The translations under genes and the position numbers were made by a program. The notes below the pieces were generated by a model. That model was not told the origin of the DNA. It saw nothing but the letters and a program-made list of their open reading frames with translations, and ran no database searches. From NCBI GenBank assembly GCA_963971405.1, contig OZ020489.1:39856539-39920538 (forward strand): a DNA stretch of 64,000 bases, written 5' to 3'. Shown here piece after piece: positions 1-64,000 of this stretch. This DNA is from Psococerastis gibbosa. Its lineage: Eukaryota > Arthropoda > Insecta > Psocodea > Psocidae. Position 1 is the first letter of the stretch, and every line of letters starts with the position of its first letter.

Positions 1-193
1 GAGGACGGCAAGATGCACATATCAACACCAATAGATCCTGTGTTTCTGGTTCTTCCGTACCTCAAGAAAGCCAGTGAAGAGGGGAAAGTGATGCCGCTGG
101 AAGATTTATTGGTAGATCCTGGTTTCCCAGAAACCAGGCGGCTGATAAATAATTCTGCGTTGAAGTATATAAGTTGCATAGCTGACAGAAAAG
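1..193 (+). CDS. RNASEH2B: Ribonuclease H2 subunit B, internal exon (gene enters from left edge)
   Basis: RNASEH2B is a non-catalytic subunit of the nuclear RNase H2 heterotrimer, which removes ribonucleotides from DNA. The reading frame is open from base 1 and encodes the conserved core motif STPIDPVFLVLPYLKKA followed by MPLEDLL, matching the central domain of animal RNASEH2B (human has ATPVDPLFLLLHYL at this point). The exon ends in a GTTAGT donor after one base of a codon (phase 1), which joins cleanly to the exon at 1944. The N-terminal triple-barrel part lies to the left of the window, so the Met at base 13 is not the start. Exon order and phases agree across all three exons, so the gene looks intact here. 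Confidence 0.9.
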
Positions 194-267
194 GTTAGTC
201 TGTACCTAGTCTAGCCATTTGTTCTGTTAAAGAGTTTACTCCAGTGTATTCGAAAATGGTAATAGCC

Positions 268-930
268 CCCTAGTAGCCCAGACCTTAACCCATTAAATTA
301 TGAATTATTGTGGTCAGTTTGTCAGAACAAGGCCTACCCTAAGCGACACAGTAATTAAGATGCTCTCATGAAGTGCCTTATCCAGGCCGCAGCGGAAATC
401 CCTCAGGCGCCCATTCCACATACGTACAACGTCAATGAAAATTATGAAATTGAAGGACATTTCAATTTCTCATTGATGGTGGCCATTCCATATGTTTTTC
501 AAAAATTGACAATTTTCAATTGAAGCGTATGCGCCAAATTTTTGAAATTTGTTTCTTGAAATTGTATTTGTTTTCTTCGTCGCCTTATTATTTAATCCTT
601 ATTATAATTTCTATACAGAAATGCTTTCTTTTTAGAGAAATCAATTAAAATAGTTGTACTTCTCATATCACATGACGCCATTTTTTTAATTTTAGATTGT
701 TTGTTTCATTGTTTGTGATTTTACTCTATTATCAATTGATCATTGATCAATTTTAACAATGGCATAGAGTAAAATTGAATTGCCCTTCAATTTCATAATT
801 TTCATTGACGTTGTACGTATGTGGAATGGGCACCTAAAGAAACGGTGCGTGCTGCGATAGCTGCGTGGCCACTCAGACTTAGAGCATGCGTTAAAGCTAG
901 AGTCAAAACATTTCGCATTTCAACTTTATT
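268..930 (+). pseudogene. Tc1/IS630-type transposase C-terminal remnant, split by a MITE
   Basis: In RNASEH2B intron 1, bases 268-402 read SPDLNPLNYEL then IQAAAEIPQ, and after the MITE bases 838-930 read ETVRAAIAAWPLRLRAC. This is the classic C-terminal end of a Tc1/pogo-like DDE transposase (SPDLNP, then AAxEIPxETVRxAI). It carries frameshifts and is interrupted at 406-834. A dead relic. Confidence 0.7.
406..834. mobile_element. MITE M1, GGCG-ended, Harbinger-like
   Basis: Long terminal inverted repeats: GGCGCCCATTCCACATACG on the left is mirrored by the complement ending GTGGAATGGGCACC on the right, extending about 45 bp. The core contains the ATGACGCCATTTTTTTAATT ... GATCATTGATCAATTTTAAC block also found in M4, M6, M7 and M8. 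Flanks are TCA and TAA, a decayed 3-bp duplication. It sits inside a Tc1 transposase relic. Confidence 0.75.
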
Positions 931-1369
931 TTATTTTATTGCTAAAGAGTTTGGCCTATTTTTTTCATTTCAAACTTGTAACAGAACATATGGGTAGACC
1001 AAGTAGAAATCTTATAAATTGCTTTCTGTATGGGCTTGATTGATATCACTAACAATGATAAGCCTCATTTTGGCTTTAAAGAATTAATCAGAATTATTTC
1101 ATCATTTTAATCCGGCCTACATCAAAACAGTTGACTTTTTTTATTATCCTGTATTAGTTTCCCTTCAATTTCTGACTTTCGAATATAGTCTAGTACTAAG
1201 TTTGCACGGTTCTTGCCAATTGAATTGAATGTCTGCTTGGTGAGTGTCCCATACGTCAGCATGGGAAATTGGAGTCAGTATATAAATCTACTTAATGGCA
1301 GCTATTGCGTGTACACGTACATATCTGGGTGCCGGTTCGAGACCCACACCAGCTACATTTTCTGCTTAA

Positions 1370-1762
1370 GGGCAAACCGGAGTCGCCGATATTCCATTTC
1401 TGTGCAAACTTTAATTTCTCGTTAAGTATGGAACCCAGAACAATGAAAAAATGCTGAATGGAAAGAAGAATTTTTTCTCCTAATTTTGATACATAGTATG
1501 TTGCAATCATCAATACCGATCGGCTATAGTTAGTGAACTCGATACGCAAAAAATAACGGTCACTCAGGAGTTCAAGCTGAAGGAGTTCATCAACTGTCGC
1601 GAATTGGGGTTAGTTAAGACCACATGCTATACATCAAAATTAGGAGAAAAAATTCTTCCTGCCATTCAGCATTTTTTCATTGTTCTGCGTTCCATATTTC
1701 ATGAGAAATTGAAGTTTGAACAGAAAATGGAATATCGGCGACTCTGGTTTGCCCTTTAATGT
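1370..1762. repeat. Foldback repeat with ~125-bp arms
   Basis: Bases 1370-1492 (GGGCAAACCGGAGTCGCCGA through CTCCTAATTTTGAT) recur inverted at 1634-1762 with a few mismatches, around a 140-bp loop. The left arm is preceded by a tRNA B-box-like GGTTCGAGACC at about 1332. It is probably a pair of SINE-type copies in inverted orientation. Confidence 0.65.
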
Positions 1763-1789
1763 AAAGTCCTGAACTCCCGAATCTTTGAA

Positions 1790-1856
1790 GTTGATCGTAA
1801 GATAACTCCGGTAGGTGGGCTTAGTAATAAAACAAAAAGTCATTATTTACTTGCTT
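1790..1856 (+). repeat. SINE 3' tail fragment
   Basis: GGTGGGCTTAGTAATAAAAC followed by AAAAAGTCATTATTTACTTG matches the tail of the SINE copies at 31372-31566 and 39572-39660. Confidence 0.5.
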
Positions 1857-1943
1857 ATGTCTTATCTGATGAATACCTAGCAGTCTCATGGGGCCTTAAC
1901 GTGGTTAAACCCTAAATCATGATGCCAATTCTATATTTTACAG

Positions 1944-2108
1944 GGATGGAGGATTTGAACGCATGGCTGTACAACGAAGAGAAAGCAATGAAATGGCTTC
2001 AGGGGAAGGCAGAAAATGTGGCACTAGCTTTGAAAGAAGGAGGGCTCAATGTCGATGGCTCGGCAGTTTCGCAGACTTATGTCATGACGTCTAACCAAAA
2101 GGAAACAA
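1944..2108 (+). CDS. RNASEH2B: Ribonuclease H2 subunit B, internal exon
   Basis: The acceptor TTTTACAG precedes the exon and the donor GTACGT follows it. The split Gly codon joins base 193 to bases 1944-1945, giving the junction DRKG/MEDLNAW. The encoded segment NEEKAMKWLQGKAENVALAL aligns with the human stretch [20 protein letters not shown], the helical segment after the core domain. It ends in phase 1 and joins 4154. Confidence 0.9.
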
Positions 2109-2289
2109 GTACGTTTTTATTTAATTTTCACATAATATTTATAGCCTGTCTGCTGCTGCATATAAGCCCTGTTGCAAGAAGAAGCTCATTGAAGGTCCTT
2201 TAATTTGTATAATATGCAAAATTGCTAAACACCCGAGAGCTCCAGAACATGACCTTGTAATAATAGAGGGATCTAAATTAAATTAGAGG

Positions 2290-2365
2290 ATATGGACAAT
2301 ATGGCGGGATTCGAACCCACCGGGGCGTCGTCTTAACCGATGGACCACAAGCTGCGACAACTGCG
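2290..2365 (-). repeat. tRNA-like SINE head fragment
   Basis: On the minus strand there is an A-box-like GTGGTCCATCGGTTAAGACG and a B box GGTTCGAATCC, spaced as in a tRNA. No convincing full acceptor stem was found, so it is read as a tRNA-derived SINE piece rather than a tRNA gene. Confidence 0.45.
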
Positions 2366-2744
2366 GAAATCTCCAAATCCTCTACTTATGCTCTAATTGA
2401 CATGATTCGTATTGCTAGACAGGCTAGCTCAACTATCTAACCATTTTTTCCATCCTCTGTAATTTCGGTTATAAAGTGAAGGTACCTCTTCAACCAAAGT
2501 TAATTTAATGTCAGTGTTACATACCTATACCATATAATACTGCAGTATAGTGTAGTAAAAGATATTATATACCTTTCCCGCATGCTGAACAGCGAACAGA
2601 AACTGTGCTATGTATAATGATTGCGTTAATTAGGGACATGTATCACCTGATGATGTTTTCTGTCAGTGTCTCATTGTGCAAGACCCAGCACACCTTATTA
2701 TCTTATTTTACTAGGTGAATTATATAAGCTGTGATTGCCTTTAT

Positions 2745-2895
2745 GTAGGCCAGAGCGGCAGGTATTTTCAGGATAGGATTAAAGAGCAAAAAAGAGGAGT
2801 ATTTAATCCTGAAACCTGACAGGCTGTCCATTTTAGGGTTTTACACGAAAGGGATGCGGGATAATTGCTGAATTCGCTAGAAGGGATCAGAATTA
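2745..2895 (+). pseudogene. Penelope-like element GIY-YIG endonuclease fragment
   Basis: One frame reads CDCLYVGQSGRYFQDRIKEQ, the GIY-YIG-type endonuclease core of Penelope-like retroelements (usual form CxxxYVGQTGRxFxxRxxEH). It continues as AVHFRVLHERDAG with two stop codons. It is short and dead. A LINE tail abuts it on the right. Confidence 0.6.
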
Positions 2896-2909
2896 ACCTT
2901 CATATATGA

Positions 2910-3177
2910 TTAAAAAGCCAGTTGCTGAAAAAATTACTAGGAACAGAATAGGTTTAGAATAAGAATACTGTCTAGATATTTACTGTATGTGTTTTTTTTT
3001 TACGTCACATCACTTTAGAATAAGTTCTTTTTATGCATTGTTAGAATAAGATTGTTTACGTTAAGCGTATGTATTTTGTAAATTGTATTGTTTTTTGACG
3101 TGGGTTAGGCAGAAAAAGACTTTCTAGTCTTAAGTCTCGCCCCGCAAATATAATTATTATTATTATTATTATTATTA
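2910..3177 (+). mobile_element. 5'-truncated LINE 3' end with (TTA)n tail
   Basis: Nearly identical to 61638-61912, the last codons (AAAAGCCAGTTGCTGAAAAA) plus 3' UTR of the LINE at 60.1-61.9 kb. It ends in a (TTA)n tract at about 3152-3177. It lies in RNASEH2B intron 2. An older copy lies at 35020-35276. Confidence 0.75.
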
Positions 3178-3184
3178 AATGTTC

Positions 3185-3450
3185 CTCATTCAGCACTTCC
3201 TCCGGTTACCATCCTTCTCACCTGATGTTGTCCTCAATTTGGTTTCTGTGTCTCTATCATTTGTTTTGTACGGTTTTGCGTGAGCACTTAAGCCGTGGTT
3301 CCTATTGTGCCTCCTGCTGAATACTGGTACGTCAAGACCTTTTCCCCTAATAAAGCGCTTGGATCTTGCGGGCATTCGACCCTTTTCAGGTTACACTTTT
3401 CTCAGCTCAGATAGCTGACCTAACTCCTATTTTGCTTCGCTATGCCTCAC
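3185..3450. repeat. Dispersed repeat, unclassified
   Basis: Contains CCTCAATTTGGTTTCTG and related words shared with 6530-6620 and 41750-41870 (CCTCAATCTGGTTTC). No coding signal was seen. Probably an old transposon UTR. Confidence 0.35.
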
Positions 3451-3819
3451 CTTAGCGGAAGCCAGATGCCGCTCAACAACCGTCTAATACACAATTGCTA
3501 AATCCTTACTGATCAGCCTGCGCTTCTTTTCCTTTCTGATATGTTTACGCCATCTTTAACATGTACACGATCATCACGATCATTGAAACCATTAAACATA
3601 GTAGAAATCGGGCTCACTGCGTTCAAATTGCCCGGACTGCTTCTTTTTTCTTTTAAGGCCTCTATTATTGAATATTGGCGATCATCATGGCAATTTCGGC
3701 CTTGGAGACTGCTTCTCTGAAAGAGGAAGTCGTGCTCTTGCCAAACCACTGCCTCAGGTTTTTCAACCAGGATGTTCTTCTGCCGCGAGCCATCTGTCCT
3801 TCTATCTTCCCTTGTATTA

Positions 3820-3956
3820 CGCGCAAATTACACCGACCTTGATAGTGAATAGTGATAGTGATATTGACGTAGTAGCAGACATTTTTAGCATTTTTAGACT
3901 GTCTTTAATGTCTGCACAATATCACTATCACTATCGCGGTCGGTGTAATTTGCGCC
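3820..3956. mobile_element. MITE M2, hairpin type
   Basis: A near-perfect hairpin: CGCGCAAATTACACCGACC on the left and GGTCGGTGTAATTTGCGCC on the right. The centre carries GTAGCAGACATTTTTAG ... TAATGTCTGC, as in M3, M5 and M9. Flanked by TTA on both sides (3817-3819 and 3957-3959), a 3-bp duplication. Confidence 0.8.
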
Positions 3957-4153
3957 TTAGTACATGCTTGAACAACTGCAGCTTGCTGCAAATCAGTATT
4001 TCCAACAAGAAGCAATGTCGTTCCCCTGGCTAGGCCAATGGCTGTGTCTCTTCCTTAGTCTTCCTCTACTTCGTGTGCTACTTCGTGTATTTCTTCTTAG
4101 GGCAAAGTAACCCAAACAAAATGTAAAGCGTAAATATATATTTTATTTTACAG

Positions 4154-4446
4154 ATGTTTCTGCCTATATGTCCTATGCATATGGCTTGCTTTCGGAATAC
4201 CTTCCCGATGACGTAGCAGCAAAACTACGGCAGCATCTTAAAATACCAGAGGAGGAAGTTCGGAAGCGGAAAGTCTCGACAGAGGCGGGAAACTTGACGA
4301 AACGACCGAAAATTGAGGAAAGTGATACGAGATTTCCGCCGGCTGAGAAGCCACCGGCGAAGAAGGGGCCGTCTGCGAAGGAAAAAAGCCAGGTCAAAGC
4401 TGCCTCCGGATCGAAAAGTATTACGTCGTTTTTTAAGAAAAAGTAA
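4154..4446 (+). CDS. RNASEH2B: Ribonuclease H2 subunit B, terminal exon
   Basis: The acceptor TTTTACAG is at 4146-4153; the split Asn codon (2108 + 4154-4155) keeps the frame. It encodes YMSYAYGLLSEYLPDDVAAK, matching the C-terminal helix of animal RNASEH2B (human YIRYAHGLISDYIPKEL). A Lys/Pro-rich disordered linker follows, then the extreme C-terminus SITSFFKKK. This end corresponds to the PCNA-interacting (PIP-box-like) tail of human RNASEH2B (MKSIDTFF). Stop TAA is at 4444-4446. The alternative of a separate small gene starting at Met 4168 is rejected because the phase matches exon 2. Confidence 0.9.
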
Positions 4447-4547
4447 TTAGTTTTAGTGTATTTAAGATTGTGTTTTAATCTATTTGTTCACGGAGAGTTG
4501 TGACAAACTTTTCGATATCCTTGCCGTTTATTTCTTCTAAAAATTTT

Positions 4548-4553
4548 AATAAA
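4548..4553 (+). promoter_or_regulatory. RNASEH2B polyadenylation signal
   Basis: Canonical AATAAA about 100 bases after the RNASEH2B stop codon, with T-rich sequence downstream. Confidence 0.55.
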
Positions 4554-4619
4554 TTTAAAGTTTATTAAATAATTAGGACTGGGATTGTGAGTTTGGAAAC
4601 TTGTCATACGGTTGACAGT

Positions 4620-5060
4620 TGATCCATAAATTTACTCTTTTTATGAGACAATCGGACGGCCCACTAGACGATTTTTTGTACAATGTCAAATTTAGTTGTT
4701 AAAGAAGTACTGTGTAGAAGTAATACTCCTCTCCATGTTGGGCCCAGTACAAACGCACAATTCGAACGCCTGTGAGCCACAGCAATATATATACATACAG
4801 TATGTAGCTAATGGGTTGGTGTAAAACTAAACCCACGGAGTGTACTTTAGCAGATGACGCAGGCTTCTCGCACGTGCACTGGTTTCCCTTCGACACGCCA
4901 GCGACCTAGAAATCTTCTGAAGTGCGTTCAGAAATGGACTGTTTTTGTACTTCAGCTACTTATTTATTACGGCTCTACGATCGATATTTCCTGTTAAATT
5001 TGACATTTTACAGCAGAAGCCTAGTGAGGTGACTGAATCTCTCTTAAAGATAGTAAATGT
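4620..5060. other. Intergenic stretch, no gene seen
   Basis: No coding signal. Bases 4860-4930 (ACACGCCAGCGACCTAGAAATCTTCTGAA) resemble 10570-10645 (ACACGCCAGCTCATAGAAATCTTCTGAA), so part is a dispersed repeat. Confidence 0.4.
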
Positions 5061-5064
5061 TTAA

Positions 5065-5201
5065 GGCGGCTATTCCACCGACGTGGATTTTCAATGTGAA
5101 TGTGTCATGATGTGGTAGCAGACATCAAAGAGACTTATTAATGTCTGCTACCACGTCATGACACATTCACATTGAAAATCCACGTCGATGGAATAGCCGC
5201 C
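5065..5201. mobile_element. MITE M3, hairpin type
   Basis: Almost perfect palindrome with arms of about 60 bp: GGCGGCTATTCCACCGACG on the left and the complement ending GGAATAGCCGCC on the right. Flanked by TAA on both sides (5062-5064 and 5202-5204). The central GTGGTAGCAGACATC is shared with M2, M5 and M9. Confidence 0.85.
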
Positions 5202-5556
5202 TAAGTGGAAAATATGGACTTCCTTCGCGCACCGTCTCTTGCCCAATCTCTTTTTTTCAATAATCAGTCATTTACCACTATTAAGAAGTCTGTGGAAATT
5301 TCAAGTCTCTGAAGTAGTTACTGGTTAGGCCAAAAAAATCCGAATTGTGCATAATTTAAGCCCATACTTCAAAATTGTTACGGCATTTTTAAAAAACTAG
5401 AAACATGACATGACAGAAATTTTAATTAATGTAAAACTAAAGACGGTCATGGTTACTATGCAAACCTGTGTTTTAAATATTTTATACTGGACGAGAGCTC
5501 ATTTTAAAAGACAGGGATAACTGTTTTTTTTAAGTATAAATCCTGCATGATTCTTA

Positions 5557-6000
5557 GGCGGCTATTCCACTTGTCAGTTTTTCTTCAATTTTGATAATGT
5601 CATTGACGGAAATATCATCAATGTCTTTATACTTTTACACCTCATTCCACTTTTCTTCAATAATTGACGATTTTTGTTTTCAATTTTTTCCAATTTTGTA
5701 AGTTTGCATTGTTTTCTTTTAATTTTATAATCTACAAGAAATTTTATGATATAAATTACGAAATAATTCGTTCGTTCTCAAGAAATTAATTACAATTATT
5801 TATCATCTCCACGCCATTGTTTAATTTTAGTTTTTATTGTTTGCTGATGATGTGATGTGATTTTACTCTATGATCATTGTCCATTTTAACTGCCGCATGT
5901 TAAAATTGATCAATGACATGGAGTAAAACAAAAATCTCATCAATTATTGATGCACAAAATGACCGAATATTTGACAATATTGACAAGAGGAAAAGCCGGC
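5557..6000. mobile_element. MITE M4, larger core
   Basis: Imperfect terminal repeats (GGCGGCTATTCCACTTGTCA versus complement of TGACAAGAGGAAAAGCCGGC), flanked by TTA on both sides (5554-5556 and 6001-6003). The core contains the same CACGCCATTGTTTAATTTTA ... GATCATTG block as M1. Confidence 0.8.
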
Positions 6001-6364
6001 TTAAGAGGTAAAATGTATTAATATGATGGTCTATTTTTTTTTTGTTTTTTTTTTGGAAGTAGGGTTAGGTAATTACCGATTACACTAGATTTTAATTGAA
6101 AATTGCAATAAGCTTGTGAATATTGACGATTAGATGTGGAATAGGTAGTTTAAGGTAGGTTTATTATTGGTTCTCCAACTATTTAAAGTTTTCTAATGGA
6201 CTTTTTGATGTAGAAAATGATCGGGCTCCCCGCCAATCGGAAACATTCGTGGCCGACAATTACAAGTCGCCATGCCACGTGTTCTCAAAGTGGCTGCATG
6301 CGTAACCGGTATATTGGATTTCCTTACGTCCATTGTATTCGCTTCGAAGTGGGCTCATTATAAA

Positions 6365-6620
6365 CACTTACTTTATCCAACGCCCGAACGTGGTAGTTCA
6401 ACCATTCGTCGCCGAGCTTCCCAATAGCGGTTCACCAAGTCATCGTTCACATAAATCTCTTGCTTGTATCTTTGGAAATCGTCATCAATAATCAGGTACA
6501 GTTGCTCGTATGCGATACATGTGCCTCCTCCACTCCCACTGCCTCTCAACTTCTGATTATTCAACACTTCCTCAGGTACTAGTCCCACTATCCTCAGATC
6601 GTACTCAATCTGGTTTCCTT
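6365..6620. repeat. Dispersed repeat related to the 10.1-10.4 kb insertion
   Basis: TTACTTTATCCAACGCCCG opens the stretch, as in both units of the insertion at 10087-10412; CCTCAGGTACTAG and the Leu-poor tail resemble 41760-41830. No gene seen. Confidence 0.4.
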
Positions 6621-6767
6621 ACGACTCTTTATCAATTTTTAGTTGTCGTATTGTATGGTATATAATACAGTTATTAAATAGACTTCGGTTAATGAGGCAG
6701 TCTTGTCATTATGTCCGAAATTAAAAAATTAAGAAAAATCTGGACCCACGATATATGCCTTGCCGTA

Positions 6768-6860
6768 CTTACTTAACGTGTCCGGGCCTAGGACACGTTG
6801 ATCCAAAACGTTGCGCCGTAACATCGCGTTACCTCTACACCACAGGCCTATATGGTAGAG
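6768..6860. repeat. Repeat, inverted copy at 24770-24860
   Basis: ACTTAACGTGTCCGGGCCTAG followed by GACACGTTGATCCAAAACG is the complement of sequence at about 24806-24855. Confidence 0.55.
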
Positions 6861-7044
6861 CAGTGGTTCCCAAACTTGTTTGAAGGCGGTGCCCTTGTTT
6901 ACAGGGATTTAATAAGCGGTGCCCAGCATGGCCCGAACATATAACTAATGCATATTCAGTATTGTACATGTAGGCCTAAATCAGAACATATTCTACCTAC
7001 CCTACCTTTTCGTTTGTCCCTGGGCGCCGCCATCTACAACTCTT

Positions 7045-7180
7045 TTTTAAACAATGTTAATCGCATGAAAACAATTTAATGAATGTTTCTGATTGACCTC
7101 TTCAGTAGCCTCTAGGTTAATACCCAAGTTGAGTTACATGGCGTATAGAGACTCGCACAAGTGCAAGCACAATGCCATCG
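7045..7180. repeat. Dispersed repeat, second copy at 35860-36005
   Basis: AACAATTTAATGAATGT, GATTGACCTCTTCAGT and GACTCGCACAAGTGC occur in the same order and spacing in both copies. No coding potential recognised. Confidence 0.6.
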
Positions 7181-7471
7181 AAGCCGATCTACTTTGGTCA
7201 TCTTCTTCTTCGCGTTCCCTCTATTTCTTTATCCAGTCAAATCCCCGCGTACTTGTTATCCATTCTCTTTACGCGTCCGAACTATTGCCGTCTCCTTCTC
7301 GCTATTTTCTCCACAAGTGGTTCTTCCGCCCCGAACTCTCATCTTTTCACTTCATCTCTAATCCAATCCCTTCTCGTCTTCTGACGGGCTACCTTTGGAC
7401 ATCATGCACGTGTACATAAATCCATTGTTATGTTATGGCGGCCACTCGAGAACATGGTTAAGTCGGTCTCA

Positions 7472-7610
7472 GGCGCAAATTCCACCGACCTCGTTTTTGA
7501 TAGTGAGCATGACATTGATGTGGTAGCAGACATATTTAGACTGTCTTTAATGTCTGCTACCACGTCAGTGTCATGCTCACTATCAAAACGAGGTCGGTGG
7601 AATTTGGGCC
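7472..7610. mobile_element. MITE M5, hairpin type
   Basis: Near-perfect palindrome: GGCGCAAATTCCACCGACC on the left, GGTCGGTGGAATTTGGGCC on the right. Flanked by TCA on both sides (7469-7471 and 7611-7613). Its arms differ from M2 mainly near the centre. Confidence 0.85.
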
Positions 7611-7869
7611 TCACGTCTGTTGCAATGTGTCATTGGTAAGCCTTTCTTGGTTTGTCCACTGTCGCTTGTAGCCGGTGTGAATTGGCATGGACTTGTTTGC
7701 AAACGGCTGTAATTCACGTGGGAACAATACCAGCAATGTCCGAATCATCAATGGAGTTGTTGGTAGGGGAAGGCTCTGTAATCCATGTAGTCCATAAGAA
7801 ACCATTAAAAAACAGTATAGTGAGTAAAGGTTTCACGACCGGAGTCAGATGATGATGGGCCTTGGTCGA

Positions 7870-8264
7870 TCAGATCCAGGTCCAAACGTTTCGTCAGCAG
7901 CTGCATGTGGATAGACTCATAGACTCGCCAGAGAGGGAGCTAGTATGCAACAACCTCACAAGTGACTGAGACATACCACAGTTCTAAAGTCCACAGGACC
8001 GATGCTCCCCGGGGAAAAACTTGTCCAGAAGAAAGACTTACGTAGACACCAATCAGTGGCAGGATTTCGGATAGCAACGGGTCATGACTGTCCCAAAACA
8101 CTTCTTCACCGCATAAGTAAAGTGGCGGAACCTTTCTGCCCACTGTGCGACACCCGGGAAGGAACGAACTCAAAACATTAAAACGTGCCCTGCTCTAACC
8201 AGTAGCAGAGGTTCACCATATCGTGTGTTGTATTGGGCTGCAAAAAGCTGACGGCGAAACTTAA
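7870..8264 (+). pseudogene. LINE 3' ORF remnant (post-RNase H zinc knuckle)
   Basis: One frame reads FRIATGHDCPKTLLHRISKV then CPLCDTREGTNS, followed after a frameshift by KTCPALTSS. The same layout (FRTITGHD..., CVLCG..., KDCP) occurs in the I-group LINE fragment at 38847-39530. This is the C-terminal Cys/His knuckle that follows RNase H in such LINEs. Degenerate. Confidence 0.55.
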
Positions 8265-9080
8265 TGCTATGGCGTAATTAATAAAAAAACGTCAACATCA
8301 TCAGTGGCACTGTCAGTTGTCTCCGATATACAATCGTAGTAGTCTACGTAATACTGCTACTGTCGACAGCAGTATTCTAAGATCGATCATGGCCAATTAG
8401 CCTTGATTCTACAGTATCATCGTGGTGGCGAAAGACCGAGAACGTGACGGATTGAAATTGTGCAATTTATTATTGTTTTATATTTTGGGGATTGTCATAG
8501 TTTTTATATCTATTGAGCATAGATTACAATAGAGTTACTTACCAGTGGTAAAATGGGAAAATATGCATCGAAAATGCACTGGAAATTTTGTTTGTTTATT
8601 TACATTTTTGTTCCGATGTCTACTATCCCTGACTTTTCCCACTTTACCCCGAATGTTTCTTACATCTTACTCTCTATAATGCGTTAACTAACTTACTATT
8701 AGATTTACTGTAAGACACGAATAATTTGGAGTTTTCTTAGTAGCATGTAGCTGTTTCCTTTATTGTGTTACTATAATGTAAAATACTCATCAGCTTATTA
8801 ATATTAAGCATTGATAGACATTAAAACTTACTTGATATGCACTTTAAATATGGCCTAATTTACCAATCCCTTTTCAGCTCACAGCTTGTACTTTATTCTC
8901 GGCTTGTAGGCTTTTGTGTATAGGCGAACTTATATTAAGACTTTAGAATATTGGGAAACAAAGAAGAGGTCGTATGGTTGACATATTATGGAAGCAAAAC
9001 CGAGAATGCAACTGTAAAAGCTAATGTAGAAAGCTGCTGCTATGGAATCTGTATATGGGAATGTTGGTGTCAAAGAGCAA
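8265..9080. other. AT-rich intergenic stretch, nothing recognised
   Basis: No long ORF, terminal repeat or RNA gene was seen. Confidence 0.4.
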
Positions 9081-9084
9081 TTGG

Positions 9085-9310
9085 GAGGCATAAAGAATAT
9101 GATTAAGAGTACGTAAAATAATGGTGTATCCGGAAATAAGGGTAAATTATCTTAATAATAAATCTCAATGAATGTAAATTGACTTACTAGAATAACAGCG
9201 AATTAAGAATTCAATACACACGGACAAGCCAAGCTTGTGAGTTAGGCCTACCTACCAATGTTTTTTTTTCATTGTAGCAAATAAGCTTGCAAGATTTCTT
9301 AATATTTGTG
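9085..9310. repeat. Dispersed repeat, uninterrupted copy
   Basis: Matches 10015-10086 plus 10413-10540 in order (TGTATCCGGAAATAAG, then AATGAATGT, then ACTAGAATAACAGCGAATTA). It provides the empty site for the insertion at 10087-10412. Confidence 0.65.
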
Positions 9311-9315
9311 AAGCA

Positions 9316-10007
9316 GCAGCCCCATTATGGCGATTTGGGATTAACGAAACACCGGGCCGGGGTTTATATTTTAATACCGAATTCGCAAGGTGTCACGGTA
9401 TTAAAACAAACCCCAAGGTGTTTTAATTGAAGAGTGCAGGCGAATATCGGGCTAAGTCAGAAAACAAAATTATGAAAAAAATGGAAATTAAACTTAGAAA
9501 CTCAGTGTGCATAACATTGTAAAAGTTATTGCGTCTCTTCTTAATGAATGGGACCTAGCTTGTTTTTGATCGTTTTTCTTAGCTAAAAGGAAGGCAAACG
9601 GCATAGATAAGTCAAAAATGATTTTTTGTGACTTAACCCGATATTCCCCTGCACTCTTCCATGGTTTTAAACAAAAGAGAACAAAATTTACAAAATGCCC
9701 GGGCAATTGAAATTAATAAATTAATATATGTAATAATAATATAATAAATTATTGAAATGCAAGAGAATTGTTGCATTGTTTTATAATTGAATGAAATACT
9801 AATAAACATTGAAATGTACGGGTAGAATTTTAAAATATAATAAGAATTTTAATTAGTGTGTGTACATCTAAGGGAGAAAAAATTGAAAACACCAAAAATA
9901 TTAATTTAGCAATTTGAATTTCCCGCGCACTTTGCACTCATTTGTGTAAAACGATATTGAATAAACCCCGGTGTTATGTTAATCTCAAATCGCCGTAATA
10001 GGGCTGC
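9316..10007. mobile_element. Nested foldback element
   Basis: Ends are inverted repeats: GCAGCCCCATTATGGCGATTT on the left and AAATCGCCGTAATAGGGCTGC on the right. Inside is a second hairpin: GAAGAGTGCAGGCGAATATCG at about 9430 is mirrored at 9632-9660. The ATGGCGATT end word links it to the GCGGGCC foldbacks at 11735 and 41309. Confidence 0.6.
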
Positions 10008-10086
10008 AGTAAGTCTAGCTCCTACGTAAAATCATGGCGTATCCGGGAATAAGGTTATAATATCCTTAATAAATCCCAATGAATGT

Positions 10087-10412
10087 TTACTTTGTTACTT
10101 TATCCAACACTCGTCCGCACCTGTTCAGCCAGGGTCCCGCTTCCCAGTAGCGATTTGTAATGTCATGGGTAGGGTGGGTTAAGGCAGTGCACACCCTCAG
10201 ATGATCCTCGTCCATGCTACGGATGTTGCTTAGCGGGCAGGTAAAACAAATCACTTAATTACTTAACTTTATCCAACGCCCGTCCATGGCAGTTAAGCCA
10301 GGGTCCGCTTCCCATTAGCGATTTGTAATGTCGAGGGTAGGGTGGGTTAAGGCAGTGCACACCCTCAGATGATCCTCGTCCATGCTTCCGGTGTGTCGTT
10401 GACGGCGAGACC
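10087..10412. mobile_element. Dimeric insertion with 9-bp target duplication
   Basis: Two direct units of about 135 bp (TTTATCCAACRCYCGTCC ... CAGATGATCCTCGTCCATGC) at roughly 10090-10222 and 10264-10396. The block is flanked on both sides by AATGAATGT (10078-10086 and 10413-10421). The related locus at 9167-9175 has a single AATGAATGT with no insert. A retroposon of SINE type is likely; no coding content. Confidence 0.65.
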
Positions 10413-10884
10413 AATGAATGTAGATTGGCTTACTGGTATAACAGCGAATTATGAATTAAGGCCCGGTTCACACGGATGGGTCTGCAGTCGCGAGCTGACG
10501 TTTTTTTTTGCATTGTAGCAAATGCAGGTTGCAGAAGATTTCTTATCGATTTCTGAAGCTGGTATGAAGCCGACCGCACGAAAGTGATTTTCCCTTAGAC
10601 ACGCCAGCTCATAGAAATCTTCTGAAATAGACTGGTTTTGCACCAACCATTCACCAGGTCCTGCGGTTACAATGAATAAAAAACGTTGGCATCTCGGCAG
10701 ACTCGTAGAGTAGAAGAGGCGTTTATAGAAGAAGACTTGCCTATTTTGAGGCCTCCAAAATACGAAATAGGAGACTTCACAAAACGACCCTCCGTGCGTC
10801 GGCGGCCCAATGTCGCAACCAGCCGTCCAATCTGGCTACACTTTAGGTTGAAGAGGCTACCTCTTTAGGACATATTATGTCCGT

Positions 10885-11100
10885 AATGTAGTGGTAAACA
10901 CAATGCCCATGGCGTAGATCGTAGTTCGAGTCCCACCAGATTTAGTTTTTTTCTTGATATTTAAACTCGGATATAAGCCCAATAACCTGAACTGGGAGCT
11001 GCCGATGGATACATCGATCTTCGGCTCAGACAGTTCTTCTGAGAACTGAATATAAAAATTTGGTTTTAGCCCTATACTGCGATTTCCTTTCACCCGCTTA
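10885..11100 (+). repeat. tRNA-derived SINE-like sequence
   Basis: GTAGTGGTAAACACAATGCC resembles an A-box region, and AGTTCGAGTCCCACCA resembles a B box plus CCA-like end, followed by T-rich sequence. Too degenerate for a functional tRNA. Confidence 0.45.
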
Positions 11101-11734
11101 ATTTCTAGTTAATATCAACAAATTCACTGTAATATAGCCTATTCTTATTTAAAAATTGGCCCACATGGAAAATAAAAACCATTTTCTTTCTTTCATTTAT
11201 TACTCCACAAATTTTCTATACATTCACGATACAATTTCAAGATAAAACGGTGCTAACAAAGTGCTAAAAAGACAGTATGGTTCCATGCGTAGTGCACCTG
11301 CCACAGTTTATACTATCCGGTATAATATTGGCTAAGTTTTAATAAAAAGTAACCGTGATTTTCGGCAGTTGGTAGGTAATACTGCACCAATATCACAAGA
11401 TTTAAGACATAGGCTATATTTTTCATACTGTGGCTATTTATACCAACTGATTACTGAAATAATAGAAAAATAATTTTCAATCAACGAAACAACACCGTGA
11501 TATTACAATTAGAAAACAAATTTGTTAAGCCATTAGGGATAAACATTTGTTATGCTACTGGTTAAAATAATGAGAAATTAAAATAAATTAAAGTAAAACG
11601 TTCCAAATTTTTTGTAAACAAAGTGCGGGCTGTGGTCGGGTTTTTTTTTTCGAAATTAATTAATTGCTTGATCCACTGCTACAAACATCTAATAGTATTT
11701 CGAACAATTTGTAAAACATAAAAAATTTCATCCA
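11101..11734. other. AT-rich intergenic stretch, nothing recognised
   Basis: Low-complexity AT-rich DNA without an ORF or a clear repeat structure. Confidence 0.35.
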
Positions 11735-12443
11735 GCGGGCCAAATATGGCGATTAGTATTACCCATGGACATGCGAAATTAAATTTATATAAAAAATCCT
11801 TGGTATTACTGTACCTTATTATCGGGGTTAAAAATGTCAACAAAACAATTTTAAATAGCACATTCCATTATAAAATTATCTTGTTTACATTTTAATTACT
11901 CGGTTAGGCGTGTATTCCACTGGTCAATATTCCGTCATTTGTGATTAAAAAAAAGTCTGCTACCATATTATAACTTAATTTATAATAGATAAGTTAAGTA
12001 TCTACATAACATATAGATATAAGATATAGATAGAGACTAGACGTGTTACGTATTAGCTCCCGATTTTATTTTACTTTTAGCAGTAAAAGTTAAAGTTTCT
12101 GTTCGAAATTTCTCCAAAGTGTTCCGTGTAGTTTCCTTTACCGATATACGGTGTGATTTTGTGATTACTAATTTGGAACTATAGTTAAAAGTAAAAAACA
12201 GTTGTGAAAATTGAGATATTTCGGTGATCAGCTGAGTTTGACAGATTCAAACAAGTCGTGCGCAGCATAAGAAGACCACTTCAATACAATTAGGACGCAC
12301 TGTAAGTCGCCTTCTTCTTACACTTAGCACAGTGCAGCACATAAACTTAGACAAGTTGCTTTTCCTTCTGACCAGCTGGTTTTGACACTTGAGCTATCCT
12401 GTACACCTGTTTCTAACACGATTCTTAGTGATTTGTTTGCAAA

Positions 12444-13391
12444 ATGAATTGCTCAAGGTGCAAGGAACTGATGGTTAGGGAGGAGGACTGTCCAACCTGC
12501 GTGGCGTGTAAGGGAATATATCACTTTGATTGCTCCATCCAGGAGACAGCTTGGAAAAAGTACCGTAAACAGAGAAAAGCAGAATGGAAGTGCGCACGGT
12601 GCCGCGAAGCTTCTGGAACAACCGTTGGGGACTCTGAGAATGACGATAAAGATAGAAGAGAGAATAACGAAGAAGATTTGGAAAACGTGACTGCGGGCAA
12701 AGTGTACCAGTTATTTCAACTAATAAGAAAAGACATGCAAAGAAACCATGACGAGACCAGTAAAAAACTAATGGATCTGGAAAAAAGCTACTCCTTCCTC
12801 TCAGATAAATATGATGAACTTCATAAGAAACTAAGCGAGATTACGAACTTGGAATCGAAGATAACAAAACTAGAAGCTGAGAAAGAGAGACACAACAACC
12901 AGATATTTCAAATGCATAGCAGGCTTCTCCATCTCGAGCAGTATAGTAGAAAACAAAATATAGAAATCAGGGAAGTGAAACATACCGCAGGAGAAAATGT
13001 AGAAAATATCGTACTTAAAGTAGCGCAACAACTAAATGTACCCCTAACCAGCAATGGCATCGAAGCAGCCCATCGACTCAAGGCGGCCCCGGGGAAAATA
13101 CCCCCTATCATCGCCCGACTGACGAGCAGAAAGACAAGGGACCAGCTACTAAGCGCAAAAAATCAAACAATTACAAACAAGGAAATCACCGGTGCCAACA
13201 ATGGAGGGAAAATATACGTCGGAGAGAACCTCTGCCCATTTTACCGCAACCTACTATGGGAAACGAAACAAAAAGCTAAGGACATGTCTTATAAGTTTGT
13301 GTGGTGGAAGGACGCAGTATTGGTCAGAAAATCAGAAAATTGCAATGTAATAAAAATTAATTGTCTAGATGATCTGGAAAAATTGAAATAA
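12444..13391 (+). CDS. LINE ORF1 protein with PHD-like zinc finger and coiled coil
   Basis: A 315-residue protein. The N-terminus has a PHD-type cysteine/histidine array: C3, C6, C19, C22, H27, C30, C50, C53 (CSRCKELM ... CVACKGIYHFDC ... CARC). An acidic, charged linker follows, then a long heptad-like coiled coil at about residues 85-165 (LEKSYSFLSDKYDELHKKL). The C-terminal domain includes IEAAHRLKAAPGKIPPIIAR, a layout found in ORF1 of CR1/L2-group LINEs. Such proteins bind the element's RNA and form the RNP; that role is inferred from the family. The frame is intact, which fits a young copy. ORF2 begins 41 bases downstream in another frame. Confidence 0.85.
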   Translation: MNCSRCKELMVREEDCPTCVACKGIYHFDCSIQETAWKKYRKQRKAEWKCARCREASGTTVGDSENDDKDRRENNEEDLENVTAGKVYQLFQLIRKDMQRNHDETSKKLMDLEKSYSFLSDKYDELHKKLSEITNLESKITKLEAEKERHNNQIFQMHSRLLHLEQYSRKQNIEIREVKHTAGENVENIVLKVAQQLNVPLTSNGIEAAHRLKAAPGKIPPIIARLTSRKTRDQLLSAKNQTITNKEITGANNGGKIYVGENLCPFYRNLLWETKQKAKDMSYKFVWWKDAVLVRKSENCNVIKINCLDDLEKLK

Positions 13392-13432
13392 ATAAATGAA
13401 TAAACACCTTTAACCTTGAACTATATCATAAA

Positions 13433-16336
13433 ATGATGCATGATGAGGACGATGAGATATTAAATATAAACCAAATAAACTCAATAGTCATTGAAAATTG
13501 TCGCCAACTATCCCGAAATATAATAAAAAATGGAAATCTGTACATACTCCATATGAACATACGATCCATTAGTCACAATTTGGATGAATTTCTTATTTTT
13601 CTGCAGAGCCTACCTGTCGTGATTGATATAATTGTGTTAACTGAAGCTTTTATAAATGAAATTAGCCCTGCCTTCAGCCTAGATGGGTATGACTTCTTCG
13701 CTAAGGGTGGTTCTCTAACACGCAATGAGGGGGTCGTAATATTTTGTAAATCCACCCACAAAGCCTCAGTAGTTGATATTAAAATAACAGAATGCACTTC
13801 ACTATTACTTGAATTGAAACCCCAAAAGGGGGCGAAGTCCCTGTCAGTTCTGGGCTTCTACAGAACACCCTCTATTAAAAATACAGAAAATTTTATTTAT
13901 GATCTTGACATGTGCTTACATATGCGCAAAAATCAATTAGGACTAGGCCCTATTTTAGCAGGAGACATAAACATCGACGTGTTAGACAAAGAGGGGGATG
14001 AATATCAAAATATGCTTAGCGGCCATGGCTACGTCCAGTGTATAAATAACTACACCAGAGTTACCGATGTAAGTCAATCATGCATTGACCATATTTATAT
14101 CCCTGAAAACTATTCCACCACCGACATACAATCCTTTGTTATTCAAACATCAATAACTGACCACTATACTCAACTGTTATCCCTACCCATGCCTTCCCAC
14201 TATTCAAAAATTGAAAATAAGTTAGGGTGCAAGTTAAAAATAAATAAAATTGATTATAATGCCTTAAATCGGTCCTTAGAACAGGAAACATGGGATAGTG
14301 TATATTTAAATAACGACGGCAATGCAACATACAACAATTTCTTACATATCTTCAAGAAACAAATACAAAATAATACTAAGCAGTTCGAAGTTAGGCCCAA
14401 CAACAAAACAAAAAAGTTGAAACCATGGATAACAACTGAAATCGTTGAAGCAATACGACATCGTGATAAATTGCATAAAAATAGTAAGAAACGACCCCAT
14501 GACCTCATATTGAAATCTCATGCTAAATCATTCTCGGCCCAAGTTAAAACGCAAATTAAAATAATAAAGTCCACATATTACCAAAACAAATTACACGATG
14601 CAGGACATAATTTGAGAAAAAAATGGGAAATAGTAAATGAAATAACTGGAGGTACGAAGAAACAAAACATTAAAGAAACTAACATCTCTTCCAAAGCATT
14701 TAACGAATACTTTTTAAAAGTAGGCGCGAACCTTGCCCGTGAAATACCCCATGACCCAGCAAGTCTGAACATTCGCCTAGCAGCAATCCCATCTAATCCA
14801 TATACACTGTTCCTAACCCCTACAACCCCACAAGAAATAAGTACAATAATATCGAATTTAAAAAATTATTCTGCCCCCGGTCATGACAATATTACAAACT
14901 ATACCCTTAAGTCCGTCAAACCCCATATAGCGGAACCGTTAACTCATGCCATCAATGCATCTTTGTCGACCTGTACGTTTCCCGATAGCCTAAAGCTAGC
15001 AATAGTCACTCCAATATTCAAGGACAATAGCCCAGATGACCCTGCAAACTATAGGCCAATATCAGTACTACCTGCTATCAGTAAAATCTATGAAAAAGTC
15101 CTATATACCAGACTAAGCGATTTTGCCGAAAAACATAAGCTTATTTCTTCCCAGCAATTTGGATTCCAAAAAAACAAGGGAACAACGGAAGCAATATGTG
15201 ACCTAATAAATGAATTAAGTGATATTTCTAACAAGAAACAATACAGTCTTTGCATCCTAAATGACTTAAAAAAAGGTTTTGACACTATTTCCCACAGTAT
15301 ACTACTTAAAAAAATGGAGAAACTAGGGCTCAGAGGGCAAGTCCACACTTTGCTAACCAGTTACCTGACTAATCGAAAACAAAAAACAAAAACGTTACCT
15401 AGTTCTGACAAATGCATTTGTTTTAGCGATGAAGATACCGTTACGTGTGGCATACCCCAAGGCAAGGTACTTGGACCATTTTGCTTCAATTTAATCTTAA
15501 ATGATTTATTAACCTTAAAACTAAGTAGCAAAATAAATGCATTTGCGGATGATACGATACTAATATGCAGAGGCTCCACAAGAGCCGAGCTATATGAGTC
15601 TGCAAACAATAATCTGAAAATTGTAAAATCATGGATGAATGACAATTTACTTACTCTAAACTTAAAAAAAACGTATTATATAGAGTTCACTAATTCACAA
15701 ACCAACATACAAACTGACAACTACCGAATTGAGGGAATCCAAAGAGTAGATAGCGCAAAATATCTTGGTTTGATAATAGACAAAAAACTAAACTGGCAGG
15801 AACAAATTAATACCCTTATATTGAAACTTAGAAAATCTATTTACAAATTCGTCCAAGTTAGGAATATAGTTGATGAACACTTACTGAGAGCCATATACTT
15901 TGCTTTAATACAGTCACACTTACAATATGGGATTATAGCATGGGGGGCTTCATATAAAAATGAACTTGAACGGCTAATTAAAATTCAAAAGAAAATCCTT
16001 AAAATTATGTACAAAAAGCCTAAATTATTCCCCACTGAAGAGTTTTTTCATATTGCCAAAGTCCCAACCATCAATAAAATATTTACCAAACAATCTCTAA
16101 TACAGTTATACAAAAATAAGCTTTTAGGCCTGCATCCCGAAGTCTCCCACGAACATGGCACAAGATATAAAGAGAGAAAACCCCTACTGCACGAAAAACC
16201 AAGAACAAGTAAAACTAAAAATACAGCGCAATACATGGCACTCTCTATCTATAATGATCTGCCCAGAAACTTGAAGGATGGTAAAAGCCTACGAGTATTT
16301 ATAACCAAAGCTTCCCAGCACTTGAATCTCTTTTAA
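13433..16336 (+). CDS. LINE ORF2: APE-type endonuclease plus reverse transcriptase
   Basis: 967 residues, uninterrupted. Endonuclease residues are visible: N42 (HMNIRS), E71 (LTEAF), D178/N180 (AGDIN), D219/H220 (CIDHIY) and D243/H244 (ITDHY). Reverse transcriptase: NYRPISVLP at about 539, motif A NDLKKGFDT around D611, motif B GIPQGKVLGP at about 673, and catalytic FADD at 704-707. There is no RNase H domain, as expected for CR1/L2-type elements. Motif B has Lys where Ser is usual (PQGK for PQGS), a possible damaging change. The protein nicks target DNA and reverse-transcribes its RNA there. Start chosen at the first of two Met codons; either is possible. Confidence 0.88.
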   Translation: MMHDEDDEILNINQINSIVIENCRQLSRNIIKNGNLYILHMNIRSISHNLDEFLIFLQSLPVVIDIIVLTEAFINEISPAFSLDGYDFFAKGGSLTRNEGVVIFCKSTHKASVVDIKITECTSLLLELKPQKGAKSLSVLGFYRTPSIKNTENFIYDLDMCLHMRKNQLGLGPILAGDINIDVLDKEGDEYQNMLSGHGYVQCINNYTRVTDVSQSCIDHIYIPENYSTTDIQSFVIQTSITDHYTQLLSLPMPSHYSKIENKLGCKLKINKIDYNALNRSLEQETWDSVYLNNDGNATYNNFLHIFKKQIQNNTKQFEVRPNNKTKKLKPWITTEIVEAIRHRDKLHKNSKKRPHDLILKSHAKSFSAQVKTQIKIIKSTYYQNKLHDAGHNLRKKWEIVNEITGGTKKQNIKETNISSKAFNEYFLKVGANLAREIPHDPASLNIRLAAIPSNPYTLFLTPTTPQEISTIISNLKNYSAPGHDNITNYTLKSVKPHIAEPLTHAINASLSTCTFPDSLKLAIVTPIFKDNSPDDPANYRPISVLPAISKIYEKVLYTRLSDFAEKHKLISSQQFGFQKNKGTTEAICDLINELSDISNKKQYSLCILNDLKKGFDTISHSILLKKMEKLGLRGQVHTLLTSYLTNRKQKTKTLPSSDKCICFSDEDTVTCGIPQGKVLGPFCFNLILNDLLTLKLSSKINAFADDTILICRGSTRAELYESANNNLKIVKSWMNDNLLTLNLKKTYYIEFTNSQTNIQTDNYRIEGIQRVDSAKYLGLIIDKKLNWQEQINTLILKLRKSIYKFVQVRNIVDEHLLRAIYFALIQSHLQYGIIAWGASYKNELERLIKIQKKILKIMYKKPKLFPTEEFFHIAKVPTINKIFTKQSLIQLYKNKLLGLHPEVSHEHGTRYKERKPLLHEKPRTSKTKNTAQYMALSIYNDLPRNLKDGKSLRVFITKASQHLNLF

Positions 16337-16650
16337 GAATATGTAATTTTCAACTCCCCCCCCCCCTCCCCTTCCAATAAGATTCCATTCATTCATTTAC
16401 TTATTTCAATTCTTTTCAATATTAAACTAATCAGCATCAAGGACAATTTTATTGAGTGCACTGTGAACTTTTAGAAAATAAGCAACTAACCTAACCTAAC
16501 GTAATCTTTAATTAATTTTAATTTTTTTTCTAACTAACTTTATTTTTAGGCTTGACTAACATCCCTTTAACTAGCCACGCACGGCCTTGGCCTGTGGCAA
16601 TACCTATGTATCACTATGTAATGTTTATGGGACTGAATAAATATAATAAT

Positions 16651-17275
16651 TTTTTTTTTTTTTTTTTTTTTTTTTTCCTAACTGGTTACTCCACCAGCTA
16701 GGGGATTATATTAATTCAAAATAAAAATAGACTAATTACAATTCACGACCACCCCAAAGCTTCCGCTTGTCGGGGGTGGCGTCTTCTTCACTAAATGTTG
16801 CAACTTTTTAAGGGTATTGTGGGTTCAATAGGTCTTGCCTATTGAGTCTCTAGCAACCATTTTTTTATTACTTGTTTTGCTTTCCCAATTTTTTCTTCAT
16901 TTTTTATAGCTTGGGGAATTTCGTTGAACAATTTTTTTATTAGCACATTATTTTCCCTGTCCCCATATTTATTGTATGTAATTGGTATCTGTAACCTTTG
17001 TTGTTGCCTCGTATATCTAGATTTGTCCGCTGCTTTATATTTATCGTCGAAATAATTTTGTTTTATAATTTTAAATTTTAAGATTTTATTGCACGTTAAT
17101 AATTCAGCATGTTGATATTTCGAAAATGTATCATTGTATTTTTTGTTAAATTTTTCCGAATACATATTAGTTATAATTCTATCTTGTATTTTTTGTATGT
17201 AAGTGTTATTATCACGTCCCCATGATGTGATCCCATAACTGATAACTGATTCCACTAATGCATGGTACACCATCT
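16651..17275 (-). mobile_element. 5'-truncated LINE in reverse, with poly(A) tail
   Basis: On the minus strand it ends in 26 A (16651-16676 as T). It encodes the last 144 residues of an RT-type ORF (16839-17273; VISYGITSWGRDNNTYIQKI). This matches the + copy at 62520-63143 with about four amino-acid differences. The truncated 5' end abuts (TAA)n. Its family is CR1/L2-like; the fragment is too short for finer placement. Confidence 0.85.
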
Positions 17276-18501
17276 TATAATAATAATAATAATAATAATA
17301 ATAACAGTCTCCTTAAAACAAAAATCTCAACTTTTTTTTAATCACATATTACGGAATATTGACCAGTGGAATACACGCCTTAAGATTAGAAATAAGCGCC
17401 ACAGTAGGCCCGCAGACTATTTAGCCTGCGGTATTACTGTTGTTCTGTAAATTGGTTTAATACACTTTATCCTGCTTTTTGCCAGTCAGGCTATATTTCA
17501 GATGAGAAAATGCAAATTTACTATTACTATTCAGGTATTTTTGCAGCTATAGATTGAGATGTTAATTAATTTTGTGAAGATAACTCAGGTCAGCGCAGCG
17601 TGCCTTTACAAAAAAATTGGAATGTTGCCCCTTAATAATAAATCTATTACTACGCCCTTAAACCGATAGTTAAATTCATGTCTGATAATGCGATCAATAA
17701 AATGTTTATAACTTGCGTAGTAACATAGAAAAGGTGCGGGATCCAAAGGCCAGCTATGAGTCTCTGGAGCTGCAAAGACTGTCTCAATCTTTGTAGTACA
17801 AAATCCAGAGAAATGCTCATCTGATGATTCAGCTCTGGCTGGCAAGTCCAACTTCCACGTCCTCGTCGTGGATCCTGGGCACTTTAAAGTGGCAAACGGA
17901 AGAGGGGCGAAAGGCGGGTCTTTGGCGCCTTTAAATAACTGAAGCAAGAGGCTAAGGGAGCACACCCCGACAGAAAAAGCAGTAGATGCTGATCATAAGT
18001 GGGAAAGAGTGAACGGAACTGGCCCGAGTAGACTGAAACGCTCATTCAGCGCAGAGGACCCAAAGCGAGGGTACAGATGAAAAACTGGGGTGACACACCA
18101 GGCCGCTGTATAGTACAGGAACCCGGGGTGGTCTAGTCAACCATCCTAGCTGTTCTATCATACAGTGTAAAATCCTGAGCGACAGCACTGCCGGTTGACG
18201 ACCGGATAGGACCGTGCTGTGGATAGGTGAAAGCCTAATGCGAATGCGTAACATGCTAACAGGGGGATCATCCGAGGTCACGTGGTAGGTTTCTGCGCTG
18301 GGTAGGACGTTGTTTTTGGAACCCTAATGAGCGTTAAGGTCGTCTCGATGTTGGTGAAGGGAACTCCAACTGCGAGTGATCAGTAGGCTCTTCACAGGGC
18401 GTGGATGGGCCCCTCGGGGCGTTATGATGGACACCTTAAAAAAAACGTCTGACGTGTCACAGACAACTGGGTTTCCTAGCCCAAGTTTCTAGGTACCTTC
18501 T

Positions 18502-19572
18502 GTGGGCAACCAGGCAGGAGATGTACGGCTTGCTACTGGAACGCAAAATGTTAACAATGGAACAAATGATAATGTAACCGAGAAACAAGGCGAATCTTAC
18601 GCCGAAAAAACTAAGTCAAATACAGACCTTCAGGTTGCTATTCATTTCAATCCTCTTCGTATATTTACAGACGAGGAAAAATTACAATTGATTGACGCTG
18701 TAGGTACAGCGTTATACGACCTGCCTGAAGAGGCAGAAATGCCCAACTTTATTGCTACTTACCATCGTGAGAATTATATCATTGTGGAAGCAGCTGATGA
18801 AAAAAGTAGAGATTGGATTACGGACACAATTCCAAAGTTATCTGTCTGGGAAAACACTTCCTTGAGTGTCATACCTGTGGCTGATATCCCAAAGCTGAAA
18901 AAAGGACTTTTGTGGCTGCCGGGATATAAAAAGCTACCAAACGAGGAAGTTTTGAAGAGGATAGCGAAACAAAATAAATGCCTACTGGTTTTGAAATGGA
19001 GAATTTTCTCTAGACACGAAGAAAGGCATGGATTGAGACTTCTTGTCGGCATTGATGTCGATTCTCTGAAATGTCTATCCACAATTGATAATCGACCACA
19101 ATGGTCAACTACCAGGGCACAGTTCACCCCTATAGAAGAGGTAGCCGTACGAAAAAAGGCAAAAGGTAGAAAGGAGCCCACCAAGAAGGTGGCAGCAAGT
19201 AACACCAATAACAAAGCCAGCAATGGCCGGAAAATAGAGGTGCAAAAGAGGAAGCTCGACTCTAATAATTCGTCTCAAGTGGAATCACCATCGACCGAAA
19301 ATACTCCTTCCGTCGGAAAATCCAGAGACATTGATGAAATACCAACTAAAGAAGATCCTTGTATGCCTACCAGCTCTCTCTCTAGATCTCCACAGAGCAA
19401 ATCGAGAAATATTAGGCCTTTTAAGAAGAAGAAAGAAGGCGATTGCTCAGCTCCTTTCTCTCCACAAGAAAGAATAACAAGCTTCTTCAAAAGGCAAGTT
19501 TCGATTCAATCACCTTCGATAGAAGAAGAAAATTCAGTCCATGACCCTGGGCCTGAGAATCAGACAGAATAG
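18502..19572 (+). CDS. LOA-type LINE ORF1 (DUF4780-like)
   Basis: An open frame of 356 codons. Residues about 40-215 (LQVAIHFNPLRIFTDEEKLQ ... LVLKWRIFSRHEERHGLRLL) resemble the DUF4780 region common in insect LINE ORF1s. A basic, Ser/Lys-rich tail follows (RKKAKGRKEPTKKV). The odd point is the start: the first codon is GTG at 18502, a stop lies just upstream at 18490, and the first in-frame ATG comes only at about residue 80. Either the start codon has mutated or initiation is non-AUG. The protein probably binds RNA in the element's RNP. ORF2 starts 5 bases after the stop, suggesting termination-reinitiation. Confidence 0.7.
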   Translation: MGNQAGDVRLATGTQNVNNGTNDNVTEKQGESYAEKTKSNTDLQVAIHFNPLRIFTDEEKLQLIDAVGTALYDLPEEAEMPNFIATYHRENYIIVEAADEKSRDWITDTIPKLSVWENTSLSVIPVADIPKLKKGLLWLPGYKKLPNEEVLKRIAKQNKCLLVLKWRIFSRHEERHGLRLLVGIDVDSLKCLSTIDNRPQWSTTRAQFTPIEEVAVRKKAKGRKEPTKKVAASNTNNKASNGRKIEVQKRKLDSNNSSQVESPSTENTPSVGKSRDIDEIPTKEDPCMPTSSLSRSPQSKSRNIRPFKKKKEGDCSAPFSPQERITSFFKRQVSIQSPSIEEENSVHDPGPENQTE

Positions 19573-19577
19573 CAAAC

Positions 19578-22500
19578 ATGACCCGAATATTACAAGGCAA
19601 TCTGCAACACAGTAAGGGCGCTACGTCTGTCTTACTGAAACGTATTCAAGAACTGAAGATTGATATTGCACTAATACAAGAACCTTGGATTGGACCTGAG
19701 GGGGAGCTCCGAGGACTGGGACCTTTCAAAGGCAATATAATCTGTTCTTCATCTAATCAAAAGCCTAGAGCTGCAATTCTGAGTCGAGTAACTGCTACGC
19801 AACTGCCTCAATTTGTTAAAAGAGACCTAGTTGCCGTCATTGTCGCAAATACATCTGGTGAGCAGATCGTGCTAGCGTCGGCTTACTTCCCCAATGTGAT
19901 TGGTGGAGACCCTCCACCAAAAGAAGTTGAAGAGTTAGTCCATTTCTGCAGTGCTAAAGGCCTAGCTCTAGTTGTAAGTTGTGACTCGATCGCGCATAAC
20001 ATCGTATGGAACAGCTCCGATACCAACGATAGAGGGGAAGAGTTACTTGACTTTTTCATATCAAGCGATCTGTACGTGTGCAACAGAGGAAGTAGTCCTA
20101 CTTTTACAAATGCTATACGGGAAGAGGTTTTAGATCTCACTTTTTGTAACCGGAAAATGTCGGGATTGATACAGGACTGGAAGGTTTCATTAGAAGAATC
20201 ACTTTCTGATCACAATCACATTCTTTATGTTATTAGAGATGGCTTATCTATGAAAACGAAACGCTTCAGGAATCCAAGGAGAACAAACTGGCATGATTTC
20301 AAGGAAAAGTTGCAGTTGCATCTGAGACCCAATGCCCATGAAGAGCCCCGGAATCCTGATGAACTAGAAGAGCGTCTTTCCTCTGTGACGTCAATTATTA
20401 TGCAGGCATACGAAGAAAGTTGCCCGGAAACAGTAGTGAAGAATGATTGTACGCCACCGTGGTGGAACAAAGATATAGATACTAAAAGAAGGCTTACTCG
20501 CAGACTTTACAACAAAATGAAGCGCTCCAGCAAGAGTGAAGACGTCGATGCTTATAAGGAAGCAAGAAATCAATACAAAGCGGCACTGTCAGTGTCAAGA
20601 AGGAAGTCATACAGAGAGTTTTGCTCAAGATTAGAAAGCTTACCTGAGACTGCTCGTTTGCAAAAATGTCTAAAGAAAACACCCAACATCGGATTGTGTC
20701 CTATAGAAAGGCCGGATGGTAGTTTTACTGAAAGTGACGAGGATGCTCTGCAGCTTCTTCTATCGGTACACTTCCCGAGCTCAACATCATCAACCCCCGA
20801 TACTTCAACCACATCGGCGGAGAAAGGGGCTAGTCAAGACAAGGAGCTGTTAGCCGATAAAATCATCACTTTACCGAGAATCAGGGCCGCTATTTTTAAA
20901 TTCCTTCCCTACAAAAGTGCTGGTGCTGATGGTATCATACCAGCTATGTTGCAACATGGATACGATTCCTTGGCAGAACATCTTTTAACCATTTACAAGG
21001 CGTCTTTAAAACTAAGTTACATTCCCGAACAGTGGCAGGATGTAAAAGTTGTTTTTATTCCGAAGCCTGGAAAAATAGATTACTCCCAAGCTAAGGCATA
21101 TAGACCTATTAGCCTTAGCTCGTTTGTTCTCAAGGTTTTGGAGCGTCTAATTGAGTGGGAAATAAGAGAAGGATTACTGGACACTGAATGCCTCCACAGT
21201 GGTCAGCATGCCTATCAAACTGGTAAATCTACCGAAACAGCACTGTGTTGCTTGGTAAATAAACTTGAAAAAGCTCTCACTGAGAAAAAGATGGCACTCA
21301 CAGCTTTTTTGGACGTTGAGGGTGCCTTTGATCGTGTATCGTTTCGAGCCATTGAAAACGCACTAAGGAAGAAGAAAGTCGATCCCTGTTTGATTGATTG
21401 GACTATCAATATGCTTAGAAAGAGACGAGTGAGTGCACAGCGTGGGGACACTACTGTGAAAGTCGCCGTATCAAGAGGATGTCCTCAGGGAGGCGTGTTA
21501 TCTCCTCTACTATGGTGGTGTTTAGTTGTCGACGAATTACTAGTACTATTGACGGAGCAAGGTTACGTTGTGCAAGCCTACGCAGACGACCTAGCGATCC
21601 TCGTAATCGGATGGTTCCTTGGTACAATTTATGATATAATGCAAAGGGCACTAAACTTAATAGTGAAATGGTGTGAAGATAAAGAGCTGGGGATTAATCC
21701 TCATAAGGCAGAAATTGTTTTATTTTCTCGACGACGAAATTTGGGTCCCTTCCCCATAATCAAGATTAAAGCTCATGCTATCAAGCAATCGGATAAAGTA
21801 AAATTTTTCGGAGTGATTATGGACAAAAAACTGTTGTGGAAAGAACACTTAGACGCTTGCGTGAAGAAGGCTCTGGCTACTTTCTTTGTGATCAGACGTA
21901 CCTTCAGCTCCACGTGGGGCCTTAAGATTCCGCTAGTAAGATGGCTGTACACAGCTATCGTCAGACCTATAATAGCATATGGTTGCATTATCTGGTGGCG
22001 GAGAACACAGCTTCTAACGGCTCAGAATGCTCTGCAGAAACTACAACGTCTGGCATGTATAGGCGCTACTGGGGCATTCCGGTCAACACCCACGAAAGTG
22101 CTTGAGGTGCTTCTGGACTTTCCACCCCTGCACCTTTATATTCAACAGAGAGCCATGATCTCATACAATAGACTACTATTAGCCGGAATTCGGGCTGGAA
22201 CCCCGTTATATGACATTGACGACATTGTTTGCTTGCCACATGATCGGATACAGACCAGAGTTAGCCCTGACGATTGTATGATCTCAAAAGTACCAACGAG
22301 ACAAGAGTGGGAAACAAACTCAATCCTCCCATCAATGCCCAGTGTCATCTTTTATACCGATGGCTCTTTGATGGACGGTAGGGCCGGAGCCGGAGTCTAT
22401 TGTGCGCGGCCACCCATTTCCATTTCTATTCCCCTTGGGTGTTACGTATCAGTATTCCAAGCGGAAGTTTATGCCATTATGTGTGCTCTAGAAGAGTGTG

Positions 22501-23192
22501 TTCGTCTACCGCCAGGCACTAAGATATGTATTTGTTCAGACAGCAGAGCAGCCATCATGGCATTGTCAAATTAGAATGTAAAGTCATCATTAGTAGCGGA
22601 CTGCAGGAGATTGTCTACTGTCATACAACAGCACCATTCAGTTGAACTAATGTGGGTACCTGGTCACAGCAATGTGCATGGAAATGAAGAGGCTGATGGA
22701 CTCGCGAGAGGGGCTTCGGCAGTACCACCGGAGGGACCTGAACCTTTTCTACCAGTTGGCCCCTCGCGACTAAAGCAGCGTCTTGAAACAAACTTCCGGG
22801 AAGATTTTGTGAAACAATGGCGTGCGGCGAAAATAAGCAGCTATCCGAAGCAGCTTGTAACTGACCCGTGTAAAAGTTATGGTCTTCACCACTTGTCTGC
22901 AAGTAGGAAGACCATCAGAACAGTGACTGCTCTTCTCACTGGACATGGGCCTTTCCGTCGGCATTTGGCAAGAATGCTCACCATTGAGAACGTGAACTGC
23001 CGGTTTTGTGAACTAGGGGAGGAGACTTCGGAACACATCCTGTGCGATTGCCCTTGTTTCTGGAGGGAAAGGCTAGAGACTTTCGGAAGTGCCTTCCTGA
23101 ACGTCTCTCAGCTGATTGACGTGAAACTTTTATTGATGTTAAAGTTTGTGAACAGAACTAAATTGCACGAACGCTTGGAGCGTAATGTGTAA
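19578..23192 (+). pseudogene. LOA-type LINE ORF2 (endonuclease-RT-RNase H) with one stop
   Basis: The frame is continuous for 1205 codons apart from TAG at 22572-22574. The endonuclease opens with GNLQHSKGA and IQEPW, and has LSDHNH near 20205. The usual DxNAH motif reads CDSIAHNIVW, so the Asn is replaced by Ile. RT: FLDVEGAFD, GCPQGGVLSP and YADD (about residue 669). RNase H: FYTDGS, QAEVYAI, CSDSRAA, then after the stop WVPGHSNVHGNEEAD. A C-terminal knuckle follows (CRFCELGEETSEHILCDCP). The stop removes the last RNase H residue and the knuckle, so this copy is probably dead but recent. EN-RT-RNase H order with this N-terminus fits LOA better than R1 or Jockey. Confidence 0.88.
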
Positions 23193-23476
23193 TTTATAGA
23201 ATTTATAGTTTAAAAAAATATAATGTGTCAAGACTGCTCAACGGGTTTAAAAAACCTACGTCAGCATCAAATATTCAATAATAGAATAGAATAGAAAAGG
23301 TGCATAATGTGTAGGGAGGGGGCAACATTAAAAGTCACTGGAATGAATATTCTCACAATCAGATAAAATGTGAACTGTTACGACGAGATAGTTACTGTAG
23401 TTACTTTAAAAACAGTGAAGATTGACACAATAGCAGTCACTTAATAACTAAGGTGATCAAGCATGTGGCTCAATAT

Positions 23477-23620
23477 CTACAACACAAGACATAACCAGCC
23501 GACAATAAGCATCGTGCCGCCTACAGGCGTATATTTGCGAAACCTGGTGTCCCCAGTAAAAGCGTCGTAGTAGCATGTGCCGCAGAATAGGATCATGCCT
23601 ACCGTGAAAAATGTCCCGGC
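23477..23620 (-). CDS. TMEM256: TMEM256 homolog (DUF423), terminal exon
   Basis: The acceptor on the minus strand is TATATTTCAG; the exon encodes AGTFFTVGMILFCGTCYYDA then PVGGTMLIVGWLCLVL and stop TAG. This matches the last two membrane helices of human TMEM256 ([36 protein letters not shown]). An LOA LINE landed about 170 bases beyond the stop codon. Confidence 0.92.
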   Translation of the reverse strand, partial: AGTFFTVGMILFCGTCYYDAFTGDTRFRKYTPVGGTMLIVGWLCLVL

Positions 23621-23829
23621 CTGAAATATAAAAGAAACCAGATTTTTATTTTCGGTTTTGATAGCAGTTGAAATTAAGTGTGTCATGAAAAATTTAATAG
23701 GGTCAATAAGGGAACTCAACAGGCTACTTGACAGTTATAACAATAAAATATAAAATGTGCTTGATAGGTAGCTTATTATACAATAATATTGCAAGTATTA
23801 ATTATAAGTTCATTTATTTGGTTCAGCCT

Positions 23830-24440
23830 CGTACATGGTCAAATAGACCATAACACTCCTACTCCCCATGTGTCCTCGATGTCAAACTATACCGGCTACA
23901 AGCGATAATGATACAGGCGAAAGCATGACTTAGCCAAGTACAGATACGAGTCAAAAAATCCGAGGCAAGTAGGAGGAGACAACAAAGGCTGTGTGAGACG
24001 GCGCATTGTCATGACGCAGTTTCCATGACGCTCGGATCTCTTTACGGACGCGGGTGACTCTGTGATTAAGCCTTTAAAGGACTTCCTTATAAAATTTAGC
24101 ATTGACAGTCTGGCCAGTAGGTACAAAACTCGTGGTGTACAATTGAGGAGCTTGGTTACAAACGTGGCCAATCCCATTTTTTCACAAAATGGGGTTTTGA
24201 TCCGACCTTGCAGAAAATTTTAATGTCCACCTGCACGTTGTAAAATAAAGTGACAAAAGCAGCCACATTGCGCACAGAAGCGCTGAGAAGTCTACGGTTA
24301 GCTATAAACTTAATGCAAGTTTCAACAGAAAATCCGCTCTCCTGAATAATTCTACAACTTGGAGTTGGCCATGTTTGTAAACAGCCTCCTCAATTCCTCT
24401 TACATCAATATCGGCTCATTACTTTCTGGACAAACCCTGT
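23830..24440 (-). pseudogene. mariner/IS630-type transposase remnant
   Basis: On the minus strand one frame reads HDNAPSHTAFVVSSYLPRIF, the DDE motif around the second catalytic Asp (HDNAPAHT in mariners). Upstream, in other frames, are pieces resembling ILYKEVL and VTRVRKEI. Several frameshifts; dead. It lies in the last TMEM256 intron. Confidence 0.6.
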
Positions 24441-24480
24441 AGTAGGACTATGGTACTGAAAAAACGCAAGGCTTCCATAC

Positions 24481-24599
24481 CGTCTTAGGATGGCGGCTCA
24501 GTGGCAATCCCATTAAAGCTAGTGAATGAAAGAAATGGTATCTGTTGGCCGTCTCGTAAACTCGCTTCCGCTCTTCGAGGCCCGGTTTCACCAGTAATG
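24481..24599 (-). CDS. TMEM256: TMEM256 homolog, third exon
   Basis: Bounded by a CATTCCAG acceptor and a GTATGG donor on the minus strand. It encodes KRVYETANRYHFFHSLALMG followed by LPLSRHPKT, equivalent to human [20 protein letters not shown]. The first codon (Ser) is split with exon 2 (phase 1), and the exon ends in phase 0, joining exon 4 exactly. It has no Met, so a simple ORF search would miss it. Confidence 0.9.
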
Positions 24600-24699
24600 C
24601 TGGAATGATATAAAAGGTTCAGGATCTAACATTCAAATCAATCAATCAATCAAATATATTTCCAAACGCACAGTTACACTTTGTTGTTTCACTTCCCTA

Positions 24700-24865
24700 T
24701 GGGGTAGGCTCTTTTTAATAATTTAATAATTCTGGTTTGCCCGAGACTAACAGAAGCTGTGTCCCAGACAGACCTCTCAGATGCCAATGACTAGGCCATC
24801 CAGGCTGCAATGTTTTTGGATCAACGTGTCCTAGACCCGGACATGTTAAGTAAGTAGAACTAAAC
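24700..24865. repeat. Repeat, inverted copy at 6768-6860
   Basis: GTTTTTGGATCAACGTGTCC and GACCCGGACATGTTAAGTAAG are complementary to sequence near 6770-6815. Confidence 0.5.
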
Positions 24866-25273
24866 TATTAATAATTTCCAGCTGTATTTTTTTTTGCTAA
24901 TGGGCTGTGGCGAACCTATACATCTGCACTCGAGAACTTCTGTTGCAACTATTCGAGATACAATCTTTGAAGTCTGCGTAGACCCACTGAAGATGTCGAC
25001 CGCAGCTGTTGACGAAACGCTAGGAACAATGCTTCTAAATCAACTACAGCTCACCAGCCAGTATTTGACAGCAGCCGTGGAAGCCTTTATAATTATATTG
25101 TGGTGGAATATCAACAATAGTTTTAACGGGTAGCCTGTTACGACTTCACTGGCAAGCTGTAAGAAAGTTTGCGATAGCTAACATTAATGTTATTAATGTT
25201 AATGGTCTGTTTATAGTAAGATGGCGCTGAAAGAACAGCACAAGAAGTGTAATGGAATTTTCTATTGTTCATA

Positions 25274-25668
25274 GGCGCCCATTCCACCGACCAGCTAGGG
25301 CTATTTACAAAAACGGTGACGTGGTAGCAGACATTCAAGACTTAGGTGGCGTTTCCACCGATCTCGCATTGCAGAATGCAAATGACATTGACGGAAATGT
25401 TTGTTTTTCTTTTTATAGAAATCTATTAAAATGTTTGTAATTAACATATCCCATGACGCCATTTTTTAATTTTAGTTAGTTTGTTTGTGATTTTACTGTA
25501 TGATCATTGATCAATTTTAACTATCGCATAGAGGAAAACAAACATTTCCGTCAATGTCAATTGCATTCTGCAATGCGAGGTCCATGGAAACCCCGACTAA
25601 GTCTTGAATGTCTGCTACCACGTCACCGTTTTTGTAAATAGCCCTAGCCGGTCGGTGGAATGGGCGCC
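25274..25668. mobile_element. Composite MITE M6 (MITE within MITE)
   Basis: Outer arms GGCGCCCATTCCACCGACC / GGTCGGTGGAATGGGCGCC run about 70 bp to the GACATTCAAGACTTA word, flanked by ATA on both sides (25271-25273 and 25669-25671). An inner element occupies 25345-25597. It lies in TMEM256 intron 2. Confidence 0.85.
25345..25597. mobile_element. Inner MITE of the composite M6
   Basis: It has its own inverted ends (GGTGGCGTTTCCACCGATCTC and the complement ending GGAAACCCCGAC) and the M1-type core with CATGACGCCATTTTTTAATT and ATGATCATTGATCAATTTT. The outer arms meet at a palindromic GACTTAAGTC-like centre, which was its target. Confidence 0.75.
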
Positions 25669-25756
25669 ATAATAATATTTATTGGGATATAACAATGCTC
25701 TTCTTAGCTTAAAGCTCTGAAACAAAATATATACATAGAACAATACAAGCACTTAC

Positions 25757-25934
25757 AATGGGCTCCATATGCACCCAGGCCCACAGCTGCAGCGCCTGAT
25801 AACCCAGCAAGTCTTATGAATGGACTGCCCGAGAACGCGATCCGACTCACATCCAGGTTCTTGAGATGTGCAGGAATATCAACAATTGCCTTAACCGGGC
25901 TGTTGCCGTTTGAACCTGGCATGACTGACCCCAC
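25757..25934 (-). CDS. TMEM256: TMEM256 homolog, second exon
   Basis: Minus-strand acceptor TTGTTGCAG, donor GTAAGT. It encodes a hydrophilic linker (VGSVMPGSNGNSPVKA) and the first conserved helix, RLAGLSGAAAVGLGAYGAH, which matches human RLGALSGAAALGFASYGAH. Enters in phase 0 and leaves in phase 1. Confidence 0.92.
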
Positions 25935-26579
25935 CTGCAACAAAATATCATGTGTTTTATGTATGGAGATTAATTGAACAGTTCATAGAAGAACACATAA
26001 GTTCTGACAAAAAGCGAGCCACAGCTGGGTTTGTGACTATATATTTTTTAAGCATTTTAGAGCCGACAATACCATCCAATATACTGTATATTTATTTCTT
26101 TAAGCCACCAACATGCACACATGCTCAATTTCAGCCATCTCGGTAAAACAAGGGTCAAACATATTTTAGTTGTATAATGGACAGTAGTATTGTTATGACT
26201 TAGGACATAGCCAGTTTTTATATCATTGCCTTGCATCCTCTCAGCATGTTTACATTTACATTTTTCCTCATTTTAGGAGAAGCGTGTTTACCCCATAATT
26301 AGCCACATGATACCATAAACCACTGTATTGCATGAAATGAGCCTGCTTCTTACCAAGGGAATTGAGAATATTGCTATAGTCCAGAGCAAGGCAACAGCAA
26401 ATAATTTAGATTTAAACTGCAACAAAATTAATGTGAACCGTTAGTAGGCCTGCTGTGATTGGGAAATCACGTAGGCTCTTATGGAACCTTTATATTTATG
26501 ATAAATAATAAAACAGTAAATTGGAACATTGGCTAGAGATGAACAAATAAAAATATGTAGCCATAGATCTCTCTCTCAC

Positions 26580-26700
26580 AATTAACTGGGTTGTCCCGGG
26601 ACAGCCTGCTTTACATGTTTACCGAGGCAAATTGTGAAAAATGGATATTGTGGTACTTGAATCAATAACCTTTCGGGTGAAAGTAAGGTATAACGGTATG
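26580..26700 (-). repeat. SINE copy, degenerate
   Basis: CGGGACAGCCTGCTTTACATG and AATAACCTTTCGGGTGAAAG match the SINE copies at 33199-33380 and 54012-54200. Confidence 0.55.
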
Positions 26701-26752
26701 GTACATATCGATATACATATACAATACTCCTAGGTATGCTATTATTTTTATT

Positions 26753-26950
26753 ATTTATTTTATTAATTGGGGTACAGGTGTTACCTGTGTGCCTATTGGC
26801 ATATTGTGCCCCCTACAACAAAGTATCTACATCACTTTCTTGAGGCCTATCTCCCTCAGGAGAGCCAGGATCTTGAGGGGATTCAGAAGTGGCAGGTCTT
26901 CTACATGTAACTGCAAGCTTCCCGAGCATGCATGCTGGGTATCGTAAGAG
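26753..26950 (-). repeat. LINE 3' end, reverse orientation
   Basis: Complement of 27542-27715 with high identity (for example AATTGGGGTACAGGTGTTACC, CTACAACAAAGTATCTACATC). Inverted relative to the neighbouring + fragment. Confidence 0.65.
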
Positions 26951-27089
26951 ATCTGCCTGTCTTTTCCTGCTGTAACCATACCATTGGTCATGGCTTCATG
27001 GACATGGCAAAATCAAACCACATGAGAATTTTTCTCTGAATAATCTAAATTATGGCTACATTCAGAAGCCCGTATTCTCTAACATGATG

Positions 27090-27755
27090 CTTTACAGGGG
27101 CTATGTAATCCTGTCCCACTGCAGCAATGGAGATAGTACTGGACTTCCCACCCCTCCATGTTGCAGTGGAAACTTCAGCAGAAATGGCATTACTAGGAGT
27201 GGAAGGGCAATTAAGAGAGACTCAGCCTCTCTGACTACGTCTGACCACTGCCTGGATATGCCAAGCGATAGAATCCATCCAAAATACTGTTTTAGGAGGG
27301 AATTCGAAACTATATTAGGGACAATGAAAGAATGCTGCGAATCAGCAGGAATTCTCAATAGTCACACAATCAAGTGGTTCACTGATGGCTCTAGGCTAGG
27401 AAGTACCAAACCAAGAACAGGCCTTGGCGTTTTTGGTCCTGGGGTTAAATATCTGGAGTCTCTTAGGGAGACAACTATAGTCTTGCAGATTCTGCAATGA
27501 AGGTGCGGAGGACCTGCGATCGCACGAAGAAGAGCAGCATGCTCGGAAAGCTTGCAGTTACATGTAAAAGACCTACCACTTCTGAATCCCCTCAAGATCC
27601 TGGCTCTCGTGAGGGAGATAGGCCTCGAGAAAGTGATATAGAAGTGATGTAGATACTTTGTTGTAGGGGGCACAATAGGCCAATAGGCTTAAGTGCACAC
27701 AGGTAAAACCTGTACCCCAATTTATAAAAAAAAAAAAAAAAAAAAATAAAAAAAA
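27090..27755 (+). pseudogene. RNase H-bearing LINE remnant with poly(A)
   Basis: One frame reads IKWFTDGSRLGSTKPRTGLG, the start of a LINE-type RNase H domain. A C-terminal knuckle-like CRFCNEGAEDL follows near 27485 and LPLLNPLKILALVREIGLE near 27575, then a poly(A) stretch from 27726. The middle of the RNase H domain is deleted. It lies in TMEM256 intron 1. Confidence 0.6.
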
Positions 27756-27759
27756 AAAA

Positions 27760-28250
27760 ATCGTAAGAGACAGTCCTAGTGCGTCTATAAGTAGGTCACA
27801 TGCTGAGGGGAATGGAGCGGACTGATAGGCCGCTGTTTGATCTATGGACATAATAACTGTGAAAGCCAGTATCACATCCTGACTAGCTTACTGTACATAA
27901 AAGCGACTCTAGAACTACTTCACATGAGAAATACTCTCCATTTACACAAGGCAAGGAATATTCACTTTTTAGATTTCCCCAGATGCAGGCTATGTCCATT
28001 CTCTCCTTCCCAAATTCGGCAATTAGATACTGTAACGATCTACCCAGTAGCCTCCGAAATACCATACGGGATTCAAGTAAGAAAATGAGCGGAATACGAA
28101 GGAATGTCTACGTATAGTAAGGAAGAATTTGGGGAAATAAATTGGGATACCCAGACCTAACTCATTAATCACTCCCTTCCCCATTAAAGGTATCCTGCTG
28201 CATGCCATTTTGCTCTTATTTTGTTTAAGAATATGCCGTCTATCTCAACT
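27760..28250 (+). pseudogene. Second LINE C-terminal remnant
   Basis: A frame with HNNCESQYHILTSLLYIKA resembles the Cys/His tail of RNase H-type LINEs (CxxC...ESxYHILxxC). Ends without a clear tail; a (TAG)n run lies at 28271-28289. Weak evidence. Confidence 0.4.
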
Positions 28251-28692
28251 TGGTGGGCCAGAGACTAAGATAGTAGTAGTAGTAGTAGTTGTGATTTGAA
28301 GTAGTGCATCGCACTAATGATTAATCCAGACACTACTGCTCTATGTCCTCTACTTTTTTACATCCTCCACAATTTTCTTTCTGAACTCCTTCAAGTTTAC
28401 AGCGTCTTTGATTGAGACAACCCCCCCCCCCCCTGACAAACCAAATCATACTAAAGACACGCAGAGAGATTACCTACAACTATGCTGTTGTTGTTTTCTA
28501 TCTACTTCAAAGCTGAATCGAACACTTCAGATCCTATAGAGCCAATTGCATGCTTAAGAAGCTTGTAACAAAAATACATACATTTTTTGTTTGAATCATG
28601 CCTAGATGTTAAACCGGTTTAACATTAGTACTCATTAGTGCTTAATGTAGCTAAAGAATACAGGAAACAGCAGAAATTTAGTTTATACTTAC

Positions 28693-28800
28693 AACTGACT
28701 TGGTAGAATTAATAACAGTTTGTGAGACGGGGTTTTTAATCAAAAGATAATCGGCCGCAGCCCAAGCTCCTCCTATGGCAGTGCCAACGCTTTCAAACAT
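28693..28800 (-). CDS. TMEM256: TMEM256 homolog, first coding exon
   Basis: TMEM256 (DUF423 family) is a small multi-pass membrane protein of unclear biochemical role. This exon starts at ATG (28798-28800) and encodes MFESVGTAIGGAWAAADYLL then INSTKSV, ending at a GTAAGT donor in phase 0. With exons 2-4 it gives 549 coding bases, 182 residues plus stop, longer than the human protein (113) owing to the N-terminal extension. The frame is open across all four exons and conserved helices are present, so the gene looks functional. Its introns have absorbed a mariner, a composite MITE, SINE and LINE pieces. Confidence 0.88.
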
Positions 28801-29266
28801 TCCTCCAAGCGTAAAAATATCACGTTTGAAAAGAAATTAAATAAATCTGACCTATTTTAATTTCTTGTTCTTGCTAAATTTTCACTTTTCAATTAAAGTT
28901 TTCAGGCCTGCTATGTTTGTTTTCGAACTTTGAAATTTTGAAACACTTTACACTTGTCATTTGTTTAATTTGTCGTCTGCTTAAAACAAAAAAATGATAT
29001 TTTCAAGCAAATAAAAGATTTAACGAATATTTCTGTTATAATTTCTTTTTTCTTAAATAATATTTAAAATGTTGTGTGATGATTTTATTTACGTGTTTGA
29101 AAAAAATTATGTAATAATATAGTAGTCTATGGTTCAGTCAGTCGCTGCTTCGCTGAGTGATTTTACTAGTTTGTCGGACCAAAATGGTAAATGAAGTTGA
29201 AATTTTATTTTACTGGACTAGCTGGCTAAATAATTTGCTTTAACTTGTTTTTTCAGACTGTCCTGG
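28801..29266. promoter_or_regulatory. Possible bidirectional promoter region
   Basis: Upstream of the TMEM256 start. On the + strand, an initiator-like TCAGTCAGTC at about 29133 precedes CCAAAATG followed by GTAAAT, and a TTTTTTCAG acceptor, nine bases and a GTAAGT donor at 29247-29270. These could be short non-coding 5' exons of the + strand gene that resumes at 36447. No transcript evidence is available. Confidence 0.3.
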
Positions 29267-29269
29267 TAA

Positions 29270-31090
29270 GTTTTAACAATATTTAAATGATTATTTTTCC
29301 CCAAACCTTGTTACAAGTCAGCATAAGGTTATTTTCCAAAGTAGCCTGAAAATATAAAATACAACAAAATGGTCTGTTATTTGCATTAAAATTAACAAAT
29401 ACAGCCTTGGGCTCATTTAAGTGGAGTTTCATTATTAATGTGCACAGTTAAATCGTTTAATAAATACCTAAAAATTACAACGCATTGAAAATGCACTATT
29501 GAACAGCTGATTCCCCTGGCTTTGTCCCATGTTGGAGCTTGCGTTTGTAGCAAACGCCATCTTGAGGTAATGCGATTTTTAAGGAAAAATAGTTTGTAAT
29601 TATTCACCCTACACATGTTATTAATTTCCAGGTTCTTTATGTTATTTTGCCTCTGCGCCTACTGATGTCTTGAAATCAACCAATATATCTAACCCGGTAG
29701 TTTTCCACTTTTCTGCGGTTCAATATGTAATTTTCCAATAGTCGTACAGTAATTAAAATAAGGCTTAAATTATATATTCCATACAGATCTCCTCTTGTTC
29801 TTCAATATATCTCACTTTCTCACTTTACGGGTTAAACACATTACTCTGCCAGATCTGATTCCCTTTGATCAATACTCAATAATCAGCCTCATAGGCTTTT
29901 TCCAATACAAATACAGAATTCTTGCAGTGTTCAATTTAACTTTGGGCAATTTGTATTCAAATATCGAACAGTATTGACCAAAGTAATTTACTATTCTGTT
30001 GTTGACTAAAATCAATGGTAAGTGACTGATACATTTGTATTTTGTACTGAATCAGCTTTCACTGCAAATATAATTAGGTCTACTATTAAAACTCATCAAA
30101 TAGGAGTTTATTCTTATATTTTTTTACACGGGAAGCAGCTTCCTCTAGGATTGATTTACCACCATTATGAAAGAAGGGGAAAAGACCGAATTGTGTGCTG
30201 TTCCCACGCCTTCCACATTCGTGGCCAATCAGTGTTATTGAGGGCCACGCACATTATCAAAATGTAGAAGGGACATTTCCCACGTGCTCTTATTAAGCTC
30301 TACGATCGATATTTGCTGAGGCTTTATTTTAAGCATACACGTTTTTGTGCCACTTGTCAACTCCCGTGGAGTATTTGTTATTTAGGTATTATGAAACATT
30401 TCTAATCCAAACATCAACATACTTTCTCTGTCTTAAAAATACTTTGGTGGCTATGACCCACCGGCTACATACTAATGACTCCAAAGTACTATAATATGTA
30501 AGATGTATTACATAGCTAGTCATAGATAGTCATAGATAGACATAGATAGGCATAGATAGTCATCATGAATATATTTAAATACGCTCGACATCACGGACCC
30601 TACCTAACCACCACTACGCATTATCTGCTTTCCCATTAAGTTTATTTGTGGAGGTATTGAATTGTCGCTTGATTTGTTAAAACTGGTAGTTATTACGCCA
30701 TTTGCAGTAAAGTCTGGACGCCGTCGTGTGTGATAAGTAGCCCTTAGGCATTTTGATAATGAACTGGACTTTTAGTGACTCTGGTAGTATTGATAAGAAA
30801 TATTGAGTGGAATATTGATATTGTTGAGTGCAGGCCAGAAAATTCAGATATCTTAGAAATTTAATAGCATTAAAAAATCTACGGTAAGTCACACGTCACA
30901 GCCGAAAAATCACAGTAAGTTGACGGAGGCATACTGTGTAAGTGCTATGCGAACAACAGTTGTCTCATAAATTATACCTATATATGCAATGCGAGCTTTC
31001 GTATGTATCTATCATTTGTAAGATGACTGTTGATAGCGTAACACTAGCACAGTAAGATGAGTCAGGACATGTAGGGTAGTGTAGGGATCC
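29270..31090. other. Probable intron or intergenic DNA; small tandem repeat
   Basis: No gene was recognised. A short tandem array of a 10-bp unit (TCATAGATAG) occupies about 30518-30565. Confidence 0.4.
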
Positions 31091-31099
31091 AAATTTTTA

Positions 31100-31375
31100 C
31101 AAATGTACCGATTCTTGTATCGATACCGGTATTGAATGGCAGGTATTGATACTGGTATTGTATTGAAAGAAAAGTAACGATACCATGAGGTATTGGTATC
31201 GAATGGAATAGCGGGAAAAAGTTCAGTTGTGTGGTAGGTATTATTTGATTCAATACCAGCAAATAGGTATCGATACCTGCAAGTATTGAATGAAAAGTAT
31301 CGGGTATCAATACCAGTGGTATCGAAAGAAAAGTATCGATACTAGTATTATATCAGTAGTATCGTTGGATCCCTA
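31100..31375. repeat. Degenerate array of GGTATCGATACC-like words
   Basis: About 270 bp made of variants of GGTATTGATACTGGTATTG and TCGATACC in both orientations. The unit is itself nearly palindromic. No ORF. Confidence 0.65.
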
Positions 31376-31566
31376 GAGTAGTGGTACGGCCTCTGACTTC
31401 CACCCGAAAGGTTGTTGGTTTGAGTCCCAGACTTCGTGCAATTTTTGCAAATAAAACAGTCGGTCCAGGACCTTCCTCGTTGAGCGTAAAAGGGGGCTTT
31501 ATAGCCCTAACTCCACTAGGTTGGCTTAATAATAGAACAAAAAGTAATTATTTATTTAAGAAAAAA
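31372..31566 (+). mobile_element. tRNA-derived SINE, best copy
   Basis: The head GAGTAGTGGTACGGCCTCTG contains an A-box-like segment, and GTTGGTTTGAGTCCC is a B box. Next comes a body with GCTTTATAGCCCTAACTCC and a tail GGTTGGCTTAATAATAGAAC ending in A/T-rich sequence. At least six related pieces occur in the window, mostly in reverse. Confidence 0.65.
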
Positions 31567-32204
31567 AAGGTTGACGCCACTGACCCTTGACCAATTTGGT
31601 TCTTGCCCAATTCAGTGCTCGATGCATGCGTTCCACGTTTATTTAAGATGCCACGTTGAACTGCATAGCATTTCCAATGTAAAAATTGTAATATTTAACA
31701 GCTGTGGTTGCAGTGTCATTGATGACCACAATTGGATAAGACTCGTTTGACATTGCATGGTCAAAGGTCAACAAGTTGTTTACTTCTTGTCATCCATTGC
31801 ACATCTTATACATGTTGTGTCGACTTCAGCTTAAGCATCGATGTTAATTCGAATATATTAATGATGCTCATGTTTGGCTTATGAACCGATCTTCTATGTA
31901 AACATGCAGACGACACACACGCTTAAGAGGAAGCGGTACACATTGGCTACCCCCTGGATCACCCCAAAATAGGTTAGTTTATATTTTTTATTGAAGTTAA
32001 TGCGTAAAGTTCTAAAGATTTGGCCAACTCAATAGACTGATGACTGTTTCATGCATAATACTACGACGACATTTTTTAGTTTTGGTGCTTGCAGGGGTCT
32101 TATCCTGCATGAAATTTGGGTATGAGAAAGCTGTCGGCGCGATAGGTGCCGCGTTTGCTCACTTCGGATAACAAGCGCAACCGTGAGACTACTTCAGAGT
32201 AGTG

Positions 32205-32345
32205 TTTAACGCTGTTTAAGCAAAATCCGAAGGAAATTCTGCGTCGTTTCGTGACTATTGACGATACGTGTATCCATTGGTACACACCAGAGACCATGAA
32301 ACAGGGGCAGAAATTTGAGTCGAATGAGCTCAACTCTACCATGGA
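32205..32345 (+). pseudogene. mariner transposase catalytic-core fragment
   Basis: A frame reads RRFVTIDDTCIHWYTPETMK, clearly the mariner core around the first catalytic Asp (usual form RFVTVDETWIHHYTPETK). It is short and without terminal repeats nearby. Confidence 0.65.
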
Positions 32346-32527
32346 GACCTAGTGTTATACTAGTATATTCAATAGTGAAGCGTATCGAGCTAATGGGAGA
32401 CTATGTTGAGAAATAAACCGCCACTTTTCCCCAATTTTAGTTTTTCTTTTGTAGGCTAAGTACTCATTGGACTACCCTCGTAGTCCTCGACCAATTGAGT
32501 GGACCAAATCTTTATAGCTTGAAGTAT

Positions 32528-32776
32528 GGCCGGTCTTATGCCAAAGTGAACCAAGCGCCATTGATGTGATTTTGAGTAATTCAACTTTGAAGTTTGAGGC
32601 TCTCTGTAGTTGACCCTATATTATCTCCTAGTAGTATAAATCCTTAATAAAATCCTGCAACCTACGACTTGGAGCACTCTTGCAGAATGTTCAGTATATT
32701 TTTCTCTACTAGAATATGCACTTAGTTAAAAATTTCACAATTTGGCGCTTGGTTCACTTTGGCATAAGACTAGCCG
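32528..32776. repeat. Inverted repeat, ~33-bp arms
   Basis: GGTCTTATGCCAAAGTGAAC in the left arm and GTTCACTTTGGCATAAGAC in the right arm, extended by CAAGCGCCA/TGGCGCTTG, around about 180 bp. Identity not recognised. Confidence 0.6.
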
Positions 32777-33198
32777 TATTAACTAATATAAAAAATATAA
32801 ACTGTAATAACTATGTAAATATAATAATACTGTGGCCACACGGTGTTAGTGCCGACTACATGCTATTTATTAAAATGTGGACGATCATTTCGTCTACTTT
32901 ATGGCATCCCGTTTATGGCTATAAGATAGTTATTTCTTGAGAAATTCGACTTTCTCCTCTATATATAAGATCTTGTATATTTTGATATGTATATATGTAT
33001 ACGTGTATATGTGTACGTCACTGATACCGAGGGAAATAAGTAATTATGCAATCGAACATGATTTTTATATTTAAAAAAACGCATTGCGATAGGATGGGTT
33101 TTACATAACTGTGGTCAATTGGGTTTAGTGACGACCACTAGCTATTAATCGAAATGAGGAGGAACATTTTTTCTACATTAATAAACAAATAAATATTG

Positions 33199-33380
33199 AC
33201 TTTTTGTTCCATTACAAAGCCAACCTAGCGAATTTAGGGCAATAAAACCCTCCCTTGCACTCAACTACGAAGACCCGGGACCGCCTGCTTTACATGTCCT
33301 CCGAAGCATGGCCAGAAAATGTAGAAAGTGTGAGACTCGTGCCAACAACCTTTCGGGTGAAAGTTGCTACATGTCCTGAT
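33199..33380 (-). mobile_element. SINE copy
   Basis: Reverse copy: GCCAACCTAGCGAATTTAG (tail), GGGACCGCCTGCTTTACATG (body) and ACAACCTTTCGGGTGAAAG (head). Confidence 0.6.
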
Positions 33381-34600
33381 TTTTGTCTACTATTGTCTCA
33401 ACGTCAGCTCTAAATAAATAAACAACCATTTATTTTCAAACAGACCTAAAAGTCCAATCAAATTCAAATCTTACAATCTATCTACAATCTACGAGTGATC
33501 TTTCCTGGTAATTTGACGTTGTACCTAAAACGGATAGTGTGGTGTATCGGGTAGTATCTTAAAAACTATTCGTTGGGTGGACCCCTGCATGTATAGCGCC
33601 AACGGAAAAAATAACTTCTCCTGGAATACGTGTAAATTATTTTAAATAAACTCCTCAATGAATGTGAATTGAATGTGAATTTCTTATCAATTAGAAATTA
33701 AAATCACCAATTGCTTGATAAGCCAAATCGGAGGACCTCTCCTCCCCCGGGACACCAATAACACTAGTTTTTATACAAAGTCGAACTTCACAGTAAATAT
33801 GCATTTTTGAGCTAGAAAAATATCATAGCTATTAGAAGAAATATTCCTCGACATTTTTATGCATGATATGTTACCGTTGCTCACACCTATAATTGAGCAC
33901 AATATTCATAATTGTTTTGTACAGAAAATGTAGGTGGAACATTTGTTTCTTTCTCTTTTGTTTATCATGTAACCGAAATTAGGAAATCAAGAAATATCTT
34001 GACTGTCGGATTCGAACCCATGATCTTTACCTGCGGGGAGCATCGTGTTACCATAGATCATGTTGTTGTTGTCGTTGTTGTTTCCAACGCCTGCTTTCAG
34101 CATTTCTGCTTTTAAGCAACCCTGTCAGCCTGGCGGGGGGAGTGAGTCTGTTTCTTAACTTGAGGCACCCTAAGGGCAGACTCCTTCATCTCGGTGGAAA
34201 GGGGAGTTGACTGACAGGGTTGACCTCCTGATTATAGTGGATTCCGAACCACATGGGGAACATACTAAAGTCACATGATTAATTCAAAGGTGACCAGGAC
34301 TCGCCACGCACTTAGACTGACTGGTATAGTCTCAGCTCGTTATCATGTCCCACCATGTTCCCCTGCCAACGCGTGCACACTACCAAGTTTGCCGCAGTTT
34401 GAAACATGTTCTGCTCTCAAGGAATCAACATGGTAAGGCCGTTGGCATACCACAGATCATGGGTTTGAAGTGATTTTTCGTAATTCTCTAATTTCGGTTT
34501 CTTTCTTTAGCTTAGTTTTAATACCGTTAAATGGTTTGATTGATTACCCGGGTAAGTTATTCTTTTTCGTCTGCGCTACGGCTGCTATTAATCTAAATGT
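33381..34600. other. Non-coding stretch, mostly unrecognised
   Basis: Bases 34000-34060 contain a reverse B-box-like GGATTCGAACCCATGATC, probably another tRNA-derived piece. The rest shows no gene. Confidence 0.35.
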
Positions 34601-34605
34601 GCATA

Positions 34606-34744
34606 GGCGGGGATTCCACCAACGTCAATAGTGATATTAAATGTTTTTTGACGTGGTAGTAGACAGTTTTAGACTGTCTAAAAATGTGTGCTACCACGTC
34701 AAAAAACATTTAACATCACTATTGACGTTGGTGGAATCCCCGCC
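34606..34744. mobile_element. MITE M9, hairpin type
   Basis: Near-perfect palindrome: GGCGGGGATTCCACCAACG / CGTTGGTGGAATCCCCGCC, flanked by ATA on both sides (34603-34605 and 34745-34747). The centre carries GTGGTAGTAGACAG. Confidence 0.85.
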
Positions 34745-35019
34745 ATAGTCTGTGATTAAAAGGGGAGATCGGGATAGAAATACGAGACGAGAATAGCTGG
34801 GAGTTGGTCGATGCGATGGTGATGGTGCGAAAGCGTTTAACCCGTTCCATTCTGTGCTGTTTAATAATATCTTTGCCATTGGCCCTAACTACATGGTCAA
34901 ATAAATATACAAATGTATGTTAGTGGGTTTGTTTGCAAACATCTGTAGCTCTATAGTATGAATTTCATAACTTTGACCAACCGGGGGTCGCTTATTCTAA
35001 CCCATATGCAACATTCGTG

Positions 35020-35276
35020 GGTTTAAAAGCCTGTTACTAAAAAAATTGCTAGGGCCAGAAATCGGGACAAATGAATAAAATTTCAGTTGTTTCCTGCATG
35101 CTCTTAGTTTAGAATATGATTATTTAAGTTAAGCTAACTGCTGTTTTTTGTTTTGTTGACTATTTACTGTATTTCGGACGTGTTTTTGGACGTGGGTTAG
35201 ACAGATAAAGACTTTTCTAGTCTCATGTCGCGCCCCGTAAACATAAGACGTCTGTTATCATTATTATTATTAGCCC
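35020..35276 (+). repeat. Older LINE 3' end
   Basis: Diverged copy of 61638-61912: AAAGCCTGTTACTAAAAAAA, GACGTGGGTTAGACAG and TCTAGTCTCATGTCGCGCCC, ending in (ATT)n. Confidence 0.65.
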
Positions 35277-35689
35277 CCGACAAATTGATTAACTTGTTAT
35301 TTGTATTACAAGTAATCGCTTTTCTCGTGATCTCTCTCGATCGCCATCTTTCCTGAGTAAGCAAGTCACAATTTTATTTCTTTATGAAATAACATAATTG
35401 ATTATATTTATAAATATATTCCTTCGGCGCAGGAGAGTACCGGCCGAAGAAGAAGAAACAAATATTATTATTATCAGTACTCTGTCTCTCTCATGCAATC
35501 ATTAGGGACAGGATGTTGGGATGAGCTGCATTAATTAATTGGGGCCGATCGGTGTTAAGTACGGTGACATAATGTGCATCAAAATGTAGAGAAAGATTTC
35601 TTATATAATATATATATATATATTTCCTGTGCAATTTGATATTTTACAATAGTAAGGCATTGGAAGCTAAATAAATGAATAAATAAATG

Positions 35690-35805
35690 GCATTTGTTCT
35701 ACAGTCAACGATGAAGTTGAACTCCGAATCATGGCCAGAACGTAAGTGTGGACTCGAACCAACAACCTTACGGGCGAAAGTCCGAGTCCGTACATATATA
35801 TCCTT
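35690..35805 (-). repeat. SINE head fragment
   Basis: GTGTGGACTCGAACCAACAAC and CCTTACGGGCGAAAGTCCG correspond to the head of the reverse SINE copies at 33.3 and 54.1 kb. Confidence 0.5.
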
Positions 35806-35859
35806 ACAAGTGAGACAAATGAGCCTTACGTGTTTTTTTTTATTTATTAAATTGATTAA

Positions 35860-36005
35860 TCGCATTCGTAAACAATTTAATGAATGTATCCGATTGACCT
35901 CTTCAGTCGCCTCTTTAGGTTAGTACCCGTGTTGAGTTACGACACGTCTCCGATCGCACGGCGTGTAAAGACTCGCACAAGTGCTAGCACGTTACTACTT
36001 GGCCA
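35860..36005. repeat. Dispersed repeat, second copy of 7045-7180
   Basis: Shares ordered blocks with 7045-7180, including CGATTGACCTCTTCAGTCGC and GACTCGCACAAGTGC. Confidence 0.6.
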
Positions 36006-36109
36006 TCCACTTACTGATTTAGAAGTACTTTTAAGCGGGATTCAGCAGCAGCGTTACCGATTGAATGCTCCTCATTATCAGGTGTATGTAGTCCATTAGT
36101 TTTTTTTCC

Positions 36110-36400
36110 TCTGTTTGGTCTTCTGTCTGGATGTGGATTCCAAAGAGAGAAGAATAGAGAACAAGTGGCTGTAATGGTTTGGCCACGTCCAAAGGATGGA
36201 TGATAAGACCACCCGGAGGTTGGCCGAAGCAAGTCCACAAGGTCGAAGCCCCATCGGCAGACCGAGGGCAGCCTCCGAGGAAAGAGTCGGACAACTCGCC
36301 GGAGCAAGAGGGAAAACAAACAGAACTCAAGACCTTTGTGACCGACCAGGTGGAGTATATGAAATGGGTCCAGGGAGATCCCCTCACTGTCTGCGTATAG
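36110..36400 (+). pseudogene. LINE C-terminal remnant
   Basis: A frame reads ENKWLWFGHVQRMDD then SPQGRSPIGRPRAA, the WxGHVxRM ... GRPR signature at the C-terminus of many non-LTR ORFs. Lies just before the first coding exon of the basic gene. Confidence 0.5.
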
Positions 36401-36484
36401 TTTGTTTTATTTCTTGGGTCTAATGGGTGACTCTGTTTTGTTACAGTTGAGTTCGTGGCATGACTGAGGCCAAGCCGTCCGTCT

Positions 36485-36577
36485 ATGGCCGAGCTAGATA
36501 ATCGCAGGAGCGAGGGTGAATCGCGTGCGGGTAACCCTGCCTCCCAGAGAACCGTTCGGCAAAGGGACGATATTACA
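36485..36577 (+). CDS. Basic Lys/Arg/Ser-rich protein, first coding exon
   Basis: I do not recognise this gene. An acceptor TTTTGTTACAG at 36436-36446 is followed by a short upstream frame (ATG at about 36461, stopped before the exon ends) and then ATG at 36485. Thirty-one codons follow (MAELDNRRSEGESRAGNPAS ...), ending exactly at a GTAAGT donor in phase 0. The five exons found join in frame into at least 198 residues, almost all polar: RS, KKK and SR clusters, Ala/Ser/Thr runs, no domain seen. A nuclear or chromatin-associated disordered N-terminus is likely. The Arg/Ser-rich N-terminal part of a lamin B receptor is one possibility, not shown. The first exons may lie near 29.2 kb. Confidence 0.65.
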
Positions 36578-37351
36578 GTAAGTACCAATTCAGGCTTAAG
36601 CAATAAATTAATAGTATTATCACAGGTGATAATACATGTAAGCATTGAGAAGTAAAGGCTGACGCGTCGCCCCAGCTCCCATTCAGAAGTCAGCAATACT
36701 GGGGGCCATGACTAGCCAATTTTGGTATGGCCTTTGCTTAGGACGATGCAAGCGTCAAACTTATATCTCCTACTTCCAATGAAATTGGACTACTTGGAAA
36801 ATACCCTGGTTCTCTTTCTCTTACCAGGGTCTTTAATTGGCCCAGCTACCTGGCCTATATCTTTATGATATTGTGTATGAAGTAGTATTTTTACAACTTC
36901 CGTAGACCAACTCTTTATATATCTTGTGTAATTAAATAAAAAATAAAAACTGACCGACTTTAACGGGTCATTCTCATTGGTTTTTAATGTTACCATCGCT
37001 ACCGACTGCATTGAATTCCTGACGTGATTGTCATGGTTTTTGCTATATTTTGGCAGCTTTATGGTAGGCCGAAACCAGTCGAGTTAGTCAGCAGCTACCC
37101 TATACACTTGCTTGCTAATAAGAAGCAGCGTGGTCCCACTTCTTCTTAAAAAGCCTCTTCTATCGATGATTGACGATCATCATGGCAATTGTAGTGATGA
37201 TCGCTACACTAGGGAGTTGTAATGCAGTAGTTTCCCGTTGCCTTATGCCATTGACTCTTGATTGAGCTCCTCCGCCTTCAGAGCCAGTTTCCCAACCCAC
37301 TATATTGTGCGTGTGAAAGTCCCGGTAGTTAGCGAATTCTTGCTGTTTCAG

Positions 37352-37472
37352 AATCAGGAAGGTGTAAGACGTAGGAGCGGGAGGACTGGTCGCAGTTTGG
37401 CCGCCGCGGTGGATGACATTCCAGCTTCCGTCAGAGGTAGAAATCGGCATAAGAAGAGATCACTTCAGACAG
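37352..37472 (+). CDS. Basic protein, second coding exon
   Basis: The acceptor TTGCTGTTTCAG and a G/GTTAGC donor bound the exon. It encodes NQEGVRRRSGRTGRSLAAAV then RGRNRHKKRSLQT, continuing the basic, disordered composition. Enters in phase 0, leaves in phase 1, and joins 40156. Confidence 0.7.
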
Positions 37473-38330
37473 GTTAGCTTCATATAAGAATAAATAATAA
37501 ATATACGTTTATTTAAGTAGACACACAACGTTCATCCAAAGCGGTTACATTTACAAAACAAAAAAACTAAGGTACAAAACAGAAAGTGTAACAAATAATC
37601 CAGGTAATAGTTAACAACAGTTTTAAACTATCGCGATAAATGGGATTGCACAGGTTGCCATTACTGACGAATAAGTCCCTGTATCGTGTGGGTTTCACAT
37701 ACTGTTTACACACACTAAGGCAATCACTTAAAATATCTAGAAGAAATACTGGACCGCCATTTACCAATGCATGGCAGTGCCGTGCAGTATTCCTTACAGA
37801 GTCTCTTCAAGCGAGGATGGGAACCGCTCTAAATGGGCTGACAATCACACGAAGGTTGGTATTAACTACCTTACAAGCTTAGCGACTTGTAGCGCATTGC
37901 GATTCGCTGAGAGGTTGTCAGGCTGGATAGGACATAATCAAAATGGCGGGTAATGGGCCTGTACAAGATAAATTAAGAGTTTTGACTTGGTCTATGTATC
38001 CATTTTGCTATGCTGCAGTGTTTATGACTTTATGACATTTTTTACGTTGATTCTTACCCCTGCTTGGTTTTTGGTTAACGGGTGCCCCATAAGGAATACT
38101 ATGGGTCCTGCCATTCTAGTTAATTTAATTTCTATGGTTGGGGGGTTGGGCAGACTAGCGAGCTTGTATGTATGTATGTCCTGAATGGCGTCACAATCGC
38201 AGAACAAAGCAAGTCCAAGGTTGAGAAGTAGGAGTCAGGAGTTTTTCATGATTTTGTTCCTGTTCGGAGGTGATTAAGGGTGGTTCCAATCATCATAATA
38301 AAGGTACCGAAAGTGGAATGCGAAGGTAAG
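37473..38330. other. Intron DNA, nothing recognised
   Basis: Within the basic gene's intron. Short ORFs are present but show no family resemblance. Confidence 0.35.
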
Positions 38331-38332
38331 GT

Positions 38333-38846
38333 AGCTTAGAGTTCTATATAGGAGAGTTGTGACATTCGCGTCTCGCCAAAATTTTTTTTTTGATTTTCAG
38401 CAGCCTGATCATGGCGATTATAATACCGGGGTTAATTAAATACCATGTCACGTGATGGGATTAATTCAATTCAATAAAAGACAAGGCAATTTCAGATTTT
38501 TGTAATTTTTTATGTTGGTAATCGTCGCAGTGCTAAGCGCGGAAAATTCAAATTTAAACAATTGAATTATCTTCAGCTATATTTTTGGTGGGTTTCTTAA
38601 TTTTTTCTGCCTTAAATTTATACAAATCATTTATAATCCTTAATATATTAATTAAAAATATTAAAACTTGTTTATTTCTAGGACGATGTGTGTTTATATT
38701 TGCTATGGCAGCGTCGCGTCAGTTCAGTTGTTTAGTATTGACAACATCACAATTTAAAAATTGTGCCATGTCTCGTATGAGTCATTGAAAGGACTCCCCA
38801 GGATTCAAAAAATATTTTTTGCGGACTCGAATGTCCCATCTCTCCT
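38333..38846. repeat. Interrupted foldback repeat
   Basis: The left arm TTAGAGTTCTATATAGGAGAG with CATTCGCG pairs with the right arm CGGACTCGAATGTCCCATCTC. The same two arms, closer together, occur at 42960-43155. The extra DNA between the arms begins with CAGCCTGATCATGGCGATTA, a GCGGGCC-foldback-like end, suggesting an insertion. Confidence 0.5.
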
Positions 38847-39530
38847 ATGTTGCGCAGCGCAGTAGGATCCCCACTAAGCAACTTCGACGGAGAGATAGCC
38901 GCCGTTGAAAACGCAGCCCAGAAGTTACTGCAGTTCCCAGATTGCAGAAAGGCAGTACTGCTAGTTGACTCACAAGCAGCTATCATAGCACTCACAAAAA
39001 ACAGCTACACAGAGTGTACTTCCACATTAAAATGCAGGCAGATACTGAGCCAACTCATAGAGCAAGGTCGGGAGTTGGTGATACAGTGGATTCCGAGTCA
39101 CGTCGACATACTTGGAAATGAAAATGCGGACTTCTTGGCAAAGATGGGCACAAAACTACCTCAGCCCAGCAAAGCTACACCCCTCACGGCTGTGAAAAGC
39201 CTCGCAGACATATCAGTACGGAGGACAAACCAGGACAGACTGCGACTAGCCTCAAGTGGAAAACAATGGAGCACACTGTTAAACAAACCCGTAAAGAAGA
39301 ACCTACCACGGCCCACTTCAGTAGCAGTCTTCAGAACAATAACCGGGCACGATCTTTTGGCATCCCACCTCCACCGAATTGGAATATTGAGGTCCCCCGA
39401 CTGCGTCCTGTGCGGGAGTACCCCTATGGCCGCCAGCCACCTCAAGGACTGCCCGATGCTTGATGATGAAACGATCGACTTACCGGAGATGAACACACGG
39501 CACATCTATACTGGTCAGCGCGGCGCCTGA
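38847..39530 (+). pseudogene. I-group LINE fragment: RNase H plus zinc knuckle
   Basis: 227 open codons. It holds the second half of an RNase H domain: GEIAAVENAAQKLLQF (Glu), VLLVDSQAAIIAL (Asp) and WIPSHVDILGNENADFLAKM (final Asp). FRTITGHDLLASHLHRIGI and the knuckle CVLCGSTPMAASHLKDCP follow. The N-terminal DGS motif, RT and endonuclease are absent, so this is a truncated copy, though its open frame suggests moderate age. Alternative: a domesticated RNase H; nothing supports that. Confidence 0.75.
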
Positions 39531-39571
39531 TGGCAGAAATGCCAAGGGTGGGCGTTGGCTAGTAAAGTAGT

Positions 39572-39660
39572 AAGCTTTATAGCCCTAACTCCGCTAGGTT
39601 GGCTTAGTAATAGAAACAATAAAAAAGTCCTTGTTTATGTCCTTGTTTAATTGTAAACAT
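39572..39660 (+). repeat. SINE tail
   Basis: GCTTTATAGCCCTAACTCC then GCTAGGTTGGCTTAGTAATAG matches the tail of the SINE at 31372-31566. Confidence 0.6.
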
Positions 39661-40155
39661 AGAAAACCCTTATGTGACATAAGGGCAAATGTATTCCAAA
39701 GTAGTATGTATGATCATGAGGCGGGACTCAGACCCCATTTGGGCGTATTGGTCCCCAAACCCCGTTCCACAGACCCAAAGAAATAAAAAACACAATAGTA
39801 TAAGATATAATATAAGATAATAGTATTAAGATCATTTGGAAAAAAATGCAAGCTTTCTGAGAAGCAGACAATTTACCCAACTGATTTACGGCTATTCTAT
39901 AAAATTCTAATTTAATCGCATTTTTCTAGAGCAATAATTTTTGAGGTCAAATGTGAAATTACTGCTAACACTTTTATTATGAATTTTTTATTCGCGCATT
40001 TTCATATCTTTGTGGCTATGGTATGAATGGAATTAATTAATTTCATCCTAAATACCTGGGCCTCATTTGTTAACAAAATATTTAGAAATCTCTGCTTTGC
40101 TATGTAGCGAAAGATACATGGAATTACTTATATTGTATAATTTACCATTTTGCAG

Positions 40156-40341
40156 CTGAAGCCGAACCTGTAGTGTCGAAAGTGGTGAAAAAGAAACGAT
40201 CGCGGCGCGGTAGTAAAGATCGCCCGAGGTCTTCTAGTCGTCAAGCAAGTCGTAGTAAGTCGCGGAAGACGCAGGAGGAGGCAACTAGTTCTAGCCAAAT
40301 CAACGCGGAGGAAGTCAAGCCTAAGAAGAAACCCTCTTCTC
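40156..40341 (+). CDS. Basic protein, third coding exon
   Basis: The acceptor TTTTGCAG and GTAAGT donor bound 186 bases in class 1-1 phase. The split Ala codon joins 37472 to 40156-40157. It encodes VVSKVVKKKRSRRGSKDRPR and RQASRSKSRKTQEEATSS, a strongly Arg/Ser/Lys-rich segment that could carry nuclear-localisation signals. The length is a multiple of three, so skipping would keep frame. Confidence 0.75.
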
Positions 40342-40419
40342 GTAAGTAAACTATTATTCTGCAACATTTTTATTTTTAAGGTATGGTTACTATAGAAAGT
40401 TTAGAGGATATGCAGCATA

Positions 40420-41166
40420 GAAAATTGGCGACCCAAAACACCTAGTACTTATGAGTGTACGTTCCGTAGGAAATAGGGACCCCAAAATCCGTTGTTTTTA
40501 CTGTCTTCTAATTTTTTTTTTAAATTAATAAAGCAAAATATTTAAGATCTGGCTCATTTAAGTTCTATAAGACTACTTCATGCATCGTATAATAGGGTAT
40601 TTTGTAATATTTGGTATCGTAGCTTTTTCATTAAAATGATTGAGGGCTAAAATTTCACGTAAAATGGATACCATGAAAAAAATACAAAACCAAAAATTAA
40701 TAATATCCTATTGTATTATGCATAAAGTAGTCTTCTACAACTCAAATGAACCAATATTTTAATAACTTGCTTAGATAATTAAATAAAAAATAAGAAGTAT
40801 TACATTTCGGCCTGCCAATGTCCTACGGGACGTACGCTCTTTTTATCTCATACTTTTTATTTTAATTTCTAAGCACGTTATTAAAAATCTGGTCTATTCA
40901 AGTTGTAGAAGACTATTTCATAAATATGATATTTTAGGGTATTTTTAATTGTTTGTATTTTAGTTTTTTCATGAGCTCTACTGGGGGAAATTTTCATGTA
41001 TGAACTGTTGTGCCTAAAATTAAAAATACCTTTAAATGTGATGTACGAAATAGTGTTCGACCACGTGAATTGATTAAGTTGGAAATAACTTGCTAAGTAA
41101 ATTTAATAAAAAAATTAAAATTGAATGAAAACATGAGATTTTGGTGTGCCAATTTTCTATGTTCAA
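40420..41166. mobile_element. 747-bp nested foldback
   Basis: Outer ends CATAGAAAATTGGCGACCCA and the complement of GGTGTGCCAATTTTCTATG. Within it a second pair: GTGTACGTTCCGTAGGAAAT near 40455 mirrored by TGTCCTACGGGACGTACGC near 40830. No ORF. Confidence 0.6.
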
Positions 41167-41308
41167 AAAAAAAAAAAATGTTTGTAAACAGGAAACAGCT
41201 GTGAATTTTTGACGAAATTAAGTAATTTTTCGTTCCACAGCCGCGAAGTTAGGAGAGTGGTCAAATGAAAAAATCTTAAAAAAATTCAAGCTTTCGAAGG
41301 AAATGTCT

Positions 41309-41458
41309 GCGGGCCTACTATGGCGATTAATTTTAATCTTAACCTGGGATTAAAAATGTAAACAAGATAATTTTATAATGGAGAGTGCAATTCAAAATTG
41401 TTTTGTTTACATTTTAACCCCAAGAATAAGGTAAAACTAATCGCCATAGTAGGCCCGC
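41309..41458. mobile_element. GCGGGCC-ended foldback, intact short copy
   Basis: GCGGGCCTACTATGGCGATTA on the left and TAATCGCCATAGTAGGCCCGC on the right are a perfect pair. The interior shows TTGTTTACATTTTAACCCC. It is the reference for the disrupted copy at 11735-17413. Confidence 0.75.
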
Positions 41459-41699
41459 TTAAATATTGTTACTTCTAAAAAAAAACAATAAAGAGCATTT
41501 AACCGATTTTATATAGTAGTTGTAAATCAGACGGGGAGATATACAGCATTTTTTATGAATTTTTCATTTGTCCACTTTCATTTCTTTGTGGCAGAGGATT
41601 GGAACATTAATTGATTTCGTCAAAAATACACGGTCATTCCTTGTCAACCAAACATTTTGAAGTCTGGAAACCTCACTATCAGCAATATTCAGATCCAGC

Positions 41700-42060
41700 C
41701 TGGGCCTGAGCCGTGAGCGTCCTCCACTCCGTCCTGTGACTCCTCCACTTGTGATTATTCCTCTTCCTCCTCAGGAACCAGTTTCACTCTTTAGAGATCG
41801 TCCTCAATCTGGTTTCTGGCTCCCTCTAGGCATTTCCTCCCACACCTGGTCTTATCCATTTGCTTAACTTTTCCGAATTATTGCAGTCTCCATCTCGCTA
41901 TCGTCTCTGCAAAAAACCGAAATGAGAGGACCTAGAAAAATCCCGCCAAGACTAGATTTTTCTTCTAATTTCGGCTATTAGCAGCGATAACTAGGTTGCC
42001 TGTTCAACCTAAGTTAGTTTAATGTCAGTATTACATGCCGTATAATGCTACAATATATTC
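41700..42060. repeat. Dispersed repeats
   Basis: Bases 41760-41840 match 3220-3260 and 6540-6610 in words such as CCTCAATCTGGTTTC. Bases 42000-42055 match 2490-2545 (GTTAGTTTAATGTCAGTATTA). Confidence 0.45.
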
Positions 42061-42959
42061 TCCCAAAATGGTTCACCCCGAACTCTCTTCTCATCACGTC
42101 ATTTTTATTCCTAACCATTCTTACAGTCTTCTTGCTGTAAATCCTCCCTATAAATCCTCGCTATAAAAACCCAACAAAATTTTAAGAGTGTTAACAAGAT
42201 CTACTTCCAGAAGACAACAATTTTATGGCCGTTTGTCCTTTGAATTTATGGATTTTGAAATTTCGCCGGTTCAAAATTATTTTGGAAGTGCGCGAATGAT
42301 TTTCACCCATACACAATCGTTCCCCATTCCTCTTTTCAGTTGGAGTCTTTGGGGTTTTTAGACGTCTTTGGTATCCAATAATAGTTGTCGTGCGTCAATT
42401 TTCTTGCCATTCTTTCTACTCATCCCGCGCCCGTCCGTGACTTCTCTGTCATTACACGCTATGTCGCCCAGTAGTTTAGGGCTTTTTGATCTTCGTTAGT
42501 CGTGCCCTGGTCCCCCTGCAAACATAACTCTGTGTTGCCCGAAGCAAGTTAGCCATAGTTTGTGACGCCTCGAATATAACACTATCGTTCTTCTAATGTA
42601 ATGTCAAGGTTAAAACATAATCTACTGAATATAAAACATGTACGAACAAATATTTTATCGTATTTATAAAAGGTTGCAAATGCGCAGTTTGTAGTTTTCG
42701 AATTCAATAAAAGTTAAACAAATTAGCATGCCGTATAAATACACGATTATTTTCCCAAAGTGGCTGCTTTGTGCGACGCAGTACTGTTGTAGCGTCGTTG
42801 TATTTTATAAAGATATTCCTAACGAACTACGGCTGTTGAGCCTTACAATCAGTAGAATTCGTAAACCGATATAAATCCTTTTACTTCACTAAATTTAAGG
42901 AAATGTATAAGGAGACGATAATCTTGCTTCGAGGAGTTAAGGCGGTTCCACCATAAGAA

Positions 42960-43155
42960 ATACTGTACGGTGGTACTTAGAGTTCTATATAGGAGTGATG
43001 GGACATTCAGTTCGCGCCAAAAATATGTTTTTTGAATTTCATGGGTCGCTCGCCCCGTCTCCTATAAGCAGCCATTGATATAACGTAGCTAATTGCCAAA
43101 GGATTCCAAAATGTTTTTGGTGCCCTCGAATGTCTGGAGTCCCTCCAGTTTAGAA
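42960..43155. repeat. Foldback repeat, second copy
   Basis: TTAGAGTTCTATATAGGAGTG with GGGACATTC, and the inverted arm CCTCGAATGTCTGGAGTCCC; same family as 38333-38846. Confidence 0.5.
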
Positions 43156-43567
43156 CTGTAAAGGGGCTCGGCCTAAAATACGATTGTACCGCACCTGAAT
43201 AATGGAAAAAATCATATACTTTCTTGTAGTTGTATTGTATATAGATTATGAATACCTACCAGTAACCAGTTTATAGAAGAAAAAAAACCTTTTCTTCTAC
43301 CTTTTACTCATAAGACAAATACTTCTTGTTATGCATTCCAGGTTCTCACCTTGTGGGCCGTTTTCGTATGCAAAAACGAAAATGGAGCTCCCTTGAATCC
43401 AACAAAGCTGTGGACTGTGATACTGGAGTACTTTCATATAAAAATCCACAAAGAACGTCAAATCCCAATGTTTTGATTGGTTGGACGCAAGCATTTACCT
43501 ATACGAAAGTTGTCCATTTGTACTTGGCAGCCATGTTGATTTTTAATGTGTTTAAAATTGGTTACAG

Positions 43568-43609
43568 GTGCGAGTCGGTCGTCCTCTAGAAAGAGGAAAC
43601 ATACTCTTG
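43568..43609 (+). CDS. Basic protein, fourth coding exon (42 bp)
   Basis: A micro-exon bounded by TTGGTTACAG and a GTAAGT donor. It encodes ASRSSSRKRKHTL, with split Arg and Asp codons on each side (phase 1-1). Frame and composition fit the exons on both sides. A 20-kb intron follows. Confidence 0.65.
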
Positions 43610-44011
43610 GTAAGTTTTATAAACTTTAAAGATACTGGTCAAATTTTTCAATTTTTGGTCTCTGTACGCTGTTATATTGCCGCTGGATTTGCCTTTCTTC
43701 TGGGGCTTCTGCAATGTTTCAACAGTAATATTTCAACCAATTTCTCTTATACCCTTATCCAACAGCCTTTGAGGAGCCTTCGCCTCTTCCACCTGCCTTC
43801 TCCAGTCATCATTGCCTTGCGTCCTCTGACGTCGGTCTCTCACTCAGAGTTCTTTGACGTTTTCTTACACGTTATCCACTTCAGTCTTCAGCTCATCCTC
43901 TTGAAACCACTAATCCAATTTTGATGTTTTTTGGTGGAAGTGTGTGGTACCTACCTACGATGCTACAATATCATGTAGAGTTTGACACGTGAAATACTTT
44001 TGTGTGAAAAG

Positions 44012-44075
44012 TGTGAAATCTCGAAATTGAAAATTTTTACCATCACAAAGCTTTCCTCATATTACATATAAATAG
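44012..44075. repeat. Terminal fragment of the 49.5-kb foldback family
   Basis: ACCATCACAAAGCTTTCCTC and AATAGGAAAGCAA match the right end of the large foldback near 51590-51628. Confidence 0.55.
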
Positions 44076-44518
44076 GAAAGCAATTAGCATTAATAATAAA
44101 ATAATCGTTCGCACGGTGAGTAAAATGAAGAAAGAATAGAAAAGCCCACTACATTTTTATTAGACCTACATTCCAAAATGGGTGAGTCTTTCTCAAAAGC
44201 CTGGCATATCTATATTAAAAATACCAAGTACTGGAATAATCACGATTGACATGTATTTATTGTACTTACGTCGAAAACGAAGGTTCACAAAACTTATTGT
44301 GTTTCGCGCACTACACAGCATATTTCCTTGGTTTCTTTTTCAATTTATTAACGGGGGGAATCCCCGAACTCATACCCGCCTGCAAGGAAGGTGCTCAGTG
44401 CACCTAAGGAAGTTTTCACTTAAAAAATGCTGTTCATTTCCACCACACGTTCTCAACATGCTTACTTGCATTTTTTGAAGGGGGGTTGTGACTGTTTTCT
44501 ACCTAACTCTCTCCAATG

Positions 44519-46298
44519 CCACTTCTCTCCGTAGTGTTTTTAGGTAAATTGAACGAATTTAGCCATTGTGTAAACCGATTTAGGCGCAAGCACTTCACTG
44601 CGCTTCGCCGTGTTTCCAGACACTTTTTGTTCATTGTCCGAACGCTTATTAGTTCACAAGTGAAGATAAATATACTTATCATGGAAAACACCGAATAAAT
44701 TAAAAAAATTACTTTAGAGTCATCGGTTTCTGACTTTTCCGATTTATTTCTTGGTCATTCTTGCTGGTCATTGCCTTCACCCACTTGCCGACAAATCCTC
44801 CTAGCAAAAATGACTGTTTTCGGTTAAAAATTGGCATAGGGGGGTGTCCAGGTCCAAAAATTTATGACGCCCCTTACACTTTTAACAGGATCTGATAACA
44901 CGCTCATTAATGATGATCCTCCTTCCGGAAACTGCGTGTCGAAGATTAATTTAAATAAAATTTTAGTGCATACGCACACTGCTGATCGTTCTGTTGCCAG
45001 GCGCCGGTAGCAAAGAGATATGTTTAGTTCATTGACGACGTATTGTCCTGCTTGAATGGGAGTTTCCGCTGCATCCTTTAAACTTACAAACTCGTGTCGG
45101 TCAGCAAAGGAAAATACAAGACCAGATTTAAAAGCATCTTCAATTGTCCGATAAGGGGTTATTGTTTTTGCGATGGACATGAGAGCTGTGAAAGATGACC
45201 TATACGACGAAGTAATTACAATGGAATATAAAAATAATAAGACAAGTATAATTCGTTGCTTTTTTACAAAGCTATTTGAGAGATTCACTTCCAAGTGAAA
45301 CAACGTAACATTGATAATGTTATTCATTAAGGAATTAACGGCGCAATTTGTGCGAATAAGGATTATGGAAATGCTTAAAATAGTAAGGGCTATGTAGAGC
45401 CATAGCGAGGATGTAAAAGCTGAGTACACACTATTCCAATTAACTGACAGGATTGGGCTAGGTGCAATGAAACAAAACTCGTCATAATAGTATGGGTCCA
45501 TATTGGGGATTAGTTCAAATGAATCCCACACGGTAGCAGCATCTACACTGTAATTTAAAACCATGTCAAATAAATCTCTGTATGGTCCAAGAATGAACCA
45601 TATACGCATATTTAAATCTTCAGTTATCGTCCTCATAATTTTTACTGCCGCTATAGGAGGAGGTGTTTGCGTCCCGATTAAAACATCCATTAATTTAAAG
45701 TCATTTCCCCAGTCGGAATATAATTTTTGGGTAATTAGATTGTTGTTACTGCAACAGTTTACCATATACCTAGGCATATCCCAGCCAGGTCTCTTGACTG
45801 TGTAGAAATTGATGTTTTCGTGTTCTTTTAATGCAATTACTGTGGAATATGCTCTAATTAACCCCCAAATCATTTGAAATGTGGGTTCGAGCATATTTAC
45901 CTTGCGCATTGGTCCGAGGGAAATAAATAGTTTCGTTTCTGGTCCAATCATGTTATGGCTTTTCAAATCGACCAAATGAAGTGCTGTTTTTTGGTTTTTG
46001 CAATACTGCATAGCTATGTACATAATGTTCAAGAAACGTCGTTTATAGAGAGGGTATTGTATTGCACCGTAGCCGTAGGGAGTTAATAGTTCTTCACTAA
46101 ATGAAAACGTAGTTACTGTTCCCGCATAATTCTTTGACAAGTCCAATGTCACAGCATTGGCTATTTTATCGCTTGCAAAGTTTTTAAGGCCAGGTTCGTA
46201 AAGTATTCGTTTATATCTGTATCCAATTGTGGATTCGCCTAGGACAATACACAAAACAACGCGAAAGGAATGCTTACAGAAGCCCCTTTAACTTCCAT
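44519..46298 (-). pseudogene. Divergent ionotropic receptor pseudogene A
   Basis: Member of the divergent IR family (iGluR-related ligand-gated channels used in insect taste and smell), intronless. Compared with copies B and C it starts with MEVKGASVS, meets a stop near residue 20, and lacks about 30 codons between the signal peptide and ILYEPGLKNF. A long open frame (476 codons) then carries the receptor body, including first membrane helix LWLYIALTILSISIILIRTN and pore region SSYRSSFTALMSI. Near 44850 the frame shifts (VINFWTWTPP instead of VITFGPGHP), and the last membrane helix survives only as a decayed trace to about 44519. Nearly identical to pseudogene C over most of its length. Confidence 0.88.
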
Positions 46299-46299
46299 G

Positions 46300-46757
46300 C
46301 TTTATTTACCCGATAATATTCGCCCATGTGTATGTAACCTACCTACTTGGAAGTCAAGAGATCGGACCAGATCAGAGATGAACGGAGATGTAGATAGACT
46401 GAGTCATTGCAAACCATCGGTCGAATGCGACTAAAGATATATTTTTCTGGCATTGTGGATAAAATAATGGACTCATTAATAGTTGATGTGAAGTTAGCTC
46501 ATGTTGCATGTATTTTTAATTCGGTTCTCAGTGAATTATTCGTTGTCAGTTATGTGAGAGTGCATAATTTGTATGGTCCGAGTAGAAAAAATTGCTGTGG
46601 TTTTATTGACTGCTTATTTAGAATGACATTTATTATTTCTTTTGGTTGTATAGAATTTTTATTGACATTGGTGCAATAAATGTACGAGTATAAGAATAAT
46701 AATTGTATTTCAAAGCCTTTAATGAAAAAAATAATAATACTAGTACAGCGAGTATGT
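46300..46757. other. Upstream flank duplicated with the IR gene
   Basis: Corresponds to 56290-56640 upstream of pseudogene C (for example GATAAAATAATGG, TAGCTCATGTTGCA, GAATTATTCGTTGTC, GCAATAAATGTACGAGTATA). The duplication therefore covers gene plus promoter. Confidence 0.65.
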
Positions 46758-46934
46758 GTAATAGTTTTTATTATTACGTGTATATCGGAAACGGAACACT
46801 AAAGGGATGGATCTTAGGTGTCTCAAGAGCAAAGGACCGTCAGGTAAACTAATAGTGAAACGTCAGTGCATCTATGATCCATCCCTTTCGTGTTCCGTTT
46901 TCTATACACATGTAATAATGAAAACTATTACTAT
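46758..46934. repeat. Hairpin repeat between IR genes
   Basis: TAATAGTTTTTATTATTACG ... AAGGGATGGATC pairs with GATCCATCCCTTT ... TAATAATGAAAACTATTA. The left arm alone recurs at about 56617-56672. Confidence 0.65.
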
Positions 46935-47028
46935 TATTACAACAGGTTAGCTTGTAGAGTAGCCCTTGGGGGTTAAAGTTGGCCTAATATATTTATTTAT
47001 TTATATTTATTATATGACGTTTTTCATT

Positions 47029-48870
47029 TCATTTCTCTCGGTTTTTGGGTAACTTGAATGAATCTAGCCATTGAGTAAACCGATTTATGCGGAAGCACCT
47101 GTGCTGTGTTTCCTGACACTTTTTTCTCTCTGCCCGAACTCTTAAAATTTCTAAAGTGAAGATAAAAATACTTAACATGGAAAGCACTGAATAAATTAAA
47201 AAGATTACTCCTAGTTGCTTTAGAGTCATCGGTTTATGACTGTTACGATTTATTTCTTTGTCATTCTTGCCGGTCATTGACTTGACCCACTTGCCGACAA
47301 ATCCTGCTTCTATCAAAAATGACTGTTTTCGGTTAAAAATTGGAATGAGAGGGTGCCCAGGTCCAAAAGTTATGGCACCCCTTATACTTCTGATTGGGTC
47401 TGATAGTTCGCTCATTAATGATGATCCACCTTCCACAGGAAACTGTGCGTTGAAGATTTGTTTGCAAAGGATTCTATTGCATATGCAAACTGCTGATCGT
47501 TCTGTTGCCAAGCGCTGGTAGCAAAGAGGTCTGTTTAGTTCATTGACAACTGCTTTAATGGGGGTTTCAGCAGTTGCTCCCTTGTACTCTTCAAACTCGA
47601 TCGGGCTGCTGAAGTAAAACACAAGACCTGATTTAAAAGCATCATCTGTTGTTCGGTAAGGTGTTATTGTTATGGGAATGGTCAAGAGAGCCGTAAAAGA
47701 TGACCGATAACACGAAGTTATTACAATGGAATATATGAACAATAGGAAAATTATGTATCGTTCCTTTATTACACATCGTTTTGGGAGATTGACTTCCACA
47801 TGAAACAAAGTGATATTGATTATGGTATTTGTGAATGAATTGACGGAGCAATTACTCCGAATAAGGATTATGGAAATGATTAATATGGTTAGACCAATGG
47901 AGAGCCATAGAGAAGCTGAAAAAGCGGAGTACAAACTTGCCCAATTAACTGATACGATTGGGCCAGGTGCTACGAAACAGAGATCGTCATAATAGTATGG
48001 GTCCATATTGGGGGTTAATTCAAATGAATCCCACACGGTAACCGCATCTAGTTTATAATGTAAAATCCTGTTGAACAAATCTCCGTAGGGTTTAACAATA
48101 AACTTCACATGCATATTTAAATCATTTGTTATTGCTCTCATTATTTCTTCTGCCGTTATAGGAGGAAACAAGTCTGTTCCGACTAAAATATTCATTAGCT
48201 TAAAATCATTTCCCCAGTCAGAATACAATTTTTGTGTTGTTAGATTGTTGTTGCAGCAAGAGTTGGCCATATACCAAGGCATATCCCTACCAGGACTCCT
48301 GAATGTGTAGAAATAAATGATATTGTGCTCCTTAAAAGCAATTACTGCGTAGTATACACGAAGTAACGTCCAAATCAAATGAAATATGGATTCTAGTTCA
48401 TCTACCTCACACATGGGTCCAAGGGAAATAAGCAGTTTCGTTTCTGGTCCAATCATGTCACGCCATTTCAAGGTGGTCCAATGAATTGCTGTATGTTGGA
48501 TGTCGCAATGTTGCATAGCTATGAACATTATGTTCAAGTATCGTCGTTTACTTACTGGATATTTGTCGAAGGACATCGATTCTTCGCAACATGAAAATGT
48601 AGTTACTGTTCCTTCATAATTGTTAGACAACTCCACTGACACAGCATTAGCTATTTTATCGTTTGATAATGTTTTTATGTGAGGCTCGCGAATTATTGGC
48701 TTCAAGTAACTAACACCGATGTTGTCACCTGGACTAGCAGCCAGTGCAATGGCTTTGTATAAACACTTGGCATCAACCTCTACTGTTTCGTTTATAATTG
48801 GTGGATTTGCGGTGGACAAAGCACAAAAAGTCGCAAGAGCAACGATTATAGAAACCACTTTGAATTCCAT
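47029..48870 (-). CDS. Divergent ionotropic receptor B, intact
   Basis: A single-exon gene of 613 residues with start chosen at the Met giving the signal peptide MEFKVVSIIVALATFCALST; an in-frame Met 22 codons upstream lacks such a signal. Architecture: extracellular N-terminal part, ligand-binding half S1 (to about 315), membrane helix 1 (about 320-338, LWLSIGLTILIISIILI), pore loop (about 345-362), helix 2 (about 372-398, ending SCYRSSFTALLTI, the IR counterpart of the iGluR SYTANLAAF gate), ligand-binding half S2 (about 405-545) with VITFG-type GAITFGPGHPLIP, and helix 3 (about 553-575). The canonical iGluR glutamate-binding residues are not apparent, as usual in divergent IRs. Probably a dendritic chemoreceptor subunit; ligand unknown. 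Confidence 0.9.
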   Translation of the reverse strand: MEFKVVSIIVALATFCALSTANPPIINETVEVDAKCLYKAIALAASPGDNIGVSYLKPIIREPHIKTLSNDKIANAVSVELSNNYEGTVTTFSCCEESMSFDKYPVSKRRYLNIMFIAMQHCDIQHTAIHWTTLKWRDMIGPETKLLISLGPMCEVDELESIFHLIWTLLRVYYAVIAFKEHNIIYFYTFRSPGRDMPWYMANSCCNNNLTTQKLYSDWGNDFKLMNILVGTDLFPPITAEEIMRAITNDLNMHVKFIVKPYGDLFNRILHYKLDAVTVWDSFELTPNMDPYYYDDLCFVAPGPIVSVNWASLYSAFSASLWLSIGLTILIISIILIRSNCSVNSFTNTIINITLFHVEVNLPKRCVIKERYIIFLLFIYSIVITSCYRSSFTALLTIPITITPYRTTDDAFKSGLVFYFSSPIEFEEYKGATAETPIKAVVNELNRPLCYQRLATERSAVCICNRILCKQIFNAQFPVEGGSSLMSELSDPIRSIRGAITFGPGHPLIPIFNRKQSFLIEAGFVGKWVKSMTGKNDKEINRNSHKPMTLKQLGVIFLIYSVLSMLSIFIFTLEILRVRAERKKCQETQHRCFRINRFTQWLDSFKLPKNREK

Positions 48871-49094
48871 GCCTTCTTCGTCCGACTGTATACACAACAG
48901 TTTTCTGGCTGGCATTGCGGGCAAAATAATTCGCACGTTAATGGGATAGTTATCTCAAAATTACCTCATGTTGCACCCTATTATTTCGTGTTTTGATGCT
49001 ACAAATTGTATGTGTAATTTCCAGCCCAGAAATGATCTATTATTATATTTTTGAAGCAACACGAAAGTGATTATCGTGTGCTACTATGTGTATA

Positions 49095-51907
49095 CGAGGT
49101 GTGTTCCGAGAATTTTCATTTGTTGAACAAAAATTAATATAGTCGTCTGCATTGATGTTGTCGCCTTCTAAATAGTCCGCTTTAGAGATTATGCACTTGT
49201 CAGTGCTTCTTCCAATCCCCGAAACACTTCTCAAACTTGATCTTTGAGATTTTTTACAGCGATGCGCTTTTAATGTAATCTACGGCTGGAATGCGACGGC
49301 CCTTTAAGGTTCTCTTTATTTTTGGAAATAGGGAAAAGTCTCACGGAGCCATGTCTGGCGAATATGGAGGCTGAGGCATCGTTACAGTATTGCTTTTGAC
49401 CAAAAATTCACGAACATGTAATGAATTGTGAGCAGGTGCATTATCGTGATGCAAATGCCATGAACTGTTTTTCCACAAATCCGGGCATTTTTGCTTTCCA
49501 ATTTATATGTAAGGAAAGCTTTGTGATGGTCGAAATGTTCGATTCCGAGATTTCAACGGATTTCACGTTTTGAGGTCCCAGGAACCCAAAAAAGTGGTTT
49601 TTACGAAATGGCTGTCTGTCTGTCGGTCTGTCTGCCTGTTCACCGATTTCCGGGCAAACTACTCTGTGGATTTAGATGAAATTTGGCATGTAGGTTCACA
49701 AAACTTATACCTCGAGACCATTTTTTTTTATTTTGGGCTAACTCAATTTCGGGGGGTTTTATTTTCAAAAAACTCAAAGAAAAACGTCTAAAAAAATTAT
49801 TTCTCAAACACGGCTCCAACGATTTCTTTTAAATTAAATTCGATTTCTTTTAAATTAAAATTAAAAATATAATGTAGTCGTTATTAATGTTAATAAAATG
49901 CGGGGGGTCGCTTGCCCCTTGATAGTTTGTTTGGGGGGGGGGGGGGGGGGGGGTAAAAAATAAAAATATATAATAATAATAATAATATATATAAAATAAT
50001 AATAAAAATATAATTTTCATGAAAAATGAATAAAAAATAATTTTTCTGTGGAACCTTTCTATTGATGATTTCTACCATCAGGCATTTTTTAGGTGGTATA
50101 TAGAGTAACCGGACAGGTTGCTTTCCCAAAAAAGATTTTGGTTTTGTGCAAAAAATTATTTTTTGAAAAAATGATAGAAAATTCATATGTGTTAATGAAT
50201 TGGTTTGCCCGATCTAGAGTATTCAATGACATTGATTAATTCAGTGCTTTGGGATTGGGGATATCCTAGGCCGTTGCCAGGGAGGGGCCAGGGGGGTCCG
50301 GACTCCCCCCGTCCCCAAATGGTTGCAACATACACTAGATGGAATGGAGTTTTAATGATTTTTAAATAAATTGAGGTTGCCTCACCTTCAGTAACGTCAG
50401 ATGAACACCCCCCCCCCCCCCCCCCCGAGATATCCTGAATTTAACCATAGGAAAATTATATACTATGAAATTACTCATTTTCTCTATATACAAATTGATA
50501 AATTGGAAAGCATGTCGGACGGGTTCTTTTCGGATTGCTTCACGCAAACCGCGTTGAACTTGCAGGTAGTACTCCTCATTGAACATATTTTGTTACCACA
50601 CGTTTCATACCCAAAATATTGGAAAGAACCGGTCCGAGTTTACTCGAACATGCTTTCCAATTTATCAATTAGTAGTTGGAGAAGATGAGTAATTTTTTCC
50701 CTATTGTTAAAATTCGGACATCTGGGGGGGGGGGGGGCGGGGTTTGTCCACCTGACGTCACTGGAGGTGAAGTAAATTCTACATTACATTGCATTACCAC
50801 ACAGCAACCAACCTCCCTCCATGCTGACATCCCATCACAGTCATAAGTGCCTATATTGTTTATTATTATTAAGTTGTGGATTTTAATGGATAAGGATTGT
50901 ATTGATGTATTATTGATGATTATATGTAGGTTTTTTTTAAATCTATATATTTATATAGCTATTTGTAAGGTTAAAATGGCCTAATATAATTTCATTTCAT
51001 TTCAATATTGGCAGGGCACGCAATGCGTTTGAGAGTGAATTTTCATTTTCAATTTTCAAAAACATTTTTTTTTGCACAAAACCAAATAGTTTTTTGGTCC
51101 GGTTTCGTTACTCAATTTAACCCCTAAAACATGCCTGAAGGTAGAAATCATCGATAGAAAGGTTTCCCAGAAAAAATATTTGTTAGTCATATTTCATTAA
51201 AATTAAGTTATTTTTATTTTTTTACCCCCAGAAGCAAACTATCAAGGGGCCCCCGTTTTGTTAACATTAATAACGACTACAATATATGTGAATTTAAAAG
51301 AAATCGTTTGAGCTGTTTTTGAGAAATAATTTTTTTAAACGTTTTTTTGGAGTTTTATGAGAATAAACCCCCCCCCCCCCCAAAATTGAGTTAGCCCATA
51401 ATAAAAAAAATTGTCTCGAGGTATGATTTTTGTGAACCTACTTGCCAAATTTCATCAAAATCGACCTAGTAGTTTGCCCGGAAATTGATGGACAGAGTGA
51501 CAGACATTGCGTAAAAACCACTTTTTTTGGTTCCTGGGACCTCAAAACGTGTATGTCCGTTGAAAACTCGGAATCGAAAATTTGGACCATCACAAAGCTT
51601 TCCTTATACTACGTATAATTGGAAAGCAAAAATTATATGACATGGTCCAGTTGTTCACAGCAGGCTATGGATGCACAGGTACACACGTATGTTACCTTTA
51701 GACCTTGCTCTCCAGAGTGAATCATAATTATACAATTGATGACAATTGTCAGCACAGCACAACACAAACGAAAATTACCGAGCTCATAAAAAGATTGAAA
51801 AGATGTCTGACCTAAGTGGTTGTCACACAAAGTCAACAAGTGAAAACTGGTGGACATTTTATGCTCTCGAAATTTAAAAATTCTCGTTATAATTTGAACA
51901 CACCTCG
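49095..51907 (-). mobile_element. mariner-type element, broken by a large foldback
   Basis: Terminal repeats CGAGGTGTGTTCCGAGAATTTT on the left and the complement ending GAACACACCTCG on the right, each bordered by TA. Transposase sequence on the minus strand left of the foldback includes HHDNAPAHNSL and PPYSPDMAPCDFSLFPKIKR, the second DDE region of mariners, with frameshifts. The foldback at 49487-51632 replaces or splits the rest. Confidence 0.75.
49487..51632. mobile_element. 2.1-kb foldback element with homopolymer tracts
   Basis: Arms of about 1 kb in inverted orientation. Left: TTTTTGCTTTCCAATTTATA, GAGGTCCCAGGAACC, TTCCGGGCAAACTACT. Right, in mirror order: AGTAGTTTGCCCGGAA, GGTTCCTGGGACCTC, TTGGAAAGCAAAAA. 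The centre at about 50490-50670 is itself a palindrome (AAATTGATAAATTGGAAAGC and its complement). Poly(G) at 49930-49952 and 50726-50740 and poly(C) at 50407-50426 and 51367-51381 fall at mirrored positions. No ORF of significance. Confidence 0.8.
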
Positions 51908-52404
51908 TATTATATAACAATTAAAGAGGCACAGACTACTATTTACCTATTTAACATTGTATAACGTTTCTACACGCAGGGGAATTAAGAGGCAATCAGA
52001 GGGGTAAAGCCTCACGCGAGATGTAAAACAAATCATATCACATAGAAAAAAAATGTTCCTCAGTATTTTGATAAATGATAAACTGTGCCTAATCGGTGTT
52101 AGTGATCGTCACGTATCATGTATCAAAATTCAGAAAAGTATTTTTTTCTAATCGATATGACACTTTTGATAGATGTACTATGCATATTTCCTGTGGCATT
52201 TGACTTAAAAAAAAAAAATACTCTTGGAGAATTGAAGCTATAGAAAATGGGCACACCGCCATACCTAATACTCAACGCGTATGTCTCCATATCTTACTGT
52301 AACTAGACGATTCTTCTGGTGCTTCTTGAGCTTGTAATAAAATACGAGTACAAGTTTAAATTTCATAATCACATTAGTTATTATTATTTTTAATTACTTT
52401 TTAT

Positions 52405-52600
52405 AGACCCAGGCCTACTTATAGTGGCCCATAGGTCCCTAGTCCAATGCCAACGACGTCATGGATTTCGGACATTATAGTATTGTTTTTTTGGCCATTG
52501 GCAAACTGGTATACGTTCTCGATGTCAACCTACACCGGCTACAATGCAATAATGGACAAGCTGAGACTAACTTACTATTGATGCAATGAAACATAATCCC
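52405..52600 (-). repeat. Dispersed repeat, inverted copy at 63340-63520
   Basis: TATAGTGGCCCATAGGTCCC and CCAATGCCAACGACGTCATG match the complement of 63420-63500. CTCGATGTCAACCTACACCGG also resembles 23876-23900 next to the mariner remnant there. Confidence 0.55.
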
Positions 52601-52932
52601 ATAATTTGAGGCGCAACACAAAATAGAACCAGGCTAATAGAAACAAGACAAGTGAGAACATTGTTAGCAGTTATAAATAGTAAATAAATAAATCTTGGCA
52701 TTTTTTACATATTTTTTAATAACCGGTGCCACAAAGCCAATAAAGGCGCGTTGGGATCACCGCACAATTCACTTTATTATGTTAGTTTTTAATCTGTACC
52801 TGTGAGTAGACTTAAAATATAGTTCTTAATTACAGACAATGTAATATTTTCATAGTATCCGGCCCTGATCATTTCATTTTAGTAACCCAAACCTCTATAG
52901 TTGACAGAATTTCTGCTGTGTGTTGATTTGTA

Positions 52933-53659
52933 CGAGGGCAATCCAGAAACTAGATTACGTTTTCGTCTGTGTCCGCTAGGGGCGGGGCTAGCGCGGCCAT
53001 CTTGGGGTCAGAGCATGCGCAGCTCAGTGGGCATCTAGCCGTGCTAGTGAGAGGTTCGTGCTGTGCTCTGTTCAGATACTGTGACGGTTTAAAATGTCTG
53101 CGTTAATTGAAACTCCCGCGAGCTGCGAGGTGCGTGCAGTAATAAGGTTTCTGACTGCAAAAAACTGTAAACCGATAGAAATCTATCGGCAGCTTTGTGA
53201 GGTGTATGGGGACAACATTATCACTGAAGGTGGAGTGCGTCAGTGGGTCATAAGATTTAAAAATGGCCGAACCAATGTTCACGACGAAGATCGAAGTGGG
53301 AGACCCAGCATAGTGACTTCCGAACTTGTCGAAAAGGTCGATGCGAAAGTCCGTGAAAATCGAAATGTCACAATAACGGAACTGTCTTTGAGTTTTCCAC
53401 AAATTTCGCGAAGTTTGTTGCACGAAATCATCAGCTGCAAGAAGAGGTAACGGAGTGGTTGAAGGCGCAGGCGGCCGAATTTTTCGACGACGGCATTTCC
53501 AAGCTCGTACATCGCTACGATAAATGCCTTAATTTGCATGGTGACTATGTAGAAAAGTAGTCTTTGAGTGTGGCTTTCATCTGTATATAATTAAATTTGT
53601 TTCCTATACTTTGTTTATGTTTTATTCCAAAACGTAATCTAGTTTCTGGATTGCCCTCG
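52933..53659 (+). mobile_element. Internally deleted mariner with perfect ends
   Basis: Terminal repeats of about 30 bp, CGAGGGCAATCCAGAAACTAG and its exact complement, each bordered by TA (52931-52932 and 53660-53661). The 727-bp interior keeps both ends of a transposase gene but lacks the catalytic middle. Confidence 0.85.
53094..53570 (+). pseudogene. mariner transposase, catalytic core deleted
   Basis: Residues 1-118 form the paired-type DNA-binding N-terminus (EVRAVIRFLTAKNCKPIEIY ... GGVRQWVIRFKNGRTNVHDE ... DRSGRP). After LLHEIIS the frame runs to a stop; in another frame from about 53438 the gene continues with EVTEWLKAQAAEFFDDGISK then KCLNLHGDYVEK, which is the normal mariner C-terminus. 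About 200 residues including all DDE residues are missing. An intact 118-residue DNA-binding protein could still be made and could act as a repressor; this is speculation. Confidence 0.8.
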
Positions 53660-54011
53660 TAATTAGGAACTGTGAGGAAACCACGTCCTGTTTGCCTAGT
53701 GCTTGTGTTATTAGCAGAAGTTCTGTCACCTTGGAAGTTACTTAAGTTACTTACAACTATTGTTAGTAAAATTTTCTTGTACAATAGTTCAAATGACAAA
53801 ATTCCTAACTCCTTAAAAATTATCCTCGTACTAACATTGTACCCTGTTTTATTGAGCATTCTCATGGCAAATTTTTTGGCAAGTAGCAATTTTTTTAGTT
53901 TTTGTAACTCCAGCACCCCTCCCCCCCCCCAAAAAAAAACAGATTCCATATTGTAATATTGATTGATAAAAAGCATAATAAATAGGTACCATGTCTTTTG
54001 TAGTCATAAAT

Positions 54012-54200
54012 TTACTCACTTACAAATTTTGTTCTATTACTAAGCCAACCTAGCCCTCTCTCACACTCAACTTGGAAAGTCCGGGACCGCCTGCTTTACA
54101 TGCCGTCCGAAGCATGGCCAGGAAATTTAGCAAGTGTGGGCCTGAAACCAACAACCTTTCGGGTGAAAGTCGGTGTCTACCACTACTCTACCTATACATG
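54012..54200 (-). mobile_element. SINE copy
   Basis: TTTTGTTCTATTACTAAGCC (tail), GGACCGCCTGCTTTACATG (body) and CAACAACCTTTCGGGTGAAAG (head), in reverse. Closely related to 33199-33380. Confidence 0.65.
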
Positions 54201-54306
54201 TAATGACTGTTACTGTTCCTAAATCATTTTTTGACAAGTTCACTGACGCAGAAGGTTTTTTTATTTTTCGATAATGTCGCAACTATTTTCTCACTAACTA
54301 AGCAAT

Positions 54307-56272
54307 GTTACTTCTCTCCATAATGTTTTAAGGTAACTTGATTGAATCTTGCCACTGTGTGAACCGATTTCAACCCGTGTGTTTCACTGTGTATGGAAAC
54401 AGCTTTTGTTCAAAATCCGAAGTCTTATTAATTCAAAAATGATGATAAAAATGCTCAACATGGAAAGCACTGGATAAATTAGAAAAATTACTCCAAGGTG
54501 CCTTACAGTCAACAGTTTAGGACTATTCCGGTTTATTTCCATGTTATTCTTGCCTTTCATCGCATGCACCCATTTGTCGACTAATCCTGCTTCTATCATA
54601 AACGGCTGTTTTCGGTTAAAAATTGGAATGAGAGGGTGCCCAGGTCCAAAGGTTATGACGCCCCTTACACTTTTAACAGGATCTGATATCTCGCTCATTA
54701 ATGATGATCCTCCTTCCACAGGAAACAGTGCGTCGAAGATGGTTTTACATAACATTTTAGTGCATACGCAAACTGTTGATCGTTCTGTAGCCAGGCGCCT
54801 GTAGCAAAGAGGTCTGTTTAGTTCATCGACGACGTATTGTCCTGCTTGAATGCGGGTTTCGGCTGCATCCTTTAAACTTTCGAACTCGGGTCGGTCAACA
54901 TGACCTGCTTTAGAAGCATCATCAATTGTCCGATAAGGGGTTATTGTTTTTGCGATGGACATGAGAGCTGTGAAAGATGACCTATACGACGAAGTAATTA
55001 CAATGGAATATAAAAAGGTTAGCATGAAAACAAGACTTTATAGTCTTATTGTTCGCCTTTTGTTTTGTTTACAATAAAGTCGTATTTTCATTTCATTTTC
55101 ATTTTCATTTCAAAAATAATAAGAAAAGTATAATTCGTTTCTTTTTTACAAAACTGTTTGAGAGATTCACTTCCAAGTGAAACAACGTAACATTGATAAT
55201 GTTATTCATTAAGGAATTAACGGCGCAATTTGTGCGAATAAGGATTATGGAAATGCTTAAAATAGTAAGGGCTATGTAGAGCCATAGCGAGGATGTAAAA
55301 GCTGAGTACACACTATTCCAATTTACTGATAGGATTGGGCTAGGTGCAATGAAACAAAACTCGTCATAATAGTATGGGTCCATATTGGGGATTAGTTCAA
55401 ATGAATCCCACACGGTAGCAGCATCTACACTGTAATTTAAAACCATGTCAAATAAATCTCTGTATGGTCCAAGAATGAACCATATACGCATATTTAAATC
55501 TTCAGTTATCGTCCTCATAATTTTTACTGCCACTATAGGAGGAGGTGTTTGCGTCCCGATTAAAACATCCATTAATTTAAAGTCATTTCCCCAGTCGGAA
55601 TATAATTTTTGGGTAATTAGATTGTTGTTACTGCAACAGTTTACCATATACCTAGGCATATCCCAGCCAGGTCTCTTGACTGTGTAGAAATTGATGTTTT
55701 CGTGTTCTTTTAATGCAATTACTGTGGAATATGCTCTAATTAACCCCCAAATCATTTGAAATGTGGGTTCGAGCATATTTACCTTGCGCATTGGTCCGAG
55801 GGAAATAAATAGTTTCGTTTCTGGTCCAATCATGTTATGGCTTTTCAAATCGACCAAATGAAGTGCTGTTTTTTTGGTTTTTGCAATACTGCATAGCTAT
55901 GTACATAATGTTCAAGAAACGTCGTTTATAGAGAGGGTATTGTATTGCACCGTAGCCGTAGGGAGTTAATAGTTCTTCACTAAATGAAAACGTAGTTACT
56001 GTTCCCGCATAATTCTTTGACAAGTCCAATGTCACAGCATTGGCTATTTTATCGCTTGCAAAGTTTTTAAGGCCAGGTTCGTAAAGTATTGACTTCAAGT
56101 AACTAACACCGATGTTGTCACCTGGACTAGCAGCCAGTGCAATGGCTTTGTCTAAACATTTGGCATCCATCTCTGCAGCTTCGTTTATATTTGTATCTAA
56201 TTGTGGATTTGCGGTGGGCAATACAAAAAAAATCGCCAATGCCACACTTATTGAAGCCGCTTTGACTTCCAT
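54307..56272 (-). pseudogene. Divergent ionotropic receptor pseudogene C
   Basis: Starts at ATG 56270-56272 with a good signal peptide (MEVKAASISVALAIFFVLPT) and the conserved AIALAASPGDNIGVSYLKS segment missing in A. Three breaks are visible. A run of seven T (six in copy A) near 55870 shifts the frame after NIMYIAMQYCKNQK. A 95-bp insertion sits at 55017-55111 in the helix before the pore. A small in-frame deletion in S2 leaves SKAGHVDRPEF where A has SGLVFSFADRHEF. Downstream of the insertion the gate region SSYRSSFTALMSI, ITFGPGHPLIPIF and last helix LGVIFLIYPVLSMLSIFI are open to 54384. The single-base break lies in a homopolymer, so it may be a sequencing error, but the insertion alone would inactivate the gene. 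Confidence 0.87.
55017..55111 (+). mobile_element. 95-bp retroposed insertion in IR pseudogene C
   Basis: Absent from copy A at the same place. Flanked by AAAAA on both sides (55012-55016 and 55112-55116) and ending in repeated CATTTT/CATTTC units, as a 3' end of a SINE or LINE. Related tails (CATTTCATTT) occur at 47017-47035 and 50988-51002. Confidence 0.65.
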
Positions 56273-57048
56273 TCTTTATTTTGATTGAGACTAAAGAGGA
56301 TACATAACAATTGTCTGGTATTGTAGATAAAATAATGGGCACATTAATAGTTGTAGTGAAGGTAGCTCATGTTGCACATATTTTTATTTCTGTTCTCAGA
56401 GAATTATTCGTTGTCGAGTTCATCATTTTTATGGTCCCAGTGGGAAAAATACTGTGGTTTTTATTGATTGCTTATTTAGAGTGACATTGTTTCTTCTGTT
56501 TGCATGAGAATTTTATTGACATGTATGCAATAAATGTACGAGTATATATTGTAGTAATAATAATAATAATAACATTTTCAATGAAAAAATAATAATACAG
56601 GTACAGCGAGTATGTGTAATAGCTTTTATTATTAAATGTATATCGGAAACCAAACACGAAAGGGATGGATTTTTAATTGTCTCAAGAGCACTGCTATTAG
56701 CCCACCTGATGTTCCTTTGTTATCTGTTCCTTCTCCCGGTTATGTGTGCATTTTTCGAGTCGATTTTTTTTAATGATACGGAGAATTAGTCTAAAATTAC
56801 ATGCTTGTCCATGTAGCTTTTCTATGAATAATAATTTATTCGTTGCGTTTATGTGTGACTCCGCGTGCTTCCGGAAGAGTGACATATTTTATTATATTTA
56901 GAATTACTCAATTTATATTGCAATATAATTTGCCGTTGCCACTACGTGATTATCGATTCATACGAAACATATTCAACGTGCGCGGTAGCACGCAAGCCAC
57001 GTTCCCCCACAATGAAAATAAGTTTTGAATTAAATTAAAAAATATATA

Positions 57049-58821
57049 CTAAATGAGAAGAGCATTGCGACTGCAATGCTTTTGCTGGCATAAACGGCAG
57101 ACAACGCATTCACCAATGAAGACAATACAGCTCAATGCAACTAGCACAGCAAACATTAAAAAGATCACCCCCAACTGTTGCAATGTCATTGGTTTTGGCA
57201 CTCCAGAACTAACTGAAGCGCCATCTTTCACCATGGTTGACTTCATCCATTTGTATACCAGACCAGATTCTATCAAAAATGACTGTTTTCTGTAAAAAAT
57301 TGGTGCATGCGGATGGCCAGAGCCAAACGTTATCACACCCCTGACACTATTGACTGTGTCCGACAGCTCTTGCATGAGAGAAGCCCCGCCTTGATGTCCA
57401 AAGTATAAGTTATAAATATGTTTGCAATACACTCTATCGCACAGACAAACCGTTGATCTTTCCGTGACAAGGCGATGGTGGCAAATCGATGTATTATCAA
57501 TGACATAGTATCCTGCTTTAATAGGTTTCTCGACAATGTCTTTATAGGCATCGAATTGACGGATATTTGCAAAGTAAAATGATAGATGTGCTTCGAAAGC
57601 ATCAGATAAGGACCGATATGGGGTTATTATTTTGGGTAATGTTATTAGAGTGGTGAAAGCTGATTTATAGGATGAGGTGATTAGAATAGAGTACATAAAA
57701 AGTATGATAATTATTAGTTTTCCTTTTTTTCTCACATAATTTCCTGGAAGACTCACTTCCACGTGAAACGCACTAACGTACATGATTGCGTTGAGGAACG
57801 AATGTAAGGAGAAGTTAGACCAACTGAGGACGCCGGAAATGCTAATTATGCTAATTAAAATTGATAGCCATAGGGAATGAGGTAGTGCTGAATATAGACC
57901 ATCCCAATTTGCTGATACTATTGACCCTGGTGCAATGAAACAAACGTCATCGAAATAGTATGGCTGATTGGCAATGAGTTCAATTGTGGCGAAATCGGTT
58001 ACAGCGTCAACATTGTAATTCACGACTTTCTCCATTAAATCGACTATAGTTCCCCGTATATGTCGAATTGTCATATTTAAATTGTTTGTTACTAATTCCA
58101 TTATTTTTGTGGCCACTTTTGGAGGATATTCGGTTGTTCCAACGAAAAATTCCATTCCATTGTAGTTATTCCCCCAGTCAGAAAATAAATTGTCGGAACT
58201 TAACTTGTTGCTACAAATATTGACTAAATGCCAGTGCATGTCCAAACTGGGACTTTTGAAGGTGTAGAAATACATAGTTTCCCTTTCTTTTAGTATAATG
58301 ATTGTGTAGAAAGCTTTAAATATTGACCAAATTCTTCTGAACATGTCACCAACTGTTTTGTATGTGCAGACAGGTCCAAACGATATAAACAGTTTTGTTT
58401 TTGGACCAAAGATTTCGTAATGTTTCAACTCTATTAAATGAAAGGCAACTTTTTCAACGTTGCAGTGAGGCACGGGGACAACTATTGCATTTAAAATGCT
58501 CCTTTTGTGCCTAGGATACCTTGTTTCCTCATATTCTGGCCATTTTTCCTGGCAGCAGGTGAATGTAACGATTGTTCCTTTGTAATTCTTCATCAGGGCT
58601 AATGCCATCTTATTGGAAATTTCATCATTTTCAATATAATAGTCGTCGACATGCTGGGGATTCAAAGTAAAGAAAGTTATGCCTATATATTGGCCGTGTG
58701 TGATTGCTTTATCAATGGCGCTACATAAACAATTAACATCTTGTTCTGTTAACATGTTTTCTCCCATTTGCAATGATACACAAGAAATAACGATAGCAAC
58801 GTTTAGTAGATTCATTTTCAT
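57049..58821 (-). CDS. Divergent ionotropic receptor D, intact
   Basis: A 590-residue single-exon gene, uninterrupted, clearly homologous to copy B but much more diverged than A is from C. It has a signal peptide (MKMNLLNVAIVISCVSLQMG), a shared NAxxxPVPHC and GPKTKLFISFGP core, first membrane helix SLWLSILISIISISGVLSW, gate region SSYKSAFTTLITLPK, S2 segment VITFGSGHPHAPIFYRKQSF, last helix LGVIFLMFAVLVALSCIVF and a Cys-rich cytoplasmic tail. Cys pairs in S2 (CLCDRVYC) match copy B (CICNRILC). Probably a functional chemoreceptor; ligand and expression unknown. Same strand and spacing as the other three copies, consistent with tandem duplication. Confidence 0.9.
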   Translation of the reverse strand: MKMNLLNVAIVISCVSLQMGENMLTEQDVNCLCSAIDKAITHGQYIGITFFTLNPQHVDDYYIENDEISNKMALALMKNYKGTIVTFTCCQEKWPEYEETRYPRHKRSILNAIVVPVPHCNVEKVAFHLIELKHYEIFGPKTKLFISFGPVCTYKTVGDMFRRIWSIFKAFYTIIILKERETMYFYTFKSPSLDMHWHLVNICSNKLSSDNLFSDWGNNYNGMEFFVGTTEYPPKVATKIMELVTNNLNMTIRHIRGTIVDLMEKVVNYNVDAVTDFATIELIANQPYYFDDVCFIAPGSIVSANWDGLYSALPHSLWLSILISIISISGVLSWSNFSLHSFLNAIMYVSAFHVEVSLPGNYVRKKGKLIIIILFMYSILITSSYKSAFTTLITLPKIITPYRSLSDAFEAHLSFYFANIRQFDAYKDIVEKPIKAGYYVIDNTSICHHRLVTERSTVCLCDRVYCKHIYNLYFGHQGGASLMQELSDTVNSVRGVITFGSGHPHAPIFYRKQSFLIESGLVYKWMKSTMVKDGASVSSGVPKPMTLQQLGVIFLMFAVLVALSCIVFIGECVVCRLCQQKHCSRNALLI

Positions 58822-59284
58822 TTCGTTTATACGAGGTGGTGCACCTTACGTCTGTTTATCTTGTGAAATTGTGGTCATCGGAGTCGTTGCGTCCCGACGC
58901 CTTTATGTAATGCTACATTATTCATCTATATCACTCGCCATATCTTTGACATTATAGTGCATATACTAAAATGTATTTAAATTTATAAATTATTCATTAT
59001 TATCGTTTCCCAACACATTAATGTCGTAATGTTATGTATGAAAACAGGAATAAAATGTTTTATGTTCTATGCGCCACGCAATTTTACTATTTCCATCTTG
59101 ATTGGGTTTTTGTTTTAATTTTTCTCGCTGAATTTTTGTTTTGCTTCAATTTAGTGATCTTAAGAAAAAACTAATTGCCTATTTTTTTTTTCGGAAATGC
59201 GACTAGAGAAGCTCAGTTATTTCACCTCGTTAGATTTTTTTTTTAAATTTAATAATATATGTAAAATATGCCGTATATAAAAAT

Positions 59285-59390
59285 AATAACAAGAAAGTTT
59301 ACACTCAACTGGGATGGCCTGGGACTGCATCCTTTACATGGCCTCTAAAGCAGGTGGCAGTCTTTACCACACTATTGAAAAAGTTGGGTA
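59285..59390 (-). repeat. SINE fragment
   Basis: ACACTCAACTGGGATGGCC and GCATCCTTTACATGGCCTC resemble the body of the reverse SINE copies. Confidence 0.4.
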
Positions 59391-59395
59391 GGGGA

Positions 59396-59646
59396 TCCAT
59401 TAAAATGTTTATAATTACATAACATATCCCATGACGCCATTTTTTAATTTTAGTTTGTTTGTTTGTGATTTTACTGTATGATCATTGATCAATTTTAACT
59501 ATGGCATAGAGTAAAACAAACATTTCCGTCAATGTCATTTGCGTTCTGCGATGCGAGGTCGGTGGAAACCCCGTCTAAGTTTTGAATGTCTGCTACCACG
59601 TCACCGTATTGGTATTTAGCCCTAGCCGGTCGGTGGAAACCGCGCC
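59396..59646. mobile_element. MITE M8, right half of the composite type
   Basis: Matches the right 250 bp of M6 in the same core orientation, ending GCCCTAGCCGGTCGGTGGAA and ACCGCGCC, followed by TTA (59647-59649). The left arm is missing. Confidence 0.7.
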
Positions 59647-60094
59647 TTAAGAAATAAAAAATTGTCGTTCTTATAACGTTGGGCGAATTTTGGACCTTCC
59701 GGCCCACTCTTTCAATTAACCTTCAATTAATAGCATAATTATATTGTAATAAATTATAAAATAAATCAATAAGAAAAAAAAAGAAAATTGTCTTCATTTT
59801 CCACATGGGCGAATTTAGGGTCTTTCGGCCCATTATTACAATTAACCCTTTTTGCCCTTAGATACAATATTACAGAATACAACACAGAACCTACACAAAC
59901 CACTGCAATTAAAATCAATAAAATAATTAAAATTACTTATTTCATTCTTCTTAATTTTCTTTTTATAATTTGATTGTAATTTTCTTTAAATCTATACTTT
60001 GCTGCCTATGTTGGAAAAAAAAATATTTTATTGAAGTTATATTATTTCGTTATTTATTGGCTTATAGAAACACAAGTGTCGTAAATATATTTTC

Positions 60095-61912
60095 CCCTAA
60101 AATTGTTCTTTCTGTGCTATTAAATGTGATGGATGATATAACTATTGCAGCCGATGGCGGGATGGTCACCATTATGACATTACTGGATAAAAGTAAAGCC
60201 TTTGACAGCGTTAACCATGACGTTCTACTGGCTCGTCTATCAGCCTTGAATTTTTCGTCGGACGCTATTGCATGGGCAAAATCATATCTCAGTGGTAGAG
60301 TACAGATTGTAAAAATTGGCGAAAAACTATCGGCAGCCTCCCCTATTCGCTCAGGAGTGCCTCAAGGCTCTGTCCTTGGTCCTCTCCTCTTTTCAATTTA
60401 TGTGTCAGATTTAGCATCGAGTCTGAAATACTGTAGATACCATTTTTATGCAGATGATCTGCAGCTCTACGCGCATACGAATCAGTTCAACTTTGTTGCT
60501 ACAGCGGATAAAGTCAATAACGATCTAAAGAATGTGGAGGGTTGGTGTGGCAGTAATTTTCTTACGTGCCCATTCCATTGACTGGCTAGGGCTATTTCCA
60601 ACAACGGTAACGTGGTAGCAGACATTCAAGGCTTAGGTGGCGTCTCCACCGACCTCGCATTGCAGAATTGCCGGAAATGTTTATTTTCCTCTATGCCATA
60701 GTTAAAATTGATCAATGATCATACAGTAAAATCACAAACAAACAAACTAAAATTAAAAAATGGCTTCATGGGATATGTTAATTACAAATATTTTAATAGA
60801 TTTCTATAAAAAGAAAAACAAACATTTCCGTCAATGTCATTTGCAATCTGCAATGCGAGGTCGGTGGAATCGTTACCTAAGTCTTGAATGTATGCTACCA
60901 CGTCACCGTTGTTGGAAATAGCCCTAGCCGGTCAATGGAATGGGCGCCTTATGATAAATCCAAATAAGTGCCAGTCAATAATCCTTGGCTCCAGAAAGCT
61001 TGTGTCCAGAATTATGAAAAGTGCCCCACCTCCGATTATAATAGGTGGTAGAAATATCCCCTACGAAGAGCAAGCCATTAAAAATCTTGGCCTCTACGTT
61101 GACCAGGGTCTTACTTGGCATGATCATACCAAAAGAGTGTGTAAAAGGTTTTTTACTCCTTACACGCCCTGCAGCGCCTAAAATTTTTACTTCCTGTTGC
61201 TATAAAGCGAAATCTGATACAATCATTAATATTTCCTATATTTGACTATGTTGATTTGATTTACAGTAGTTGTAATGAAGTCGATGCTAGGCGCCTCCAA
61301 TATGCGCAGAACTCATGCTTCATTGTTGATTCATGGTTCATTTACAATGTGAAACGGCGGGATCACATAACCCCATTCTACCGCAGGGCTCAGTGGCTGA
61401 AATTAGGTGAAAGAAGAACTTTCCACTCACTATTATTAGTATATAAGGTTTTGAACAGTGCAGCTCCTCCATATCTATATGACCGCCTAAAGCCATTGAA
61501 TTCCCATAGAAATGGACTTGTATTGCGAGTACCCCGACATAACACAGCTTTATATGGTAGTTCTTTTTTTGTAAATGTCTGCCGCCAGTGGAACTCCCTA
61601 GATAAGGAAATTAGATCGCAGCCAAAGATTCGTGGGTTCAAAAGCCAGTTGCTGAAAAAATTACTAGGAACAGAATAGGTTTAGAATAAGAATACTGTCT
61701 AGATATTTACTGTATGTGTTTTTTTTTTTTTTTACGTCATGTCACTTTAGAATAAGTTCTTTTTATGCATTGTTAGAATAAGATTGTTTACGTTAAGCGT
61801 ATGTATTTTGTAAATTGTATTGTTTTTGGACGTGGGTTAGGCAGAAAAAGACTTTCTAGTCTTAAGTCTCGCCCCGTAAATATAAGACGTTTATTATTAT
61901 TATTATTATTAT
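60095..61912 (+). mobile_element. CR1/Jockey-type LINE fragment with (TTA)n tail
   Basis: RT domain from motif A (LLDKSKAFDSVNHDVLLARL) through SGVPQGSVLGPLLFSIYVSD and FYADDLQLYAHT. It is interrupted by MITE M7, then continues MINPNKCQSIILGSR, a frameshift near 61150, and LIYSSCNEVDARRLQYAQNS to the stop at 61676-61678. A 3' UTR follows with a (TTA)n tail at about 61893-61912. The endonuclease end is missing. Copies of its 3' end occur at 2910 and 35020. Confidence 0.82.
60565..60948. mobile_element. Composite MITE M7, inserted in a LINE
   Basis: Same outer arms as M6 (left end CGTGCCCATTCC, right end GGAATGGGCGCC), flanked by TTA on both sides (60562-60564 and 60949-60951). The inner core is in the opposite orientation to that in M6. 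Removing it with one TTA rejoins the LINE frame exactly (SNF/LMINPNKC). Confidence 0.88.
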
Positions 61913-63143
61913 TAGCTTGGGAGTAGAGGATATTGAGATGGAATGGTTTGAAAACTATCTGACGGGGCGTCAAGTTGTCGTGAAAGTGTGTGACTCAACA
62001 AGTAACCCCGGAGACTGGGCAACAGGCGTACCACAAGGTAGTAAAATTGGCCCAATCCTCTACTTAGTAGCTACTAATAAAGTACTGCAAACATTGAGGA
62101 AAGGCAAGGGGTTTATGTTCGCCGATGATACGGCTATAGTAGTGGCCTGTAAGGAAATTAACAAAGCCAATAGCATTCTCCAAAAAGTAATTACAGATAT
62201 TCAAAAGATATCTCATGATATTGGGCTCACAATAAATTGTGCAAAGACCAAAATAGTACATATAAGAAACAGGGGGCCTAAACAACGGAAAAGTAAGTTC
62301 ACTTTCCATAAACATGAGTGCTTACACAATGATGAAAGCTCAACAAGATGCGAATGCAGCGATTTCATAGATATAGTTGAGGAGCATAAATATCTTGGTG
62401 TTTGGATTGATGGGAACTTTAACTGGCAAACACAAATTGACTCAGTGTGTAAAAAGCTAAGATCGGCAAGTGGAGTACTACATAAATTGAAATATGGAGT
62501 TCCTTTGAAAGCTAGAAAGATGGTGTACCATGCACTAGTGGAATCAGTTATCAGTTATGGGATCACATCATGGGGACGTGATAATAACACTTACATACAA
62601 AAAATACAAGATAGAATTATAACTAATATGTATTCGGAAAAATTTAACAAAAAATACAATGATACATTTTCGAAATATCAACATGCTGAATTATTAACGT
62701 GCAGTAAAATCTTAAAATTTAAAATTATAAAACAAAATTATTTCGACGATAAATATAAAACAGCGGACAAAACTAGATATACGAGGCAACAACAAAGGTT
62801 ACAGATACCAATTACATACAATAAATATGGGGACAGGGAAAATAATGTGCTAATAAAAAAATTGTTCAACGAAATCCCCCAAGCTATAAAAAATGAAGAA
62901 AAAATTGGGAAAGCAAAACAAGTAATAAAAAAATGGTTGCTAGAGACTCAATAGGCAAGACCTATTGAACCCACAATACCCTTAAAAAGTTGCAACATTT
63001 AGTGAAGAAGACGCCACCCCCGACAAGCGGAAGCTTTGGGGTGGTCGTGAATTGTAATTAGTCTATTTTTATTTTGAATTAATATAATCCCCTAGCTGGT
63101 GGAGTAACCAGTTAGGAAAAAAAAAAAAAAAAAAAAAAAAAAA
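61913..63143 (+). mobile_element. 5'-truncated LINE in a TTA repeat, with poly(A)
   Basis: Begins directly after the (TTA)n tail of the previous LINE. It encodes the RT from between motifs A and B (TGVPQGSKIGPILYLVATN, MFADDTAIVVA, YLGVWIDGNFNW) to a stop at 62952-62954, then a 3' UTR and poly(A) at 63118-63143. After the tail comes TTATTATATATTG. Same family as the reverse copy at 16651-17275, with very few differences, so recently active. The reading frame from about 61917 is open. Confidence 0.88.
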
Positions 63144-63339
63144 TTATTATATATTGTTCTGTAAAGGTTGGAAATAAATAATTCATACATTAATTCATTG
63201 TATACTGTGTGTAGCGTAGTAAAGCAAAATTGTACCATGAAGAAATATAAATTGTTCAAAACTTTTGTGGACTAAGATTTGCATATTATTGGACGCTCAG
63301 ATTTTTTGAAATGCGGTAGAGATGTTTATTTATTTATTT

Positions 63340-63530
63340 TACCCATTACGGTTGACTCGTATCTGTACTTGGTTATTGTCATGCTTTCGCCCATTCCAAA
63401 TTGCATACGGAAACCATACATATAATTTCCGAAATCCATAAGGTCGTTGGCATTGGACAAGTGGACAAGGGACCTAAGGGCCACTATAAGTTGGCCTGGG
63501 TTCATAATAAGTCCTAAGAAAAAAAAAAAT
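63340..63530 (+). repeat. Dispersed repeat, inverted relative to 52405-52600
   Basis: GACTCGTATCTGTACTTGG and CATGCTTTCGCC resemble the complement of 23930-23955; GGACCTAAGGGCCACTATAAG pairs with 52415-52440. Confidence 0.5.
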
Positions 63531-63610
63531 CTCTACCCATTAGGGTTAGACTTCATTGTCCAGTTCTCTACCGACTGAACTGCACTACATGCTATTCTCT
63601 TTTGTTTCAG

Positions 63611-63763
63611 ATAAGAAGAAGCCCGAGGTTGAGGAGAAGCGACGAAAGGTGGAGGGCAAAGATTTGAAGAAGGAGCGAGCGAGGAGTACCAGGAGCGAGC
63701 CGACCGCTACTACCTCAACTGCTGCTGCATCGGCGCAACAGTCTACTTCGAAAACAGAGACAG
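63611..63763 (+). CDS. Basic protein, fifth coding exon found
   Basis: The acceptor TTTTGTTTCAG and a GTACGT donor bound 153 bases (phase 1-1). It encodes KKKPEVEEKRRKVEGKDLKK then RARSTRSEP and an Ala/Ser/Thr-rich end (TSTAAASAQQSTSKTET). The split Asp codon links to 43609. The gene continues to the right of the window unless intron retention ends it (see 63764). Confidence 0.75.
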
Positions 63764-64000
63764 GTACGTCTACTGATGACCCCGTGCCACTTTCCTTTCG
63801 CAGTGGCGCTACAGCCCCTACAGGGCCTTGGCATGTTCCCAAACGCCGCGCCAGTTTGCACGGTCCAGCGCCCTTCGATGCGAGCCGTAGAAGCTGAGGC
63901 CTCGTAGGTCCCTCTCGGACCGCATTCACGGACATGGTCAGGGCCCTATATAGTACGCACGCACGCACATTGCTTACATGCAGTGTGTAGACATATTTTC
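63764..64000 (+). other. Start of next intron or alternative terminal coding sequence
   Basis: If the donor at 63764 is not used, the frame stays open to a stop at 63895-63897 (PVPLSFRSGATAPTGPWHVP ...). This stretch is unusually GC-rich for an intron here, and an internal CTTTCGCAG resembles an acceptor. Undecided. Confidence 0.3.

Follow-up and report, generated by a model that had tools for sequence, protein, structure and literature searches.

A LINE family of Psococerastis gibbosa targeted to (TTA)n microsatellites, among them the tails of other LINEs

Microsatellite-specific LINEs with an APE endonuclease are represented by Waldo, Mino, Kibi and Koshi of the R1 and Tx1 clades, and the TRAS and SART elements of the R1 clade comprise several families that have a single simple tandem repeat as their common target, with a fixed orientation. 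According to a 2026 paper, Tx1 and R1 are the only APE clades that hold site-specific LINEs (PMC13295347). Insertion in TAA.TTA microsatellites has been described for Dong, an R4 element of Bombyx mori, and for Dong-type elements (PMC3774820, PMC3636483), the Dong primer having (TAA)n upstream on the sense strand (PMC3774820), while the HERO and Togen families, which also have microsatellite targets, are RLE-type (PMC4640811). In the literature covered, with most subscription papers and Repbase outside its scope, no TTA-targeting LINE beyond the Dong-type elements and no TTA-specific LINE of L2/CR1 type was found.

A 64,000-nucleotide stretch of the P. gibbosa genome (hereafter the window) contains two copies of a LINE, designated family A, that shares with Dong the TAA.TTA microsatellite target. 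A preliminary description of the window had cited Dong, of the R4 clade, and some R1-clade LINEs as known users of microsatellite targets, and had proposed typing the endonuclease as APE or REL. R4 is an REL clade, whereas the endonuclease of family A is of APE type, so that family A is not a Dong/R4 element; its polarity is also opposite to that of the Dong primer, with (TTA)n rather than (TAA)n upstream on the sense strand (PMC3774820). Dong further carries a 5′ ribozyme, whereas an Rfam search across the family A element returned no HDV-like ribozyme, the sole match being to a microRNA family, with a score of 22.2 bits where the gathering score is 52. Family A resembles Waldo, Mino, Kibi and Koshi in that its endonuclease is of APE type and its target a short tandem repeat, but those elements use other repeats and a different type of ORF1, that of family A showing PHD and Baculo_FP_2nd matches. 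The likeness to TRAS and SART lies in the use of one simple repeat by several families in a fixed orientation, although their target is the telomere repeat and that of family A a dispersed microsatellite, and the clade is probably a different one.

Target and polarity of insertion

The forward-strand copy in the window (61915..63116, +) is 5′-truncated and retains the RT part of ORF2, the 3′ UTR and a terminal hairpin, followed by a poly(A) tail of 27 A (63117..63143, +) and by TTATTAT (63144..63150, +), the leftover target repeats on its 3′ side. Directly upstream, a 24-bp TTA array (61891..61914, +) forms the 3′ tail of a host LINE, H, whose copies elsewhere have the same tail; the boundary falls at 61914/61915, and in a genome search other copies align to the query from its base 25 onward only. 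The second copy, likewise 5′-truncated, lies on the reverse strand (16677..17276), with its poly(A), T on the forward strand, at 16650..16676 (−) and on its 5′ side an array at 17277..17304 (−) that is TTA on the element strand and (ATA)n as read forward. It is flanked by the tail of another LINE, LINE2 (ATATAATAA), on one side and by (ATA)n on the other, and on its own strand it presents the order of TTA array, element, poly(A) and TTATTAT that is seen in the first copy. The two are 99.2% identical across 634 bp and were truncated at different points, leaving 1203 bp (+) and 600 bp (−). The preliminary description had reported this much, namely one copy directly after the TTA tail of the LINE at 60.1-61.9 kb with TTATTAT beyond it, a near-identical but differently truncated reverse copy with a TAA-type array on its 5′ side, and the splitting of another LINE's tail by the latter; only the limits have been refined, to a start at 61915 and to 16677-17276, respectively.

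In the genome (409 Mb, 68 contigs) the family A 3′ end plus six A has 136 exact matches (64 forward, 72 reverse), compared with none for a reversed control of the 3′-end sequence, and the 5′ end has 17. Copies were sampled blind to their flanks and comprised 20 of the best 40 genome matches, the pair in the window and a further 20 exact 3′ ends, the last being taken in list order from outside the best 40. A junction was scored as positive when a TTA (or TAA) run of at least 8 lay within 30 bp upstream of it, and six of these last 20 copies, without a definable 5′ junction (L032, L033, L035, L038, L046 and L047), were left out, L033 re-entering as L049. TTA runs were present at 33 of the 36 definable junctions among the 42 sampled copies and at 11 of 12 additional full-length 5′ ends (TAA, 0/12). 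Pooled, 44 of 48 junctions carried TTA, always on the element strand, and none of the 48 a TAA run of at least 8. By comparison, a TTA run of at least 8 occurs in 0.86% of 20,000 random 30-mers from the window, and a run of 11 in 0.2% of window 30-mers. The sampled copies are partly non-independent, in that L050 and L051 have the same flank and are probably one event, and L054 and L060 share another. TTA was lacking on the 5′ side of four copies (L042, L045, L048 and L059), of which L042 and L048 adjoin the tails of relatives with no TTA between. L059 has a full-length 5′ end with no TTA in the 30 bp upstream, and either inserted off target or was altered afterwards.

On the 3′ side, 32 of 64 forward 3′ ends have TTATTATTATT no more than 30 bases from where the tail begins, the other half being without a long TTA array nearby; 3′-side counts are given for forward copies only, since on the reverse strand a single copy could be counted at several gap lengths, for both A and type B (see below), and the totals there are too high. 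Directly after the A run, 23 of the 42 fetched copies read TTATT or TATTA (18 and 5, respectively). Across the 36 copies the 5′ arrays have a median length of 33.5 bp versus 9 bp for the 3′ arrays, and the 5′ array is longer in 27 copies and shorter in 8 (Wilcoxon p 0.003).

Two of the sampled insertions, L013 and L026, are situated inside copies of a dispersed repeat, R, in which common left and right flanks frame an array, the element or elements, and a second array. At 73 genome places nothing but a short stretch, ATT for the most part, separates the R flanks (the search pattern allowed 5-35 bases), and the array, being present there without family A, must therefore precede insertion; these empty sites are paralogous, not allelic. 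An empty-site pattern for the host common to L014 and L055 gave no matches. The R arrays that carry family A are far longer than those of intact R, for which the pattern maximum was 35 bases, and this may reflect either a preference of family A for long arrays or growth of the arrays afterwards.

The R sites bear on whether the TTA repeats belong to the element rather than to its target, as a tail made by slippage and as repeats at the 5′ end of the RNA. LINE H does make such a TTA tail, and TTA follows the poly(A) in many family A copies. However, copies truncated at some 30 points all begin at TTA, so that the 5′ repeats cannot derive from the element, and this explanation, contradicted also by the R arrays that lack any family A, was rejected as extremely improbable.

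The same distribution could in principle arise if insertion were non-specific and copies survived only in neutral microsatellites. Microsatellites are harmless sites, which lends this idea some general plausibility, but other LINEs of the genome behave differently. As controls, 5′ junctions were scored in truncated copies of two such LINEs, LINE2 (13.5-16.6 kb in the window) and H (60.1-61.9 kb); both are also young, their genome matches having 98-100% and 91-98% identity, respectively. TTA runs of at least 8 were found at none of 16 LINE2 and none of 6 H 5′ junctions, the longest run being 7. Control flanks L074 (LINE2) and L096 (H) had been left out as the same LINE running on, and LINE2 copies C1:8685178 and C12:5456995 as rearranged; L074 itself seems internally deleted. 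Since selection would, moreover, not impose one strand, survival bias was rejected, and its probability is considered negligible. Family A therefore has the attributes of a microsatellite-specific non-LTR retrotransposon, with junctions in the repeat on both sides and with other LINEs that lack them, and the original proposal that it targets TTA/TAA microsatellites is upheld by 44 of 48 copies, by both controls and by the paralogous empty sites. The 30-base flank tabulation suggested with that proposal, as run on the 48 sampled junctions, did not yield mostly non-repeat flanks.

Host tails and related LINE types in the same arrays

The hosts in the window are H (60100..61890, +, start approximate), which ends in its own TTA tail, and LINE2 (13500..16649, +, the start being that of the query rather than a proven end), which has an (ATA)n-type tail in which family A lies antisense. 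All 13 H copies examined elsewhere (12 long, one short) end in TTA repeats, and the three LINE2 copies examined have TAA/ATA-rich tails. H and LINE2 thus make their own tails, yet neither inserts in TTA; they supply targets because of the TTA/TAA tails at their ends. The sense orientation of family A in the H tail and its antisense orientation in the LINE2 tail are as a single strand rule predicts. Within H, positions 60568-60945 correspond to a MITE-like inverted-repeat element with 99-nt arms that are 92% complementary and separated by 180 nt, and the H flank of L096 continues without it.

From reading of the flanks, retroposon-like 3′ ends adjoin at least 16 of the 48 family A sites. Nine of these are ends of the related types B, C or D (including L042 and L048, and L050/L051), five are AATAAA-type ends as inferred from the signal, and the remaining two are at H and LINE2, one each. 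Four more of the 48 sites are in repeats found elsewhere, two in R and two in a repeat ending GTCCTTCA[AG]GAC. The earlier suggestion that family A parasitises the tails of other LINEs consequently applies to at least 16 of 48 sites, but not as its sole niche, other TTA arrays, such as the internal array of R on two occasions, being used as well. Such numbers might also be expected if family A in truth targeted its host LINE, or retroposon 3′ ends in general, with TTA incidental, and the absence of TTA between L042 or L048 and the adjoining tails of relatives would fit that interpretation. It was nonetheless rejected as very unlikely, given that the hosts are of many kinds with only the array in common, that family A has the sense orientation in TTA tails and the antisense one in LINE2, whose tail is of ATA, and that R is split in an internal array.

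The arrays also hold relatives of family A. LINE types B, C and D, recognized by their 3′ hairpins, lie beside family A in the same arrays and in the same orientation, giving stacks such as A-TTA-B-TTA-D (L011), A-TTA-D-TTA (L013) and another LINE's tail-TTA-B-TTA-A-TTA (L020); at L042, H-TTA is followed by C, and C in turn by A and TTA. The ORF2 pieces of B and D have 47-55% identity to that of A. A third LINE-in-tail insertion in the window, absent from the preliminary description, occupies 35231-35474, where an H-like tail ending in a TTA array (35260..35272, +) is followed by a type B fragment that has both a 3′ hairpin and a GAA tail (35273..35462, +) and by a further TTA array (35463..35474, +).

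As types B, C and D were first met next to family A, type D was sampled by itself, from 20 loci in list order of which 16 were alignable (L105, L108, L109 and L110 failed to align to the D reference); site C1:2579282 was left out as overlapping another, the segment scored for D reached 6 bases into the element, and two of the 20 loci, L117 and L120, also adjoin family A copies. TTA was found at 11 of the 16 D 5′ junctions and TAA at none. Of 216 forward copies of type B, 24 have TTATTATTATT no more than 30 bases from their 3′ end, which is above the 0.2% background and far below the proportion for family A. Loci L108, L109 and L110 have a D-type 3′ end on otherwise different, near-identical sequence with a common 3′ flank, and may be copies of a unit that was duplicated or of a non-autonomous element.

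Structure and affinities of family A

Full-length family A elements, found at 6 of 21 long loci (20 fetched loci and L001), measure 4281-4297 bp up to the hairpin end (∼4.29 kb). ORF1 (286 aa) gives a PHD match (E 4e-4) at 20.7 bits, under the Pfam cutoff of 24, and also matches Baculovirus FP domain 2 (Baculo_FP_2nd). ORF2 (950 aa) matches Exo_endo_phos at its N-terminus (28.2 bits versus a cutoff of 24.5), indicating an APE-type endonuclease, and RVT_1 (RT); no REL-type family was among the matches of its domain search. Both ORFs are intact at full length in two of the six full-length copies (295 and 991 codons, stop to stop). A search of PDB with the endonuclease gave 8 weak matches with no chain named R1 or TRAS among them; the L1 endonuclease chains in that search were weak (E 0.13-0.79), and the best match, to an HNH nuclease (E 0.00052), was dismissed as spurious, its alignment being in scattered pieces. 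Pairwise identity among 27 copies, measured across the final 600 bp, has a median of 99.3% and a minimum of 80.8%; the family is young, with some older members. Two copies, L046 and L047, have internal deletions that join reference position ∼1670 to 4011 and to 4092, respectively.

In folding comparisons with 200 shuffled sequences, the 3′-terminal stem-loops of A, D and D2 beat all shuffles (z −4.5, −5.9 and −3.7), that of B beat 196 (z −2.4) and that of C only 181 (z −1.25). The loops are GGAGUA (A), GGAAUA (D) and GGUUA (D2). Covariation over the five hairpins is weak (−0.12 kcal/mol), with 5 of 10 pairs changed on both sides and several broken. In L2 elements a GGAUA loop is required for transposition, and the ORF2 protein of ZfL2 binds its own hairpin between EN and RT (PMC5135761, PMC2653535, PMC4176376). 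Family A shares with UnaL2 and ZfL2 of the L2 clade the 3′ stem-loop that precedes the tail and has a GG..UA loop, the GGAUA-like loop being present in A, D and D2, and the combination of APE and RT in ORF2, a feature of L2/CR1 elements; UnaL2 differs in ending in TGTAA repeats rather than poly(A) (PMC3747384). The excerpts of L2-clade papers on UnaL2 and ZfL2 contain no mention of target specificity.

A hairpin alone cannot decide the clade, since SART1 of the R1 clade also requires a 3′ stem-loop (PMC5135761). Together with the reported confinement of site-specific APE LINEs to Tx1 and R1 (PMC13295347), this would accommodate family A as an R1- or Tx1-clade element, and hence as one more member of the APE clades already known for site specificity. 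That assignment is possible but doubtful, as the hairpin loops resemble the L2 GGAUA loop and the ORF1 of family A has a putative PHD finger, matched below the Pfam cutoff, a domain that a study confined to the Jockey superfamily, with R1 and Tx1 outside it, reported as frequent among L2 and CR1 elements (PMC4120745). On the ORF1 and the 3′ hairpin, placement of types A-D near L2/CR1 seems likelier than placement in R1 or Tx1. It is slightly more likely than not that a clade of L2/CR1 affinity, with at least four LINE types in this one genome, has evolved (TTA)n specificity and constitutes a third site-specific APE lineage beside R1 and Tx1.

A possible mechanism and its consequences

Taken as a whole, family A is with high confidence a young APE-type LINE that integrates by target-primed reverse transcription, in nearly all cases at (TTA)n.(TAA)n microsatellites and with the TTA on the strand of its sense sequence, and its affinity is probably with L2/CR1. 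The ORF2 endonuclease may nick the TAA strand within the array. Nicking between T and AA is a known L1-type preference, and on the (TAA)n strand it would leave a 3′ T able to pair with poly(A); the freed 3′ end could then prime reverse transcription, starting from the tail that follows the 3′ hairpin. The simplest guess for the longer 5′ arrays would be a nick near one array end. The tails differ, being poly(A) in A, GAA-like in B and GAAA-like in D, while the target is common, which suggests that specificity probably resides in the ORF2 protein and argues against tail annealing as its cause. Repeats left on both sides would keep the site open to more insertions, so that LINEs would stack.

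Few LINEs of this type show targeting as strict as this. The combination of L2-like 3′ ends with one microsatellite target would allow one to ask which changes in ORF2 turn a loose preference into specificity, a question for which the non-specific LINEs of the same genome serve as controls. The use of one LINE's tail as the target of another links transposon families directly at the ecological level, and explains stacked LINEs in the same orientation that annotation would read as rearrangements. If the proposed scheme is true, the TTA left on both sides of each insertion and the TTA tails of other LINEs would form a self-renewing landing pad common to types A-D, on which these types would build same-orientation LINE stacks.
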